The notes below the pieces were generated by a model. That model was not told where the DNA came from. It was given only the letters and a program-made list of their open reading frames with translations, and searched no databases. Source: Enterobacter cloacae (GTDB taxonomy: Bacteria > Pseudomonadota > Gammaproteobacteria > Enterobacterales > Enterobacteriaceae). From it: DNA of 64,000 nt. Shown here in pieces: positions 1 through 64,000 of the stretch. Position numbers and translations under genes: made by a program. The first letter of the stretch is position 1. Each line of letters opens with the position of its first letter. Where the stretch lies: positions 2,666,001 through 2,730,000 of the forward strand of contig AP022133.1 in assembly GCA_014169315.1 (NCBI GenBank), written 5' to 3'.

Positions 1-97
1 TATTTACATGAAATGTATGCTGTTTAATTGACCTTTGCAATGCCCTGCTGCAAAAAGGTCGCCTTTTGTTGTGATCGTGTTCTCATAGTGCAGGAAA

Positions 98-406
98 GTG
101 GGTTATTTTTCCAAAAACGCTATATCCTATGGATGGAAGCAGGGTTTACGCCGAGCGGGAATTCGCGAACGTCACCCATACCAGTCCAGGCACACTTATG
201 CATGCTGGTCTCTTTCGGCAGGGGCCAACCCTTCCTTTATTGCTACTCAAATGGGTCATGAGGATTCCAGGAGGGTTTACGTAGTTTATGCCAAATGGAT
301 CGGCGATATGGACAAGGACCAGGTGACTATCATAACCAACAGAATTACGACCGGTTTGCCCCCATCACGCCCCCAGAGCGTTACGAACACGAAGAAATGC
401 CTTTGA
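98..406 (+). pseudogene. C-terminal fragment of a phage-type tyrosine recombinase
   Basis: The translated segment keeps the end of a tyrosine-recombinase catalytic domain: the box-II stretch SRHTYACWSLSAGANP, the QMGHED motif and the distal VYAKWI tyrosine region. The N-terminal arm-binding and core-binding domains and the first catalytic arginine are absent, and the reading frame opens only with a GTG inside the domain. It is therefore read as the 3' remnant of a prophage or island integrase just outside uspE. The rest of an element, if any, would lie left of this window. A full-length gene entering from the left is excluded only if its frame is broken before base 98, which I infer from the lack of upstream coding. 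Confidence 0.7.
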
Positions 407-542
407 AATCAGTGCAACTCAAGAATTACCAATAAATTTTAGTGATTTATTGATCTGGCAAAAACTTCCCCCCTGTTTGATTCAAGATATATAGGTTACT
501 CTTTTACTTACAGACTGTGGTGACAGTTGTAAGGAGACCTGT

Positions 543-1493
543 ATGGCAAAGTATCAAAATATGCTGGTGGCCATCGATCCTAACCAGGACGATCAACCCG
601 CGTTACGGCGTGCTGTGTATTTACATCAACGGATTGGTGGCAAAATCAAAGCGTTTTTGCCGATCTATGACTTCTCATACGAGATGACCACCCTTCTGTC
701 GCCTGACGAGCGTACGGCTATGCGTCAGGGAGTGATCAGTCAACGTACTGCGTGGATCCGCGAGCAGGCGAAATACTACCTCGAAGCGGGTGTCCCTATC
801 GATATTAAAGTGGTCTGGCACAACCGACCTTTCGAAGCCATTATTCAGGAAATTATTGCCGATAGGCACGACCTGCTGCTGAAAATGGCGCACCAGCACG
901 ACAAACTGGAATCCGTAATTTTCACGCCTACCGACTGGCACCTGTTGCGTAAATGCCCATGCCCGGTCTGGATGGTGAAAGACCAGCCGTGGCCTGAAGG
1001 GGGTAAAGCCGTCGTGGCTGTAAACCTGGCGAGCGAAGAGGATTATCATAATTCACTGAACGAAAAGCTGGTGAAAGAGACACTGCAGCTTGCCGAACAG
1101 GTTAACCACACCGAAGTGCATCTGGTGGGGGCTTATCCGGTCACCCCGATCAATATTGCGATTGAACTGCCTGAATTTGATCCGAGCGTCTATAACGATG
1201 CGATCCGTGGTCAGCACCTGCTGGCGATGAAAGCGTTGCGCCAGAAATTCGGTATTGATGAAAAAATGACGCACGTGGAAAAAGGGTTGCCTGAAGAAGT
1301 GATCCCGGATTTAGCAGAACACCTGCAGGCCGGGATTGTGGTACTGGGTACCATTGGCCGCACCGGTATTTCCGCCGCCTTCCTGGGGAATACTGCCGAA
1401 CAGGTAATCGACCATCTGCGCTGCGACCTGCTGGTCATCAAGCCGGATCAATACCAGACTCCGGTTGAACTGGACGATCCAGAGGACGATTGA
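543..1493 (+). CDS. uspE: Universal stress protein E
   Basis: 316 residues, the usual UspE length, made of two tandem Usp (Rossmann-like) domains, roughly residues 1-150 and 155-305. The second ends with the nucleotide-loop motif [20 protein letters not shown] and the strand DLLVIKP. Tandem Usp proteins of this group are cytoplasmic and are linked to oxidative and DNA-damage survival, motility and aggregation. The ATG follows a clear AAGGAG. It converges on pntB across a shared terminator. In E. coli K-12 uspE lies beside fnr, far from pntBA, so this adjacency marks a rearrangement relative to that genome. Confidence 0.96.
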
Positions 1494-1518
1494 GCCATAA
1501 CGTCCGGTAGCCGCCAGT

Positions 1519-1548
1519 AAAAAAAGCCGCCAAATCTGGCGGCTTTTT
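1519..1548. terminator. Bidirectional terminator between uspE and pntB
   Basis: The inverted repeat GCCGCCA / TGGCGGC is flanked by A-tract on the left and T-tract on the right, so it can act as an intrinsic terminator on both strands for the convergent uspE and pntB. Confidence 0.85.
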
Positions 1549-1562
1549 CACATCGACACAAC

Positions 1563-2954
<1,392 letters not shown>

Positions 2955-2961
2955 CTACCCC

Positions 2962-5026
<2,065 letters not shown>

Positions 5027-5971
5027 ATGAAGCTTAAGAACACACTCCTGGCGTCCGCACTTCTTTCTGCGACCGCCCTGTCTGCGAATGCCGCGACAGA
5101 GTTAACGCCGGAGCAAGCGGCAGCGTTAAAACCTTTTGACCATACGGTCATTGTGGGTCGTTATAACTCCATTGGCGATGCCGTCGCCGCCGCATCAAAA
5201 GCCGCCGATAAAAATGGTGCGGCCTCGTTTTACGTCGTTGACCAGTCTGATTATGGCAACAGCGGTAACCAGCGTGTCACCATCGCGCTGTTTAAAGACA
5301 ATGCGCCAAAAGCTGATGCGCCGAAAAATCGTGTGATTAACGGCATCGTTGAGCTGCCAAAAGATCAGGCGATTGAACTGGAACCATACGATACCGTTAC
5401 CGTTCAGGGTTTCTATCGCAGCCAGCCTGAAGTGAACGATGCCATCACCAAAGCCGCGAAAGAGAAAGGGGCTTACTCTTTCTACATCGTGCGCCAGGTC
5501 GATGCTAACCAGGGCGGCAACCAGCGTATTACCGCGTTCGTCTATAAAGAAGATGCGAAAAAACGCGTTCTGCAAAGCCCGGATGCCATCCCGGCTGACT
5601 CTGATGCAGGCCGCGCGGCAATAGCGAAAGGCGGCGAAGAAGCGAAGAAAGTTGAAATTCCTGGCGTAGCAACCTCTGCAGCACCAAGTGCTGAAGTGGG
5701 CCGTTTCTTTGAAACACAATCCACTAAAGGTGGTCGCTACTCTGTTACCCTGCCAGACGGTACCAAAATTGAAGAGCTGAACAAAACCACAGCGGCTCAG
5801 ATGGTACCATTCGACAGCATCAAGTTTACCGGCAACTACGGTAACATGACGGAAGTCTCTTACCAGGTGGCGAAGCGTGCTGCGAAGAAAGGGGCTAAAT
5901 ATTACCACATCACCCGCCAATGGCAGGAACGTGGTAACAACGTCACCATCAGTGCCGATCTGTACAAGTAA
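5027..5971 (+). CDS. ydgH: Periplasmic DUF1471-repeat protein YdgH
   Basis: 314 residues from the ATG at 5027, preceded by GAAGGA. An upstream in-frame start would place 59 residues before the signal peptide. A cleavable signal peptide (MKLKNTLLASALLSATALSANA) is followed by three DUF1471/YhcN-like units, at about residues 30-95, 110-180 and 235-314. Each has the pattern of a PF(D) start, GxY, an AAxKAAKKGA helix and a final YxxxRQ/QR strand pair. Such domains occur in envelope-stress proteins of enteric bacteria; the exact function is not known. Confidence 0.93.
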   Translation: MKLKNTLLASALLSATALSANAATELTPEQAAALKPFDHTVIVGRYNSIGDAVAAASKAADKNGAASFYVVDQSDYGNSGNQRVTIALFKDNAPKADAPKNRVINGIVELPKDQAIELEPYDTVTVQGFYRSQPEVNDAITKAAKEKGAYSFYIVRQVDANQGGNQRITAFVYKEDAKKRVLQSPDAIPADSDAGRAAIAKGGEEAKKVEIPGVATSAAPSAEVGRFFETQSTKGGRYSVTLPDGTKIEELNKTTAAQMVPFDSIKFTGNYGNMTEVSYQVAKRAAKKGAKYYHITRQWQERGNNVTISADLYK

Positions 5972-5986
5972 TAAAACCATTTAACG

Positions 5987-6012
5987 AAGGCGGCGCAATG
6001 CCGCCTTTTTTT
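5987..6012 (+). terminator. Intrinsic terminator of ydgH
   Basis: GGCGGC-GCAAT-GCCGCC hairpin followed by seven T residues, 16 bases after the ydgH stop codon. Confidence 0.88.
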
Positions 6013-6157
6013 GTAACTTTTCTTTGAATTTCTGCCGCACGTCATTGCATGCTTTCGTGACACTCCGTAAAATCCCGCGCCTTAGTGTGATCCACCATTT
6101 TTATGCGCCTGTGCGAAATAATTATTCTGGATTTGGACTTTTCATAACAGGAAGCCA

Positions 6158-7540
6158 ATGGAAAAGAAACTTGGCCTGAGTGCTTTAACTGCACTCGTTT
6201 TAAGCTCAATGCTGGGTGCAGGTGTATTCAGTTTGCCGCAGAATATGGCGGCAGTCGCAAGCCCTGCTGCGTTACTCATTGGCTGGGGCATCACGGGGGC
6301 CGGAATATTGCTGCTGGCATTCGCCATGCTGCTGCTCACCCGCATTCGCCCGGATCTGGATGGCGGTATTTTCACCTATGCCCGTGAAGGCTTCGGGGAA
6401 CTGATTGGCTTCTGTTCCGCATGGGGATACTGGCTATGCGCGGTGATCGCTAACGTCTCCTACCTGGTGATCGTTTTCTCGGCGCTCAGTTTCTTTACCG
6501 ATACCCCTGAACTGCGTTTTTTCGGTGATGGTAATACCTGGCAGTCTATTGTGGGTGCCTCGGTACTCCTGTGGGTCGTTCACTGGCTGGTTTTACGCGG
6601 TGTCCAGACGGCCGCCAGCATCAACCTGGTGGCAACACTGGCTAAGCTGGTTCCTCTCGGTCTGTTTATCGTGCTGGCGTTTATTGCGTTCCGTCTTGAC
6701 GTGTTTAAGCTTGATTTCACCGGTATCGCGCTGGGTGTACCCGTCTGGGAGCAGGTGAAAAACACGATGCTGATTACCCTGTGGGTGTTCATCGGCGTTG
6801 AAGGTGCGGTCGTGGTTTCCGCGCGCGCACGCAACAAGCGCGATGTGGGTCGTGCCACCCTGCTGGCCGTACTGGCGGCACTGGGCGTTTATCTGCTGGT
6901 GACGCTGCTGTCGCTGGGTGTGGTTGCACGTCCTGAGCTGGCAGAAATGCGTAACCCGTCGATGGCTGGATTGATGGTGAAAATGCTCGGCTCCTGGGGC
7001 GATGTGGTGATTGCTGCCGGGCTGATTGTTTCCGTCAGCGGAGCATATCTGAGCTGGACAATTATGGCCGCAGAAGTGCCATACCTTGCCGCCACGCATA
7101 AAGCGTTTCCGCGCTTATTTGCGCGTCAGAATAAAAACAGTGCGCCATCTGCGTCACTCTGGCTGACCAACATCAGCGTTCAGGTCTGTCTGGTGCTGAT
7201 CTGGCTCACAGGTTCAGACTATAACACCCTGCTGACCATCGCCTCTGAGATGATTCTGGTACCCTATTTCCTGGTGGGTGCGTATTTGTTAAAAATCGCC
7301 ACGCGCCCTGAGCACTATGCCGTTGGTGTCGGAGCCTGTATTTACGGGCTATGGTTGTTGTATGCTTCCGGCCCTATGCACCTGCTGCTGTCGGTGGTGC
7401 TGTACGCGCCGGGTCTGCTGGTGTTTATCTATGCACGCCGCACACATCAGCTGGAGAACGCGCTCAAGCGCCGTGAAATGGCTTTTATCGGACTGTTGCT
7501 GGCTGCTGCCGTACCGGCCACGTGGATGTTAATGGGATAG
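6158..7540 (+). CDS. ydgI: APC-family basic amino acid / polyamine antiporter YdgI
   Basis: 460 residues with about 12 hydrophobic helices. The start MEKKLGLSALTALVLSSMLGAGVFSLP carries the glycine-rich first helix (GAGVFSLP) typical of the APC superfamily. Family members of this ArcD type exchange arginine and ornithine or similar basic substrates across the inner membrane; the substrate here is inferred, not shown. The ATG follows ACAGGAAGCC. No catabolic arginine genes are next to it, so it is not part of a classical arcDABC operon. Confidence 0.88.
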   Translation: MEKKLGLSALTALVLSSMLGAGVFSLPQNMAAVASPAALLIGWGITGAGILLLAFAMLLLTRIRPDLDGGIFTYAREGFGELIGFCSAWGYWLCAVIANVSYLVIVFSALSFFTDTPELRFFGDGNTWQSIVGASVLLWVVHWLVLRGVQTAASINLVATLAKLVPLGLFIVLAFIAFRLDVFKLDFTGIALGVPVWEQVKNTMLITLWVFIGVEGAVVVSARARNKRDVGRATLLAVLAALGVYLLVTLLSLGVVARPELAEMRNPSMAGLMVKMLGSWGDVVIAAGLIVSVSGAYLSWTIMAAEVPYLAATHKAFPRLFARQNKNSAPSASLWLTNISVQVCLVLIWLTGSDYNTLLTIASEMILVPYFLVGAYLLKIATRPEHYAVGVGACIYGLWLLYASGPMHLLLSVVLYAPGLLVFIYARRTHQLENALKRREMAFIGLLLAAAVPATWMLMG

Positions 7541-7580
7541 CACTGTCTTTCCCATTGTTGAACTGAAAAAGGAGAATACG

Positions 7581-8303
7581 ATGGGAAACGATAAGCAACG
7601 CCCAATACTGATTACGGGTGCAGGCCGTCGCATCGGCCTCGCCCTCGCCCATCACTTTCTTAACCTTCGCCATCCGGTAATCATCAGTTACCGCCGGGAA
7701 TATCCTTCTATTGAAGGGCTACGAAAAGCCGGCGCTGTCTGCATTCAGGCTGATTTTTCAACCGATGAAGGCATTCTGGCCTTCGCCGAAAAGGTGAAAT
7801 CCACGACCGATGGTCTGCGGGCAATCATCCATAACGCCAGCGCATGGCAGGCGGAACAGCCCGGTATACCGCTCAGCGAAACGCTCTCCAGCATGCTGCA
7901 GATCCACGTTAACGCCCCGTATCTGCTGAACCATGCCCTGCAGGATCTGCTGCGCGGCCACGGCCATGCCGCTGGTGATATTATCCATTTCACCGATTAT
8001 GTCGTAGAGCGAGGAAGCGACAAGCACATCGCCTATGCAGCCAGTAAAGCCGCGCTGGATAATATGACGCGCTCATTTGCCCGCAAGCTGGCACCCGAGG
8101 TCAAAGTGAACGCCATCGCCCCGGCGATGATTTTATTCAACGAGAATGATGACGCTGAGTATCGCCAGCAGGCGCTGAACAAATCGCTGATGAAAATCGC
8201 TCCCGGCGAAAAAGAGGTGATCGATCTTGTCGATTACCTGCTCACCAGCTGCTACGTCACCGGCAGAACATTCGCGGTGGACGGTGGACGCCCACTGCGC
8301 TAG
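7581..8303 (+). CDS. folM: Dihydromonapterin / dihydrofolate reductase FolM
   Basis: 240-residue short-chain dehydrogenase. It shows the NADPH-binding start ITGAGRRIG, the HNAS structural motif, the catalytic YAASK (Tyr and Lys) and the C-terminal TGRTFAVDGG. FolM reduces dihydromonapterin to tetrahydromonapterin and has minor dihydrofolate reductase activity in the cytoplasm. The strong AAGGAG sits at normal spacing. It lies 40 bases after ydgI on the same strand and overlaps the convergent ydgC by four bases. Confidence 0.94.
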   Translation: MGNDKQRPILITGAGRRIGLALAHHFLNLRHPVIISYRREYPSIEGLRKAGAVCIQADFSTDEGILAFAEKVKSTTDGLRAIIHNASAWQAEQPGIPLSETLSSMLQIHVNAPYLLNHALQDLLRGHGHAAGDIIHFTDYVVERGSDKHIAYAASKAALDNMTRSFARKLAPEVKVNAIAPAMILFNENDDAEYRQQALNKSLMKIAPGEKEVIDLVDYLLTSCYVTGRTFAVDGGRPLR

Positions 8304-8635
8304 TGGAAACGGCTCCAGAAAAAGATCAACACCCAGGCGCTGAGGCTCCAGCACACGACCGCCCCGCCCAGCGCCAGAGGGAGACGCAGAAACCCGGTGA
8401 AATACCACAGCGACAGCAGATAGAGAAAGTAAGGGATGATTGACCACATGCCGAATACAATGGTGGCACGCAGCGCTTCCGTTCCCCGTTCAGAAGCCAC
8501 AATATAGTGCGCAATCAGCGCAAAGGTCGGGAACAGGGGGATCAGCCCGGCAATATAGTAGTTTTTCGTTTTTGCCAGAACACCAATCAGTAACACCACC
8601 AGCGCCCCCAGCGCGGCTTTAATCACCAGTCCCAT
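8300..8635 (-). CDS. ydgC: GlpM-family inner membrane protein YdgC
   Basis: 111 residues from the ATG whose product starts MGLVIKAALGA; a longer frame would add seven residues (start at 8656). There are four hydrophobic helices, roughly residues 3-22, 28-50, 60-85 and 88-108, giving a small GlpM-like integral membrane protein. GlpM was linked to alginate production in Pseudomonas; the role in enteric bacteria is unknown. It is divergent from rstA, with which it shares the upstream region. Confidence 0.92.
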   Translation of the reverse strand: MGLVIKAALGALVVLLIGVLAKTKNYYIAGLIPLFPTFALIAHYIVASERGTEALRATIVFGMWSIIPYFLYLLSLWYFTGFLRLPLALGGAVVCWSLSAWVLIFFWSRFH

Positions 8636-8702
8636 GCTTTTTCCCATAACAATCAAATAACAATATGAACCCAGAATAGCGGAATTGACGTTAATTTTGA
8701 AA

Positions 8703-8737
8703 GATTAATGGAAGGTTAAGGTTGTGCGGTGTATGTT
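8703..8737 (+). promoter_or_regulatory. PhoP-type box and -10 element of the rstA promoter
   Basis: Direct hexamer repeat GATTAA-TGGAA-GGTTAA (8703-8719), close to the PhoP consensus (T/G)GTTTA-N5-(T/G)GTTTA. It is followed after 12 bases by TATGTT (8732-8737) as the -10. This box-to--10 spacing is the classical PhoP-activated layout and is the same as at slyB in this window. rstA is a known PhoP target in E. coli and Salmonella. Confidence 0.7.
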
Positions 8738-8764
8738 GGATTTTTTCGCGATAACAGATGCTGT

Positions 8765-9481
8765 ATGAATAAGATTGTTTATGTTGAAGATGAACCCGAA
8801 GTCGGGCAATTGATCGCCGCCTATCTGGGTAAGCATGATATGGACGTTATCGTTGAGCCTCGCGGCGATCGCGCTGAAGAGGTGGTGGTACGAGAAAACC
8901 CGGATCTGGTGCTGCTGGATATCATGCTGCCCGGTAAAGATGGTATGACGCTTTGCCGCGATTTGCGCAGCCAGTGGGATGGCCCGATTGTGTTGCTGAC
9001 CTCTCTGGACAGCGATATGAACCATATCCTGTCTCTGGAAATGGGTGCCAGCGACTACATTTTGAAAACCACGCCTCCTGCCGTGCTGCTTGCCCGTTTG
9101 CGTCTTCATTTGCGTCAACGTGCCAGCATTGAGCGTGAAGCGCCTGCTCCGTCTCTGACACCGCATAAAGCCATGCGTTTTGGTACGTTGTCCATCGATC
9201 CAATCAACCGTCAGGTACTGCTTTCCGGAGAACTTATTGCCCTCTCCACGGCTGATTTTGACCTGCTATGGGAGCTGGCGACCCATGCCGGGCAAATTAT
9301 GGACAGGGATGCTCTGCTGAAGAACCTGCGTGGAGTCAGTTACGACGGGATGGATCGCAGCGTTGACGTCGCTATTTCGCGCCTGCGCAAGAAGCTGCTG
9401 GATAACGCCACGGAGCCGTACCGCATTAAAACCGTGCGTAACAAGGGTTATCTGTTCGCCCCCCACGCCTGGGAAACCTGA
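8765..9481 (+). CDS. rstA: Response regulator RstA (OmpR family)
   Basis: 238 residues from the ATG at 8765. It has a receiver domain (about 1-115) with the acidic pair EDE, the phospho-acceptor Asp in VLLDIMLPGKDG and the conserved Lys in ILKTTPP, then an OmpR-type winged helix (about 140-238) ending in the RIKTVRNKGYLF wing. RstA is phosphorylated by RstB, sits below PhoP, and affects acid, iron and envelope genes. Oddly, its partner rstB does not follow directly: a 2.1-kb AT-rich insertion separates them. Confidence 0.96.
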   Translation: MNKIVYVEDEPEVGQLIAAYLGKHDMDVIVEPRGDRAEEVVVRENPDLVLLDIMLPGKDGMTLCRDLRSQWDGPIVLLTSLDSDMNHILSLEMGASDYILKTTPPAVLLARLRLHLRQRASIEREAPAPSLTPHKAMRFGTLSIDPINRQVLLSGELIALSTADFDLLWELATHAGQIMDRDALLKNLRGVSYDGMDRSVDVAISRLRKKLLDNATEPYRIKTVRNKGYLFAPHAWET

Positions 9482-9577
9482 TGACGTTGTTATCCGAAAC
9501 CGTTTAAGCGTACGGCGTCTTCCTGACGCCATCAAAACTGGGGGTTCCCCTGGTTTCAAAGGGTTAGCATTGGATGA

Positions 9578-10036
9578 TCACCGGACACAGAAGCGCGGGT
9601 ACGCACTTTTTCGTGCCCCTGATCCAATGATATTTAGCGCACTTTTCATGCTGACGTTTTTCCCGGTTATGTGTTTTGCCGCTTCTTTCAGGGCCATGTT
9701 CATGGCTGTTGCGGTCACGGGTTTTACATTCCCCTTAACTCGATTTGATTTGCTTTGAAACACATAAATATCATCAGGATATCTTTCTTTTCTACGCTGA
9801 ATTAAATTACGAACAACATCATTCAGTTTAACGATCCTTTTCGCAAATTTTGGGGTTGCGGACAAATGTAAAAGGTTATTCTCAATATCACTGTACTTTA
9901 TACATATGACCCTTTTACATTCAGCCTTCAACATAAAGAGTGCAATCCATAAATCAGCCCACGTTGTTGAGCTTTCGTTTAATTTATTGTGTATCCACAT
10001 GAATTCTAAAAGAGTAACGTGATCAGCTTTAGCCAT
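9578..10036 (-). pseudogene. Remnant of a tyrosine-recombinase-like protein
   Basis: 152 residues with the look of the first half of a tyrosine-recombinase catalytic domain: the helix-strand pattern around CIKYSDIENNLLHL, the KRIVKLND strand and the QRRKERYPDDIYVFQS segment. The position of the first catalytic Arg appears to hold a different residue, and the box-II His/Arg and the nucleophilic Tyr are missing because the frame ends first. I read it as a decayed island integrase or a degenerate non-catalytic relative. It is AT-rich compared with rstA and rstB, as expected for acquired DNA. Family assignment rests on fold pattern only. Confidence 0.5.
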
Positions 10037-10225
10037 TAGTACAATACCAATCCACTAATTGACAGTGTTTATTATTACATCAGATCATTTCGTTTTCATC
10101 AACACCACTTGCGACAAAAGCTAAATCGTTTATTTTTAACTCAAACTCAGGGAACTTTTTCAATGAAATACAGTCTGGCAACGAACGAATATATAGCATG
10201 CTAAGTTTTTGTTTGCATCGACTCT

Positions 10226-10242
10226 TAAACACATTATAAACA
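10226..10242 (-). promoter_or_regulatory. Perfect PhoP-type box in reverse orientation upstream of mig-14
   Basis: Read on the minus strand this is TGTTTA-TAATG-TGTTTA, an exact match to the PhoP direct-repeat consensus. It lies about 40 bases upstream of a TATAAA -10 candidate (10284-10289) of the rightward mig-14 gene. PhoP boxes in reversed orientation and further upstream are, to my recollection, described for some horizontally acquired PhoP targets. A leftward promoter is the alternative, but no good leftward -10 sits at the 12-base spacing. Confidence 0.6.
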
Positions 10243-10311
10243 ACCCTCATTTGTTGATTTACTTGTTGCATCATTTATCAGAGTATAAATACATCTTTCT
10301 CAGGGTAACAT

Positions 10312-11196
10312 TTGGATAAGACAGTGAGACGCTACATTTTTGGATGGGAAGAGTGTGACCTTAATACTTACAGCCATGCTTACTCTATATATGGAGGGAG
10401 TGTATGCACACATCCAGACGTACTGACTTATCTGGCCGCTAAACAAGAAAAAAAGATTAAGTTTTTCTGCAAAAGAAAAAATGGCGCAGTGGTTTCGTCA
10501 ACTTACTCTGTTAACGATTCCCTGAGTCTCTACTCAAAATCACATCCGTTTGTTTTTGAAGACATTATATTGCCAAGCGCACCAGATTGTAAATTGGCCT
10601 TGCCATTTAAAACAAAAAAGCTATCCCCATTGCAGAAAAATTCGTTCATTAACTCCTTTGGCAACAAAATATTAAATGATGAAATATGTCATATGAAGCC
10701 AGAGTTCTCCAAAAAAACCATCAGGAAAAGAAATGGTGAACGAAACCGTTTTCTGAAACTTGGCGGAGAAATAATAGACATACAAAGTCTTTCATCAGAG
10801 ATGATCAGCGACGCATATATAAAGTTATTTAATGCACGCTGGAGTGGAAAAATCCGACCATTCCCCAGGAAAAATTTGCTTGATGCCATTGAAAAATTCA
10901 GACCTATGATTTTTGGCTCCGCCCTTTCCATCAATAAAGAAATCATAGCAATTGACTTAATTCTTAAGTCTGAATGCCCCGAGTGGATTTATTTCGATGA
11001 CATAAACGGAGGGTATGACCCTCAATACAATGAAATAGGGGCAGGAAGTATTTTGCTCTGGGAGAACTACACCCGAGCCAAAGAGATCTGTCAGAGCGAA
11101 AATAAAAAAATCATATTCTCCCTTGGGAAGTTATTTAAGGGCATGGAGTATAAAAGACAATGGTGCGACGTTCTGCCATTAAGACGCGTATTTTAA
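10312..11196 (+). CDS. mig-14: Mig-14 family protein (antimicrobial peptide resistance)
   Basis: 294 residues from a TTG with AGGG six bases upstream; an in-frame GTG four codons later is the other possible start. Family marks include GGSVCTHPDVL near the N terminus, the basic KKTIRKRNGER segment, the LFNARW motif, and WIYFDDINGGYDPQYNEIGAGSILLW in the C-terminal GNAT-like half. In Salmonella, Mig-14 is PhoP-induced, associates with the inner membrane and is needed for resistance to cathelicidin and polymyxin B and for persistence in macrophages. It is much AT-richer than its neighbours and lies inside the split rstA-rstB pair, with a PhoP box upstream. The identification is by motif memory. 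Confidence 0.75.
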   Translation: MDKTVRRYIFGWEECDLNTYSHAYSIYGGSVCTHPDVLTYLAAKQEKKIKFFCKRKNGAVVSSTYSVNDSLSLYSKSHPFVFEDIILPSAPDCKLALPFKTKKLSPLQKNSFINSFGNKILNDEICHMKPEFSKKTIRKRNGERNRFLKLGGEIIDIQSLSSEMISDAYIKLFNARWSGKIRPFPRKNLLDAIEKFRPMIFGSALSINKEIIAIDLILKSECPEWIYFDDINGGYDPQYNEIGAGSILLWENYTRAKEICQSENKKIIFSLGKLFKGMEYKRQWCDVLPLRRVF

Positions 11197-11628
11197 ACAT
11201 ATAAATACCCGCTCGAAGAGTTAGCTGAAGTGATGTCATGCCGCACGGCATCACTAAAACGTTCATTGATTGCAAATCACCGTGCTATGCCCCCGGAATA
11301 CTCAACTGCGCCACTCCTCATGGTCATATCTTCGTGATCACTCATTTACCTCTCCAGATAACGTGTAAAATATTCATTCGCTTCTTTCTTCCTGCGCGAT
11401 TTATGTCATACGTCCGCGTGCTGAATGTTGTCACCCGGAGTAAACCCTGTTTTCATAGCGACATGGAAACGCCGGGGTAGTTTTCACGTATACTCAGCCT
11501 GGATAATGCCCTGGATGGCGATCAGGTCTCGTTCCTGAGCCTGCGCGCTGGTGGAGATGTCAATCCACCATCGTGCCCCTTAAGGTAAGAGCCATGTAGT
11601 TAACAAATTGATTGTTCGGTGGTTTTTA
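11197..11628. other. Spacer between the insertion and rstB
   Basis: 432 bases without a supported gene. Just before rstB a short open frame at about 11481-11585 ends in TAA and looks like the tail of a lost coding sequence, but I cannot name it. A promoter for rstB must lie here or further upstream, because the insertion cuts it off from rstA. Confidence 0.45.
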
Positions 11629-12927
11629 ATGAAAAAGCTGTTTATCCAGTTTTATCTTTTGCTGTTTGTCTGCTTCCTGGTGATGACGATGCTGGTTGGG
11701 CTGGTCTATAAATTCACCGCCGAACGAGCGGGCAGACAGTCGCTGGATGATTTGATGAAAAGCTCGCTTTACCTGATGCGAAGCGAACTACGTGAAATTC
11801 CGCCGCACGAATGGGCCAAAACCTTAAAAGAACTGGATCTCAATCTGTCCTTTGATTTGCGCATTGAGCCGATGAAGGATTTCGATTTAGCGCCGCGAGC
11901 CATGCAGCGTCTGAGTGACGGCGACATTGTGGCGCTGGACGAGAAATATACCTTCATCCAGCGCATTCCGCGCAGCCACTACGTGCTGGCCGTGGGGCCG
12001 GTGCCCTATCTTTATTATCTGCACCAGATGCGCCTGCTGGACATGGCGTTGATGGCATTTATTGCCATTTCGCTGGCTTTCCCGGTCTTTATCTGGATGA
12101 GACCGCACTGGCAGGACATGCTGAAACTGGAATCGGCTGCACAGCGTTTCGGTGAGGGGCATCTTACCGAACGCATTCACTTCGACAGCGGTTCCAGCTT
12201 TGACCGGCTTGGGGTGGCCTTTAACCAGATGGCCGATAACATTAATGCGTTGATTGCCAGTAAGAAGCAACTGATCGACGGCATTGCCCACGAGCTACGC
12301 ACCCCGCTGGTACGCCTGCGCTACCGCCTGGAGATGAGCGAGAACCTGACTGAGGCAGAGTCTCAGGCGCTGAACCGCGATATCGGCCAGCTTGAAGCAC
12401 TGATTGAAGAACTGCTGACCTATGCCCGCCTCGATCGGCCGCAAAACGAGCTGAATCTCAGCACACCGGATTTGCCCGTCTGGCTGCAAACCCATATTGA
12501 TGATGTACAAAGCGTGAACCCGCAACGCGCGCTGATGACGACGATCACGCCTGGCGATTATGGCGCGCTGGATATGCGTCTGATGGAGCGCGTGCTGGAT
12601 AACCTGATGAACAACGCCATGCGCTATAGCGAAAGCACGCTGCATATTGGTCTGGATTTGCAGGGGAATCAGGCCAGCCTGACGGTTGATGATGACGGCC
12701 CTGGTATCGCTCCGGAAGAACGTGAAACTATTTTCGAGCCGTTTGTACGCCTTGATCCCAGCCGCGATCGCGCGACGGGAGGATGTGGCCTGGGGCTGGC
12801 AATCGTCTACTCAATCGCTCAGGCGATGGGCGGCACGGTTCACTGTGAAGCAAGCGAACTCGGCGGTGCGCGCTTCTGTTTTAGCTGGCCGGTGTACCAT
12901 AACATTACGCTTCCCGTTCCTGCCTGA
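11629..12927 (+). CDS. rstB: Sensor histidine kinase RstB
   Basis: 432 residues from the ATG at 11629. TM1 is at about 4-25, followed by a periplasmic domain to about 135, TM2 at about 137-157, HAMP, then the dimerisation box IDGIAHELRTPLVRLRYRLE with the phospho-accepting His. The catalytic domain shows the N box (DNLMNNAMRYS), DDDGPGI, and GCGLGLAIV. It phosphorylates RstA. The gene is complete, but it stands 2.1 kb from rstA rather than directly behind it as in E. coli. Confidence 0.96.
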   Translation: MKKLFIQFYLLLFVCFLVMTMLVGLVYKFTAERAGRQSLDDLMKSSLYLMRSELREIPPHEWAKTLKELDLNLSFDLRIEPMKDFDLAPRAMQRLSDGDIVALDEKYTFIQRIPRSHYVLAVGPVPYLYYLHQMRLLDMALMAFIAISLAFPVFIWMRPHWQDMLKLESAAQRFGEGHLTERIHFDSGSSFDRLGVAFNQMADNINALIASKKQLIDGIAHELRTPLVRLRYRLEMSENLTEAESQALNRDIGQLEALIEELLTYARLDRPQNELNLSTPDLPVWLQTHIDDVQSVNPQRALMTTITPGDYGALDMRLMERVLDNLMNNAMRYSESTLHIGLDLQGNQASLTVDDDGPGIAPEERETIFEPFVRLDPSRDRATGGCGLGLAIVYSIAQAMGGTVHCEASELGGARFCFSWPVYHNITLPVPA

Positions 12928-12968
12928 CCTTAACCGCACGCTGGTCGGACCCGGCGTGCTGTGTTATA

Positions 12969-12991
12969 CCGTAAGTATGTTGTAACTAATG
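12969..12991 (+). other. ter: Replication fork trap site (TerB-like)
   Basis: The sequence CGTAAGTATGTTGTAACTAA at 12969-12988 contains the whole conserved Ter core (AAGTATGTTGTAACTAA); it differs from E. coli TerB only at the outer bases. It lies just upstream of tus, as TerB does, where Tus binding also represses its own gene. By the known polarity of TerB, forks moving left to right in this window would be stopped. Confidence 0.93.
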
Positions 12992-13001
12992 AGAGGCTAA
13001 C

Positions 13002-13931
13002 ATGGCAACGTACGATCTCATCGAAAGGCTGAACACCACTTTCCGGGAAACAGAACACAACCTGCTTACCCTGACAGAGCGTTTGCAGACCTGTCGTCTG
13101 TTAGCCGCACGCGTCTTTACCCTGCCCGATGTGGTAAAAGGCGCTGAGCACGATCCGCTGGAAACCATTGCGGTGAAGCAGCATATCGGCAACGCGGCGA
13201 TGGAACTGGTGATGCAACACTATCGTCACCTGTTTATCCAGCAGCAGTCAGAAAACCGCAGCAGCAAGGCAGCCGTGCGCTTGCCTGGTGTTATCTGCCT
13301 GCAAACCGACGTTGCAACGCGCGAAGCGCTGGAAGCCCACATTGCGCATATCAACACGCTAAAAGCGACGTTTGAAAAGATTGTCACCGAAGAGTCAGGC
13401 CTCGCCCCAGCCGCCCGTTTTGAATGGGTACACCGCCAGCTTCCGGGCTTAATCACCCTCAATGCCTATCGCACCCTGACGGTACTGCACCACCCTGCCA
13501 CGCTTCGTTTTGGCTGGGCGAACAAGCACATCATTAAAAACTTCACCCGCGATGAGATCCTGGCACAACTGGAAAAAAGCCTGAAAGCCCCACGAACGGT
13601 GGCTCCGTGGTCGCGTGAGCAGTGGATTGAGCGTCTGGAGCAGGAGTATCACAGCATCGCCTCGTTACCGGCGAAAACGCGTCTCAAGATAAAGCGTCCG
13701 GTGAAGGTGCAGCCTATCGCCCGCGTCTGGTATTCCGGGCAGCAAAAGCAGGTGCAGTATGCCTGCCCGACGCCGTTAATTGCGCTTTATGATGACGACC
13801 GGGGGGCGGTGGTACCGGACATTGGTGAACTGTTGAATTACGATGCTGAAAACGTCCAGCATCGCTATAAACCTCAGGCGCAGCCGCTGCAGCTGATTAT
13901 TCCCCGGCTGCACCTGTATGTTGCAGAGTGA
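13002..13931 (+). CDS. tus: Replication terminus site-binding protein Tus
   Basis: 309 residues, full length for Tus. It binds Ter DNA as a monomer and blocks DnaB from one side. The DNA-contacting core is well kept: [54 protein letters not shown] and the C-terminal [15 protein letters not shown] and [13 protein letters not shown]. The N-terminal ~110 residues vary more. The ATG follows GAGAGG, and the Ter site overlaps the promoter. Its stop abuts the convergent fumC stop with no spacer. Confidence 0.97.
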
Positions 13932-15326
13932 TTACGTCAGGCTTCCGACCATTGCTTCCGGGCGTACCCAGGCATCAAATTCGGCGTCTGTCAGGTAGCC
14001 CAGCGCCAGCGCAGACGCTTTTAGCGTAAGCCCCTCTTTGTGCGCTTTTTTGGCAATCTCGGCGGCTTTGTCGTAACCGATATGGGTATTGAGCGCCGTC
14101 ACCAGCATCAGGGATTCGTTGAGCAACTGACTGATGCGCTCGCGATTCGGCCCAATACCCACCGCACAGTGCTCATTGAAGCTCTCCATTCCGTCCGCCA
14201 GCAAGCGTACTGACTGCAGCACGTTGTGGATCACCATTGGGCGGTAGACATTCAACTCAAAGTTACCGGATGCCCCGCCCATATTGACGGCCACATCGTT
14301 GCCCATCACCTGACAGCAGAGCATGGTCATGGCTTCACACTGGGTCGGGTTCACTTTCCCGGGCATGATGGAGCTACCCGGTTCATTTTCCGGAATGCTG
14401 ATTTCGCCAATACCGCAGCGCGGGCCAGAGGCCAGCCAGCGCACGTCGTTAGCAATTTTCATCAGCGAGGCTGCCAGCCCTTTTAACGCACCGTGGGTAT
14501 GAACCAGCGCATCACAGGTCGCCAGCGCTTCGAATTTATTCGGCGCGGTGACAAACGGCTGCCCGGTGATTTTTGCCAGCTCTGCGGCAACGCGCACGGC
14601 GTACTCCGGATGGGTGTTTAACCCGGTACCCACTGCCGTACCGCCCAGAGCCAGTTCCGCCAGATGTGGCAGGCTGTAATCAATGTGCTTCAGGTTGTGT
14701 TCGAGCATGGCAACCCAGCCGGAAATCTCCTGGCCGAGCGTCAGAGGGGTGGCATCCTGCAGGTGCGTGCGGCCGATTTTAACGATATCGCGAAAGGTCA
14801 GCGCTTTCTCGTTAAGCGTGGTCTTAAGCACGTTCAGTTGCGGGATCAGCTGTTCACTGATAGCAATCACCGCTGCCACGTGCATCGCCGTCGGGAACAC
14901 ATCGTTAGAACTTTGGCTCTTGTTGACGTCATCGTTCGGGTGAACCTTGCGCTCCATACCGCGCACACCGCCCAGCAGTTCGCTTGCCCGGTTCGCCAGC
15001 ACTTCGTTCATGTTCATGTTGCTCTGAGTACCAGAGCCGGTCTGCCAGATGGCAAGGGGGAATTCGTCGCCGTGTTTGCCTGCCAGCACTTCGTCGGCGG
15101 CATTGATGATGGCGGTGGCTTTGTCTGCCGACAGCAGGCCTAAATCCTGATTCACTTTGGCTGCAGCGCGTTTGGTCAGCGCCAGCGCCTGAATCAACGA
15201 GACGGGCATTTTCTCAGTCGAAATACGGAAATGCTCCAGCGAACGCTGGGTTTGCGCGCCCCATAGCTTGTCAGCCGGGACGTCGATTGCGCCCATTGAG
15301 TCTTTCTCACGGCGTATCGTTGTCAT
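13932..15326 (-). CDS. fumC: Class II fumarate hydratase FumC
   Basis: 464 residues from the ATG giving [20 protein letters not shown]; an upstream start would add 14 unrelated residues. It is the iron-free, oxidant-stable fumarase that interconverts fumarate and malate in the TCA cycle. Signatures are GSGTQSNMN, the [14 protein letters not shown] active-site loop, [10 protein letters not shown], and the superfamily loop [15 protein letters not shown]. It lies behind fumA on the same strand, with a REP-like hairpin between them. In E. coli it is induced by SoxS. Confidence 0.97.
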
Positions 15327-15434
15327 TACTTTCTCCTTGATAACAATGAAGTTGGGAACATTGCTCACATGCTTAAGAGATAAGTATTGATGGCTTTTGA
15401 ATTACTGTATGGCGCTTTGTGCGCTCTTTAATGT

Positions 15435-15460
15435 ACCGGGTGGCGTTAGCACCACCCGGT
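15435..15460. repeat. REP-like hairpin between fumA and fumC
   Basis: ACCGGGTGG...CCACCCGGT inverted repeat of the CCGGGTGGCG type that recurs at 25791 and 45276. It may also attenuate fumA transcripts. Confidence 0.65.
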
Positions 15461-15470
15461 ATTTGTCAAA

Positions 15471-17117
15471 CTACTTCACGCACGCCGAACACTGCGAAGA
15501 CTGGATCTGTTTGAAGAAGTCATTGCCTTTGTCATCCACCAGGATAAACGCCGGGAAGTCTTCCACTTCAATTTTCCAGATAGCTTCCATACCCAGTTCC
15601 GGGTATTCCACGCACTCCAGGCTCTTGATACTGCCCTGTGCCAGCACCGCTGCCGGGCCGCCGATGCTGCCCAGATAGAAGCCGCCATGCTTATGGCACG
15701 CATCCGTGACCTGCTGGCTACGGTTACCTTTCGCGAGCATGATCATGCTGCCGCCGTTGGCCTGAAGCTGGTCAACGTAAGAGTCCATACGACCTGCGGT
15801 GGTTGGGCCTAACGAACCAGAGGCATAACCTTCCGGGGTTTTCGCCGGGCCTGCATAATAGATTGGGTGATCTTTAATGTACTGCGGCAGACCTTCACCG
15901 TTATCCAGACGCTCTTTCAGCTTCGCATGCGCAATGTCGCGCCCCACGATAATCGTCCCGTTCAGGGAGAGTCGTGTCGAAACCGGATACTGAGAAAGCT
16001 GCGCCAGAATGTCACTCATCGGACGGTTCAGGTCGACGCGCACTGCTTCGCCCTCACCCGCTTTACGCAGTGCTTCAGGAATATACTTGCCCGGGTTGTT
16101 CTCCAGTTTTTCGATCCAGACGCCTTCGCGGTTGATCTTCGCCTTGATGTTACGATCCGCTGAGCAAGAGACGCCCATCCCTACCGGACAGGATGCGCCG
16201 TGGCGCGGCAGACGAACAACGCGGATATCGTGGGCGAAGTATTTACCGCCAAACTGCGCGCCAAGCCCCAGATTCTGCGCTTCCTGTAACAGTTCCTGTT
16301 CGAGCTGAACATCGCGGAACGCCTGACCGTGCTCGTTCCCTTCCGTTGGCAGGCCGTCGTAATATTTGGTCGAGGCCAGCTTCACCGTTTTCAGGGTGCT
16401 TTCTGCTGACGTACCGCCAATCACAAACGCGATATGGTACGGCGGGCACGCCGCAGTGCCGAGGGTGCGCATTTTCTCAACCAGATAGCTCTTCAGCTTG
16501 CCCGGCGTGAGCAGCGCTTTGGTTTCCTGGTAGAGGTAAGTTTTGTTAGCTGAACCGCCACCTTTGGCGATGCAGAGGAATTTGTATTCGTCACCGTCAA
16601 CGCTGTAGAGATCAATCTGCGCTGGCAGGTTGGTGCCGGTGTTAACCTCTTTGTACATGTCCAGCGCCGCGTTCTGAGAGTAGCGCAGGTTGTCTTCGGT
16701 GTAGGTGTTGTAAACACCGTGCGCCAGCGCCGCTTCATCGCCGCCGCCCGTCCAGACGCGCTGGCCTTTTTTACCGACGATGATCGCCGTGCCGGTGTCC
16801 TGGCAGGTTGGCAGAATGCCTTTTGCCGCGATATCGGAGTTACGCAGGAACTGCAGGGCCACGTACTTGTCGTTTTCGCTGGCCTGCGGGTCACTCAGGA
16901 TATCAGCAACCTGCTGCTGGTGTGCGGGGCGGAGCATAAACGAGGCATCGTGGAAAGCGTGCTGCGCCAGTAACGTCAGCGCTTGCGGATCCACTTTGAG
17001 GATCTCCTGTCCTTCGAACTCAGAAACAGAAACGTGATCGCGGGTTAACAGGTAATACTCGGTATGATCCTTACTGAGGGGGAAAGGATCCTGATAATAA
17101 AAGGGTTTGGTCGACAT
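15471..17117 (-). CDS. fumA: Class I iron-sulfur fumarate hydratase FumA
   Basis: 548 residues, full length, 4Fe-4S aerobic fumarase. The three cluster cysteines are visible in LPTCQDTG (about residue 105), GTAACPPYH (about 224) and GVSCSADRN (about 318). The C-terminal beta domain has [11 protein letters not shown] and the metal-site loop around [12 protein letters not shown]. It is divergent from manA and upstream of fumC. Together the two fumarases give an iron-dependent and an iron-free route for the same TCA step. Confidence 0.97.
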
Positions 17118-17314
17118 TGTTCTCTCACTTACTGCTTCAGTCTGATTATTTGGGCAGATGTTCCGCTGCCCGCTTAAAAGCGAGTTAGCTTATCCTACAC
17201 AATTTTTTAACAAAAACTGAGACTAGTACGACTTTTTACATGCGCAGGTTACTTCCGTGCGGTTTATTGCTTTAATACCCGAAGTTTATTTCACATTTGA
17301 ATCAGGGCTTGATA

Positions 17315-18490
17315 ATGCAAAAACTCATCAACTCAGTGCAAAACTACGCCTGGGGAAGTAAAACTGCGTTAACGGATCTCTACGGGATCGCGAATCCAGG
17401 CAATCTGCCGATGGCAGAGCTGTGGATGGGCGCACACCCGAAGAGCAGCTCAAAAATTGAGGACGCAAACGGCCAGGTACAAAGTCTGCGTGACGTGATT
17501 GATGCTGACAAAGCTACACTCCTGGGCAGCAAGGTTGCCAGCCGTTTTGGCGAACTGCCGTTCCTGTTTAAAGTGCTGTGCGCCGACCAGCCGCTCTCCA
17601 TCCAGGTACATCCAAACAAAAAAGCGTCTGAAATGGGTTTTGCGAAAGAGAACGCAGCGGGTATCCCGTTAGACGCCGCCGAGCGAAACTACAAAGATCC
17701 GAACCATAAACCGGAACTGGTCTTCGCCCTCACCCCCTTCCTGGCGATGAACGCGTTCCGCGAATTCTCAGAGATTATCACTCTGCTGCAGCCGGTTTCA
17801 GGTGCCAACAGCGCTATTTCGCACTTCCTCGAAAACCCGAATGCAGAAAGTCTGAGCCAACTGTTCGCCAGCCTGCTTAACATGCAGGGTGAGGAAAAAA
17901 CTCACGCGCTGGCAGTGCTGAAAGCAGCCCTCAACAGCCAACAGGGTGAGCCGTGGGATACCATTCGTGTCATTTCTGAGTTCTACCCGGACGACAGCGG
18001 CCTGTTCTCCCCGCTGCTGCTGAACGTGGTGAAGCTGAACCCGGGCGAAGCAATGTTCCTGTTTGCCGAGACTCCGCACGCCTACCTGCAGGGTGTGGCG
18101 CTGGAGGTGATGGCTAACTCTGATAACGTCCTGCGCGCGGGTCTGACGCCAAAATACATCGACATCCCTGAACTGGTGGCTAACGTCAAGTTCGTGGCAA
18201 AACCTGCTGCTGAGCTGCTGACCCAGCCGGTCAAAAATGGTACAGAGCTGGACTTCCCGATCCCGGTGGATGATTTTGCCTTCTCGCTGCACGATCTGAG
18301 CGCAACAGAAACACCGGTTGCTCAGGAGAGCGCTGCTATTCTGTTCTGCGTGGAGGGCGAAGCGGTATTGCATAAGGGAGAACAACGCCTGGTGCTGAAA
18401 CCGGGCGAGTCGGCATTTGTTGCGGCAAATGAATCTCCGATCGGCATTAGTGGCACTGGCCGTCTGGCGCGTGTTTTCAATAAGCTATAA
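17315..18490 (+). CDS. manA: Mannose-6-phosphate isomerase
   Basis: 391 residues from the ATG at 17315 (AGGG upstream); an earlier ATG would add six residues. It is a zinc-dependent type I phosphomannose isomerase linking mannose-6-P and fructose-6-P, needed for mannose use and for GDP-mannose sugars. Signatures are QNYAWGSK at the N terminus, IQVHPNK (zinc ligands), HKPELVFAL, and ETPHAYLQGVALEVMANSDNVLRAG, followed by the C-terminal cupin. Confidence 0.97.
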   Translation: MQKLINSVQNYAWGSKTALTDLYGIANPGNLPMAELWMGAHPKSSSKIEDANGQVQSLRDVIDADKATLLGSKVASRFGELPFLFKVLCADQPLSIQVHPNKKASEMGFAKENAAGIPLDAAERNYKDPNHKPELVFALTPFLAMNAFREFSEIITLLQPVSGANSAISHFLENPNAESLSQLFASLLNMQGEEKTHALAVLKAALNSQQGEPWDTIRVISEFYPDDSGLFSPLLLNVVKLNPGEAMFLFAETPHAYLQGVALEVMANSDNVLRAGLTPKYIDIPELVANVKFVAKPAAELLTQPVKNGTELDFPIPVDDFAFSLHDLSATETPVAQESAAILFCVEGEAVLHKGEQRLVLKPGESAFVAANESPIGISGTGRLARVFNKL

Positions 18491-18545
18491 GCACTTACTG
18501 AATTTCTTAACAACTCTTGCTAAGCTAGTTGCAGACTTTATATCA

Positions 18546-18575
18546 CCAGGCGGTCTCTACCGCCTGGTTTCATTT
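18546..18575 (+). terminator. Hairpin terminator after manA
   Basis: CCAGGCGGT-CTCT-ACCGCCTGG followed by TTTCATTTT, between manA and ydgA. Confidence 0.75.
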
Positions 18576-18589
18576 TAGGGATAGTCGCA

Positions 18590-20122
18590 ATGAAAAAATC
18601 GGTCGTAGCGGTTGGAGTGATTGTTGCTTTAGGTGTGGTCTGGTCGGGAGCCTCCTGGTTTACCGGTAAACAACTGGAAACCCGCCTGGCAGAGATGGTG
18701 GCGCAGGCTAACGGCGAAATTAAGCGTAGCGCGCCGGAGTCAGGTGTCGAGCTAAGCTATCAGAATTATCAGCGTGGCGTGTTTAGCAGCCATATGCAGG
18801 TCGTTGTGAAGCCCGTTGCCGGTAACGCAAATGCCTGGCTGAAGCCTGGCCAAAGCGTCGTGCTGGATGAAACGGTAAGCCACGGCCCGTTCCCGCTGGC
18901 GCAGTTAAAATCCTTTAACCTGATCCCGTCGATGGCGTCGGTTCATACCGTACTGGTGAATAACGATTTAACGAAGCCGTTGTTCGACCTGGCAAAAAAT
19001 GAATCTCCTTTCGATATTAATACCCGCATCAGCTATTCCGGTGACACCAGTTCTGATATTGCCCTGAAAGCGCTGAACTATGAAAACGGTAACGAGAAGG
19101 TCACCTTCAGCGGCGGTAACTTCAATGTGGGTGCTGACCGCGATGGAAATGTGTTCTCACTGACAGGTGAGGCGCAAAGCGGTCAGGTTAATGCCGTCAA
19201 CGAATACGATCAAAAGGTTCAACTCACCTTCAATAGCCTGAAAGCCGACGGCAACAGCCGGATGACTGATTTTAAAGAGCGCATCGGCGACCAGAAAATC
19301 TCTGTCGATAAGATCGCTATCGCAGTTGAAGGCAAAGAGCTGGCTGTCCTGGAAGGGATGGATCTGGACGGTAAATCCGACGTTTCTAAAGACGGTAAGA
19401 GTATCAATACTCAGCTCGACTACACCCTGAAAAGCCTGAAAGTACAGAACCAGGATCTGGGTACCGGCAAGTTGTCGCTGAAAATCGGCAATATCGACGG
19501 CCAGGCGTGGCATGAGTTTAGTCAGAAATACAGCAAAGAGAGCCAGGCGTTGCTGACTGATACCGCCCTGCAGCAAAACCCGGAGGTTTATCAGCAACAG
19601 GTGATCGCGGTGTTGTTCAACAATCTGCCAATCCTGCTGAAAGGTGAACCGACGATCACCGTCGCTCCTCTGAGCTGGAAAAACAGCAAAGGCGAAACCA
19701 ACTTTAACCTGTCTCTGCTCCTGAAAGACCCGGCAACCGTAACCGGTGAGCCGCAAACGCTGGCAGAAGAAGTGGATCGCACCGTGAAGTCTCTCGACAG
19801 CAAGCTGACCATCCCGATGGACATGGCGACCGAGTTGATGACTCAGGTCGCGAAGCTTGAAGGTTACGGTGATGAAGATGCCGGTAAGCTGGCAAACCAA
19901 CAGGTGAAAGGCCTGGCGGCAATGGGCCAGATGTTCCGCATCACGAAGCTGGAAAACAACACCATTTCAGCCAGCCTGCAGTATGCCAACGGCCAGGTGA
20001 CGCTCAACGGCGATAAAATGCCGCTGGATGAGTTTGTCGGGATGTTTGGTATGCCAGCTCTGGATGTCCCGGATCAGGCTGCACCGGATGCACCTGCAGA
20101 ACCGGTTGCACCACAGCAGTAA
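18590..20122 (+). CDS. ydgA: DUF945 family protein YdgA
   Basis: 510 residues. A single N-terminal hydrophobic segment (about 4-24) acts as an uncleaved anchor or signal, followed by a long beta-rich, lysine/asparagine-rich periplasmic region typical of DUF945, and a Pro/Ala-rich tail (APDAPAEPVAPQQ). Members are inner-membrane-attached proteins of unknown function. The ATG follows AGGGATAG. It is flanked by terminators on both sides, so it forms its own unit. Confidence 0.92.
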   Translation: MKKSVVAVGVIVALGVVWSGASWFTGKQLETRLAEMVAQANGEIKRSAPESGVELSYQNYQRGVFSSHMQVVVKPVAGNANAWLKPGQSVVLDETVSHGPFPLAQLKSFNLIPSMASVHTVLVNNDLTKPLFDLAKNESPFDINTRISYSGDTSSDIALKALNYENGNEKVTFSGGNFNVGADRDGNVFSLTGEAQSGQVNAVNEYDQKVQLTFNSLKADGNSRMTDFKERIGDQKISVDKIAIAVEGKELAVLEGMDLDGKSDVSKDGKSINTQLDYTLKSLKVQNQDLGTGKLSLKIGNIDGQAWHEFSQKYSKESQALLTDTALQQNPEVYQQQVIAVLFNNLPILLKGEPTITVAPLSWKNSKGETNFNLSLLLKDPATVTGEPQTLAEEVDRTVKSLDSKLTIPMDMATELMTQVAKLEGYGDEDAGKLANQQVKGLAAMGQMFRITKLENNTISASLQYANGQVTLNGDKMPLDEFVGMFGMPALDVPDQAAPDAPAEPVAPQQ

Positions 20123-20125
20123 TCT

Positions 20126-20152
20126 GAAAAACCCCTCTTTGAGGGGTTTTTT
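20126..20152 (+). terminator. Terminator of ydgA
   Basis: AACCCCTC-TTT-GAGGGGTT stem with flanking A and T tracts, directly after the stop codon. Confidence 0.9.
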
Positions 20153-20192
20153 ATTGCCGGGTGGTAATTAATACGAATCCAACCCCCTGCGT

Positions 20193-20492
20193 TCACACCA
20201 GTGCACGCAGTTCTTCCTTCATATAGGACGAAAAGTACTCAGGGTTTTTAATAATGACACGCTCACCGGACTCAATTCGTTCTGCCCATCCCGCTAATGT
20301 TTTCGTAAACCCGGGGTTCCAGCCTTCCTGAGCGCCCCGGGCAAAAACATCAGCTGCACTGGCCGGAGCCCCTAACTCATTAAGATACTTGAAAATGCCC
20401 TTAGCCGTACTTTCATCCATCGGGTGAGGCGCTGAAGATGATGTATTCATTCCATTAATAAAATCCAGTGCTTTATCAATTACCGCTGGCAT
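20193..20492 (-). CDS. Small conserved-looking protein of unknown function
   Basis: 99 residues, no signal peptide or membrane helix. The sequence has clear helical character (AVIDKALDFINGMN, ESTAKGIFKYLNELGAPAS, GAQEGWNPGFTKTLAGWAERIESG, SSYMKEELRALV), and an AAGGAT ribosome site at good spacing supports translation. I do not recognise the family. It sits at the ydgA-malI junction, where E. coli K-12 carries uidCBAR and hdhA instead, so it is accessory DNA or an ancestral gene lost from E. coli. Confidence 0.6.
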   Translation of the reverse strand: MPAVIDKALDFINGMNTSSSAPHPMDESTAKGIFKYLNELGAPASAADVFARGAQEGWNPGFTKTLAGWAERIESGERVIIKNPEYFSSYMKEELRALV

Positions 20493-20664
20493 ATTCTTAT
20501 CCTTAAATTATCCATGATATGTACAAGGCTATAATATGGACTGAATTTTGCTTAGCAATCAAAAGGTTTTTCCATTCAGTGCATATTTAGTTGGTCAAAT
20601 GTGAGCTATGTACGAATGACAGATTTTTTCTACCGCCCTGCGGAATGGGGCAATTGGCCGGACG

Positions 20665-21693
20665 CTATTTCACCGTCACCAGCCGTGCCGCTACAATCTG
20701 GTGTCCGGCCAGGACATCTGTTTTCTCGATACGCTGCATGATCCTGTCGGCCAGCGTGTAACCCATCTCGCGTGCAGGCGTGATAGCCCAGACGATTGGC
20801 AGATCGTCCAGCGCATTTTCACCAACATCGGCAAATGCGCCCAGCGCAACCTGATGGCCGAAGAACGTTTCAACACCGCCCTCACCGCTCTGACGCCCGG
20901 CGCGGATCAAGCCAAACCAGGCCCCCATCGCAATCACGTCGTTATAGCAAATCACGGCACTTATCGTCGGGCTGCTACGTAATAATGTGCTCATCGCTTC
21001 TGCCGCTTTTTTCTGGCTGGATTCGCATTCCACCACCCATTCGCTGTGGAACGGTAGCCCGTATTTGATTAACGTTGCGCAGTAACCGCCCACCCGTTCG
21101 GCGCGCGTAAGGGACGAGCTTTTACCCCCAAGCCAGGCAATGCGTTGATGACCGCGTCGAATAAGATGCTCGGTCAACATTTGTGCGGCCTGCATATTGT
21201 CCGGACGCAGCGTATCGGCCTCGTCCAGATAACTGGCGCGCGAAGCAAACACCAGCGGAACCCCTTTCTGGGCGGCGCGCTCACACAACTCGCTCCCCAC
21301 ACCCGACGCCCCGGCGATGATCACTCCGTCAACGCCCTGTGTCAGCAGCATATCCAGACGCTGAAGCAGTTGATCGGGCTCACGCCCACCGTGCAGTAAA
21401 AAGACCATTCGCCCCTGCGCTTCAAGCGCTTCCGTCAACCCGGCGGTCAGTTCTGCGTAAAACGGAGAAGTCAGGTCACGGACGATCAAACCAATCACGC
21501 CACTTTGCCCGCCGCGCAGTGCCGATGCCTGACGGTTACGCACAAAGCCCAGTTGCTCAACGGCCTCGTTAACCCGCTGACCGGTCGCGGGAGAGATGCG
21601 CCCTTTCCCGCTCAGCACCAGTGAAACGGTGCTAACAGAAACGCCCGCCGCCAGCGCGACATCGTTGATGGTTATCTTTTTCGCTACAGCCAT
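20665..21693 (-). CDS. malI: LacI-family repressor MalI
   Basis: 342 residues from the ATG giving MAVAKKITINDVALAAGVSVSTVSLVLSGKGRIS, a classical LacI helix-turn-helix; an earlier ATG would add 16 unrelated residues. The hinge helix (RNRQASALRGG) leads to a periplasmic-binding-like effector domain. It represses malXY and its own gene. The effector is not known. It is divergent from malX, with two exact-type MalI operators in between. Confidence 0.96.
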   Translation of the reverse strand: MAVAKKITINDVALAAGVSVSTVSLVLSGKGRISPATGQRVNEAVEQLGFVRNRQASALRGGQSGVIGLIVRDLTSPFYAELTAGLTEALEAQGRMVFLLHGGREPDQLLQRLDMLLTQGVDGVIIAGASGVGSELCERAAQKGVPLVFASRASYLDEADTLRPDNMQAAQMLTEHLIRRGHQRIAWLGGKSSSLTRAERVGGYCATLIKYGLPFHSEWVVECESSQKKAAEAMSTLLRSSPTISAVICYNDVIAMGAWFGLIRAGRQSGEGGVETFFGHQVALGAFADVGENALDDLPIVWAITPAREMGYTLADRIMQRIEKTDVLAGHQIVAARLVTVK

Positions 21694-21723
21694 GTGGTGG
21701 CGTGACTCCCTGATAATGAGATC

Positions 21724-21739
21724 GGTAAAACGTTTTATC
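21724..21739. promoter_or_regulatory. MalI operator next to malI
   Basis: GGTAAAACGTTTTATC, one base from the perfect palindrome GATAAAACGTTTTATC found at 21803. It overlaps the malI leader and would autoregulate malI. Confidence 0.85.
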
Positions 21740-21777
21740 AAAACGTTATCTTTATACTACCAGTCAAAGCCTGAGAA

Positions 21778-21793
21778 TGTGATTTAGCGCGCA
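21778..21793 (+). promoter_or_regulatory. Candidate CRP site in the malI-malX region
   Basis: TGTGA-TTTAGC-GCGCA: one perfect CRP half-site and one weak one, placed between the two MalI operators. CRP activation of malX and malI is known in E. coli. Confidence 0.45.
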
Positions 21794-21802
21794 CTAAACT
21801 TT

Positions 21803-21818
21803 GATAAAACGTTTTATC
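21803..21818. promoter_or_regulatory. MalI operator next to malX
   Basis: GATAAAACGTTTTATC, a perfect 16-base palindrome centred on CG and identical to the E. coli MalI operator as I recall it. It lies 53 bases before the malX start. Confidence 0.9.
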
Positions 21819-21871
21819 TTCTCGCAGCATTGAAGCAGATAAACCGATTTTAACAATAAAGGAGTCGTTTT

Positions 21872-23464
21872 ATGACGGCAAAAGCGGCACAAAAAATATC
21901 GCTGTGGGAGTTTTTCCAGCAACTGGGTAAAACCTTTATGCTGCCCGTGGCACTACTCTCTTTCTGCGGGATCATGCTCGGGATCGGCAGTTCGCTGAGC
22001 AGTAATGATGTCATCACGCTGATCCCATTCCTTGGCAACCCTGTGCTGCAGGCGATTTTTATCTGGATGAGTAAAGTCGGCTCCTTTGCGTTTAGCTTCC
22101 TGCCGGTCATGTTCTGTATCGCTATCCCATTGGGTCTGGCACGTGAAAACAAAGGCGTGGCCGCATTTGCCGGCTTCGTCGGTTACGCGGTCATGAACCT
22201 TGCGGTCAACTTCTGGCTGACCGCGAAAGGCATTCTGCCAACGACCGATGCTGCCATCCTGAAAGCCAACAACATCCAGAGCGTGATTGGTATTCAGTCC
22301 ATTGATACCGGGATCCTCGGTGCCGTGATCGCAGGAGTGATCATCTGGATGCTGCACGAGCGTTTCCACAACATCCGTCTGCCTGATGCGCTGGCATTCT
22401 TTGGCGGCACCCGCTTTGTTCCGATCATCACGCTCGTCGTAATGGGGCTGTTTGGTCTGATCATCCCCCTGATTTGGCCGGTCTTCGCGCTGGGTATCAA
22501 CGGTATTGGTCGCATCATTAACGGTGCCGGTGATTTTGGCCCGATGATCTTCGGTACCGGCGAGCGCCTGCTGTTGCCATTCGGTCTGCAACATATTCTG
22601 GTGGCCCTGATTCGCTTTACCGAAGCAGGCGGAACGATGGATGTGTGTGGACACGATGTGAGCGGTGCGCTGACCATCTTCCAGGCTCAGCTCAGCTGTC
22701 CGACAACGCACGGCTTCTCCGAGAGTGCGACCCGCTTCCTGTCTCAGGGTAAAATGCCAGCCTTCCTGGGCGGTCTGCCGGGTGCCGCGCTGGCAATGTA
22801 CCACTGTGCCCGCCCGGAAAACCGTCATAAAATTAAAGGTCTGCTGATTTCCGGTGTGATCGCCTGCGTCGTGGGCGGCACCACGGAGCCAATCGAATTC
22901 CTGTTCCTGTTCGTCGCGCCAGTGCTGTACCTCATCCACGCCGTGTTGACCGGTCTGGGCTTTACCACGATGGCCATCCTGGGCGTGACTATCGGTAATA
23001 CTGACGGCAACGTGATTGACTTCGTGGTGTTCGGGATCCTGCACGGCCTCTCCACCAAATGGTACCTGGTACCGGTGGTGGCCGCTATCTGGTTCGCGGT
23101 GTACTACGCTATCTTCCGCTTCGCCATCACCCGCTTTAACCTGAAAACGCCGGGCCGTGATACCGACTCCGCCACCAGCGTTGAACAGGCGGTTGCAGGT
23201 ACGGTGGGCAAATCGGGCTATAACACCCCTGCTATCCTCGCGGCGCTGGGCGGTGCGGATAACATTACCTCGCTGGACAACTGCATCACCCGTCTGCGTT
23301 TGTCGGTGGCAGATATGTCCAAAGTTGATACCAATGCCCTGAAAGCCAACCGGGCCATCGGCGTGGTACAGTTAAATCAGCATAATTTGCAGGTGGTCAT
23401 CGGCCCGCAGGTACAGTCAGTGAAAGACGAACTGACCACCCTGATGCGTACAGTAGAAGCCTGA
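21872..23464 (+). CDS. malX: PTS system EIICB component MalX
   Basis: 530 residues. The IIC membrane domain of the glucose/maltose family (about 1-420) has about ten helices and the conserved GTTEPIEFLFLFVAP loop. A linker leads to a IIB domain (about 445-530) with the phosphorylated Cys in NCITRLRLSV. It has no fused IIA, so it borrows one, probably Crr. In E. coli it can carry maltose and glucose, though the true substrate is unsure. AAGGAG precedes the ATG. It is first in a malXY operon under MalI. Confidence 0.96.
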   Translation: MTAKAAQKISLWEFFQQLGKTFMLPVALLSFCGIMLGIGSSLSSNDVITLIPFLGNPVLQAIFIWMSKVGSFAFSFLPVMFCIAIPLGLARENKGVAAFAGFVGYAVMNLAVNFWLTAKGILPTTDAAILKANNIQSVIGIQSIDTGILGAVIAGVIIWMLHERFHNIRLPDALAFFGGTRFVPIITLVVMGLFGLIIPLIWPVFALGINGIGRIINGAGDFGPMIFGTGERLLLPFGLQHILVALIRFTEAGGTMDVCGHDVSGALTIFQAQLSCPTTHGFSESATRFLSQGKMPAFLGGLPGAALAMYHCARPENRHKIKGLLISGVIACVVGGTTEPIEFLFLFVAPVLYLIHAVLTGLGFTTMAILGVTIGNTDGNVIDFVVFGILHGLSTKWYLVPVVAAIWFAVYYAIFRFAITRFNLKTPGRDTDSATSVEQAVAGTVGKSGYNTPAILAALGGADNITSLDNCITRLRLSVADMSKVDTNALKANRAIGVVQLNQHNLQVVIGPQVQSVKDELTTLMRTVEA

Positions 23465-23471
23465 TACCTTC

Positions 23472-23494
23472 CCCCCTCAGCACGAGGGGGTTTT
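23472..23494 (+). terminator. Hairpin between malX and malY
   Basis: CCCCCTC-AGCAC-GAGGGGG followed by TTTT. It could partly terminate malX transcripts and lower malY expression. Confidence 0.65.
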
Positions 23495-23512
23495 ACTTTA
23501 AGGACTAAAGTC

Positions 23513-24685
23513 ATGTTTGATTTTTCATCCGTGGTGGATCGTCACGGTACCTGGTGTACCCAGTGGGATTATGTCGCTGACCGCTTTGGAGCCGCAGACC
23601 TGCTGCCTTTCACCATCTCCGATATGGATTTCGCCACCGCCCCCTGCATTACCGACGCGCTGCACCAGCGAATCAATCACGGCGTGTTTGGCTATAGCCG
23701 CTGGAAAAACGATGAGTTTCTGGCCGCCGTCGCGCACTGGTTCCGTCAACGCTTTAACAGCCGTATCAATACCGATACTGTCGTTTACGGGCCTTCCGTT
23801 ATCTATATGGTGTCCGAACTGATTCGTCTCTGGTCAAAACCCGGCGACGGTGTCGTCGTTCATACCCCGGCGTATGATGCTTTTTATAAAGCCATCGAGG
23901 GTAATGCACGTAATGTGGTTGCAGTTGCGATGGAGAAACAGGCTACCGGCTGGCAGGGTAATATGGCCGCGCTTGAGGCCGCACTGGCAAAACCGGAAAA
24001 CAAAATCCTGCTGCTGTGCAGCCCACAAAACCCGACGGGCAAGGTATGGACGCGCGATGAACTGACCCTCATGGCAGATCTTTGCGCACGTTATGATGTG
24101 GCGGTGATCAGCGATGAAATTCATATGGACATGGTGTGGGGAGAGCATCGTCATACCCCGTGGAACGAGGTTGCCCGTGGCAAATGGGCACTGCTGACTT
24201 CCGGCTCCAAGAGTTTTAATATTCCGGCGTTGACGGGCGCATACGGCCTTATTGGCGATGACGACAGCCGTCATGGCTACCTGAGTGCGCTAAAAGGCCG
24301 TGACGGGCTCTCTTCCCCTTCCGTGCTGGCGCTGACCGCGCATATTGCCGCCTATCAACAGGGTGAGCCGTGGCTGGATGCATTGCGGGCTTACCTGGAA
24401 GAGAATTTGCGTTATATCGCTCATGAATTGAACAGTGCTTTTCCGAAATTAAACTGGCAGCCACCTGAGGCCACCTATCTTGCGTGGATTGATTTACGCC
24501 CGTTAAACATTGATGAGCAGGCGCTGCAAAAAGTGCTGATTGAGCAGGAAAAAGTCGCCATCATGCCGGGATATACCTATGGAAAAGAGGGTAACGGTTT
24601 TATTCGCCTCAATGCGGGTTGCCCGCGCAGTAAGCTGGAACAAGGGGTGAAGCGGCTTATTTCCGGGGTGAACACCCTTCTGTAA
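23513..24685 (+). CDS. malY: Cystathionine beta-lyase / maltose regulon modulator MalY
   Basis: 390-residue fold-type I PLP enzyme. It shows CSPQNPTGKVWT, ISDEIHMDMVW, and the PLP-binding lysine in TSGSKSFNIPAL. It cleaves cystathionine in vitro, and in E. coli it also binds MalT and damps the maltose regulon. It lies downstream of malX under MalI control. The ATG follows AAGGAC. Confidence 0.95.
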   Translation: MFDFSSVVDRHGTWCTQWDYVADRFGAADLLPFTISDMDFATAPCITDALHQRINHGVFGYSRWKNDEFLAAVAHWFRQRFNSRINTDTVVYGPSVIYMVSELIRLWSKPGDGVVVHTPAYDAFYKAIEGNARNVVAVAMEKQATGWQGNMAALEAALAKPENKILLLCSPQNPTGKVWTRDELTLMADLCARYDVAVISDEIHMDMVWGEHRHTPWNEVARGKWALLTSGSKSFNIPALTGAYGLIGDDDSRHGYLSALKGRDGLSSPSVLALTAHIAAYQQGEPWLDALRAYLEENLRYIAHELNSAFPKLNWQPPEATYLAWIDLRPLNIDEQALQKVLIEQEKVAIMPGYTYGKEGNGFIRLNAGCPRSKLEQGVKRLISGVNTLL

Positions 24686-24687
24686 CG

Positions 24688-24728
24688 CATTTGCGCAACG
24701 GAATATTCCATTGCGCAAATGGATTTTT
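24688..24728 (+). terminator. Long palindromic terminator after malY
   Basis: CATTTGCGCAA...TTGCGCAAATG arms enclose an inner palindrome GGAATATTCC, then GGATTTTTA. The whole 34-base unit can form one long, almost unbroken stem. Confidence 0.75.
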
Positions 24729-24781
24729 ACCCCGTTTTGTTTTTATAATATGACGCACTTTAACCAGAAAAGAGTGCGACC

Positions 24782-25783
24782 ATGATTGATACAAGCCTTC
24801 CTTTAACTGATATTCATCGTCACCTTGACGGTAACATTCGTGCCCAAACCATTCTCGATCTTGGCCGCCAGTTCAATTTAACTCTTCCTGCTCAAACGCT
24901 TGAAACCTTGATCCCTCACGTTCAGGTCACCTCAAATGAACCGGATCTGGTCAGTTTTCTGAGCAAGCTCGACTGGGGCGTGAAAATGCTGGCCTCGCTG
25001 GACGCCTGCCGCCGTGTCGCCTTTGAGAACATTGAAGATGCTGCCCGTAACGGCCTGCATTATGTCGAACTGCGCTTCTCGCCAGGTTATATGGCAATGA
25101 ACCACAACCTGCCGGTTGCAGGTGTGGTGGAAGCCGTGATTGAAGGCGTGCGCGAAGGGTGCAAAGCCTTCGATGTACAGGCGCGTCTGATTGGCATTAT
25201 GAGCCGTACGTTCGGTGAAGCGGCCTGCCTGCAGGAACTGGAAGCGCTGCTGGCACATCGTGACCAGATCACCGCCGTCGATCTGGCCGGTGACGAGCTG
25301 GGCTTCCCGGGTCATCTGTTCCTCTCTCATTTCAACCGCGCACGCGATGCTGGCTGGCATATCACCGTTCATGCAGGCGAAGCGGCAGGCCCGGAAAGTA
25401 TCTGGCAGGCGATCCGTGAACTGGGTGCCGAGCGTATTGGCCACGGCGTGAAGGCAGTAGAAGATCGCGCGCTGATGGATTTCCTTGCAGAACAGCGCAT
25501 TGGCATTGAATCTTGCCTGACCTCCAACATCCAGACCAGCACGGTGCCAACGCTGGCGCAGCATCCGCTGAAAACGTTCCTGGAGCATGACGTTCTGGCC
25601 TCGCTGAACACCGACGATCCGGCCGTTCAGGGGGTGGATATTATCCACGAATACAACATCGCTGCACCGCAGGCGGGGCTGAGCCGCGAGCAGATCCGTC
25701 AGGCACAAATTAACGGGCTGGAAAGTGCCTTCTTAACACCAGCGGAGAAACAGGCGCTACGCGAGAAGGTCGCTCAGAAGTAA
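24782..25783 (+). CDS. add: Adenosine deaminase
   Basis: 333 residues. A zinc-dependent TIM-barrel enzyme deaminating adenosine and deoxyadenosine to inosines in purine salvage. Metal and catalytic residues are visible: the HRHLDGN start, [15 protein letters not shown] (zinc His and catalytic Glu), ERIGHGV, and [12 protein letters not shown] (zinc Asp and substrate Asp). The ATG follows an AGAGTGCG region. It converges on ydgJ across a REP-like hairpin. Confidence 0.96.
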
Positions 25784-25790
25784 CATTATT

Positions 25791-25816
25791 GCCGGGTCGC
25801 ACTGCGCGTACCCGGC
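25791..25816. repeat. REP-like hairpin between add and ydgJ
   Basis: GCCGGGT...ACCCGGC inverted repeat with a GC-rich loop, the same family as at 15435 and 45276. It lies between convergent genes. Confidence 0.7.
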
Positions 25817-25826
25817 CTGCAAGGAT

Positions 25827-26867
25827 CTACGCCAGACAAAGCGTCGCGCGATGTTTGGCGGATTCAATCCCCAGTTCGATCAGCTCCATAATCTGGATAG
25901 CCTGACTGGCCGGAATCGGGTTTTCCCCGACACCGTTCAGCGCATCACGGACAGAGGCATAAAACGCGGGATAGTTACCCGGCAGAGTCAGCAGCGTTTC
26001 CTCAACCACCTCCTCACCTTCAACACGCGTCACTACGCCATCCCGCATGTCGTAACCCCAGTCTTCCTGCGGTAAACGCTCCCCGTTTTTCAGACGGTCT
26101 TCCTGCGGATCCAGACCAAACTTCACGTAGCTCCCCCGCGTACCGTGGAGGATATACCGCGCAGATTCTGCGGCGGCCAGCATCGTTCCGTGAAGCACGA
26201 CACGGCGCTGCGGGTAACTTAAGATTGCGTGAAAGTAATCCGTCGTTTGTGCGCCAGGCCTGAGCTGAGCCAGATCAACCGTCATGCTTACCGGCAGGCC
26301 AAACAGATTCACGGTCTGGTCGAGCAGATGCGGGGCTAAATCGTACCAGATACCGCTACCCGGCCCCGCCAGTTCCCGCCAGCGGTTACGCACCTGGGGA
26401 CGGAAACGGTCAAAATGCGATTCAAAATAAACAATTTCCCCCAGTGTCCCCTCGCTGAGGAGCGCTTTTACCGTCAGAAAATCGCTGTCCCAGCGTCGGT
26501 TGTGGAATACCGACAGCAGTCTGCCAGAACTTCTTGCCAGCGCATCCAGTTCACGCGCCTGTGACAACGTCACGGTAAAGGGTTTATCGACAACCACATG
26601 CTTAGCGGCTTCCAGTGCGGCCTTCGCCAGCGGAAAGTGCGTGTCGTTCGGGGTGGGGATAACAATTAAATCAATATCTGGATCGTTGAAAAGATGTTTG
26701 GGCTCAGAGACCACCGGAACGGTGGGCCAGTCTGCATGCACTTTGGTTGCATCGCTGCTTGAAACCGCCGCCAGCGTCATTCCCGGCGTTCCGGCAATCA
26801 GAGGCGCGTGAAATGTTTTACTTGCATACCCGTAACCAATAAGCCCGACACGGATGCTATCACTCAT
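25827..26867 (-). CDS. ydgJ: Gfo/Idh/MocA-family oxidoreductase YdgJ
   Basis: 346 residues. N-terminal NAD(P)-binding Rossmann domain with GLIGYGYASKTFH, the PTPNDTHFPLAKAALEAAKHVVVDKP signature of the family, and a C-terminal alpha/beta domain with the WYDLAPHLLDQ catalytic-helix motif. The substrate is unknown; relatives act on sugars or inositols. It stands alone, divergent from blr, with a perfect palindrome (26978) in its upstream region. Confidence 0.92.
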   Translation of the reverse strand: MSDSIRVGLIGYGYASKTFHAPLIAGTPGMTLAAVSSSDATKVHADWPTVPVVSEPKHLFNDPDIDLIVIPTPNDTHFPLAKAALEAAKHVVVDKPFTVTLSQARELDALARSSGRLLSVFHNRRWDSDFLTVKALLSEGTLGEIVYFESHFDRFRPQVRNRWRELAGPGSGIWYDLAPHLLDQTVNLFGLPVSMTVDLAQLRPGAQTTDYFHAILSYPQRRVVLHGTMLAAAESARYILHGTRGSYVKFGLDPQEDRLKNGERLPQEDWGYDMRDGVVTRVEGEEVVEETLLTLPGNYPAFYASVRDALNGVGENPIPASQAIQIMELIELGIESAKHRATLCLA

Positions 26868-26977
26868 AGTGTTGCCCTCTCATGTGATGTTCTTATTTCA
26901 CACTGGCTATCCTGGTGTCACTACAGATTAATAATGTGCCATATGACTTAGAATAGCATCCTGTGCCGGTTGTTTTT

Positions 26978-26993
26978 GTTACATTAATGTAAC
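26978..26993. promoter_or_regulatory. Perfect 16-base palindrome upstream of ydgJ and blr
   Basis: GTTACATTAATGTAAC is a perfect inverted repeat about 110 bases upstream of ydgJ and 105 bases upstream of blr. It looks like a dimeric repressor operator; the cognate regulator is unknown. A second imperfect palindrome, GGGGAAACGTTCCC, follows at 27010. Confidence 0.45.
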
Positions 26994-27098
26994 CTTCTGA
27001 TTTTGCTTAGGGGAAACGTTCCCAAAGCGCTTGCCGTGACAGAAACAGCACTGTAACATTTGCAATCTGTATTTATGGATAAATTACAAACACGAATC

Positions 27099-27236
27099 AT
27101 GACGTCAATTATTAATAGAATCATTGAATTAGCGGGATGGATTGTTCTTGGGGTTTCGGTCATTTTGCTCGGCGTTGCCAGTCATATCGATAACTACCAG
27201 CCGCCGGAGCCTGTCACTGTCGCGCAACCGAAGTAG
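27099..27236 (+). CDS. blr: Small membrane protein Blr
   Basis: 45 residues: MTSIINRIIELAGWIVLGVS then VILLGVASHIDNYQPPEPVTVAQPK. One membrane helix at about residues 12-29 and a conserved SHIDNYQPPE tail match E. coli Blr, which sits at the same place between ydgJ and cnu. Blr associates with the division machinery and affects beta-lactam susceptibility. The start is uncertain: an in-frame ATG at 27075 would add eight residues, while the E. coli protein begins at the Ile-Asn-Arg position. No strong ribosome site distinguishes them. Confidence 0.85.
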   Translation: MTSIINRIIELAGWIVLGVSVILLGVASHIDNYQPPEPVTVAQPK

Positions 27237-27255
27237 CCCGGGCTGCAATAAAGAG

Positions 27256-27270
27256 TGACATAATATGTCA
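27256..27270. repeat. Short palindrome between blr and cnu
   Basis: TGACATAATATGTCA is an almost perfect inverted repeat (central base unpaired). A second hairpin, CAGGCATC...GATGCCTG, follows at about 27317-27336 and may act as a weak terminator or leader structure. Nothing else is seen in the 232 bases between blr and cnu. Confidence 0.4.
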
Positions 27271-27468
27271 GTTACTTATTGCCAGTCGTGTTGAACACGG
27301 TTAACCTTCTCTTCCAGGCATCAGTCGATGCCTGAATCTTTCAGCAAAGAAAACTCCTAATTTCGTCGCGTTACCTGAGTGGGCTGTTTACGTCTTTATT
27401 AATCCGTTTATTATTCGAACGAATTACCTTTAATGGTATTACTCACTTTTATATGGAAACTTATTAAC

Positions 27469-27684
27469 ATGACAGTTCAGGACTATTTATTAAAATTTCG
27501 CAAGATCAATTCCCTTGAGAGCCTGGAAAAACTGTTTGACCATCTGAACTACACGCTGTCGGATAATCAGGACATCATTAATATGTATCGCGCCGCTGAC
27601 CATCGCCGTGCGGAGCTTGTCTCTGGTGGCCGTTTGTTCAACGTCGGTGAAGTGCCTAAATCTGTATGGCGTTACGTTTTATAA
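27469..27684 (+). CDS. cnu: OriC-binding nucleoid protein Cnu (Hha/YmoA family)
   Basis: 71 residues from the ATG at 27469, the family length; a longer frame adds 12 residues without similarity. The Hha-like sequence [21 protein letters not shown]...[14 protein letters not shown] is clear. Cnu (YdgT) joins H-NS and StpA to silence AT-rich and horizontally acquired genes and can bind oriC. It is relevant here because the window has several AT-rich acquired blocks. It is followed closely by ydgK. Confidence 0.95.
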
Positions 27685-27771
27685 GAAAGTAGCCATCCGC
27701 GCGAAATGTTATATACTCTCCGCCCTGCAAACTGGCTGTACAACATTTCGCGCAGACTTATGGGAGAGTTC

Positions 27772-28266
27772 ATGACCGCAACGCCTGGAGAGAGAATTGG
27801 AGGCTGGTTAATCGCCCCACTGGCATGGCTGCTGGTTGCCTTATTAAGCGCCTCACTTGCGCTGTTGCTTTACACTACAGCACTGATTACACCTCATGCA
27901 ATCCAGACCCTGATGTCGCAAAGCGTGCTTAATATTGCGATGTGGTTTGTGTCTTTCGTTTTCGCGATCGCCATGTGGTACTACACGCTGTGGCTCACCA
28001 TTGCGTTCTTTAAACGCCGCAAGAGTGTACCGAAACACTACATTATCTGGCTGCTCATTTCGGTGCTGCTGGCGGTAAAGGCGTTTGCTTTTTCACCGGT
28101 TTCCGACGCTCTGGCCGTTCGTCAGCTGCTCTTCCCGCTGCTGGCGGCTGGCGGCTGCGCTGCTGGTGCCTTACTTCAAGCGTTCGACGCGGGTAAAAAA
28201 AACCTTCGTCAACCCGTAATAACCTTACAGTTAACCTGTTGTCGCCTGTTGTGGTTTATCCGATAA
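27772..28266 (+). CDS. ydgK: Inner membrane protein YdgK with a frameshifted C terminus
   Basis: 164 codons from the ATG at 27772 giving MTATPGERIGGWLIAPLAWLL. Three to four membrane helices are intact up to AVRQLLFPLLAA. From there the frame shifts: the family-type ending ALLVPYFKRS...KKTFVNP is present in another frame, stopping at 28217-28219. A 7-base tandem duplication at 28143-28156 explains this exactly; removing one copy restores a 146-residue protein. The annotated end is the stop of the shifted frame. YdgK has no known function. Confidence 0.85.
   Translation: MTATPGERIGGWLIAPLAWLLVALLSASLALLLYTTALITPHAIQTLMSQSVLNIAMWFVSFVFAIAMWYYTLWLTIAFFKRRKSVPKHYIIWLLISVLLAVKAFAFSPVSDALAVRQLLFPLLAAGGCAAGALLQAFDAGKKNLRQPVITLQLTCCRLLWFIR
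28143..28156 (+). repeat. 7-base tandem duplication inside ydgK
   Basis: GGCGGCT is repeated twice head to tail. It shifts the ydgK frame; one copy would keep the conserved frame. This could be slipped-strand mutation or an assembly error. Confidence 0.8.
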
Positions 28267-28295
28267 TGGGCGGCTTTTTTATTTCAGGCTGAATA

Positions 28296-28877
28296 ATGAC
28301 CGATTACTTACTGCTCTTTGTCGGGACTGTGCTGGTTAACAACTTCGTTCTGGTGAAGTTTCTTGGCCTGTGCCCGTTTATGGGGGTTTCCAAAAAGCTG
28401 GAAACTGCAATGGGCATGGGGCTGGCGACAACCTTCGTCATGACGCTGGCCTCTGTCTGCGCGTGGTGGATTGATACCTGGATCCTCATCCCGCTGGGGT
28501 TAACCTATCTCCGCACACTGGCCTTTATCCTGGTTATCGCGGTTGTTGTGCAATTTACCGAAATGGTGGTGCGCAAAACCAGCCCTGCGCTGTATCGCCT
28601 ACTGGGCATCTTTTTGCCGCTGATCACCACCAACTGCGCCGTACTTGGCGTGGCACTGCTGAACATCAACCTCGGGCATAACTTCATGCAATCGGCGCTG
28701 TATGGCTTCTCTGCCGCCGTCGGTTTCTCGCTGGTGATGGTGCTGTTTGCCTCTATTCGTGAACGCCTGGCGGCTGCGGACATCCCTGCGCCCTTTCGCG
28801 GGAATGCGATTGCACTGGTGACCGCAGGTTTAATGTCTTTGGCCTTTATGGGCTTTAGTGGGCTGGTGAAGTTGTAA
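28296..28877 (+). CDS. rsxA: Electron transport complex subunit RsxA
   Basis: 193 residues, six membrane helices, of the NqrE/RnfA family. It begins [24 protein letters not shown], with the conserved NNFVLV of helix 1 and the [11 protein letters not shown] motif in the middle. First gene of rsxABCDGE (rnf-like), an inner-membrane complex that in E. coli helps re-reduce the SoxR iron-sulfur cluster and so keeps the SoxRS response off. Its stop overlaps the rsxB start (TAATG). Confidence 0.96.
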
Positions 28878-29455
28878 TGAATGCTATCTGGATTGCCATC
28901 GCCTCCATCAGCGTCCTGGGGTTGATGTTTGGCCTGATTCTGGGTTACGCCTCCCGTCGGTTTGCGGTCGAGGACGATCCGGTTGTAGAAAAAATTGATG
29001 AGCTCCTGCCGCAAAGCCAGTGTGGGCAATGTGGTTACCCTGGCTGTCGCCCCTATGCAGAAGCCGTCGGTATTCAGGGTGAGAAAATCAACCGCTGTGC
29101 GCCAGGTGGCGAAGCGGTGATGCTGAAAATAGCGGCCCTGCTTAACGTTGATCCGCAGCCTGTTGATGGTGATGCGGAGGTACAGGAGCCGGTTCGGGCC
29201 CTTGCCGTGATCGACGAAGCAAACTGTATTGGCTGCACCAAATGTATTCAGGCCTGCCCTGTCGACGCCATTGTTGGCGCAACCCGCGCCATGCATACCG
29301 TAGTGGCAGATCTGTGCACCGGCTGTAATCTCTGCGTGGCCCCCTGCCCGACACAGTGCATAGAATTGCGTCCGGTCGAAACGACTACCGAAAGCTGGAA
29401 GTGGGATCTTCAAACCATTCCGGTTCGCATCATTCCTGTGGAACAACATGCTTAA
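28877..29455 (+). CDS. rsxB: Electron transport complex subunit RsxB
   Basis: 192 residues. An N-terminal membrane anchor (about 3-24) precedes a 4Fe-4S domain (CGQCGYPGC...C) and two ferredoxin 4Fe-4S motifs, [12 protein letters not shown] and [12 protein letters not shown]. It carries electrons from RsxC to the membrane subunits. It overlaps rsxA by one base and rsxC by eight bases, indicating tight translational coupling. Confidence 0.96.
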
Positions 29456-31469
29456 GTTATTTTCTGCGTTCAGAAAAGAGAAGATTTGGGACTTTGACGG
29501 CGGTATTCATCCGCCAGAGATGAAAACCCAGTCCAACGGTACGCCGCTGCGTCAAATTCCGCTGGCCACCCGTTACGTCATGCCGCTGAAACAACATATC
29601 GGCGCGGAAGGTGAACTGTGCGTAAAAGAAGGTGACATTGTCCTTCGCGGCCAGCCGCTGACCTTTGGTCGCGGACGTATGCTGCCGATACACGCCCCAA
29701 CGTCCGGCAAAGTGGTGTCGATTGCGCCCCATACCGTTGCCCACCCTTCTGCACTGTCTGAACTGAGCGTCGTTATTGAAGCCGACGGTGAAGATCGCTG
29801 GATAGACCGTGACGGCTGGAGCGACTACCGCACCCAGAGTCGTGAAGCACTTATCGAACGCATTCATCAGTTCGGCGTTGCCGGTCTGGGTGGTGCAGGG
29901 TTCCCGACGGGCACCAAACTGCGCGGCGGCGGCGATAAAATTCAGACGCTGATCATCAATGCCGCCGAGTGCGAGCCATATATCACCGCCGATGACCGTC
30001 TGATGCAGGACTGTGCTGCACAGGTAGTGGAAGGTATCCGTATCCTCGCGCACATCCTGCAGCCGCGCGACGTGCTGATTGGTATTGAAGATAACAAATC
30101 GCAGGCCATTTCCATGCTGCGCGCAGTACTGGCAGGCTGTCATGATATCAGCCTGCGCGTTATCCCGACTAAATACCCGTCAGGTGGCGCGAAACAGCTG
30201 ACACAAATTTTGACCGGTAAACAGGTTCCGCACGGCGGACGCTCCTCCGATATTGGCGTGCTGATGCAAAACGTCGGTACCGCCTATGCCGTGAAGCGTG
30301 CAGTGATTGACGGTGAACCGCTGACCGAGCGCGTGGTGACGCTGACCGGGGAGTCAGTTTCCCGGCCTGGCAACGTCTGGGCGCGTCTGGGTACGCCAGT
30401 GCGTCATCTTCTGGATCAGGCCGGGTTCTGCCCTGGCAGTGACCAGATGGTGATTATGGGGGGCCCTCTGATGGGCTTTACCCTGCCGTGGCTGGATGTC
30501 CCGGTCGTGAAGATCACCAACTGCCTGCTCGCCCCTTCCCCGACGGAAATGGGCGAAGAGCAGGAAGAGAAAGGCTGTATTCGTTGTAGCGCCTGCGCCG
30601 ACGCCTGCCCGGCGGATCTGCTCCCGCAGCAGTTGTACTGGTACAGCAAAGGTCAGCTGCACGATAAAGCCAAAGCACATAACCTTGCCGACTGTATAGA
30701 ATGCGGTGCCTGCGCCTGGGTGTGTCCAAGCAACATCCCGCTGGTGCAATATTTCCGTCAGGAGAAGGCTGAAATTTATGCCATCTCCCAGGAAGAGAAA
30801 CGCGCTGCCGACGCAAAAGCCCGTTTTGAAGCCCGTCAGGCACGACTCGAACGCGAGAAAATGGCCCGTCAGGAGCGCCATAAGCAGGCAGCCGTCCAGC
30901 CTGGAGAGAAAGATCAGGATGCGATAAACGCCGCGCTGGCTCGCGTGCGGGAGAAAAAAGCTACCGCCGCACAAACCGTGGTGATCCCGGCAGGCGAGAA
31001 ACCGGATAACAGCGAAGCCATTGCCGCCCGTGAAGCGCGTAAGGCCGCAGCACGCGCACGTCAGGCAGAGAAAGCACAAGACGTACAGCCGGAAGTGAAC
31101 GCCGATCCGCGTAAAGCTGCCGTTGAAGCGGCTATTGCTCGCGCCAAAGCGCGTAAAGCCGGACAGCAGGACGTGGTTGTTGAGCCTGAACAGGTTGACC
31201 CACGTAAGGCTGCAGTGGAAGCGGCTATCGCCCGCGCCAAAGCGCGTAAAGCCGCGCAGCTGGAGCAAACCACGGAGTCAGACGCGCCGGTTGATCCGCG
31301 CAAAGCTGCCGTTGAAGCAGCGATTGCCCGGGCCAAAGCACGCAAAGCGGCACAGCAGGAAGAACAGCCCCTGACCGCAAATGACGATCCACGCAAAGCC
31401 GCCGTCGCTGCCGCGATTGCGCGCGTTCAGGCGAAGAAAGCCGCACAGCAAGCAGTTAACGAGGATTAA
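29448..31469 (+). CDS. rsxC: Electron transport complex subunit RsxC
   Basis: 673 residues. NADH- and FMN-binding barrel and Rossmann-like regions (about 30-330, with [19 protein letters not shown]), then two ferredoxin motifs, [12 protein letters not shown] and [12 protein letters not shown] (about 375-430). A long basic Ala/Arg/Lys tail contains four nearly identical [19 protein letters not shown] units. It is the NADH dehydrogenase end of the complex. The tail length varies between enteric species. Confidence 0.95.
31104..31460 (+). repeat. Four in-frame repeats encoding the RsxC tail
   Basis: Four units start at 31104, 31197, 31293 and 31386 (31, 32 and 31 codons apart). Each encodes DP-RKAAV-(E/A)-AAIAR-(A/V)-(K/Q)-A(R/K)KA. 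They are diverged at the DNA level but the amino-acid core is kept, so selection acts on the protein repeat. Confidence 0.85.
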
Positions 31470-32522
31470 ATGGTTTTCAGAATCGCAAGTTCCCCCTACA
31501 CCCATAACCAGCGTCAGACGTCCCGGATTATGATGCTGGTCTGTCTGGCCGCACTGCCGGGCATCGCCGTACAGTGCTGGTTTTTCGGCTGGGGAACCCT
31601 TTTCCAGTTAGTCCTGGGTTGCGCCAGTGCGTTAACGGCTGAAGCGCTGGTGCTGAAGCTGCGTAAGATGGATGTCTCCCGTATTCTGAGCGACAACTCC
31701 GCGCTGTTAACCGGCCTGCTACTGGCTATCAGTATTCCACCGTTTGCTCCGTGGTGGATGGTGGTTCTCGGTACCGTGTTCGCAGTGATCATTGCCAAAC
31801 AACTCTATGGCGGGCTGGGCCATAACCCGTTTAACCCGGCGATGATCGGTTACGTGGTTCTGCTGATCTCCTTCCCGGTACAGATGACCAGCTGGTTGCC
31901 GCCGCACGAAATAGCAGCCACAGTGCCAGGTTTTATGGATGCCCTGCAGATGATCTTTACCAGCCATACGGCATCCGGTGCCGATATGAACACGCTGCGT
32001 ATGGGTGTGGACGGTATCAGCCAGGCCACCCCACTTGATACCTTTAAAACCTCCCTGCATGCCGGGCACAGCGTTGAGCAGATCATGAAATCGGCGATTT
32101 ACAGCGGTGTGCTGGCAGGTGCTGGCTGGCAGTGGGTCAACCTGGCGTATCTGCTGGGTGGCGTGTTCCTGTTGCAACAAAAAGCGATTCGCTGGCATAT
32201 TCCGGTCAGTTTCCTTGTGACGCTGGCAGTCTGTTCCACGCTGGGCTGGGTGTTTTCTCCTGAGTCACTTGCCAGCCCGCAGATGCATCTGCTCTCCGGC
32301 GCGACCATGCTGGGTGCGTTCTTTATCCTGACCGACCCGGTCACAGCGTCTACCACCAATCGCGGTCGCCTGATTTTCGGCGCGCTCGCCGGGCTGCTGG
32401 TGTGGCTTATTCGTAGCTTTGGCGGCTACCCGGACGGTGTTGCCTTCGCCGTCCTGCTTGCCAACATCACCGTTCCGCTCATTGACTACTACACGCGTCC
32501 GCGTGTGTATGGTCATCGTTAA
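31470..32522 (+). CDS. rsxD: Electron transport complex subunit RsxD
   Basis: 350 residues of the NqrB/RnfD family with about nine membrane helices. The covalent FMN site is the Thr in the stretch [20 protein letters not shown] (about residue 187 region in relatives has the conserved S/TGAT). It starts directly after the rsxC stop and precedes rsxG. It forms part of the ion-pumping membrane core in Rnf-type complexes. Confidence 0.94.
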
Positions 32523-32532
32523 GGGTTTCGCT

Positions 32533-33153
32533 ATGCTGAAAACAATGCAAAAACATGGCGTCACGCTGGCCATTTTCGCCGCCGTCCTGACAGGGCTGAC
32601 GGCGCTGGTAAACGCACTGACCAAAACGACCATTGATGAACAGGCAGCGAAGCAGCAAAAAGCGTTGTTCGATCAGGTGATTCCGTCTGACGTCTACGAT
32701 AATGATCTGCAGAAAAGCTGTTTCGTGGTGCAGGCACCGCAGTTAGGCAAAGGCACACATCGCGTCTTTATTGCCCGCAAAGGGGATAAGGCCGTGGGCG
32801 CGGTCATGGAAGCGACGGCCCCCGACGGGTATTCCGGTGCCATTCAACTGCTCGTTGGCAGCGATTTTTCCGGTACCGTGCTGGGTACCCGCGTGACGGC
32901 ACATCATGAAACGCCAGGGCTGGGAGATAAAATCGAACTGCGTCTGAGCGACTGGATTTTGCATTTTGCCGGTAAAGTGATCCACGGTGAGACAGACACG
33001 GCTTTCGCCGTGAAGAAAGATGGCGGCGAATTCGACCAGTTCACGGGCGCAACCATTACCCCGCGCGCCGTCGTCAATGCCGTAAAACGAGCCGGGTTGT
33101 ATGCAGAAACACTGCCCGCGCAAATTAATAATCTTCCGGCCTGTGAGGAGTAG
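32533..33153 (+). CDS. rsxG: Electron transport complex subunit RsxG
   Basis: 206 residues from the ATG at 32533 giving [27 protein letters not shown], a single membrane anchor; earlier in-frame starts fall inside rsxD. The periplasmic FMN-binding domain contains the covalent flavin motif [12 protein letters not shown], where the Thr is flavinylated. It belongs to the NqrC/RnfG family. Confidence 0.95.
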
Positions 33154-33155
33154 TC

Positions 33156-33842
33156 ATGAGCCAGGTTAAAGAGGTTATCGTCCAGGGGCTGTGGAAAAAC
33201 AACTCCGCACTGGTGCAATTGCTGGGGATGTGCCCGCTGCTGGCAGTGACATCCACCGCCACCAACGCGCTTGGCCTGGGGCTGGCGACAACGCTGGTGC
33301 TGACCCTGACCAACCTGTCCATCTCCGCGCTGCGACGCTGGACACCGTCGGAAATCCGCATTCCGATTTACGTGATGATCATCGCTTCGGTGGTGAGTAT
33401 CGTTCAGATGCTGATTAACGCCTATGCTTTTGGTCTGTACCAGTCTCTGGGGATTTTTATTCCGCTTATCGTGACCAACTGTATTGTGGTCGGACGCGCT
33501 GAAGCCTTTGCGGTGAAGAACAGCCCGGCAATGTCAGCCCTGGATGGTTTTTCCATCGGCATGGGTGCGACCTGCGCAATGTTTGTTCTGGGATCTCTGC
33601 GTGAAATTCTGGGCAACGGAACGCTGTTTGACGGTGCCGATGCGCTGCTGGGCGGCTGGGCAAAAGCGTTGCGTATCGAGGTGTTCCATACGGATACACC
33701 ATTCCTGCTGGCGATGTTACCGCCGGGCGCTTTTATTGGCCTCGGCATGATGCTGGCGGTAAAATATCTGATTGATGAGAAACGTAAACGCCGTGCTGCC
33801 GAGCGCAGCGTACAGGAAGGGATACCCGAGAAGGCCTCATGA
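33156..33842 (+). CDS. rsxE: Electron transport complex subunit RsxE
   Basis: 228 residues of the NqrD/RnfE family with six helices. It shows the conserved [19 protein letters not shown] and the central [13 protein letters not shown], which mirrors the motif in RsxA. It is the last complex subunit, and its stop overlaps the nth start by four bases (ATGA). Confidence 0.95.
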
Positions 33843-34474
33843 ATAAAGAAAAACGCATCGCGATCCTGACCCGTCTGCGGGACGAGAACCCACATCCGAC
33901 GACGGAGCTGAATTTTAACTCGCCGTTTGAGCTATTGATCGCCGTGTTGCTTTCGGCGCAGGCCACTGACGTGAGCGTCAATAAAGCGACTGCCCTGCTC
34001 TATCCGGTAGCCAACACGCCAAAGGCGATGCTGGAGCTTGGTGTAGATGGCGTGAAGTCGTATATCAAAACCATCGGCCTGTTTAACAGCAAAGCGGAAA
34101 ACGTCATCAAGACCTGCCGGATTTTGCTTGAACAGCACGGCGGTGAAGTACCGGAAGATCGTGCTGCGCTGGAGGCGTTACCTGGCGTTGGGCGTAAAAC
34201 AGCTAACGTGGTGTTGAACACTGCGTTTGGCTGGCCAACTATCGCCGTTGACACCCATATTTTCCGCGTATCCAACCGCACTCGCTTCGCACCGGGTAAG
34301 AACGTAGAACAGGTTGAAGAGAAACTGTTAAAAGTGGTTCCCGCCGAATTTAAGGTCGATTGCCATCACTGGTTGATTCTGCATGGCCGTTATACCTGCA
34401 TTGCGCGCAAGCCTCGCTGCGGCTCCTGTATCATTGAAGATCTCTGCGAATACGATAGCAAAGAATCATTGTAA
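33839..34474 (+). CDS. nth: Endonuclease III
   Basis: 211 residues. A bifunctional DNA glycosylase/AP lyase for oxidised pyrimidines. The helix-hairpin-helix [13 protein letters not shown] holds the catalytic Lys120, Asp138 follows in IAVDTH, and the 4Fe-4S cysteines are in [17 protein letters not shown]. It is translationally coupled to rsxE, linking base-excision repair to the redox operon. Confidence 0.97.
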
Positions 34475-34500
34475 GGGTTGCAGGCGGCAGTGACGTCAGA

Positions 34501-34530
34501 ATGCCCCGGCAGATGATGCTGTCGGGGCAT
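34501..34530. terminator. Hairpin between convergent nth and the RND pump gene
   Basis: ATGCCCCGGCAG...CTGTCGGGGCAT stem with a six-base loop. It lacks a long T-tract, so termination is plausible but not certain. It also marks the left border of the crr accessory block. Confidence 0.5.
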
Positions 34531-34548
34531 GACGTTCTGTCTGGCTTC

Positions 34549-37500
34549 CTACTTTTTCCGCGTGTCAATGAAACGCATAATCACCACATAGAAAACGGGC
34601 ACAAAGAAAACGGCGAGTAAAGTACCACTTATCATACCGCCGAAAACGCCCGTACCAATTGCGTGCTGCGTACTGTCGCTTGCTCCGCTGGCGAACATCA
34701 GTGGCACGACCCCCAGCGTAAAAGCAAGTGACGTCATGAGTATCGGCCTTAAGCGTTGCTTCGACGCAGCTAAAGTTGCCTGTATCAACGTGTGACCCTG
34801 AGCCCGTAACTGCCTCGCAAACTCTATAATCAGAATCGCATTTTTGGCAGACAGCCCTATCAGGGTTATCAGCCCCACTTTGAAAAAGACATCGTTCGTC
34901 ATATTCGCAATGGTCACAGCCAGAACCGCGCCGAGGAGCCCCAGCGGAACAACCAGCATAACCGCAAACGGAATAGACCAGCTTTCATACAGTGCCGCCA
35001 AAACCATAAACACCACTAAAATCGACAGGACAATGAGCCCCGGGAGTTGAGATGCAGACTCTTTTTCCTGTAATGAGCTGCCCGCCCATTCTCCTGCAAA
35101 ACCTGCGGGTAAACGCCCTGCCAGCGTTTCCATCTCTGCCATCGCAGTACCACTGGATCCCCCCGGAGCCGCGCTGCCGGTGATGCGTATAGCAGGATAC
35201 CCCTGATAACGATTTAACTGCTGTGGTGCGACGGCCCAGGATTGGGTCACAAATGTCGACAAGGGTACCATTTGCCCCAAGCGGTTTTTTACCGGGATGT
35301 TCAGTAACTGCTCAGGCTGCATGCGGTAAGGTGCATCGGCCTGTACAATAACCTGCTGAACCCGGCCATTATTTGTGTAGTCATTGACGTAATTTGAGCC
35401 TGTTGTGACGGAAAGCGTTTGATTAATCTCTTCAAACGACACGCTCATGGCTTCCGCCTTTTCCCTGTCCACATTAAGGGCCAGACGGGTTCCCTCCGGA
35501 AGCCCATCAATATAAACATCCGTCAATTGTGAACTCTGGTTGGCATGCCGCACGAGCTCATCCGCTGCATTTTTTAATGCCTGATACCCCTTCCCCCCTC
35601 TGTCCTGCAGGTAATAGGTAAATCCGGATGAGGTCCCCATATCGGAAATTGCCGGTGGAAGCAGGCTCATTGTGACCGCATCAGGAACAGCTTCCATTCT
35701 GGACTGGATATGGTCGGCTTCATCCTGCGCGGTGGCTCCCTTACGGTATTTCCAGTCTTTCAGCGTGGTGAAGGACATTGCCGAATTCGGCCCTGAACCT
35801 GAAAACCCAAATCCGAGGATCATGATGTTGCTTTCAATTGCCTGCCGTGACGCAATTTCATCTTCAAATGTTTTCACCACCTTCAGGGTACGCTGCATCG
35901 TGGCGTCTGCAGGCAGCTGGATAGAAGACATAAAGTAGCCTTGATCTTCGTCTGGCAGAAACGAAGAAGGTAACGAGGATAACCCGACAAACAAGGCACT
36001 ACATAATGCAGCATACAGCAGCATCATGCGCCCGGTCCGCTTCAGAACACCGCCCAGACCGGACTCATAAAAGGACGTGAGCGTGTGGAAACGTGCGTTA
36101 AACCACAACGAAAACGCATTGCCTCTGTTCTTCTGGCCAGGTGGATGAGGCTTAAGCAACGTGGCACACAGCGCAGGTGTAAGCGTTAGCGCCAGAAATG
36201 CCGATAACAAAATAGACACGGCCATAGAAATACAAAATTGCCGGTAAATGATGCCGACGGAACCGGTCGCAAAACCCATTGGAATAAATACGGCGGTGAG
36301 TACGAGCGTAATGCCTATGATTGCTGGCGTGATCTCATGCATAGCTTCCCGCGTTGCATCCCGGGGAGACAACCCTTTTTCTTCCATCAGACGTTCGACG
36401 TTCTCTACGACAACAATGGCGTCATCAACGATGATGCCAATCGCCAGCACCATACCAAACATCGTCAGAATGTTGATGGAATAACCACTTAATAGCATCA
36501 CGGTAAAGGTCCCCAGAAGTGCCACCGGTGCCACAATAGCCGGGATCAGCGTGCAACGTATCTTGTGCAGAAAAAGCAGCATCACAAGGAAGACCAGCAC
36601 CATCGCTTCAGCAAAAGTCTGCATGACTTTCAGAATTGAAAGCTTCACAAAGGGAGCGGTATCAAAGGGAACCGTAAACGCCATCCCTTCAGGAAGAACA
36701 CCTGAAAGCTCGCTAATCCGTTCGCGAATTCCCGATGCCGTGCTTATCGCATTTGCGCCAGGCGAAAGCTGGATAGCGGCTGCCGTGGCAGGTACCCCCT
36801 TCTCGCGGATGCCGAAAGCATAACTTTGCAGCCCGGACTCAACGCGAGCGATATCGGACAACTTCAGACGTGCGCCTGTCGTCTCTGACTTAATGGTGAT
36901 ATTGCGAAAAGCATCCACAGAGGAGAGCTGCCCCATCACCGTAATCGGATACGTCACCCCCTGCCCGGGTACTGTAGGCTCATCGCCCGTTCTGCCAGGT
37001 GAAACGATCATGTTTTGCTGGGCAACGGCAGTCAGTACGTCGGTGACAGAAAGGCCAAAACTGTGCAGTTTCATTGGATCCAGCCATATCCGCAGGGCTT
37101 TTTCACCGCCAAACAACTGAACTTTTCCCACGCCTGGCACCCGCCGAAGCTCATCGCTCACGTTTCTGGCAAAATAGTCGCTCAAATCTGCTTCCTGGTA
37201 CTCTCCTGTGCTGGAGGTTAACCCCACCATCATCAGAAACCCGGAATTTGCCGCCTCAACGTTAATACCGTTTTGACGAACTGCCTGAGGTAGACGGGGC
37301 TCCACAATTTTTATCTGGTTTTGCAGATCCATCTGAGCAAGTTTAATGTCTGTGCCAGGCCTGAACGTGACCGTAATAGAAGCTGTACCGCTGGTATCGC
37401 TGGAGGATTCAAAATAAAGCAAATTATCCACGCCAGAAATTTCACGTTCGATGAGTGAAACGACGGATGTGTTCATGACGTCAGGACTGACGCCAGGGTA

Positions 37501-37644
37501 ACTGACCGAAATAATGATACCAGGCGGCGCGACTGCCGGATACTGAGCGACGGGTAGACGCGGTATAGACAATATTCCAGTCAGGACGATGAACAGCGCC
37601 ACTACCCAGGCGAAAACAGGACGTTCAATAAAAAATTGTGGCAT
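34549..37644 (-). CDS. kexD: Orphan RND multidrug efflux permease (KexD/AdeB-like)
   Basis: 1031 residues, full-length HAE1-family inner-membrane transporter with 12 helices and two periplasmic loops. Seen are the N-terminal MPQFFIERPVFAWVVALFIV, the proton-relay acidic pair in helix 4 (IVDDAIVVVENVER), and the lysine helix 10 motif LSAKNAILIIEFA. It resembles AdeB and the Klebsiella KexD pump. There is no adjacent membrane-fusion protein or outer-membrane channel, so it must borrow partners such as AcrA/TolC. It lies downstream of crrC on the same strand with a 296-base gap that contains a CrrA-type box (37841). The Klebsiella homologue beside crrAB is reported to be induced by CrrB mutations. 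Confidence 0.85.
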   Translation of the reverse strand: MPQFFIERPVFAWVVALFIVLTGILSIPRLPVAQYPAVAPPGIIISVSYPGVSPDVMNTSVVSLIEREISGVDNLLYFESSSDTSGTASITVTFRPGTDIKLAQMDLQNQIKIVEPRLPQAVRQNGINVEAANSGFLMMVGLTSSTGEYQEADLSDYFARNVSDELRRVPGVGKVQLFGGEKALRIWLDPMKLHSFGLSVTDVLTAVAQQNMIVSPGRTGDEPTVPGQGVTYPITVMGQLSSVDAFRNITIKSETTGARLKLSDIARVESGLQSYAFGIREKGVPATAAAIQLSPGANAISTASGIRERISELSGVLPEGMAFTVPFDTAPFVKLSILKVMQTFAEAMVLVFLVMLLFLHKIRCTLIPAIVAPVALLGTFTVMLLSGYSINILTMFGMVLAIGIIVDDAIVVVENVERLMEEKGLSPRDATREAMHEITPAIIGITLVLTAVFIPMGFATGSVGIIYRQFCISMAVSILLSAFLALTLTPALCATLLKPHPPGQKNRGNAFSLWFNARFHTLTSFYESGLGGVLKRTGRMMLLYAALCSALFVGLSSLPSSFLPDEDQGYFMSSIQLPADATMQRTLKVVKTFEDEIASRQAIESNIMILGFGFSGSGPNSAMSFTTLKDWKYRKGATAQDEADHIQSRMEAVPDAVTMSLLPPAISDMGTSSGFTYYLQDRGGKGYQALKNAADELVRHANQSSQLTDVYIDGLPEGTRLALNVDREKAEAMSVSFEEINQTLSVTTGSNYVNDYTNNGRVQQVIVQADAPYRMQPEQLLNIPVKNRLGQMVPLSTFVTQSWAVAPQQLNRYQGYPAIRITGSAAPGGSSGTAMAEMETLAGRLPAGFAGEWAGSSLQEKESASQLPGLIVLSILVVFMVLAALYESWSIPFAVMLVVPLGLLGAVLAVTIANMTNDVFFKVGLITLIGLSAKNAILIIEFARQLRAQGHTLIQATLAASKQRLRPILMTSLAFTLGVVPLMFASGASDSTQHAIGTGVFGGMISGTLLAVFFVPVFYVVIMRFIDTRKK

Positions 37645-37840
37645 TAAATATACTTCCAGTCAGCTAACATAACGTTCAGGTAAGTCAGAATGCTCCACCC
37701 GATAAACGTCTATCGTCGTCGGTTGTTACCCGTTTACCGGGATCCCGGAGTGGCAAAATTTTTGTAAGCAGCTGCGGAATGTCATCCAGATAAAGCGACA
37801 TTCAGCATGTGTTGAGTCTACGGTGTACATGTTTAGAGTG

Positions 37841-37858
37841 TATGGGGGGTTTATGGAG
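37841..37858 (-). promoter_or_regulatory. Candidate CrrA box upstream of the RND pump gene
   Basis: On the plus strand TATGGGG-GGTT-TATGGAG: two heptamers with an 11-base period. On the gene strand this reads CTCCATA-N4-CCCCATA. It lies 197 bases before the pump start codon. It matches the boxes at 38482 and 41477 in sequence, period and orientation. Confidence 0.5.
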
Positions 37859-37940
37859 GAAATGTTGAGCCAGGCTCAGAGATCTTGCGCCCCCCTATTT
37901 AGATAAATATGTAATATCTGAATTTGTGTTACACATGCAT

Positions 37941-38333
37941 TCAAATCATTCTCATGATCAGATATAAAGGTGAGCCAATAAAAAAGATCAACAAAAAACA
38001 TTCATAGTAAAAGACCAGATCGTCTATATCTGGCGGAACATTCAGCAGCGTGGTGAAGATAAGGATAAGGTAAGCAAAAATCACCACCAAACCAAAAGTC
38101 AAAATACATAACTCCTTAAGCGCCCCTGATTTTTTTTGCGAAATGAGTAACAGAACTGACATTGATATGCAGCCATAAATCAACGGTGACGAGAGGATGG
38201 TTGACGCCACTTGCTCTTCTTCATTGTGCATCAGAACCAGCCAAAGATAGAGCAACCCCCAGGACATTAACAGGAATACAAATGAGATGCTGATTTTTCT
38301 GGATACTGCATATTTTTTAATGTTCATACTCAT
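37941..38333 (-). CDS. crrC: Small four-helix membrane protein, CrrC-like
   Basis: 130 residues with four hydrophobic helices at about 14-34, 46-64, 73-95 and 108-128, and a short basic N terminus (MSMNIKKYAVSRK). A second Met two codons in is an alternative start. In Klebsiella pneumoniae, CrrC is a small protein next to crrAB that is strongly induced by activated CrrB and in turn raises PmrAB-dependent lipid A modification. Size, position and divergence from crrA fit; I cannot confirm residue identity without a search. It has a CrrA-type box upstream (38482). Confidence 0.72.
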   Translation of the reverse strand: MSMNIKKYAVSRKISISFVFLLMSWGLLYLWLVLMHNEEEQVASTILSSPLIYGCISMSVLLLISQKKSGALKELCILTFGLVVIFAYLILIFTTLLNVPPDIDDLVFYYECFLLIFFIGSPLYLIMRMI

Positions 38334-38481
38334 TAGCGTCGAAATTTAATTAATGTGGCAAGTCATGGACAGGTTCTTTTTCCAGAAGTTCATTTGTTCA
38401 CAGAATATATCCTTCCCATCTATACCTGAATGCACGCCCTGCACACTATTACACTACAGTGTTGAGTGTTTATTTCCGTAA

Positions 38482-38499
38482 TGTGGAGCCAATGTGGAG
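38482..38499 (-). promoter_or_regulatory. Candidate CrrA box in the crrC-crrA divergent region
   Basis: Plus strand TGTGGAG-CCAA-TGTGGAG inside the perfect 9-base direct repeat AATGTGGAG-CC-AATGTGGAG (38480-38499), 11-base period. On the crrC strand it is CTCCACA-N4-CTCCACA, about 150 bases before crrC. It could also serve crrA. The rest of this 375-base divergent spacer shows no other feature. Confidence 0.55.
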
Positions 38500-38708
38500 A
38501 TACCATTCTAAATAACCTTTATCACTTACCTGATACAACAATGGAAATTTTCACTATAACTGCAACTTTTACATAAAAGGAGGGTCTGAATGCTTCATAC
38601 AGACCTGACAGGTCAAACAATGGGCGTTAATTTGCTTTTGGTATCAAATTTTTCAGCCATATACTCAGATAAGACATAGCATATATTATCCGTACAACAG
38701 GAGATAAA

Positions 38709-39413
38709 ATGAACAAAAACAACCTAATCCTGGTTGCCGAAGATGATGATGAAATCGCCGATATCCTGATGAGCTATTTACAACGTGCGGGAATGAAGAC
38801 GCTCAGGGCGGCGGATGGCGAGCTGGCAATAAGCCTTAGTCGCCTTAATAAACCCGATCTTATCTTGCTGGACATCCACCTGCCCGTGTTTGATGGCTGG
38901 AGTGTCCTGACAACGTTGCGTAAAGAAAGTAATGTTCCCGTCATTATGGTCACCGCGCTTGATCAGGATATGGATAAACTCATGGGCTTACGGCTTGGTG
39001 CTGATGATTATGTTATCAAACCCTTTAATCCTTCCGAGGTGGTTGCAAGGGTTGAAGCGGTGCTGCGCCGAACAAAACCCAACGCACAGCAGGCTGGTGC
39101 CAGACCACTCAGAACGCCATTTATTACCATCTACCCTGATGATTTCTATATTGAGATCACCGTCGGGAGTGACGTTGTTACCCCGGTACTGACAACAACC
39201 GAATTTAAGCTCCTGACTTATCTGGCCAGAAACCCGAGAAAAGTGTGTTCCCGTGAAGAATTACTTAACGCCTGCCTGCCCGAAGGCGACACGCTTGACC
39301 GAACGGTAGACAGCCACATGAGTAAACTGCGTAAAAAACTTGAACACGCAGGCCTTAAAGGGGTTCCAGAAAGTATAAGGGGGATGGGTTACCGGTTGGG
39401 TGAGAATAAATGA
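38709..39413 (+). CDS. crrA: OmpR-family response regulator CrrA
   Basis: 234 residues with AGGAG upstream. Receiver domain (about 1-120): acidic triad EDDD, phospho-Asp in LILLDIHLPVFDGW, switch residues VTALDQD, Lys in YVIKPFNP. The winged-helix DNA-binding domain (about 140-232) contains TTTEFKLLTYLARNPRKV and RTVDSHMSKLRKKLE...IRGMGYRL. It is strikingly close to AdeR of Acinetobacter and fits CrrA of Klebsiella. It overlaps crrB by four bases (ATGA). Confidence 0.85.
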   Translation: MNKNNLILVAEDDDEIADILMSYLQRAGMKTLRAADGELAISLSRLNKPDLILLDIHLPVFDGWSVLTTLRKESNVPVIMVTALDQDMDKLMGLRLGADDYVIKPFNPSEVVARVEAVLRRTKPNAQQAGARPLRTPFITIYPDDFYIEITVGSDVVTPVLTTTEFKLLTYLARNPRKVCSREELLNACLPEGDTLDRTVDSHMSKLRKKLEHAGLKGVPESIRGMGYRLGENK

Positions 39414-40477
39414 GAAAAGAGCCTATTCTGAGCCGTCAAATATTGACGTACATGCTATCGCTAACGTTCATCATCATTATTATCTCCATCGTGGGAACCT
39501 ATTTATTTTATACCTTTTTAATAGATTACATTCCGGGAGGTCTGGCATCCGGAGAAGAAGACAAGATGACCTTGCTGGACTGGTCATGGATAATCATCGC
39601 GACAACAACCAGTCTGATGATTTCCCTCTTTTTCACATTGAAATTGTCAGCAAGAATACTGACTCCGCTAAACGCTGTAGCCTATAGCCTGAAACGCATT
39701 TCACAAGGGGATCTTGATGCCAGGGCGTATTGTGCTACGTCGCAGTTGGGGGAGATAAATAACCTTGTTAATGATTTCAACGAAATGGCCGAAAAGTTGC
39801 AAACGCTGGAGGCCCAGAGACAGTCGTGGAATGCGGCTATTGCCCATGAACTCAGAACACCCGTGACGATTCTGCGGGGACGGCTTCAGGGGCTGGTAGA
39901 CGGTGTTTTTGAACCGGACGCGGCTTTGTTCAAAAATCTGCTCAAGCAAACCGAAGGGTTAACCCATCTGATTGAAGATCTCAGGGTTGTTAGCTCTTCC
40001 GGAGGAGCAGGTTATACATTATCACCCTGTGAAGTTGATCTTCAGGAAACGATAACAAGTGCGCTTGATGCCTTCGCGATGGAATTTAAAAGCAATCATT
40101 TCAATATTATAACTGAACTCAGACACCAGCACTGCGTCTGCGATCCCTTGCGCATTATTCAGTGCCTGACCGTACTCTTTGATAATGCCTTACACTATTC
40201 AACATCGAAGACACTCGTCGTGAGAAATGGCGTTACTGATAAAGAAAACTACATTCTGATTGAGGATAAGGGCCCCGGCATTCCCCAACCATTTCAGAAA
40301 TTTTTGTTCCAGCCCTTTCAGCGTGGAGAAGGCGCACGAGAAGCCAATCCCGAAGGGTGCGGGCTTGGGTTATCGGTGGTCAGAGCTATCATGTTAGCCC
40401 ACAGTGGTGATGCAAGTTACAGGCTAACGCAGCAGAATCACTCAGTATTCAGGCTGTCATGGCCAGTGGCTAAGTAA
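39410..40477 (+). CDS. crrB: Sensor histidine kinase CrrB
   Basis: 355 residues. TM1 at about 13-36, a short periplasmic loop, TM2 at about 58-78, HAMP, the H box WNAAIAHELRTPVTILRGRL with the phospho-accepting His146, then the ATPase domain with the N box (FDNALHYS), EDKGPGI and GCGLGLSVV. Residues Gln10, Tyr31, Trp140, Asn141, Pro151 and Ser195 coincide in identity and number with the positions where Klebsiella CrrB substitutions were reported to give colistin resistance (Q10L, Y31H, W140R, N141I, P151S, S195N, from memory), and all are the unmutated residues. This strongly supports the assignment. Confidence 0.88.
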   Translation: MRKEPILSRQILTYMLSLTFIIIIISIVGTYLFYTFLIDYIPGGLASGEEDKMTLLDWSWIIIATTTSLMISLFFTLKLSARILTPLNAVAYSLKRISQGDLDARAYCATSQLGEINNLVNDFNEMAEKLQTLEAQRQSWNAAIAHELRTPVTILRGRLQGLVDGVFEPDAALFKNLLKQTEGLTHLIEDLRVVSSSGGAGYTLSPCEVDLQETITSALDAFAMEFKSNHFNIITELRHQHCVCDPLRIIQCLTVLFDNALHYSTSKTLVVRNGVTDKENYILIEDKGPGIPQPFQKFLFQPFQRGEGAREANPEGCGLGLSVVRAIMLAHSGDASYRLTQQNHSVFRLSWPVAK

Positions 40478-40493
40478 CGTCAGCGACATCATG

Positions 40494-40518
40494 AAACAGG
40501 CTCATGCGAGCCTGTTTT
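40494..40518. terminator. Bidirectional terminator between crrB and the ATP-grasp gene
   Basis: AAACAGGCTC-ATGC-GAGCCTGTTTT. It overlaps the stop codon of the convergent ATP-grasp gene. Confidence 0.85.
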
Positions 40519-41416
40519 CTACTGGCGTTAAGTGCCACATCTCCCCGAGTCTGGCATCCCACTCTGACGGTGTTATTTTAAGCTTCCCGCGTTTTGGGCT
40601 TAATGTAATTTCACTGAAGTAGATTTCATCTTTGTTTAGCATAAGATCAACACGACAATAATCTATTCCCTTTGCTAACTCCTGTGATGCAGCAATGGCA
40701 TGACGAAATGATTCAGGCTCCTGAATCATATGTGGTGTATTCGGGTATTCCATCTGGAATGGTTGCAATCGCCAGGACCTATCATAAACATTGATAAAAC
40801 CTTTCCCACTATCATCGGTGAAATCTGCCTCAACGAAGCAGGCAACACCATGAAAACAATGCACCCGCAGCATTTCAGGAGTATTGTTCCTGTCCTGACC
40901 CGAAAACAAATCTATGTACTCTTCGCAGAGAATGACTGGCTTGATATTCTTATATTGCCACTCCCTCGTGGTGTAATACATATTTCGTTTTAACGCAAAT
41001 TTAAGCCTGTTCGCCGCTTTTGTGGTGTTAAATCCGTCCCGACTTGTGCAAATGACGGTGCTCCCGCAGTCATGATTACACTTCAGAACAAACTTCTCAG
41101 GTAACACGCTAAAATCGATATCTTCTGCTTTATTATAGATACCAATCAGAGGTACCGTTTTAATTTTTTGCGTTCTGGCGTGAACATACTCCCGAACCGC
41201 AAGCTTATCAGCAAGAAACGTATATAACGTGTTATGGTCAAATATCAGTCTGTGACATAGCTTTTCGTTCAGCGTTACAGGCTGCCTTAAGTTTGAAAGT
41301 TTACCTGATGATTTATAAAGTCTGGTTGTATGGAAGTGCAAGTCTGTTGTGAAAAAAGACCGCCATTTCCTGAGCAAATATTCAGCATATTTTAAATGAC
41401 CGTTAAGTTTGTTCAT
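40502..41416 (-). CDS. TupA-like ATP-grasp protein of the crr block
   Basis: 304 residues from the ATG at 41416, which has AGGAGG four bases upstream; an earlier in-frame ATG would add six residues. The sequence follows the TupA-type ATP-grasp family: DKLAVREYV, the glycine-poor KFVLKCNHDCGSTVIC loop, the REWQYKNIKPVILCEEYI strand, and the metal-site end RVDLMLNKDEIYFSEITLSPKRG. Relatives sit in polysaccharide and glycan loci and are often labelled glycosyltransferases. A glycosyltransferase-like gene beside crrAB is reported to be needed for high polymyxin resistance in Klebsiella, and this is likely its counterpart. The substrate is unknown. It has the clearest CrrA-type promoter of the block. 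Confidence 0.75.
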   Translation of the reverse strand: MNKLNGHLKYAEYLLRKWRSFFTTDLHFHTTRLYKSSGKLSNLRQPVTLNEKLCHRLIFDHNTLYTFLADKLAVREYVHARTQKIKTVPLIGIYNKAEDIDFSVLPEKFVLKCNHDCGSTVICTSRDGFNTTKAANRLKFALKRNMYYTTREWQYKNIKPVILCEEYIDLFSGQDRNNTPEMLRVHCFHGVACFVEADFTDDSGKGFINVYDRSWRLQPFQMEYPNTPHMIQEPESFRHAIAASQELAKGIDYCRVDLMLNKDEIYFSEITLSPKRGKLKITPSEWDARLGEMWHLTPVENRLA

Positions 41417-41460
41417 TGTTCCTCCTGGGCACAATGAACATTTTGCTAGCGGATGATTGA

Positions 41461-41494
41461 TTTATATTGTGCAAATTATGGAGAGGATATGGAG
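41461..41494 (-). promoter_or_regulatory. Candidate CrrA box and -10 of the ATP-grasp gene
   Basis: On the gene strand CTCCATA-TCCT-CTCCATA (41494-41477), then a 10-base gap and TATAAA (41466-41461), 45 bases before the start codon. This is the typical layout for an OmpR-family activator bound over the -35 region. Confidence 0.6.
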
Positions 41495-41838
41495 CAGGCC
41501 CTGCCATGGATATATTTTTTGCCGTTATTGACATAAGAGGCATACGTCAATTAGCATCCGATAAGGACGTTGCATAAAAATGAAGGCCGTAACATCGCTG
41601 TAATCGGTCTGAAGTAAGATATGCGCTGTCGCTATTTCGATAATAAAATAAGCAACCGTTCCATTCCAGGATAATTCGGCACTCTGTATGATATCCGGTA
41701 TTGTCACAGAAGCGTCATTTTGGGTTGCTAAATAATAACTACGTCTGTACCAGACGATCAGATATAGCGCATCTGCTGAAGAGGATCGCTCCTCTTTCTG
41801 GACTGCATGGCCTTCAACACTTTTCAGGATAATTACAA

Positions 41839-42411
41839 ATGCAATGGCGCAACAACGCAACCCACTTTGGCGTGCTCGCTAAATTCTTCCACTGGACCAC
41901 TGCTGCCGCGTTTATCGCCGCTTACATCGTCGTCTATTATGTCATCTGGTTCATGGACGACACTTCGCAGGGATCCTGGCCAGTACTCAATATTCATTGG
42001 GTACTGGGTTTACTGGTGGGCTTCCTGGTGCTTCCGCGCTTGCTGTGGCGGTTGCTGAACGTACAGCCTGAAGAAGTGCCCGGCTCCAGCCTTGAACACA
42101 CGCTTGCGAGCGTCGCGCATTGGGGTCTGTACGGACTGCTGGTTATGATGCCGCTGACCGGATACCTCGGCACCGGGGCCCCCACGAATTTCGGGCTATT
42201 CAGCGTAACCGGCTTCAACGAAACCCGGGTGTTCGGGTGGATAAGCAGCACCTGGGGTTTGAGCTTTGAAGCATTTGAGGTGCCCATTGATGCAGTGCAT
42301 CACTTTTTAGGTAAATGGGTGGCGTGGGTCGTGGTGGGTCTGCATATAGCCGCTGCACTTTTCCATCACTGGGTGCGTCGTGACGACGTGCTGACACGTA
42401 TGTTGCCTTAG
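41839..42411 (+). CDS. Cytochrome b561-family protein
   Basis: 190 residues, four membrane helices with conserved haem-ligand histidines in HWTTAAAF (helix 1), NIHWVLGLLVG (helix 2), VAHWGLYGLLVMMPLTGYLG (helix 3 region) and AVHHFLGKWVAWVVVGLHIAAALFHHW (C-terminal). Members are di-haem b-type cytochromes thought to pass electrons between ubiquinol and periplasmic acceptors such as superoxide. It is not the cybB, yodB or yceJ place-holder of E. coli, so it is an extra paralogue next to the crr block. The 400 bases upstream hold no supported gene beyond the ATP-grasp promoter. Confidence 0.85.
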   Translation: MQWRNNATHFGVLAKFFHWTTAAAFIAAYIVVYYVIWFMDDTSQGSWPVLNIHWVLGLLVGFLVLPRLLWRLLNVQPEEVPGSSLEHTLASVAHWGLYGLLVMMPLTGYLGTGAPTNFGLFSVTGFNETRVFGWISSTWGLSFEAFEVPIDAVHHFLGKWVAWVVVGLHIAAALFHHWVRRDDVLTRMLP

Positions 42412-43040
42412 TCGATGGGCTGAAAATATTCGATGGTGTACTGAGCTATCACTGCTGGCATTCAGACAGGAATGCTGCTTGCCAGCCAAAAAATCTCTAC
42501 CGCTTAATATTCGTTTTCGTAACCCCTCTTCCTGTCAATTACCCGGTCATTTAGCACTCAAACAGGTTAATTGTTTTTTCATCACCCAAAATTTCTATAC
42601 ATCTGTGATCGAGATCACTCTGATAACGTCATGTTGGATTTTTGTTGTTAAAACCGCCGCAACCCCTTAGCCAGACAAGATTTAACCGCCCATCAGCAAC
42701 ATATAAGACCAGTCATTTTTCAGATTATAGGCTATATCACTGCCGTAAAGGTCAAATAGCAGAACATATTGCCGAAAGGGGGCCTTCAGGGGTTTTTGGC
42801 AGTGAAAAAAACCACCAATGCTCAACCATCAAAATTTAACGCTGAATAACATTTGTATGACCCGATGATTATACCGCCCCAGTTATATGTAACAGAGTAT
42901 TACAAACGTATTGCCAGACGGGTCAGGATAGTGAACATTACCCGCCGTTTCCCCTCCCAATATAACTATAAGGCGGATGGACTACGGCCATCACGCTATG
43001 AACACCCCCGTTAATATGGGATGTAAAAAAAGAGGTATAT
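42412..43040. other. Long leader region upstream of dtpA
   Basis: 629 bases without a credible protein gene. It holds a near-consensus CRP site (42604) and a distant inverted repeat CACTGCC (42739) / GGCAGTG (about 42797) enclosing GC-rich runs. It may hold a distal promoter with a long dtpA leader, or a small RNA; I cannot decide. OmpR control of dtpA is known in E. coli, but I do not identify the site. Confidence 0.5.
42604..42619. promoter_or_regulatory. Near-consensus CRP site
   Basis: TGTGA-TCGAGA-TCACT matches TGTGA-N6-TCACA at nine of ten positions. It lies 422 bases upstream of dtpA and 193 bases after the cytochrome gene. Confidence 0.65.
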
Positions 43041-44549
43041 GTGTCTACTGCAAACAATAAACCAACAGATGAAAGCGTGAGTCTTAACGCTTTTAAACAA
43101 CCAAAAGCGTTCTATCTCATCTTCTCTATCGAGTTATGGGAGCGTTTTGGTTATTACGGCCTGCAAGGGATCATGGCGGTTTACCTGGTCAAACAACTGG
43201 GTATGTCCGAAGCGGATTCCATCACGCTGTTCTCTTCTTTCAGTGCCCTCGTGTACGGTCTGGTCGCAATTGGCGGCTGGCTGGGTGATAAAGTCCTCGG
43301 TACCAAACGTGTGATTATGCTGGGCGCTATCGTTCTGGCCATTGGTTACGCGCTGGTTGCATGGTCTGGCCACGATGCCGCTGTCGTCTATATGGGTATG
43401 GCGACCATCGCAGTAGGTAACGGTCTGTTCAAAGCGAACCCGTCTTCCCTGCTCTCTACCTGCTACAGCAAAGATGACCCACGTCTGGACGGTGCATTCA
43501 CGATGTACTACATGTCCGTGAACATCGGTTCCTTCTTCTCTATGCTGGCAACACCGTGGCTGGCAGCAAAATTCGGCTGGAGCGTTGCGTTCTCTCTGTC
43601 CGTTGTCGGTATGCTGATCACCGTAGTGAACTTTGCCTTCTGCAAACGCTGGGTTAAAAACTACGGTTCAAAACCAGACTTCGAGCCAGTGCATATGGGC
43701 AAACTGCTGGCAACCATCGTTGGCGTGGTGATCCTCGCAACGATCGCAACCTGGCTGCTGCATAACCAGGGCGTTGCGCGTGCCGTTCTGGGTCTGGTTG
43801 CTCTGGGTATTGTGTGCATCTTCGCGAAAGAAGCCTTCGCCATGCAGGGTGCTGCACGTCGTAAGATGATTGTGGCGTTCATCCTGATGCTGGAAGCGGT
43901 TATCTTCTTCGTACTGTACAGCCAGATGCCAACGTCTCTGAACTTCTTCGCCATCCGTAACGTAGAGCACTCCATCCTGGGTATCGCGTTCGAGCCGGAG
44001 CAGTATCAGGCGCTGAACCCGTTCTGGATCATGATTGGTAGCCCAATTCTGGCTGCTATCTACAACAAGATGGGCGACCGTCTGCCAATGCCACACAAGT
44101 TTGCTATCGGCATGGTACTGTGCTCTGGTGCATTCCTGGTGCTGCCACTGGGCGCGAAATTTGCGACCGACGCAGGTATCGTCTCCGTGAACTGGCTGAT
44201 CCTGAGCTACGCGCTGCAGTCTATCGGTGAGCTGATGATCTCTGGTCTGGGTCTGGCAATGGTTGCACAGTTGGTTCCACAGCGTCTGATGGGCTTCATC
44301 ATGGGTAGCTGGTTCCTGACCACTGCAGGTGCAGCCATCATCGCGGGTAAAATCGCGAACCTGATGGCGGTGCCTGATAACGTGACCGACCCACTGGTTT
44401 CCCTGAATGTCTACGGTAGCGTATTCATGCAGATTGGCATTGCAACAGCGGTTATCGCCGTTCTGATGCTGCTGACAGCGCCTAAACTGAATCGTATGAC
44501 CCTGGACGACGACAAAATCGCAAAAGCGACCAAAACCGCTACCGCGTAA
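43041..44549 (+). CDS. dtpA: Dipeptide/tripeptide permease DtpA
   Basis: 502 residues from a GTG with AGAGG five bases upstream; the family N terminus (V/M)[42 protein letters not shown] confirms it. Proton-coupled POT transporter with 14 helices; the ExxER-type motif is in [12 protein letters not shown]. It imports di- and tripeptides across the inner membrane. Codon use is strongly biased (CTG, GGT, AAC), as in highly expressed genes. A strong terminator follows. Confidence 0.96.
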
Positions 44550-44573
44550 TGTCATCGGGAAACGACTGAACAG

Positions 44574-44609
44574 AAGCCGCTAACTTTGCGTTAGCGGCTT
44601 TTTTTTTAT
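44574..44609 (+). terminator. Terminator of dtpA
   Basis: AAGCCGCTAAC-TTTGC-GTTAGCGGCTT stem followed by about nine T residues. Confidence 0.93.
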
Positions 44610-44657
44610 CCGTTCGCGCACTAACATAGCTGGAACCTCAGCAAAAAGGAGTTACCG

Positions 44658-45263
44658 ATGAAACTGTTCTACAAACCGGGCGCGTGCTCTCTTGCTTCTC
44701 ATATTACCCTGCGCGAGAGCGGCAAAGATTTCACGCTGGATGGCGTTGACCTGATGAAAAAACGCCTGGAAAACGGCGATGACTTCTTTGCTATCAACCC
44801 GAAGGGACAAGTTCCGGCCCTGCTGTTAGATGACGGTACGCTCTTGACTGAAGGCGTGGCGATCATGCAATTCCTGGCCGATAGCGTGCCTGACCGTCAA
44901 CTGCTGGCACCTGTAAGCAGCATTTCCCGCTACAAGACGCTGGAGTGGCTGAACTACATTGCAACCGAGCTGCACAAAGGCTTCACGCCACTGTTCCGCC
45001 CGGATACACCAGAAGAGTTCAAGCCGACGGTGCGTGCCCAACTGGAGAAAAAGCTGCATTACATTAACGACTCGCTGAAAGACGATCAGTGGATTTGTGG
45101 TACGCGGTTCACCATTGCCGATGCCTATCTGTTTACCGTTCTGCGCTGGGCGCGGGCGGTTAAACTGAACATGGAAGGGTTAGACCATATTGCATCTTAT
45201 ATGGAACGTGTGGCAGCGCGCCCTGCGGTGGCTGCGGCGCTGAAAGCGGAAGGATTGAACTAA
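44658..45263 (+). CDS. gstA: Glutathione S-transferase GstA
   Basis: 201 residues, beta-class bacterial GST. Thioredoxin-fold N domain with the conserved Cys10 ([10 protein letters not shown]) and the cis-Pro glutathione site [24 protein letters not shown]; all-helical C domain with the N-capping FTIADAYLF box. It conjugates glutathione to electrophiles in the cytosol. AAAGGAG precedes the ATG. It converges on pdxY across a REP-like hairpin. Confidence 0.96.
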
Positions 45264-45275
45264 GCTGTTTGTCTT

Positions 45276-45302
45276 GCCGGGTGGCGCTAACGCTTACCCG
45301 GC
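45276..45302. repeat. REP-like hairpin between gstA and pdxY
   Basis: GCCGGGTGGCG...ACCCGGC inverted repeat, the third copy of this family in the window, again at the end of convergent genes. Confidence 0.75.
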
Positions 45303-45319
45303 ATACAAAATGCAAACCG

Positions 45320-46180
45320 TTATAATTGTGTCGCGCTGAAATACTGCTCCGGCTTCGCGATACGATCCTGCGCCGCAACGACCTGTAACTCATATTCCTG
45401 TCTGCTTTTCGTCGCAACCATGATTTCGTAAACCGCCGCAGTAACATGCTCCAGCGAATCACGCAGCGTCGCTCCCTGAAGCAACTTCACCAACAGCAGG
45501 CCGCTGGTCACATCACCAACGCCAACCGGCTGACGTGCGCCAAAATCCACCAGCGGACGGCTGATATGCCAGGCTTCGTCTTTGGTCACCAGCAGCATCT
45601 CAAAACGATCCTGGCTCACTCCTGCACGCGCAAGATGTTTCACCAGCACAATCTCTGGCCCCAGGGCAATCAGCTCACGGGAAGCGCTAACCGCCTCTTC
45701 TACGCTGTTGACCGGATGCTCGCAAAGGATCTCCAGCTCGATCAGGTTTGGCGCAATAATATCGCTGGCAGGCAGCGCGTGACGAACATGGAATTCAGCC
45801 ACACCGGGGGCCACAATGCAGCCTTTCTCCGGATGCCCCATCACAGGGTCGCAGAAGTATTTTGCCGCCGGGTTCGCCGCTTTCACCTGACGCACGATGC
45901 CGAGAATATGTTCTCCCTGCTCTGCCGAACCGAGGTAACCGCTCAGGACGGCGTCACAGCGTTTAAGCTGATCGATATCGGCAAGGCCTTGTACAATCTC
46001 CGTCAGATGCGAAGGCGGCATCACACAGCCGGCCCATTTACCGTATTGCGTGTGGTTTGAGAACTGTACGGTATTGAGGGGCCAGACGTTGGCCCCGAGG
46101 CGACGCATAGGGAATTCCGCAGCGCTGTTGCCAGCATGTCCAAAAACGACGTGAGACTGAATGGCGAGGATGTTCTTCAT
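45320..46180 (-). CDS. pdxY: Pyridoxal kinase PdxY
   Basis: 286 residues, ribokinase-like fold. It begins [25 protein letters not shown] and has the [16 protein letters not shown] substrate lid, [12 protein letters not shown], and the [15 protein letters not shown] anion hole. It phosphorylates pyridoxal in vitamin B6 salvage. It lies 65 bases downstream of tyrS and, with pdxH just upstream, makes a small pdxH-tyrS-pdxY B6 cluster as in E. coli. Confidence 0.96.
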
Positions 46181-46245
46181 TTTTTGCTTACCAAACCCTT
46201 ACAAACAAAAAGGGCGTGGTTTCCCACGCCCCTGCATACAGTTAA

Positions 46246-47520
46246 TTACTTCCAGCAGACCAGACAGTAATTTTTCTTACCGCGACGCAGCAACGTGTAA
46301 CGTCCGTACAGACGATCGCTGTCAACGAAGGTGTATTCCGGGTCAGCCTGTTTTTCACCGTTGATGGTGATCGCGTTAGAAGCGATGGTTTTGCGAGCCT
46401 GACCGCGGGACGGCTGCAGCTCAGAGTCCACCAGCGCCTGCATCAGGTCTGCACCTTTTTCCATTTCAACCATCGGCACACCATCCTGCGCCAGCTGTTC
46501 GAAGTCCGCTTCGCTCAAATCGCTCAGCGTGCCGTTGAACAGGCTTGCAGTAATGCGTTTTGCCGCCGCCAGACCTTCTTCACCGTGAACCAGTTTGGTC
46601 ACTTCATCGGCCAGAACGTACTGAGCGCGTGGTGCTTTACCGCTGTTTTTGTCTTCTTCTTCCAGGGCATTAATTGCGTCAATGTCCATAAAGGTGAAGA
46701 ACTTCAGGAAGCGGTACACATCAGCATCAGCCGTGTTGATCCAGAACTGGTAGAATTTGTACGGGCTGGTTTTCTTCGGATCGAGCCATACCGCACCGCC
46801 TTCGGTTTTACCGAATTTAGTCCCGTCTGCTTTGGTGATCAGCGGAACAGTCAGGCCAAAGACCTGGTTCTGGTGCAGACGACGCGTCAGATCGATACCG
46901 GAGGTGATGTTACCCCACTGGTCTGAACCCCCAATTTGCAGGGAAACACCGTGCAACTTGTTCAGGCAGGCAAAGTCATAACCCTGCAACAGGTTGTAGG
47001 AGAACTCGGTAAAGGAAATCCCCTGGTCGTCACGATTCAGACGCTGCTTCACCGCTTCTTTGTTGATCATCTGGTTAACAGAGAAGTGTTTACCGATATC
47101 ACGCAGGAAGGTCAGCACGTTCATGCCACCAAACCAGTCGTAGTTGTTCGCGGCAATGGCAGAGTTTTCACCACAGTTGAAGTCGAGGAACGGTGCAACC
47201 TGTTTGCGGATTTTGTCCACCCACTCCTGCACGGTGTCTTCGGTGTTCAGTTTACGCTCAGCGGCTTTAAAGCTTGGGTCGCCAATCAGACCGGTCGCGC
47301 CGCCAACCAGGGCAACAGGTTTATGGCCTGCCATCTGGAAGCGTTTCAGGCATAACAATGGAACAAGATGCCCCAAATGCAAGCTGTCAGCGGTGGGATC
47401 GAAGCCGCAATAGAGCGCGATCGGGCCTTGCGCCAGTCGCTCTGCTAACGCTTCCTCGTCCGTCACCTGGGCCACGAGGCCCCGCTCTTGCAATTGTTTA
47501 ATCAAGTTACTGCTTGCCAT
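46246..47520 (-). CDS. tyrS: Tyrosyl-tRNA synthetase
   Basis: 424 residues from the ATG giving [15 protein letters not shown]; earlier in-frame starts add up to 30 non-conserved residues. Class Ic synthetase with HLGH (HIGH-like) in [11 protein letters not shown], the Tyr-binding YNLLQGYD and [11 protein letters not shown], the KMSKS counterpart KFGKT, and a C-terminal S4 RNA-binding domain ([11 protein letters not shown]...[13 protein letters not shown]). It charges tRNA-Tyr. Confidence 0.97.
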
Positions 47521-47645
47521 CAAATTCTCCATGTATAAACGACTGCACCTTTGCCGGTACACGACTTTTCGCCTGATGCGAAAGGTACATAGAATAAAGC
47601 GCTGACGCACGTAGCGCTAGCGCTTAAAACAACAAATTTCGGGGA

Positions 47646-48302
47646 TTATGGAGCCAGTCTGTCGATTTTCCAGCCACCGTTGTCACGCTGGTATAAAAAG
47701 CGGTCGTGCAGGCGATGTTCGCCCCCCTGCCAGAACTCCATCTGTTCGACTGGAATGCGGAAACCGCCCCAGAAGCTGGGGAGAGGAACTTCCCCCTTCT
47801 GGAACTTCTGTTTCAGCTCAAGGAATTTACTTTCCAGCACACCGCGGGCAGAGATACGGCTGGACTGTTTTGATACCCAGGCTCCGATCTGGCTGTCGCG
47901 CGGACGGCTATGGAAATACTTCACCACTTCCAGCGTGGAGAGGCGTTCCGCTTTACCGGTCACCATGACCTGGCGTTCCAGCATGTGCCACGGAAACAGC
48001 AGGCTAATGCGAGGGTTGTTTTCCAGATGGTGAGCTTTGCGGCTGCCCAGGTTGGTATAAAACACCAGCCCTTTTTCGTCATAGTGCTTAAGCAGAACGA
48101 TGCGCTGATAAGGCTGACCATTCTCGTCAACCGTCGCGACAACCATCGCGGTTGGATCGGCAAGTTTCGCTTCACAGGCCTGCTTCAGCCAGCGTTCAAA
48201 AAGCACCAGAGGTTCGGCGGGAAGATCCTGGCGGCGCAGGCCGCCTTTGGTGTATTCACGGCGCAGATGCGCAATTTGCTGCAGTTCGTCGTTATCTGAC
48301 AT
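47646..48302 (-). CDS. pdxH: Pyridoxine/pyridoxamine 5'-phosphate oxidase
   Basis: 218 residues from the ATG giving [24 protein letters not shown]; an upstream ATG adds seven residues. FMN-dependent split-barrel enzyme with [46 protein letters not shown] and the C-terminal signature VEFWQG-type ([17 protein letters not shown]). It makes pyridoxal phosphate, the last step of B6 synthesis and salvage. Confidence 0.97.
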
Positions 48303-48359
48303 GGCGTTAGCTGAAATAGACATTGGGTGGCGCTATTGTGCGCCGCCCCTGTAAAAATC

Positions 48360-48683
48360 TCAACGCTTCGGATTTTGCAGCTGGCAATTGTTCAGCACGA
48401 TGCGGTCGCGTTTGTAAACCGTTGCACTGTCACCTTTTGACCAGAATACGTAGATACCGTCCGTATACCGTGCGCCAGAGGCCGACATCCCCTGCTTCAG
48501 ATTAAGCAATTTGTTGTCGTAGACAAAGCTGGCTTCCTGACGCGGGTTATTCAGCTTCACGGTCAGCGGTTTTTCATCACAGCGATACTCCAGCGTATCT
48601 GTCTGCATGCGCTCAACGAGCTGGTTATAGACGCTGCACCCTGTCAGTAGAAAAGGGAGAGCAACAAGAAGAAGTTTTTTCAT
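48360..48683 (-). CDS. mliC: C-type lysozyme inhibitor lipoprotein MliC
   Basis: 107 residues. Signal peptide with lipobox LLTGC (Cys16), so it is an outer-membrane-directed lipoprotein. The mature MliC fold has [12 protein letters not shown], the [24 protein letters not shown] inhibitory loop, and Cys residues for a disulfide. It inhibits host C-type lysozyme. It lies between pdxH and anmK on the same strand. Confidence 0.94.
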
Positions 48684-48776
48684 GGGCGTATTCCAAGACT
48701 ATCCTGGTCCTGGAGGACATTGCTGCCCTCCTGTTTTTATTCCATTTTAGTGGTTACGCACCGCGCTGAATTTAAG

Positions 48777-49901
48777 TTAACTCTGATTATGACGCGGATT
48801 TGCCGGGAAAATAGCCCCAAGCACGCTCGCTTCCCGTGCACCGGTTACCGAAGGCAAATTTCCCGGTAATCCGGCAACCGTACGCCAGGCAAGCCAGGCG
48901 AAAGCCAGCGCTTCCATATCATCACCGCTGATACCCGCTTCGTCCGTGGTCGTGACTTCAGTACCCGGCAGTAATCCGGCAAGACGCGCCATCACCAGCG
49001 GGTTGCGGCTTCCACCACCGCAGACCAACAGACGCTCACACCCACCGCTGAGAAGGACCTGTTCAGAGATCGAGATGGCCGTTAACTCAGCAAGCGTCGC
49101 CTGGACATCCTGCGGTGCAAGTGCCGGGAACTGCGCCAGCTGACGTTCAAGCCAGCCATAGTTGAAATATTCACGTCCCGTGCTTTTTGGTGCGGGGGCG
49201 GCAAAATAGGGGTCGCTCAGCATGGACTGCAACAGCGGAATAATCACTTTGCCTTCACAGGCCCACTGCGCATCTTTATCGTACGGTTTACCGCGTTGAC
49301 GCCAGATCCAGGCATCCATAAGCATGTTGCCGGGGCCGGTATCGTAACCACGCACAGGCTGCTCAGGGATTAACATCGACAGGTTGGCAATACCACCAAT
49401 ATTGAGCACCATACGGCGTTCTACCGGGTGTGCCAGCAACGCCTGATGGAATGCCGGCACCAGAGGCGCACCTTGCCCGCCAAGTGCAATATCACGACGG
49501 CGAAAATCCCCCACTACTGTGACACCCGTTTTCGCCACAATCTGGTTGTTATCGCCAATTTGCAGGGTGTTTGGCGCATCACCGGTTGGCTCATGCCAGA
49601 CCGTCTGGCCGTGGCAGCCAATGGCAACCACATCCTGCGGCTGAAGATTTTCTTTGTGCATCAGTGCCAGTACCGCCTCCGCAAATAGTGCACCCAGCCG
49701 CACATCAAGCTGTCCGAGCTGTGAAAGCGTCAATGGCTGTCCCTGGCAGATGCTCAGAATGTCCTCTTTCAGCGAAACAGGGATAGGCCAGCTCAGGCTT
49801 GCCTGCTGCGCCACCATGTTTTCATCTATTGCGGCCAGAACGACATCCACCCCATCAAGACTGGTGCCTGACATCACACCAATGTAGCGACCCGATTTCA
49901 T
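48777..49901 (-). CDS. anmK: Anhydro-N-acetylmuramic acid kinase
   Basis: 374 residues. ASKHA-fold kinase beginning [22 protein letters not shown] (the phosphate-1 motif), with [34 protein letters not shown] and [17 protein letters not shown]. It phosphorylates and opens anhydroMurNAc from recycled peptidoglycan to give MurNAc-6-P. It is divergent from slyB. Confidence 0.97.
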
Positions 49902-50015
49902 GCGCTTTCCTTAGGTTGTGTGGTCTTAAGGTAAACACTGAATCATAAACGGCGCTGCTTTGCTATGCAGCGATAGCATTTTTTAACAATCTCAGACACG
50001 TAGCACGCAGGGAGT

Positions 50016-50050
50016 TGTTTATGTCTTGTTAAGCTAAATACAAGTACAAT
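50016..50050 (+). promoter_or_regulatory. PhoP box and -10 of the slyB promoter
   Basis: TGTTTA-TGTCT-TGTTAA (50016-50032), 12 bases, then TACAAT (50045-50050). Both hexamers and the spacing to -10 match known PhoP-activated promoters; slyB is a core PhoP target in enteric bacteria. Confidence 0.85.
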
Positions 50051-50152
50051 TTTCCCATTGTTAATGCAAAGATATGAACTATGGCTCCTTATGCCATATA
50101 ATTTAGCCATAACGGAGCCCAACCGGGCACTTTTGGTGAACAGGAGATTCAA

Positions 50153-50620
50153 ATGATTTTACGTATACTGGGCGTTTCGCTGATCGGATTGACGCTGGCT
50201 GGCTGTGTGAATAACGATTCTCTTTCTGGCGACGTTTATAGCGCATCTGAAGCTAAACAAGTTCAGAACGTGACTTACGGTACCATTGTTAACGCACGCC
50301 CTGTTCAAATTCAGGGTGGCGATGAAAACAACGTCATGGGCGCGATCGGCGGTGCGGTGCTGGGTGGTTTCCTGGGTAACACCGTCGGCGGCGGTACCGG
50401 TCGTTCCCTGGCAACCGCAGCAGGTGCTGTTGCCGGTGGTGTAGCAGGCCAGGGCGTTCAGGGTGCAATGAACAAAACCCAGGGCGTAGAGCTGGAAATT
50501 CGTAAAGATGACGGCAATACCATCATGGTTGTGCAGAAACAAGGCAGCACCCACTTCTCTGCGGGTCAGCGCGTTGTTATCGCCAGCAATGGCCAACAGG
50601 TGACGGTGTCCCCGCGTTAA
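50153..50620 (+). CDS. slyB: Outer membrane lipoprotein SlyB
   Basis: 155 residues. Signal peptide with lipobox LTLAGC (Cys18). A glycine-zipper membrane-inserting region follows (AIGGAVLGGFLGNTVGGGTGRSLATAAGAVAGGVAGQ, residues about 60-100), then a C-terminal beta domain. SlyB forms rings around outer-membrane proteins under PhoPQ stress and feeds back on PhoPQ. The promoter carries a clear PhoP box. Confidence 0.96.
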   Translation: MILRILGVSLIGLTLAGCVNNDSLSGDVYSASEAKQVQNVTYGTIVNARPVQIQGGDENNVMGAIGGAVLGGFLGNTVGGGTGRSLATAAGAVAGGVAGQGVQGAMNKTQGVELEIRKDDGNTIMVVQKQGSTHFSAGQRVVIASNGQQVTVSPR

Positions 50621-50818
50621 TATCATACCGGATGTGGCCGCCAGGCCACATTCGCTTACATTACCTGTCATTTCAAAATATTGTTTTACAAAATTTCCTT
50701 CCTCGCTAATTATTAAACCCTGCTTACATTGTTCCTGCGCAAAGTATTCTTTTTTTAATTCCGTTAAACTATTTATATTCACGCTGTCTATTAATTTAGT
50801 ATTATTATATTGTTAAAA

Positions 50819-52186
50819 ATGGGTATGATTTCGATTAATCGCTATATAAAGAACCGTTATATCTCTTTCTGCCTGGGTTGCATTATTGTGGTCGGGGTAT
50901 TGCAGGGGCTATTTTTAAAGCTTGCCGAAGCAGTGCCGTCATTTTCACCGCTCTTATTCCCGACACTGACCATTTTTTTACTCGTCTTCCATCTGTTCAT
51001 TGCCTGTTTTATGGCGATGAAATACTGGTGTGACCGAAAGCGGTTGTATCTGGTCGCGATTGCGTTCGCCTTCACAGGATCGGCGCTGTTGATGGCAGGC
51101 ACGCTTTCCTGCTTCCCGGCATGGCTTGACCTCTATCAGTTCAGCATTATTAACTATAACGATGCGATGATCTTCTTCATGTTCCGCCATCTCTTAATGG
51201 CTGTTCTGATTTTCACGTCGGCCTTACTGTATGCCATGCGCGATCGCCCGTTCTCCCGGATGACCCACGTTGCTATTGTTGTCGGTATGTTCCTGTTCAC
51301 CGCAGGCATGGTTACGCTTGCCTGGTTTTATTCCAGCCACTCTGCGCTGTTTACGTTAGATCTTGTCGATAATGAAACGCGGCAATTTATGGTGCTCTGG
51401 AGTCAGGTCATCAATATTAGTTTAATCATCTTATGGATTGTTGTATTAACAACGCTGATGATTATTACGCGCGTGCGCAATCTTTTCTGGATTGGCGGTA
51501 ATTTCTTATGCATTTGTTATATTACGACACTCATCATGCTTTTACTGGGTGGACACGCTGAAGATATCGACTGGTACCGGTCCCGTTTATTTGAGACAGT
51601 GGCAACGCTGCTCATTATTTTCGTGCTCCTTTACGATGTATTTAATCTGTATCGTGACTCGCATTTAAAGTATCAGCAATCTTATCAAAATTCGATTCGC
51701 GATCCGCTTACGCGTCTCTATAACCGCAGTTATTTTTATGATGCATTAAATCAGGCGATCGATAATGCTAACGCATCCCGTCCGGTTTCGGTCATTGTCA
51801 GTGATTTGGATCGTTTTAAGCGCATTAACGATTGCTACGGGCATCTGCAGGGGGACAAGGTGTTGCAGTTTGTCGCCCATCTGCTGATGGATTCCGTGCG
51901 CCCACAAGACATCGCGGCGCGAATCGGAGGGGAAGAGTTTGTGTTGATGCTGGCAAATACGCCGTCAGACGCCGCACGTCAGGTTGCAGAGAGAATACGG
52001 CTGAATCTCAGTAGTTTCGATAAAGCCAGCAGCGAGGGGCAACTGCCGGAGCCCATTACCATCAGTATGGGTGTCTTTACGACAACGTCACCGAATATCA
52101 CCGCCGAAGAGTGTGTGGAAAGCGCCGATAAAGCAATGTACGAGGCAAAAGAGACAGGTCGCAACCGCGTCGTCGTCTTCCAGTAA
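50819..52186 (+). CDS. Membrane-bound diguanylate cyclase
   Basis: 455 residues from the ATG at 50819 (ATG at 50825 or TTG at 50810 also possible; no strong ribosome site). Eight or so hydrophobic segments fill residues 10-280, a MASE4-like integral membrane sensor. The C-terminal GGDEF domain (about 295-455) starts DPLTRLYNRSYF and has the active-site GGEEF and the RPQD inhibitory (RxxD) site five residues before it. It should therefore be a catalytically competent, product-inhibited c-di-GMP synthase. It is inserted between slyB and slyA, which are neighbours in E. coli. Confidence 0.88.
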   Translation: MGMISINRYIKNRYISFCLGCIIVVGVLQGLFLKLAEAVPSFSPLLFPTLTIFLLVFHLFIACFMAMKYWCDRKRLYLVAIAFAFTGSALLMAGTLSCFPAWLDLYQFSIINYNDAMIFFMFRHLLMAVLIFTSALLYAMRDRPFSRMTHVAIVVGMFLFTAGMVTLAWFYSSHSALFTLDLVDNETRQFMVLWSQVINISLIILWIVVLTTLMIITRVRNLFWIGGNFLCICYITTLIMLLLGGHAEDIDWYRSRLFETVATLLIIFVLLYDVFNLYRDSHLKYQQSYQNSIRDPLTRLYNRSYFYDALNQAIDNANASRPVSVIVSDLDRFKRINDCYGHLQGDKVLQFVAHLLMDSVRPQDIAARIGGEEFVLMLANTPSDAARQVAERIRLNLSSFDKASSEGQLPEPITISMGVFTTTSPNITAEECVESADKAMYEAKETGRNRVVVFQ

Positions 52187-52216
52187 AAAAAGGCCTTGCA
52201 TCAGCAAGGCCTTTTT
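52185..52216. terminator. Bidirectional terminator between the cyclase and slyA
   Basis: AAAAAAAGGCCTTGC-ATCA-GCAAGGCCTTTTT. Confidence 0.93.
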
Positions 52217-52222
52217 ATGTTA

Positions 52223-52663
52223 TCAGTCGCGTGACTGCAGCTCATGGATGTTTTGCTCAAGCCGTCCAATGAGACTGATGAGCATTTCGAGCTCCGCCGG
52301 TGAAACCCCTGACAGGATTTCCCCTCGCGTTTTGCTGATCACGGCTTCCATCTCAGTAATGATTGGAGCCGCTTTCTCCGTCAGTTTAATCCGCTTAGCG
52401 CGACGATCGCTGGCGCAAGTTTGCCGGGAGATCAGCCCCTTCTCTTCCAGCTGATCGAGTGTGCGTACCAGTGACGGCTGTTCAATACCGATCGCTTTTG
52501 CCAGTTGAATTTGTGACTGTTCGGGCGGAAGCTGATGAATATTATGCAGCGTGACCCAATGCGTCTGTGTCAATTCCAGAGGTTTCAGGCGATGGTCAAT
52601 CAGAGCACGCCAGACGCGTACTAACCTTGCCAGATCAGAACCTAATGGCGATTCCAATTTCAT
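52223..52663 (-). CDS. slyA: MarR-family regulator SlyA
   Basis: 146 residues, winged-helix MarR/SlyA protein with [21 protein letters not shown], the recognition-helix region [28 protein letters not shown] and the wing [11 protein letters not shown]. It competes with H-NS at AT-rich virulence and envelope genes and works with PhoP on shared targets. A perfect SlyA box lies 11 bases upstream of its start, implying autoregulation, and may also control ydhIJK. Confidence 0.97.
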
Positions 52664-52673
52664 CTCCTTATAA

Positions 52674-52685
52674 TTAGCTTGCTAA
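52674..52685. promoter_or_regulatory. SlyA operator
   Basis: TTAGCTTGCTAA, whose complement TTAGCAAGCTAA is the exact published SlyA consensus. It lies between divergent slyA and ydhI, next to slyA. Confidence 0.88.
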
Positions 52686-52848
52686 GTTATTATACTGATT
52701 TTAGAATAGTGTGCAGCATTTATATTGCCAAAACAAATGCAATACGACATTCATCAACACCAAAAGTATGATTTACACTGAATACCGATGTTCCATTTTA
52801 TAAAACAGGCCGTCGTGACCATTTATCCACTGCAAAGGAACTCTGCTC

Positions 52849-53085
52849 GTGAAGTTCTTTCATAGCGCCACGGGGTTACCCCTTCAGGACTTGATCTTCG
52901 GTGCATCAGTCTACTTTCCTCCCCTGTTTAAAGCCGTCCTGGTGGGCTTTATGATCTGGCTGGTCGCACACCGACTGCTTCGCGACTGGATGTATTCCGG
53001 TGAGATCTGGCACCCCATGCTCATGGATCTCTCTTTGTTTGCCTTGTCCGTATGCCTGGGCCTTGCTGTGTTGATTGTGTGGTGA
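52849..53085 (+). CDS. ydhI: DUF1656 inner membrane protein YdhI
   Basis: 78 residues from a GTG with AAAGGA upstream. Two membrane helices (about 25-43 and 57-77) and the DUF1656 marks GASVYFPP and HRLL. Small DUF1656 proteins precede HlyD-like and FUSC-like partners in AaeXAB-type efflux operons. First gene of ydhIJK, divergent from slyA. Confidence 0.92.
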
Positions 53086-53093
53086 ATATATCC

Positions 53094-53951
53094 ATGAAAA
53101 CGCTGAAGTATTTTTCTACTCTTTTTGTTCTTGCGCTGGCTCTGGTTGCCGGTTGGTGGCTCTGGAATTTTTATATGCAGTCCCCCTGGACGCGCGACGG
53201 TAAAATCCGCGCTGAGCAGGTCAGTATCACCCCACAGGTTTCAGGAAGTATCACGGCGCTTCTTGTTAAGGATAACCAGTTCGTTAAAAAGGGTGACGTT
53301 TTATTCCGCATCGATGAAACTCCCTTTCATATCGCTGTACTCAATGCCGAAGCTCAACTGGCGAAAGCCCAGTCTGATTTAGCAAAAGCAAACAACGAAG
53401 CAAACCGCCGTCGCCATTTGTCGCAAAACTATATTTCCGCCGAAGATTTAGATACGGCCAACATCAACGTGAAAGCCATGCAGGCAAACCTCAACGTGGC
53501 TGAAGCCACGCTAAAACAGGCGCAATGGCAGTTGACTCAAACCGTGGTACAGGCTCCGGTCGATGGATGGGTGACCAACCTCTCGACCCGTGAGGGGAAC
53601 TATGCCACCACCGGACAACCCGTCTTTGCCCTGGTTGACAGCCACTCCTTTTATATCGTGGGTTATTTTGAGGAGACCAAGCTTCGCCACATTCGGGAAG
53701 GCGCTCCTGCCACAATCACGCTTTACAGCGGATCGCAAACGTTACAGGGTCACGTTTCCAGTATTGGTCGTGCCATTTACGATCAAAGTGTCGAAACGGA
53801 TTCAGGCCTGGTGCCAGACATCAAGCCTAACGTACCGTGGGTGCGTCTGGCACAGCGCGTTCCGGTTCGCGTGGAATTTGACCGCTTACCACAGGATCTC
53901 ACGCTGGTATCCGGCACAACCTGCACGGTCTCTATCGGGACTCGTCAATGA
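53094..53951 (+). CDS. ydhJ: HlyD-family membrane fusion protein YdhJ
   Basis: 285 residues from the ATG at 53094, nine bases after ydhI; an upstream frame start lies inside ydhI. N-terminal anchor (about 5-23), lipoyl half-motifs ([29 protein letters not shown] and [21 protein letters not shown]), a short coiled-coil hairpin rich in Ala/Lys/Gln, and beta-barrel domain. Periplasmic adaptor for YdhK. Confidence 0.94.
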
Positions 53952-55981
53952 ATCTGTCGGCGTTATCCTGGCGACACACGCCCTGGGCTAAAGCGACAGC
54001 CTCTCAGTGGCGCTACGCGCTGCGTAACGTCATTGCAATGTGCCTGGCGCTAACAATCGCCTATTATCTGAATCTTGATGAACCTTACTGGGCGATGACC
54101 TCTGCCGCGGTGGTGAGCTTCCCTACCGTCGGCGGTGTGATCAGTAAAAGTCTTGGCCGCGTTGCCGGAAGCCTGCTGGGAGCCACCGCGGCGTTAATTA
54201 TTGCGGGCCATACGCTGAACGACCCGTGGCTCTTTTTGCTAAGCATGGCGGCGTGGCTGGGGTTTTGCACCTGGGCCTGCGCCCATTTTACCAATAACGT
54301 CGCCTACGCGTTCCAGCTGGCGGGCTATACCGCCGCGATTATTGCCTTTCCGGTAGTCAACGTTCTGGACACCACCGAGCTTTGGGATATCGCCCAGGCA
54401 CGTGTATGTGAAGTCATTGTGGGTATTCTGTGCGGCGGGGTCATGATGATGATCCTGCCCAGCACCTCCGACGGTACAGCGCTTATCTCCGCCCTGAAGA
54501 CCATGCATGCCCGTTTACTGGAGCATGCAAGTCTGCTCTGGCAACCTGACACCAACGATGAAATCCGCCTTGCGCATGAAAAGGTCATCGGCCAGATCCT
54601 GACCATGAACCTGTTACGTATTCAGGCCTTCTGGAGCCACTACCGTTTTCGCCGCCAGAATACGCTGCTTAACTATTTGCTCCACCAACAGCTGCGGATG
54701 ACCAGCGCCATCTCCAGCCTGCGCAGAATGTTGCTTAACTGGCCGACTCCGCCAGAAAACACCCGCGCCGTAATCGAAACACTGCTTGCCGCCCTCGCGC
54801 GGCCAGATACCGACATCTACACCGTGGCACGTATTATCGCGCCGCTCGTGCCAACGGATGAGTATGATTATCGCCACCGCGCCTTCTGGCAGCGCCTGAA
54901 CTACTTTTGCCGGTTGTATCTGCGCAGCAGTCGCTGGATCACTGCCGTAGAAAATGCCACCCCGATAACCGAATTCACCGTACCGGGCAGCCCGGCTCTG
55001 GCACGCCACACCGACAACATAGAAGCGTTGTGGAGTGGGTTTCGCACCTTCTGCGCGCTTACGCTGGTTGGTGCCTGGAGTATCACCACGCAATGGGGGT
55101 CCGGAAGCGCGGCCCTCACGCTTGCCGCCATTAGCTGCGTACTCTATTCCATTGCTGCATCACCGTTTAACTCCCTCACGCTGTTGATGCGCACGCTGGT
55201 ATTGCTGTCGCTGTTCAGTTTTATGGTGAAATTTGGGTTGATGGTGCAGATAAGCGACTTATGGCAGTTTCTGCTGTTTCTGTTTCCGCTCTTAACCACC
55301 ATGCAGTTGCTGAAGCTGCAAATGCCAAAACTGGCCGGTCTCTGGGGGCAGTTGATTGTTTTTATGGGTTCGTTTATCTCCGTGACCAACCCGCCGGTTT
55401 ATAACTACGCTGATTTTCTCAATGACAATCTGGCGAAGATCCTCGGCGTGGGTCTGGCGTGGCTGGCGTTTGCCGTGTTACGGCCCGGTTCAGATGCCCG
55501 TAAGAGCCGCAGACATATCCGCGAACTGCGCCGGGGGTTTGTTGACCAGCTCAGCCGTAAACCGCATCTGCGTGAGAGTGAGTATGAATCGCTGGTCTAC
55601 CACCATGTGAGCCAGCTCAATAACAGCCAGGACTCCCTGGCCCGCCGCTGGTTGCTGCGCTGGGGCGTAGTGCTGTTGAACTGCTCGCATGTGGTCTGGC
55701 AGCTTCGCGCATGGGAAACACGCTCCGATCCGCTGTCGCAGGTGCGTGATGTCTGTATTTCCCTGCTTCGCGATGTGATGAGTGAACGCGGGGTTCAGCA
55801 ACGTCCGCTGGAAGCCACGCTTGCCGAGCTTCAGCGGATTTGCGGTACCCTTGCGCACCACCATTCGCCCGCAGCGCGTGATTTAGCCTCGATAATCTGG
55901 CGGCTACACTGTTCGCTGTCGCAGCTGGAACAGGCTCCCCCGCCAGGCACGATTGGCGATCAAATCACCCCGCAGGCATAG
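53948..55981 (+). CDS. ydhK: FUSC-family efflux transporter YdhK
   Basis: 677 residues. Two blocks of about five to six membrane helices (residues 25-170 and 360-500) each followed by a cytoplasmic helical domain, the FUSC/AaeB architecture. It probably exports aromatic acids or similar compounds with YdhJ and YdhI. It overlaps ydhJ by four bases and its 3' end overlaps the convergent sodC by 22 bases. Confidence 0.93.
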
Positions 55982-56478
55982 CGTACCCCGCCACCGCCGA
56001 GCGGTTTAGGTTGATCGGACATATTGTCGCCGCCGACGTGGATCATCAGCGCTTTGCCTTTGATCTCATCCAGCTTTTTCAGCCGCGGTGCAACAACCGG
56101 CTCCGTGGCTTTACCATCGTTATTCACCACCAGTACGGGTAAATCGCCAAGATGCCCCATACCGTTCGGGCCTTCATGTTTGCCGGAATGCAGCGGGTCA
56201 AAGTGGCCTCCTGCCGCTTCCGCCGCCGAGGCTTTACCCTCTTTCAGCGCAGGCTGGCAGCTACCTTTGGCATGAACATGAAAACCATGTTCGCCAGGAG
56301 GAAGGGTGTTGAGATTGGGGGTAAACTCCAGCCCTTTATCGGTTTCCGTGATTTTCACTGTTCCGACAGACTGGCCGACGCCCTGAGGCGTGACAAGATT
56401 CATTTCGACGTTCTCGCTGGCTGCCTGCGCTCCTGCGCAAACAACCAGCGTGATGAGTGCCAGAGCAAAACGCGTCAT
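55960..56478 (-). CDS. sodC: Periplasmic Cu/Zn superoxide dismutase
   Basis: 172 residues. Signal peptide [19 protein letters not shown], then the SOD barrel with copper/zinc ligands [36 protein letters not shown] and MIHVGGDN, and the C-terminal [12 protein letters not shown] closing the disulfide. It removes periplasmic superoxide. Confidence 0.96.
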
Positions 56479-56556
56479 ATGACCTCCCGGGTTGTTTTTG
56501 CCCCTTAAGTTTATACCAGGGGCGGTAATCTCACCGGAAAGTCACGGTATTCCAGA

Positions 56557-57453
56557 TTAAGGTACGTCGTACCCCAGAGCGGCTTTGCGGATACGGAACC
56601 ACTGTTGACGGGTCATCTGCAGTTCTTCTGCTGCCAGCGCAGAGCGGACGCGTTCAATTTTACCAGAGCCAATAATAGGCAGCGGTTTTGACGGCAGACG
56701 AAGGATCCACGCGTAAACCACCTGTTCAATGCTCTGGGCATTCAACTCGCGGGCAATGGTTTCCAGCTCATCGCGCAGCGGCTGGAACTCATCATCATTA
56801 AACAGACGCCCCCCACCCAGGCACGACCACGCCATAGGGCGGATACGGAGCTGTTGCAGCTGATCGAATGTGCCATCCAGCAGCAACGGCTGATGAACCG
56901 GGGAAATTTCTACCTGGTTGGTCGCCAGCGTAAACGGCAGGCGCGACTGCAGCAGCGCAAACTGCGCAGGCGTGAAGTTCGATACGCCAAAATGACGCAC
57001 TTTTCCACTTTGATGCAGGTTCAGAAACGCTTCTGCCACTTCATCGGCATCCATTAACGGGTCTGGACGGTGGATCAGCAGCAGGTCGATATGATCCGTC
57101 GCCAGATTGACCAACGACTGCTCGGCACTCTTGATGATGTGCGCGCTGTCAGTGATGTAATGCCCCAGTACGTTTTCCGGTTTTGCCGTGGTGGCAATAC
57201 CGCATTTGGTGACGATTTCCATACGCTCGCGCAGCGCCGGAACCTGCTTAAGCGCCTCACCGAACGCAGCTTCACATTGGTAGCCGCCATAAATATCAGC
57301 ATGATCGACCGTAGTGATCCCTAAATCGAGATGCTCCTCAATGAAGCCCGCCAGCTGAAGGGGGGACATATTCCAGTCCATCAGACGCCAGTAGCCCATC
57401 ACAAAACGGGAGAACTCCGGCCCCTGGGGAGAAAGGGTAATACGCTGAACCAT
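56557..57453 (-). CDS. ydhF: Aldo/keto reductase YdhF
   Basis: 298 residues, AKR barrel. The catalytic tetrad region has DHADIYGGYQCEAAFGEALK (Asp, Tyr) and GIATTAKPENV, then LLLIHRPDPLMDADEVAEAF and the NADP-binding PIIGSGKIERVRSAL. A YdhF-type oxidoreductase of unknown substrate. Same strand as ydhL and sodC. Confidence 0.94.
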   Translation of the reverse strand: MVQRITLSPQGPEFSRFVMGYWRLMDWNMSPLQLAGFIEEHLDLGITTVDHADIYGGYQCEAAFGEALKQVPALRERMEIVTKCGIATTAKPENVLGHYITDSAHIIKSAEQSLVNLATDHIDLLLIHRPDPLMDADEVAEAFLNLHQSGKVRHFGVSNFTPAQFALLQSRLPFTLATNQVEISPVHQPLLLDGTFDQLQQLRIRPMAWSCLGGGRLFNDDEFQPLRDELETIARELNAQSIEQVVYAWILRLPSKPLPIIGSGKIERVRSALAAEELQMTRQQWFRIRKAALGYDVP

Positions 57454-57501
57454 AACATTTTCCTCAAGGAAGTAATGTCACGAGTATACGCAATTACCGT
57501 G

Positions 57502-57741
57502 TTAAAACAGTGAAGGTTGCTGGGGTTCTTCAGTTTCCCCCGCTTTGTTTGCGCGAATTTTGCGCAGAAGACGTTGTCGACAGAGACGAATAATGTCCTG
57601 TTTTTGCGTATCGCTAAAGTTTTGCCAGTTAAAACGCTCATCGCGGGTACGCATGCACCCACGGCAGTACCCGCGTTCATCCGCCTGACAAATTCCCCGG
57701 CACGGGCTCTGGATGGGGAAAAACTCCAGTTGCTCTGCCAC
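57502..57741 (-). CDS. ydhL: DUF1289 cysteine-rich protein YdhL
   Basis: 79 residues from the GTG at 57741, preceded by GGAGGTGA at good spacing; its product (V/M)AEQLEFFPIQSPCRGICQ matches the family start and length. A cluster of four cysteines (CRGIC...CRGC) suggests metal binding. Pro-rich tail EEPQQPSLF. Function unknown. Confidence 0.9.
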   Translation of the reverse strand: MAEQLEFFPIQSPCRGICQADERGYCRGCMRTRDERFNWQNFSDTQKQDIIRLCRQRLLRKIRANKAGETEEPQQPSLF

Positions 57742-57823
57742 ACTCACCTCCAGAAACCGATTCTCACCTACAGTGAAGACGTTAAACGCCGCGCGTGCAA
57801 GGGCTTTACCACAGATTTGTGGC

Positions 57824-57856
57824 ATTAAGGTTTCACTAATCTTCCCTCTCTATACT
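57824..57856 (+). promoter_or_regulatory. Candidate PmrA box and -10 of the eptA homologue
   Basis: ATTAAG-GTTTC-ACTAAT (57824-57840), hexamers with the 11-base period of the PmrA/BasR consensus YTTAAK-N5-YTTAAK (nine of twelve positions), 10 bases, then TATACT (57851-57856) as -10; the start codon is 34 bases later. Confidence 0.6.
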
Positions 57857-57890
57857 CGCTCAATCATTAAAATTACAGGTTTCTTTATCG

Positions 57891-59516
57891 ATGTGGTTAA
57901 TCAAAAAGTTACAATGTAACGACATTAAATTTACTCTGGGTTGTGCGTTTTTCTTTACTCTGCTGAATGCTCTCTTCATACAGCGCAGCTGGGCTATTAT
58001 TGCGCCTGCGCAATTACACGACATTCTCTTTGCGGCTTCCGTCCCTCTGGTCCTTTTTTGCGGCTGGGTGATTGTTTTCAGTTTCCTCAATATTCCCTTT
58101 ATCCGTAAACCGCTGCTGATCGTATTAACCATGGGATGCGCCGCAGCGACTTACTTCATGTATACCTACGGTGCAGTTATCGATCAGAACATGATTGTTA
58201 ACGTGTTCGAGACGAACTCTCAGGAAGCCACCGCGCTGGTTACGCCACAAATGCTCCTGTGGATTGTCGTCGCCGGTGTTATTCCTTCCGTGGTGCTGGC
58301 CCTGACGCGCATCCGTGCCGGAAAATGGTGGTATGCCCTGCTGATGCGTTTTGCCGCGATGCTCGGTGCTCTGCTGATTATCATTCTGGTCGCTGCCGTA
58401 TTCTATAAAGATTACGCATCGCTGTTCCGTAATAACAAAAGCATCGTCAAAATGGTCACCCCGGCGAACTACGTCAGCGGCATCATCAAATACAGCAAGA
58501 CACGCTGGTTCGCAGGCGATCAAACGCTGGTACGCATTGGTGAAGATGCCCACAAAGGCCCGCTGATTTCTGGTCAACAAAAGAAAACCGTCCTGGTTCT
58601 GCTGGTCGGTGAAGCTTCACGTGCAGCAAACTACTCGCTGAATGGTTATGCGCGTGAAACCAACCCGCAGTTGAAAAAACAAAATATCATTAACTTCCCG
58701 CAGGCTTCCTCATGCGGGACGGAAACGGCGGTCTCTGTCCCCTGCATGTTCTCCGGCATGACGCGCCAGAAATACGATGCAGACCTGGCCCGCCACCAGG
58801 AAGGTCTGCTCGACGTGCTCGGTCACGCGGGTATCAACCTGCTCTGGCGTGATAATGACGGCGGCTGTAAAGGTGCCTGCGACCGCATACCCCATACGGA
58901 CATGACCCAGTGGAAACTGGATCAGTTCTGCAAAGACAAATCCTGTATTGACGACGTGAACTTCTATCGTCTGGACAACGTGCTGGACGGACTGAAGCAG
59001 GATACCGTGCTGGTTATTCACCTGATGGGCAGCCACGGCCCGGCATACTACCGCCGTTACCCGGATAACTTCCGCCAGTTCACGCCAACCTGTGACACCA
59101 ACGAGATTCAGGATTGCGATCACCAGGCGCTGATCAACACCTACGACAACACCATCCTGTATACCGACAGCATGGTAAGCAAAACAATCGATACGCTGAA
59201 GGCACGTCAGGACAGCATGAATACCGCGCTGATTTATCTCTCCGATCACGGTGAGTCGCTGGGTGAAAGCGGTATTTATCTGCACGGAACACCGTACATG
59301 CTGGCTCCTGAGCAGCAAACGCACATTCCATTTATGTTCTGGCTGTCCCCGGACTATACGAAGAACTTTGGCATTAACGAGCAATGTTTACGTGACCGTG
59401 CAGCAAAAGATGCGGTTTCACAGGACAATTTGTTCTCCACGGTTCTGGGTATGATGGATGTGAAATCAAAGGTTTATCAACAAAACCTGGATATTCTGAA
59501 CGCGTGTCGTCAGTAA
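57891..59516 (+). CDS. eptA: Lipid A phosphoethanolamine transferase, EptA family
   Basis: 541 residues. Five N-terminal membrane helices (about 15-35, 45-68, 72-95, 118-140, 152-175) and a periplasmic alkaline-phosphatase-like domain. Catalytic marks: LLVGEASRAANYSLNGYARETNP (metal Glu241), SSCGTETAVSVPCMFS (nucleophile Thr279), NDGGCKGACDR, GSHGPAYYRRYP and YLSDHGESLGE (metal Asp/His), with paired cysteines. It transfers phosphoethanolamine to lipid A, lowering polymyxin binding. It is inserted between ydhL and nemR, away from a pmrCAB operon, so it may be an extra copy; the exact subfamily needs a tree. Confidence 0.88.
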   Translation: MWLIKKLQCNDIKFTLGCAFFFTLLNALFIQRSWAIIAPAQLHDILFAASVPLVLFCGWVIVFSFLNIPFIRKPLLIVLTMGCAAATYFMYTYGAVIDQNMIVNVFETNSQEATALVTPQMLLWIVVAGVIPSVVLALTRIRAGKWWYALLMRFAAMLGALLIIILVAAVFYKDYASLFRNNKSIVKMVTPANYVSGIIKYSKTRWFAGDQTLVRIGEDAHKGPLISGQQKKTVLVLLVGEASRAANYSLNGYARETNPQLKKQNIINFPQASSCGTETAVSVPCMFSGMTRQKYDADLARHQEGLLDVLGHAGINLLWRDNDGGCKGACDRIPHTDMTQWKLDQFCKDKSCIDDVNFYRLDNVLDGLKQDTVLVIHLMGSHGPAYYRRYPDNFRQFTPTCDTNEIQDCDHQALINTYDNTILYTDSMVSKTIDTLKARQDSMNTALIYLSDHGESLGESGIYLHGTPYMLAPEQQTHIPFMFWLSPDYTKNFGINEQCLRDRAAKDAVSQDNLFSTVLGMMDVKSKVYQQNLDILNACRQ

Positions 59517-59523
59517 AATCACT

Positions 59524-59549
59524 TGTAATAGACCGAACGGTCTATTACA
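59524..59549. promoter_or_regulatory. NemR operator
   Basis: TGTAATAGACCG-AA-CGGTCTATTACA, perfect 12-base arms, directly upstream of nemR and ending eight bases before its ATG. NemR is autoregulated and is released by electrophiles. A partial copy, TAGTCGACTGGTCTA, lies at about 60309-60323 before nemA. Confidence 0.9.
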
Positions 59550-59557
59550 GTGCGGCC

Positions 59558-60199
59558 ATGAGCAGAAATACTGAGCACGATACACGAGAACACCTACTGG
59601 CGACCGGCGAGCGTCTTTGTATGCATCGCGGGTTCACCGGTATGGGGCTGAGCGAGTTATTAAAAACCGCTGAGGTACCGAAGGGATCGTTTTATCACTA
59701 CTTCCGATCCAAAGAAGCCTTCGGTGTGGCGATGCTGGAGCGGCACTATGCCTGCTACCATCAGCGCCTTGCCGCCCACTTCGCCAGCGGCGAAGGTAAC
59801 TATCGGGATCGTGTTCTGAATTACTATCAGGAAACGCTGACGCAGTTCTGTCAGCAGGGCATCATCAGCGGTTGCCTGACGGTAAAACTCTCTGCTGAAG
59901 TGTGCGATCTTTCTGAAGATATGCGCACGGCGATGGATAAAGGTGCCAGTGGGGTGATCGCCCTGCTTGCGCAGGCGCTGGAGAAAGGTCGCAACGAAAA
60001 GACGTTGTCCTTCCCTGGTGAACCTTTAACTCAGGCACAGGTGTTATACGCTCTCTGGTTAGGCGCTAACCTGCAGGCCAAGATTTCTCGCAGTGCGGTG
60101 CCGCTCGAAAGCGCACTGGCACATGTGAAAAGCAGTATTACAACGCCTGGCGTAAATACCCTAAATAATTCGAGTTGCAGGAAGGCGGCAAGGGAGTGA
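59558..60199 (+). CDS. nemR: TetR-family electrophile sensor NemR
   Basis: 213 residues from the ATG at 59558, just behind the operator. TetR helix-turn-helix GMGLSELLKTAEVPKGSFYHYFRSKEAF; effector domain with GCLTVKLSAEVCDLSEDM containing the redox cysteine region. It represses nemRA-gloA and responds to methylglyoxal, quinones and hypochlorite. The last ~14 residues (NTLNNSSCRKAARE) are unlike the family end (about ...ITTPGV) and are encoded by an ERIC element, which supplies a new stop codon. Confidence 0.95.
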   Translation: MSRNTEHDTREHLLATGERLCMHRGFTGMGLSELLKTAEVPKGSFYHYFRSKEAFGVAMLERHYACYHQRLAAHFASGEGNYRDRVLNYYQETLTQFCQQGIISGCLTVKLSAEVCDLSEDMRTAMDKGASGVIALLAQALEKGRNEKTLSFPGEPLTQAQVLYALWLGANLQAKISRSAVPLESALAHVKSSITTPGVNTLNNSSCRKAARE

Positions 60200-60281
60200 A
60201 TCCCCGGGAGCTTACACCAGTAAGTGACTGGGGTGAGCGAGTGCAGCCAACGCACATGCAACTTGAAGTATGACGGGTATA
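60156..60281 (+). repeat. ERIC element at the 3' end of nemR
   Basis: 126 bases bounded by ATACCC / GGGTAT. It contains GTGAATCCCC-GGGAGCTTACA and AGTAAGTGACTGGGGTGAGCG, the two segments targeted by classical ERIC primers. It overlaps the last codons of nemR and fills most of the nemR-nemA spacer, so it can form a hairpin within the nemRA transcript. Confidence 0.95.
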
Positions 60282-60335
60282 GCAGGTGTTTTTATTTACC
60301 TAATTACTAGTCGACTGGTCTACTCAGGAGTCTTT

Positions 60336-61433
60336 ATGTCCGCTGAAAAATTATTTACCCCACTTAAAGTGGGTGCTGTTACCGCGCCAAACCGTGTGTT
60401 CATGGCTCCACTTACCCGCCTGCGTAGCATTGAGCCGGGTGACATCCCAACGCCTCTGATGGGTGAGTATTACCGTCAACGTGCCAGCTCTGGTCTGATC
60501 ATCTCCGAAGCCACGCAGATTTCTGCCCAGGCAAAAGGCTACGCGGGCGCACCGGGTCTGCACAGCCCTGAACAGATCGCCGCCTGGAAGAAAATCACGG
60601 CCGGTGTTCACGCTGACGAAGGTCGCATTGCGGTTCAACTGTGGCACACCGGTCGTATCTCTCACAACAGCATCCAGCCTGGCGGCCAGGCACCGGTTTC
60701 CGCCTCAGCCCTGAGCGCAAACACCCGTACTTCCCTGCGTGATGAAAACGGTCATGCGATCCGCGTCGACACTTCCATGCCGCGTGCACTTGAGCTGGAA
60801 GAGATCCCGGGTATCGTGAATGATTTCCGCCAGGCCGTTGCGAATGCACGTGAAGCCGGTTTCGACCTGGTTGAACTGCACTCTGCCCACGGCTATCTGC
60901 TGCACCAGTTCCTGTCACCGTCTTCTAACCATCGTACCGACCAGTATGGCGGCAGCGTCGAAAACCGCGCTCGTCTGGTGCTGGAAGTGGTTGATGCGGT
61001 ATGTAAAGAGTGGAGCGCAGACCGTATCGGCATCCGCGTCTCCCCAATTGGTTCTTTCCAGAACGTTGATAACGGTGCAAACGAAGAAGCGGATGCTCTG
61101 TACCTGATTGAGGAGCTGGCTAAACGTGGTATTGCTTATCTGCACATGTCTGAGCCTGACTGGGCTGGCGGCCAGCCTTACACCGAAGCCTTCCGTCAGA
61201 AAGTCCGCGAGCGTTTTAACGGCGTGATCATCGGTGCAGGTGCATACACACCTGAGAAAGCAGAAGATCTGATCAACAAAGGTCTGATCGACGCGGTGGC
61301 GTTTGGTCGTGACTATATTGCCAACCCGGATCTGGTTGCACGTCTGCAGCATAAAGCAGAACTGAATCCACAGCGCCCGGAAAGCTACTACGGTGGCGGC
61401 GCAGAAGGCTACACCGACTACCCTTCTCTGTAA
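60336..61433 (+). CDS. nemA: N-ethylmaleimide reductase NemA
   Basis: 365 residues from the ATG at 60336 (CAGGAG upstream). Old-yellow-enzyme barrel with [50 protein letters not shown] and [21 protein letters not shown], and [12 protein letters not shown]. It reduces electrophilic alkenes, nitro compounds and quinones. It lies behind nemR and before gloA in a methylglyoxal/electrophile detoxification operon. Confidence 0.97.
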
Positions 61434-61533
61434 TCCCTCCCTTGTGCATTGATAGCGGCGATACTTCGCCGCTATACTAAAACATCGTTTCTGTTCAAAA
61501 AGATCATCCATTCCATTGGTTAATGAGGAAATT

Positions 61534-61941
61534 ATGCGCCTACTTCACACCATGCTGCGCGTTGGCGACCTGCAACGTTCTATCAATTTCTACACTAACG
61601 TACTGGGTATGAAACTGCTGCGTACCAGTGAAAACCCGGAATACAAATACTCACTGGCGTTTGTGGGTTACGGCCTGGAAACGGATGAAGCGGTTATTGA
61701 GCTGACCTACAACTGGGGCGTAGATGCATACGAGCTGGGCACGGCATACGGTCATATCGCGCTGGAAGTGGATAACGCGGCTGAAGCCTGCGAACGCATC
61801 CGCAGCAACGGCGGTAACGTCACGCGGGAAGCCGGCCCGGTAAAAGGTGGAACGACCGTGATTGCATTTGTTGAAGATCCAGACGGTTACAAAATCGAAC
61901 TGATTGAAGCCAAAGACGCTGGTCGCGGTCTGGGCAACTGA
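61534..61941 (+). CDS. gloA: Glyoxalase I
   Basis: 135 residues from the ATG giving [20 protein letters not shown]. Nickel-type lactoylglutathione lyase with metal ligands His5, Glu56 (VIELTYNWG), His74 (GHIALEV) and Glu122 (YKIELIE). It converts the methylglyoxal-glutathione adduct to lactoylglutathione. It belongs to the nemRA-gloA unit; a small hairpin (61452-61475) lies in the 100-base spacer after nemA. Confidence 0.97.
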
Positions 61942-61948
61942 TCCCGCA

Positions 61949-61974
61949 GGGCGCAATATGCGCCCGTAGTTTTA
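61949..61974 (+). terminator. Hairpin terminator after gloA
   Basis: GGGCGCA-ATA-TGCGCCC followed by GTAGTTTT. Confidence 0.7.
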
Positions 61975-62037
61975 CTGCATCCCCGCCCAAAATTTGCCAT
62001 AATGCGCTCTGCTTTTTTCCCCTTGTAAGAGACCCTG

Positions 62038-62694
62038 ATGTCCGATAACGCTCAATTTACCGGTCTGTGCGACCGTTTTCGTGGTTTTTATCCCGTTGTC
62101 ATTGATGTAGAAACAGCCGGATTTAACGCTAAAACCGATGCGCTGCTTGAAATTGCCGCCATCACGCTGAAGATGGATGAACAGGGCTGGCTTACTCCGG
62201 ACACCACGCTGCATTTCCACGTTGAACCGTTTGAGGGGGCAAACCTCCAGCCAGAAGCGCTGGCCTTTAACGGTATCGACCCGAAAAACCCACTGCGCGG
62301 CGCGGTGAGTGAATACGAAGCCCTTCACGCCATTTTTAAAATGGTGCGTAAAGGCATGAAAGATAATGACTGTAGCCGTGCCATTATGGTGGCCCATAAC
62401 GCCACGTTCGATCACAGCTTTACGATGGCCGCTGCCGAACGCGCGTCACTTAAGCGCAACCCCTTCCACCCGTTTGTGACGTTTGATACTGCGGCACTGA
62501 GTGGTCTGGCGCTGGGGCAAACGGTTTTATCCAAAGCCTGCATCACGGCGGGTATTGATTTTGACGGTACGCAGGCGCATTCCGCGCTATATGACACGGA
62601 ACGTACGGCTGAACTGTTCTGCGAAATTGTGAACCGCTGGAAACGTCTGGGCGGCTGGCCGCTGCCGATGGGTGAAGACGCAGGCCAGGAATAG
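62038..62694 (+). CDS. rnt: Ribonuclease T
   Basis: 218 residues. DEDDh exonuclease: IDVETAGFN (Asp/Glu), [11 protein letters not shown], and the catalytic His in the [14 protein letters not shown] end. It trims the 3' ends of tRNA and other stable RNAs. In E. coli K-12 the large helicase gene lhr lies between rnt and grxD; here grxD follows at once, so lhr is absent. Confidence 0.96.
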
Positions 62695-62706
62695 CGGGCC
62701 CAGCGT

Positions 62707-62737
62707 AAAAAAAGCGACCTTAAAAGGTCGCTTTTTT
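62707..62737. terminator. Bidirectional terminator between rnt and grxD
   Basis: AAAAAAAGCGACCTT-AA-AAGGTCGCTTTTTT. Confidence 0.92.
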
Positions 62738-62752
62738 GTCTGCACAGAAAAC

Positions 62753-63100
62753 TTATTCTGCGTCCGGCTCTTCCGTTTTGTACTTCGCCGCCGTCTCTTT
62801 GATCAGCTGCTGCAGTTCGCCACGCTGATACATTTCAATCAGGATGTCGCAACCGCCCACCAGCTCACCGTCTACCCACAGCTGTGGGAAAGTCGGCCAG
62901 TTTGCGTATTTAGGCAGCTCAGCGCGAATATCCGGGTTCTGCAGGATATCAACGTAAGCAAAACGTTCACCACAGGCAGACAGCGCCTGAACCGCTTGCG
63001 CGGAGAAACCGCAGCTTGGCAGCTTCGGAGAACCTTTCATGTACAGGAGAATCGGGTTTTCAGCGATCTGGCGCTGGATTTTTTCAATAGTGGTGCTCAT
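62753..63100 (-). CDS. grxD: Monothiol glutaredoxin GrxD
   Basis: 115 residues with the monothiol CGFS site at Cys30 (LPSCGFSAQAVQAL), the WPTFPQLWVDGELVGG cis-Pro/glutathione groove and GGCDI motif. It binds and transfers 2Fe-2S clusters, often with BolA partners. It is convergent with rnt. Confidence 0.97.
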   Translation of the reverse strand: MSTTIEKIQRQIAENPILLYMKGSPKLPSCGFSAQAVQALSACGERFAYVDILQNPDIRAELPKYANWPTFPQLWVDGELVGGCDILIEMYQRGELQQLIKETAAKYKTEEPDAE

Positions 63101-63438
63101 GTCTTGCTTCCTTTAACTTCTGTTACGGCATTCGTCTGACATTGTAGCGGTTCAGACAGACATCGGAAAATAACATTTTTGTCACGTCTTATTATTTTAA
63201 CGATTGTCGCTAAAAGTTGCATTCTAAATGGTGCTTATCCCTGTTCCCCGCAGGGTTTTGCTTAGGGAGTGAACAATAGTGCGACAAATCGATGAATTTT
63301 TTTGCACTTGCTAACGAAACATAATTTTAGATTGAAAAATGCTATTAACTTCTCGGGTTTTTATAGATTAGAATCGTCGGGCTTTGTAAATCACACGCAG
63401 GTATTATAGATGGCCTGCCTTTACCAGGGGACTGCCCA
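63101..63438. other. Divergent grxD-mepH intergenic region
   Basis: 338 AT-rich bases between divergent genes, holding both promoters. A TAGAAT (about 63368-63373) is a -10 candidate for mepH, which would have a leader of about 60 bases. No RNA gene or known operator is recognised. Confidence 0.5.
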
Positions 63439-64000
63439 GTGGCGCGGATAAATAAAATCTCGATCACGCTCTGTGCTTTACTGTTTACAACACTCACTTT
63501 CACGCCAGTGGCGAACGCCTCTCAGCAGGCGCGGCATTCTGCTGTGCAAAAAACGCATCTGGCGAAGAGCACAGAACGTAATAAAAAAACCACCAGTAAG
63601 AACGAAAAGAAGAAAACCACCACTCAGACCAAACAAACCGCCTCCAGCAAGACAAAAACAAAGCCTTCCCGCACCGCCCACTCCACAAAGAGTAAAGCCT
63701 CGCAAACTGCCGCTAACCTCATGACTGAAAAGTGTACCGTGCGTAAAGGTCATAAAACGAAATGCACGAAAGTCCCTAAAAAATTAGCGGAAGTGCATAA
63801 GGTTCGCGTGCAGAAAGCACAAAAAACGGCGATGAATAAACTGATGGGGCAAATCGGCAAACCGTACCGCTGGGGGGGAACCTCACCACGTACCGGTTTT
63901 GACTGTAGCGGCCTGGTCTATTACGCCTATAAAGATCTGGTGAAGTTCCGCATTCCACGTACCGCCAATGAAATGTACCACCTGCGCGATGCCTCTCCGG
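63439..64000 (+). CDS. mepH: Peptidoglycan DD-endopeptidase MepH (partial, runs off the window)
   Basis: 187 codons from a GTG at 63439 with AGGGGA upstream. The product begins (V/M)ARINKISITLCALLFTTL, a signal peptide, followed by a strikingly Lys/Thr/Ser-rich linker (about residues 30-120) likely to hold cell-wall contacts. An NlpC/P60 domain starts at about 130 (KLMGQIGKPYRWGG), with the catalytic Cys156 in FDCSGLVYYAY. It cleaves meso-DAP cross-links. The catalytic His and the stop lie beyond the window. Confidence 0.93.
   Translation, partial: MARINKISITLCALLFTTLTFTPVANASQQARHSAVQKTHLAKSTERNKKTTSKNEKKKTTTQTKQTASSKTKTKPSRTAHSTKSKASQTAANLMTEKCTVRKGHKTKCTKVPKKLAEVHKVRVQKAQKTAMNKLMGQIGKPYRWGGTSPRTGFDCSGLVYYAYKDLVKFRIPRTANEMYHLRDASP

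Follow-up and report, generated by a model that had tools for sequence, protein, structure and literature searches.

In the crr block of Enterobacter cloacae, three tandem heptamer pairs upstream of kexD, crrC and a TupA-like ATP-grasp gene are very probably operators of the AdeR-box type for CrrA, the response regulator encoded in the locus itself. The earlier note on this DNA, a window of 64,000 nucleotides, had put forward TRTGGRG-N4-TRTGGRG as a candidate CrrA operator. Conserved sites, the match to the AdeR box and a gel shift with a CrrA orthologue speak for this proposal, whereas the novelty of the consensus, the assigned -10 and the overlap with the -35 have to be given up.

Scanning the window, we found exact matches at 37841, 38482 and 41477, all on the + strand, so that the three pairs are present as described, with their 11-bp period and common orientation towards the leftward genes. 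Read in that direction, each site has the form CTCCAYA-N4-CTCCAYA and would offer one half-site per helical turn. With at most one mismatch, five matches were observed in the window (shuffled sequences: mean 0.18, sd 0.46, maximum 2), the additional ones being at 24124 and at 37852, the latter a third half-repeat. The whole genome (4,998,275 bases, 6 contigs) contains ten matches with at most one mismatch, and its only three exact copies are those of the crr block; the motif is thus not equally common elsewhere. A reversed control pattern gave 15 genomic matches at the same threshold, so what sets the motif apart is its exact copies and the way they cluster rather than the number of one-mismatch sites. 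Four of the six one-mismatch sites outside the block (L004-L009) fall within open frames of at least 120 codons.

The proposed binder, crrA (38709..39413, + strand), encodes an OmpR/PhoB-type response regulator with receiver (PF00072) and winged-helix (PF00486) domains, both scoring above cut-off. The sensor kinase gene crrB (39410..40477, + strand) has AdeS as its best NCBIfam family (323 bits, below the cut-off of 500), and AdeR (NF012227) is nearest to CrrA, which at 260.8 bits against a cut-off of 340 is not itself a member. Among 274 class genomes NF012227 gave three matches, the window's own included, none of them above cut-off, and it gave none in 14 control genomes. The recognition helix RTVDSH-SKLR(K/R)K hardly varies across the CrrA family (leaving aside L067 and L073, whose regulators meet a stop before reaching 200 aa) and resembles that of AdeR (5x5l), from which CrrA differs at two residues.

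AdeR binds its own published box at adeABC of Acinetobacter baumannii, AAGTGTGGAG-N-AAGTGTGGAG, which has the same TGTGGAG halves at an 11-bp period and likewise stands beside an OmpR-type regulator and an RND pump. The crr sites have the features of such an operator, namely two direct TGTGGAG-like halves, the 11-bp period and a position upstream of genes adjoining an AdeR-like regulator. The AdeR box was described at one intercistronic site, whereas the crr motif serves three separate promoters, allows both TAT and TGT, and does not conserve the AAG preceding each half of the AdeR box. In the sections of PMC11892822 consulted, a site is placed upstream of ECL_01760 (crrC) for E. cloacae AdeR_Ec (ECL_01761, i.e. 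crrA), hence for the same regulator at the same promoter. It lies 159 bp before the regulator gene, as does TGTGGAG-GAAG-TGTGGAG before crrA in our locus L124; the crrC-crrA gap is 308 bp in L124 versus 539 bp in that paper. Section 7 of the paper has one motif, to which L124 adds two further sites, an exact one that directly follows crrC and precedes the kexD unit, and one with a single mismatch at its ATP-grasp gene. According to the same sections, an EMSA showed binding of the orthologue to the DNA between crrC and crrA, the fragment being 539 bp long rather than the motif alone. The supposed lack of a published consensus therefore does not apply: both the AdeR box and a similar motif, located at crrC of E. 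cloacae, have been published under the name AdeR, and only under the name CrrA was none found in the portions of the literature searched. As CrrA is nearest to AdeR, the AdeR box is the same motif and the orthologue shifts its DNA, the reading of the sites as operators stands.

We compared 42 non-duplicate crr loci, Klebsiella among them; L127, L135, L136, L140 and L141 had been dropped because they show the same matches as L013, L017, L019, L020 and L021 and lie on contigs of equal length. A site with at most two mismatches was found at all 37 scorable ATP-grasp promoters, at 36 of 38 for crrC (the other two have three mismatches) and at 35 of 39 for kexD, where four loci are without a site. 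These counts leave out loci with no match reaching the gene start (ATP-grasp: L023, L024, L026, L067, L073; crrC: L030, L034, L035, L036; kexD: L030, L034, L073). Among them, scored from gene starts set by hand, L067, with a broken ATP-grasp gene, has no site there, and L073, with a broken kexD copy, has none at kexD (best five mismatches in either case); the ATP-grasp site of L073 has two mismatches. The distance from site to ATP-grasp start codon is 60-63 bp in 36 loci and 50 bp in L033. The motif's presence at Klebsiella crr promoters is borne out by K. pneumoniae ATCC 13883 (L018), with one mismatch at the ATP-grasp gene, one at crrC and two at kexD, and the reversed control never came below four mismatches in 82 intervals. 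Motif columns average 1.65-1.68 bits, a value inflated by the choice of sites for matching the motif, versus 0.23-0.29 bits for the 25 upstream positions. Conservation is also fair over the 10 positions downstream (0.90-1.00 bits). In both halves the sixth base is A across loci (TRTGGAG), so that the R proposed there is not warranted and the first-half G at 37841 is a deviation. The kexD site is absent at the short crrC-kexD gaps of L013 (40 bp), L031 (88 bp) and L033 (76 bp). As a rule this is broken by L126 (99 bp, with site) and L022 (205 bp, without), leaving a tendency.

On a wider scale, 17 of the 19 crrA-bearing genomes among 60 of the genus have exact TRTGGAG-N4-TRTGGAG sites (20 in total), each within 3 kb of crrA, and none of these 19 has one elsewhere. 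In 149 family genomes we counted 11 exact sites away from crrA (about 0.07 per genome); an exact site near crrA occurs in only two of the seven with crrA, and one of these seven, G067, has an exact site on another contig. For more remote comparisons the best 80 of 119 confirmed relatives were kept, of which 28 Enterobacterales loci entered the crr footprint and 34 others the outside set; L064, which has no upstream DNA, was left out of both, and L074-L090 received only a separate motif scan. Outside the Enterobacterales, 25 of the 34 loci with a CrrA-like regulator have a site with at most one mismatch within 1.2 kb upstream, and 30 shuffled heptamer pairs gave no matches at these loci. The seventeen more distant relatives L074-L090 (27-37% identity) showed no site at that threshold. 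An Rfam scan of the L143 intergenic stretch gave no match.

The geometry of the promoters was analysed after removal of sites with more than three mismatches and of rows at least 80% identical to a kept row, which left 26 of 37 ATP-grasp, 25 of 38 crrC and 25 of 35 kexD rows. In 72 of these 76 promoters a -10-like hexamer starts at +32 from the motif (31 bp after the strong pair), the best -10 offset in each class (ATP-grasp 3.77, crrC 4.12 and kexD 4.08 of 6). All three crr sites of this genome have such a hexamer, and at L004-L009 none was found at that offset. The TATAAA noted exactly 10 bases past the 41477 site is indeed there (41461-41466), and in the ATP-grasp class alone its offset, +11, scores as well as +32 (3.73 versus 3.77). 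At crrC and kexD, however, +11 reaches only 2.16 and 0.96, and since the +32 hexamer alone is common to all three classes, TATAAA was rejected as the general -10. With the -10 at +32, the strong repeat pair is placed upstream of the -35 region and not over it, as the earlier note had it; only weak half-sites extend to the -35. Matches to TTGACA in the three classes are poor at +9 (1.50, 1.92 and 1.76 of 6) and +10 (1.96, 2.92 at crrC, and 1.48). Off the motif, half-sites score best at +16 in all three classes, which suggests that the 11-bp register continues with a weaker half-site at +16 and, with less certainty, another at +5; in the ATP-grasp class the latter is unsupported, 757 of 2000 permuted words doing as well. 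TTGACA fits best at +17 in crrC (3.64 of 6) and kexD (3.12 of 6), so the +16 element is also -35-like and may not be a half-site.

For kexD, which encodes a KexD-like RND efflux permease of 1031 aa (34549..37644, - strand; PF00873, NF000282), the predicted operator on the - strand comprises the strong half-sites CTCCATA-AACC-CCCCATA (37841..37858), putative weak half-sites CTAAACA (37830..37836, 5/7, +5) and CACCGTA (37819..37825, 5/7, +16) and a predicted -10, CATGCT (37804..37809, 3/6). The corresponding - strand elements of crrC (37941..38333, - strand, 130 aa; NF051485 at 165.9 bits, above the curated cut-off of 150) are CTCCACA-TTGG-CTCCACA (38482..38499), whose halves are those of the AdeR box, CTCAACA (38460..38466, 6/7, +16) and a predicted -10, AATAGT (38445..38450, 4/6). 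The ATP-grasp gene (40502..41416, - strand, 304 aa; PF14305 at 138.6 bits) would be served, again on the - strand, by CTCCATA-TCCT-CTCCATA (41477..41494), a putative weak half-site ATCAATC (41455..41461, 4/7, +16) and a predicted -10, CAAAAT (41440..41445, 4/6). The pho boxes of PhoB are likewise 11-bp direct repeats of an OmpR-family activator, with a different sequence, and reach closer to the -10 than the crr strong repeats.

Could the sites be BaeR boxes instead, with BaeR driving the crr promoters alone or beside CrrA? The BaeR consensus TTTTTCTCCATDATTGGC (PMC3799227, as far as excerpted) has the CTCCAT core in common with the crr sites, the recognition helices are related, and this envelope-stress regulator is encoded in the genome (L092, 423.4 bits versus a cut-off of 380). 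An exact tandem CTCCATA site, a putative BaeR target, is kept before an unrelated small gene in relatives without detected crrA, so that, given the related BaeR core, the motif alone is not specific for CrrA. By eye, the mdtA promoters of E. coli and of this genome also show a loose 11-bp CTCC/TCC repeat. The best tandem sites there, however, have at least three mismatches in the E. coli mdtA and spy stretches and at least two at the genome's own mdtA, and the mdtA/spy -10s sit, again by eye, at other distances. The boxes differ in the ATTGGC extension: the BaeR form CTCCATDATTGGC was not found at the crr sites, ATTGGC in that form is absent after the half-sites at 37841 and 38482, and neither ATTGGC nor the similar ATTTGC into which the 41477 site runs is conserved in orthologous crr promoters. 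The helices, too, are distinct (DSHIKNLRRK in BaeR, DSHMSKLRKK in CrrA), and exact sites in crrA-bearing genomes of the genus adjoin crrA. Together with the orthologue's binding and the crrB-mutant expression in the published excerpts, which favour CrrA, this led us to reject BaeR as the main binder and to regard any such role as unlikely.

Very unlikely, in our view, is that CrrA uses the repeats to repress or autoregulate crrAB instead of activating the leftward genes. The 38482 site does stand between the divergent crrC and crrA, but the two others do not lie near the crrA start, and distance and orientation to the leftward -10 are constant across the three classes. Four crr loci lack a crrC match, and no site better than five mismatches was seen there within 400 bp upstream of crrA. 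The crrA orthologue of E. cloacae activates kexD and crrC (PMC9664853, PMC11892822, as excerpted). Hardly any credence can be given to coincidence, or to promoter sequences that were inherited from a common ancestor and are not bound. As the loci are related and the sites were picked for matching the motif, a motif conserved at one promoter does not count as independent evidence; yet the upstream flanks have diverged while the motif was kept, and it is common to three promoters of unrelated genes and to distant bacteria.

Under CrrA control, a CrrA dimer would bind each strong pair head to tail, followed by the weaker half-sites at +16 (and perhaps +5) and by the -10 starting 9 bp past the +16 half-site. 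Given the poor -35, promoter activity should stay low as long as phosphorylated CrrA does not occupy the strong pair; once there, it may extend onto the weak pair, which spans the -35 region, and recruit RNA polymerase, so that kexD, crrC and the ATP-grasp gene would be switched on jointly by a single signal through CrrB.

The DzrR box of Dickeya, Ralstonia and Burkholderia desAB, CTCCATC-N2-A-N-CTCCAT in the published excerpts, is the reverse complement of the same 11-bp direct repeat, and its system shares an AdeR-like regulator and an RND pump target. The published grouping, as far as excerpted, keeps the AdeR box apart from the DzrR box; written on a common strand, the two are a single motif. 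DzrR reportedly works independently of phosphorylation. We lean slightly towards the view that regulators of the AdeR, CrrA and DzrR type share a promoter grammar across Proteobacteria: four CTCCAYA halves with an 11-bp period, of which the upstream two form a strong pair and the downstream two a weak one, then 9 bp and a -10, with a poor -35. The strong pair would be the described AdeR/DzrR box, and the weak pair over the -35 a second dimer site setting the activation threshold. L156 has four good halves (6, 7, 6 and 5 of 7): CTCCATC-N4-CTCCACA-N4-CTCCATC-N4-CCCCATC-N9-CACACT.

The box itself was already known from AdeR of Acinetobacter. What is new here are the predicted operators of kexD and the ATP-grasp gene, the fixed geometry to the promoter core, the conservation, and the identity of the "different" AdeR and DzrR boxes as one motif on opposite strands. 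Judging by locus order, the ATP-grasp gene is probably the counterpart of the "glycosyltransferase" beside crrB in K. pneumoniae (BN373_26571, PMC6026146). We propose it as a direct CrrA target. In Klebsiella, crrB mutations lead to high-level polymyxin resistance, and expression of crrC and its neighbours is raised in a crrB mutant; a shared operator would explain this joint rise of crrC, the pump and the neighbouring "glycosyltransferase". Through the link between CrrA and the AdeR box, the crr locus of many Enterobacterales gains a consensus that can be put to use, with AdeR, CrrA and DzrR probably reading the same DNA word.

The crr block consists of genes for a kexD-like RND permease (34549-37644, leftward), crrC (37941-38333, leftward), crrA (38709-39413, rightward), crrB (39410-40477, rightward) and a TupA-like ATP-grasp protein (40502-41416, leftward). 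A shared heptamer pair, TRTGGRG-N4-TRTGGRG, had been noticed at the promoters of the three leftward genes, and our scan of the window confirms this observation: the sites at 37841, 38482 and 41477 are exact and point in the same direction, and their distances to the start codons are 197 bp (kexD), 149 bp (crrC) and 61 bp (ATP-grasp gene). They are also the sole exact copies in the 4,998,275-base genome. With up to one mismatch, the motif is not commoner in this genome than its reversed control (10 versus 15 matches); the non-random feature is that all exact matches are confined to one 4-kb block. At kexD, an extra half-repeat with one mismatch (37852-37869, TATGGAGGAAATGTTGAG) lengthens the site at its upstream end and brings the number of in-register halves to three.

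The reading of these sites as CrrA operators is very likely right, based on the regulator's kinship with AdeR, published gel shifts and conservation of the motif. The top NCBIfam model for CrrA is AdeR (260.8 bits, below the cut-off of 340; the BaeR model reached 174.6), that for CrrB is AdeS, and the DNA-binding half of CrrA finds its best match in the AdeR chain of PDB 5x5l. The recognition helix, which from knowledge of the OmpR/PhoB fold we take to be DRTVDSHMSKLRKKLE, shows two differences from that of AdeR (ERTVDSHVSKLRKKLE) and five from that of the BaeR encoded in the same genome (DRTIDSHIKNLRRKLE). The SK at its centre does not vary across 26 Enterobacterales and 35 further relatives.

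AdeR recognises two copies of AAGTGTGGAG that are one base apart (PMC9426577, PMC10253819, PMC10052836); this box contains TGTGGAG-N4-TGTGGAG, as does the site at 38482. In gel shifts, the E. cloacae CrrA orthologue ECL_01761 and A. baumannii AdeR both bind the crrC-crrA intergenic fragment, which has a similar motif 159 bp ahead of the regulator gene (PMC11892822). The earlier note knew of no published CrrA consensus; the box belongs to the AdeR type, which is known, and has been reported before at E. cloacae crrC (PMC11892822). The DzrR footprint, CGGTTCTCCATCATATCTCCATATT, is the AdeR-type repeat on the opposite strand, though the reporting paper places the AdeR and DzrR boxes in separate groups (PMC10052836). 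In the literature searched we found no description, which may nevertheless exist, of operators at kexD or the ATP-grasp gene, of how widely the sites are conserved, of the promoter geometry detailed below, or of a unification of the AdeR and DzrR boxes. In one locus (L124, genome G165) the crrC site agrees with the E. cloacae description, and a second exact site lies about 10 bp past the aligned crrC end, before the kexD-containing unit; section 7 of PMC11892822 considers the span from crrC to kexD a single unit and does not mention such a second site.

Conservation was assessed starting from the best 80 of 119 CrrA relatives. The 28 Enterobacterales loci among them, 18 stretches from genus genomes and the window gave 47 loci, or 42 once five duplicates were removed. 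The best site before the ATP-grasp gene had zero, one or two mismatches in 3, 29 and 5 of 37 non-duplicate loci, and never more; for crrC, zero to three mismatches were found in 5, 23, 8 and 2 of 38 loci, again never more; for kexD, zero, one or two in 20, 9 and 6 of 39, none with three and four with more. Apparently broken genes were left out of these counts: with starts set by hand, the ATP-grasp copy of L067 (Leclercia adecarboxylata NCTC13032) had 5 mismatches, and the ATP-grasp and kexD copies of L073 (Enterobacter sp. EA-1) had 2 and 5; in both loci the crr matches come in pieces. In Klebsiella, where the earlier note proposed to look for the motif, K. pneumoniae ATCC 13883 has sites with 1, 1 and 2 mismatches at the ATP-grasp gene, crrC and kexD. 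In the record of this strain, the listed match to kexD spans residues 1-291 only, so the gene may be broken. A reversed control pattern in the same 82 intervals (named loci and window) never had fewer than four mismatches. Mean information was 1.65-1.68 bits in the motif columns, a figure inflated because sites were picked for matching the motif; the 25 bp upstream of it averaged 0.23-0.29 bits and the 10 bp after it 0.90-1.00. Of the 34 CrrA-like regulator loci from outside the Enterobacterales among the best 80 (48-58% identity), 25 have a site with at most one mismatch within 1.2 kb upstream; no such site came from 30 shuffled heptamer pairs. Two of these loci (L052, L071) have none within two mismatches in the 1.2 kb, and the 17 most distant loci among the best 80 (L074-L090) none with at most one mismatch anywhere in the stretch.

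Among 149 family genomes, exact TRTGGAG-N4-TRTGGAG occurs 14 times; three copies (two in this genome, one in G062) lie less than 3 kb from crrA and 11 away from it, about 0.07 per genome. Seven of these genomes have crrA, two with an exact site beside it, and in a third (G067) the site is on a different contig. In the genus, crrA was detected in 19 of 60 genomes; 17 of these carry exact sites, 20 in all, each less than 3 kb from crrA, with none elsewhere in the 19. The 41 genus genomes without detected crrA hold 15 exact sites in 14 genomes (one of the 41, G202, probably has a broken crr locus), so CrrA is not the only reader of the motif. Thirteen of the 15 are nearly identical in letters. 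In 10 of 10 stretches retrieved, the site precedes a conserved gene for a secreted-looking protein of 77 amino acids, and in 4 of 4 gene-listed stretches a ydiY-like gene and thrS flank the site and this gene, both named from our reading of the translations. CTCCATA-N4-CTCCATA is kept about 150 bp before this gene (L143:4001-4018, also L144-L151 and L153). Here a TTGACA comes after the site, a geometry unlike that of the crr promoters. The protein had no match in a Pfam search, and its best match in the window's genome reaches 43% over 42 residues. As a guess, BaeR is perhaps the reader of this site.

Promoters were aligned on the motif and read towards the gene, keeping rows less than 80% identical (26 ATP-grasp, 25 crrC, 25 kexD). 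Of 79 offsets, +32 gave the top TATAAT match in each class separately, narrowly so for the ATP-grasp class (3.77 versus 3.73 at +11); the hexamer there has A at the second plus T at the sixth position in 25/26, 24/25 and 23/25 rows, respectively. In the non-redundant set of 17 relatives from outside the order, +32 shared first place (11/17; +1 had 11, +19 had 10). The predicted -10 elements are CATGCT (37804-37809) for kexD, AATAGT (38445-38450) for crrC and CAAAAT (41440-41445) for the ATP-grasp gene. All three crr sites carry this signature; of the six one-mismatch sites that this genome has beyond the block, none does.

Beyond the motif, each class has its top half-site at +16; in the outside-order set +5 and +16 lead, and both offsets fall in the 11-bp register. 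The +16 score was matched by 46 (ATP-grasp), 7 (crrC) and 10 (kexD) of 2000 permuted heptamers, the +5 score by 17 (crrC) and 27 (kexD); at the ATP-grasp class, where 757 reached it, +5 is not supported. The +16 element could instead be a -35-like word at +17, which scores 3.64 of 6 for crrC and 3.12 for kexD, but the -10 peak that should then appear at +39 to +42 is absent (maximum 2.64). At the proper distance from +32, the -35 match is poor (1.50-1.92 of 6 at +9; 2.92 at +10 for crrC). The geometry points to an activator-dependent promoter: the strong operator pair would occupy about -44 to -61, and weaker half-sites would reach down to the -35 region. Since the weak halves in the window match only modestly (at +16, 4, 6 and 5 of 7 for the ATP-grasp gene, crrC and kexD; at +5, 2, 3 and 5), the claim is soft at any single promoter and draws its weight from the promoter sets. 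An AdeR-like locus in a genome of the same taxonomic class (L156:1373-1427) has four good half-sites in a row, then 9 bp, then CACACT.

The E. cloacae crrA orthologue is described as an activator of kexD and crrC (PMC9664853, PMC11892822). Three genes rise, by as much as 9 log2 units, when K. pneumoniae is selected with colistin: crrC, an efflux gene and a glycosyltransferase gene next to crrB. Without colistin, a crrB S93N mutant had crrC up more than 256-fold and the other two 2-4-fold; in the presence of colistin, the increase was about 256-fold for both crrC and the glycosyltransferase gene (PMC6026146). Judging from locus order, this glycosyltransferase should be the counterpart of the ATP-grasp gene, and the trio raised by colistin would then be the same three genes that bear the putative operator.
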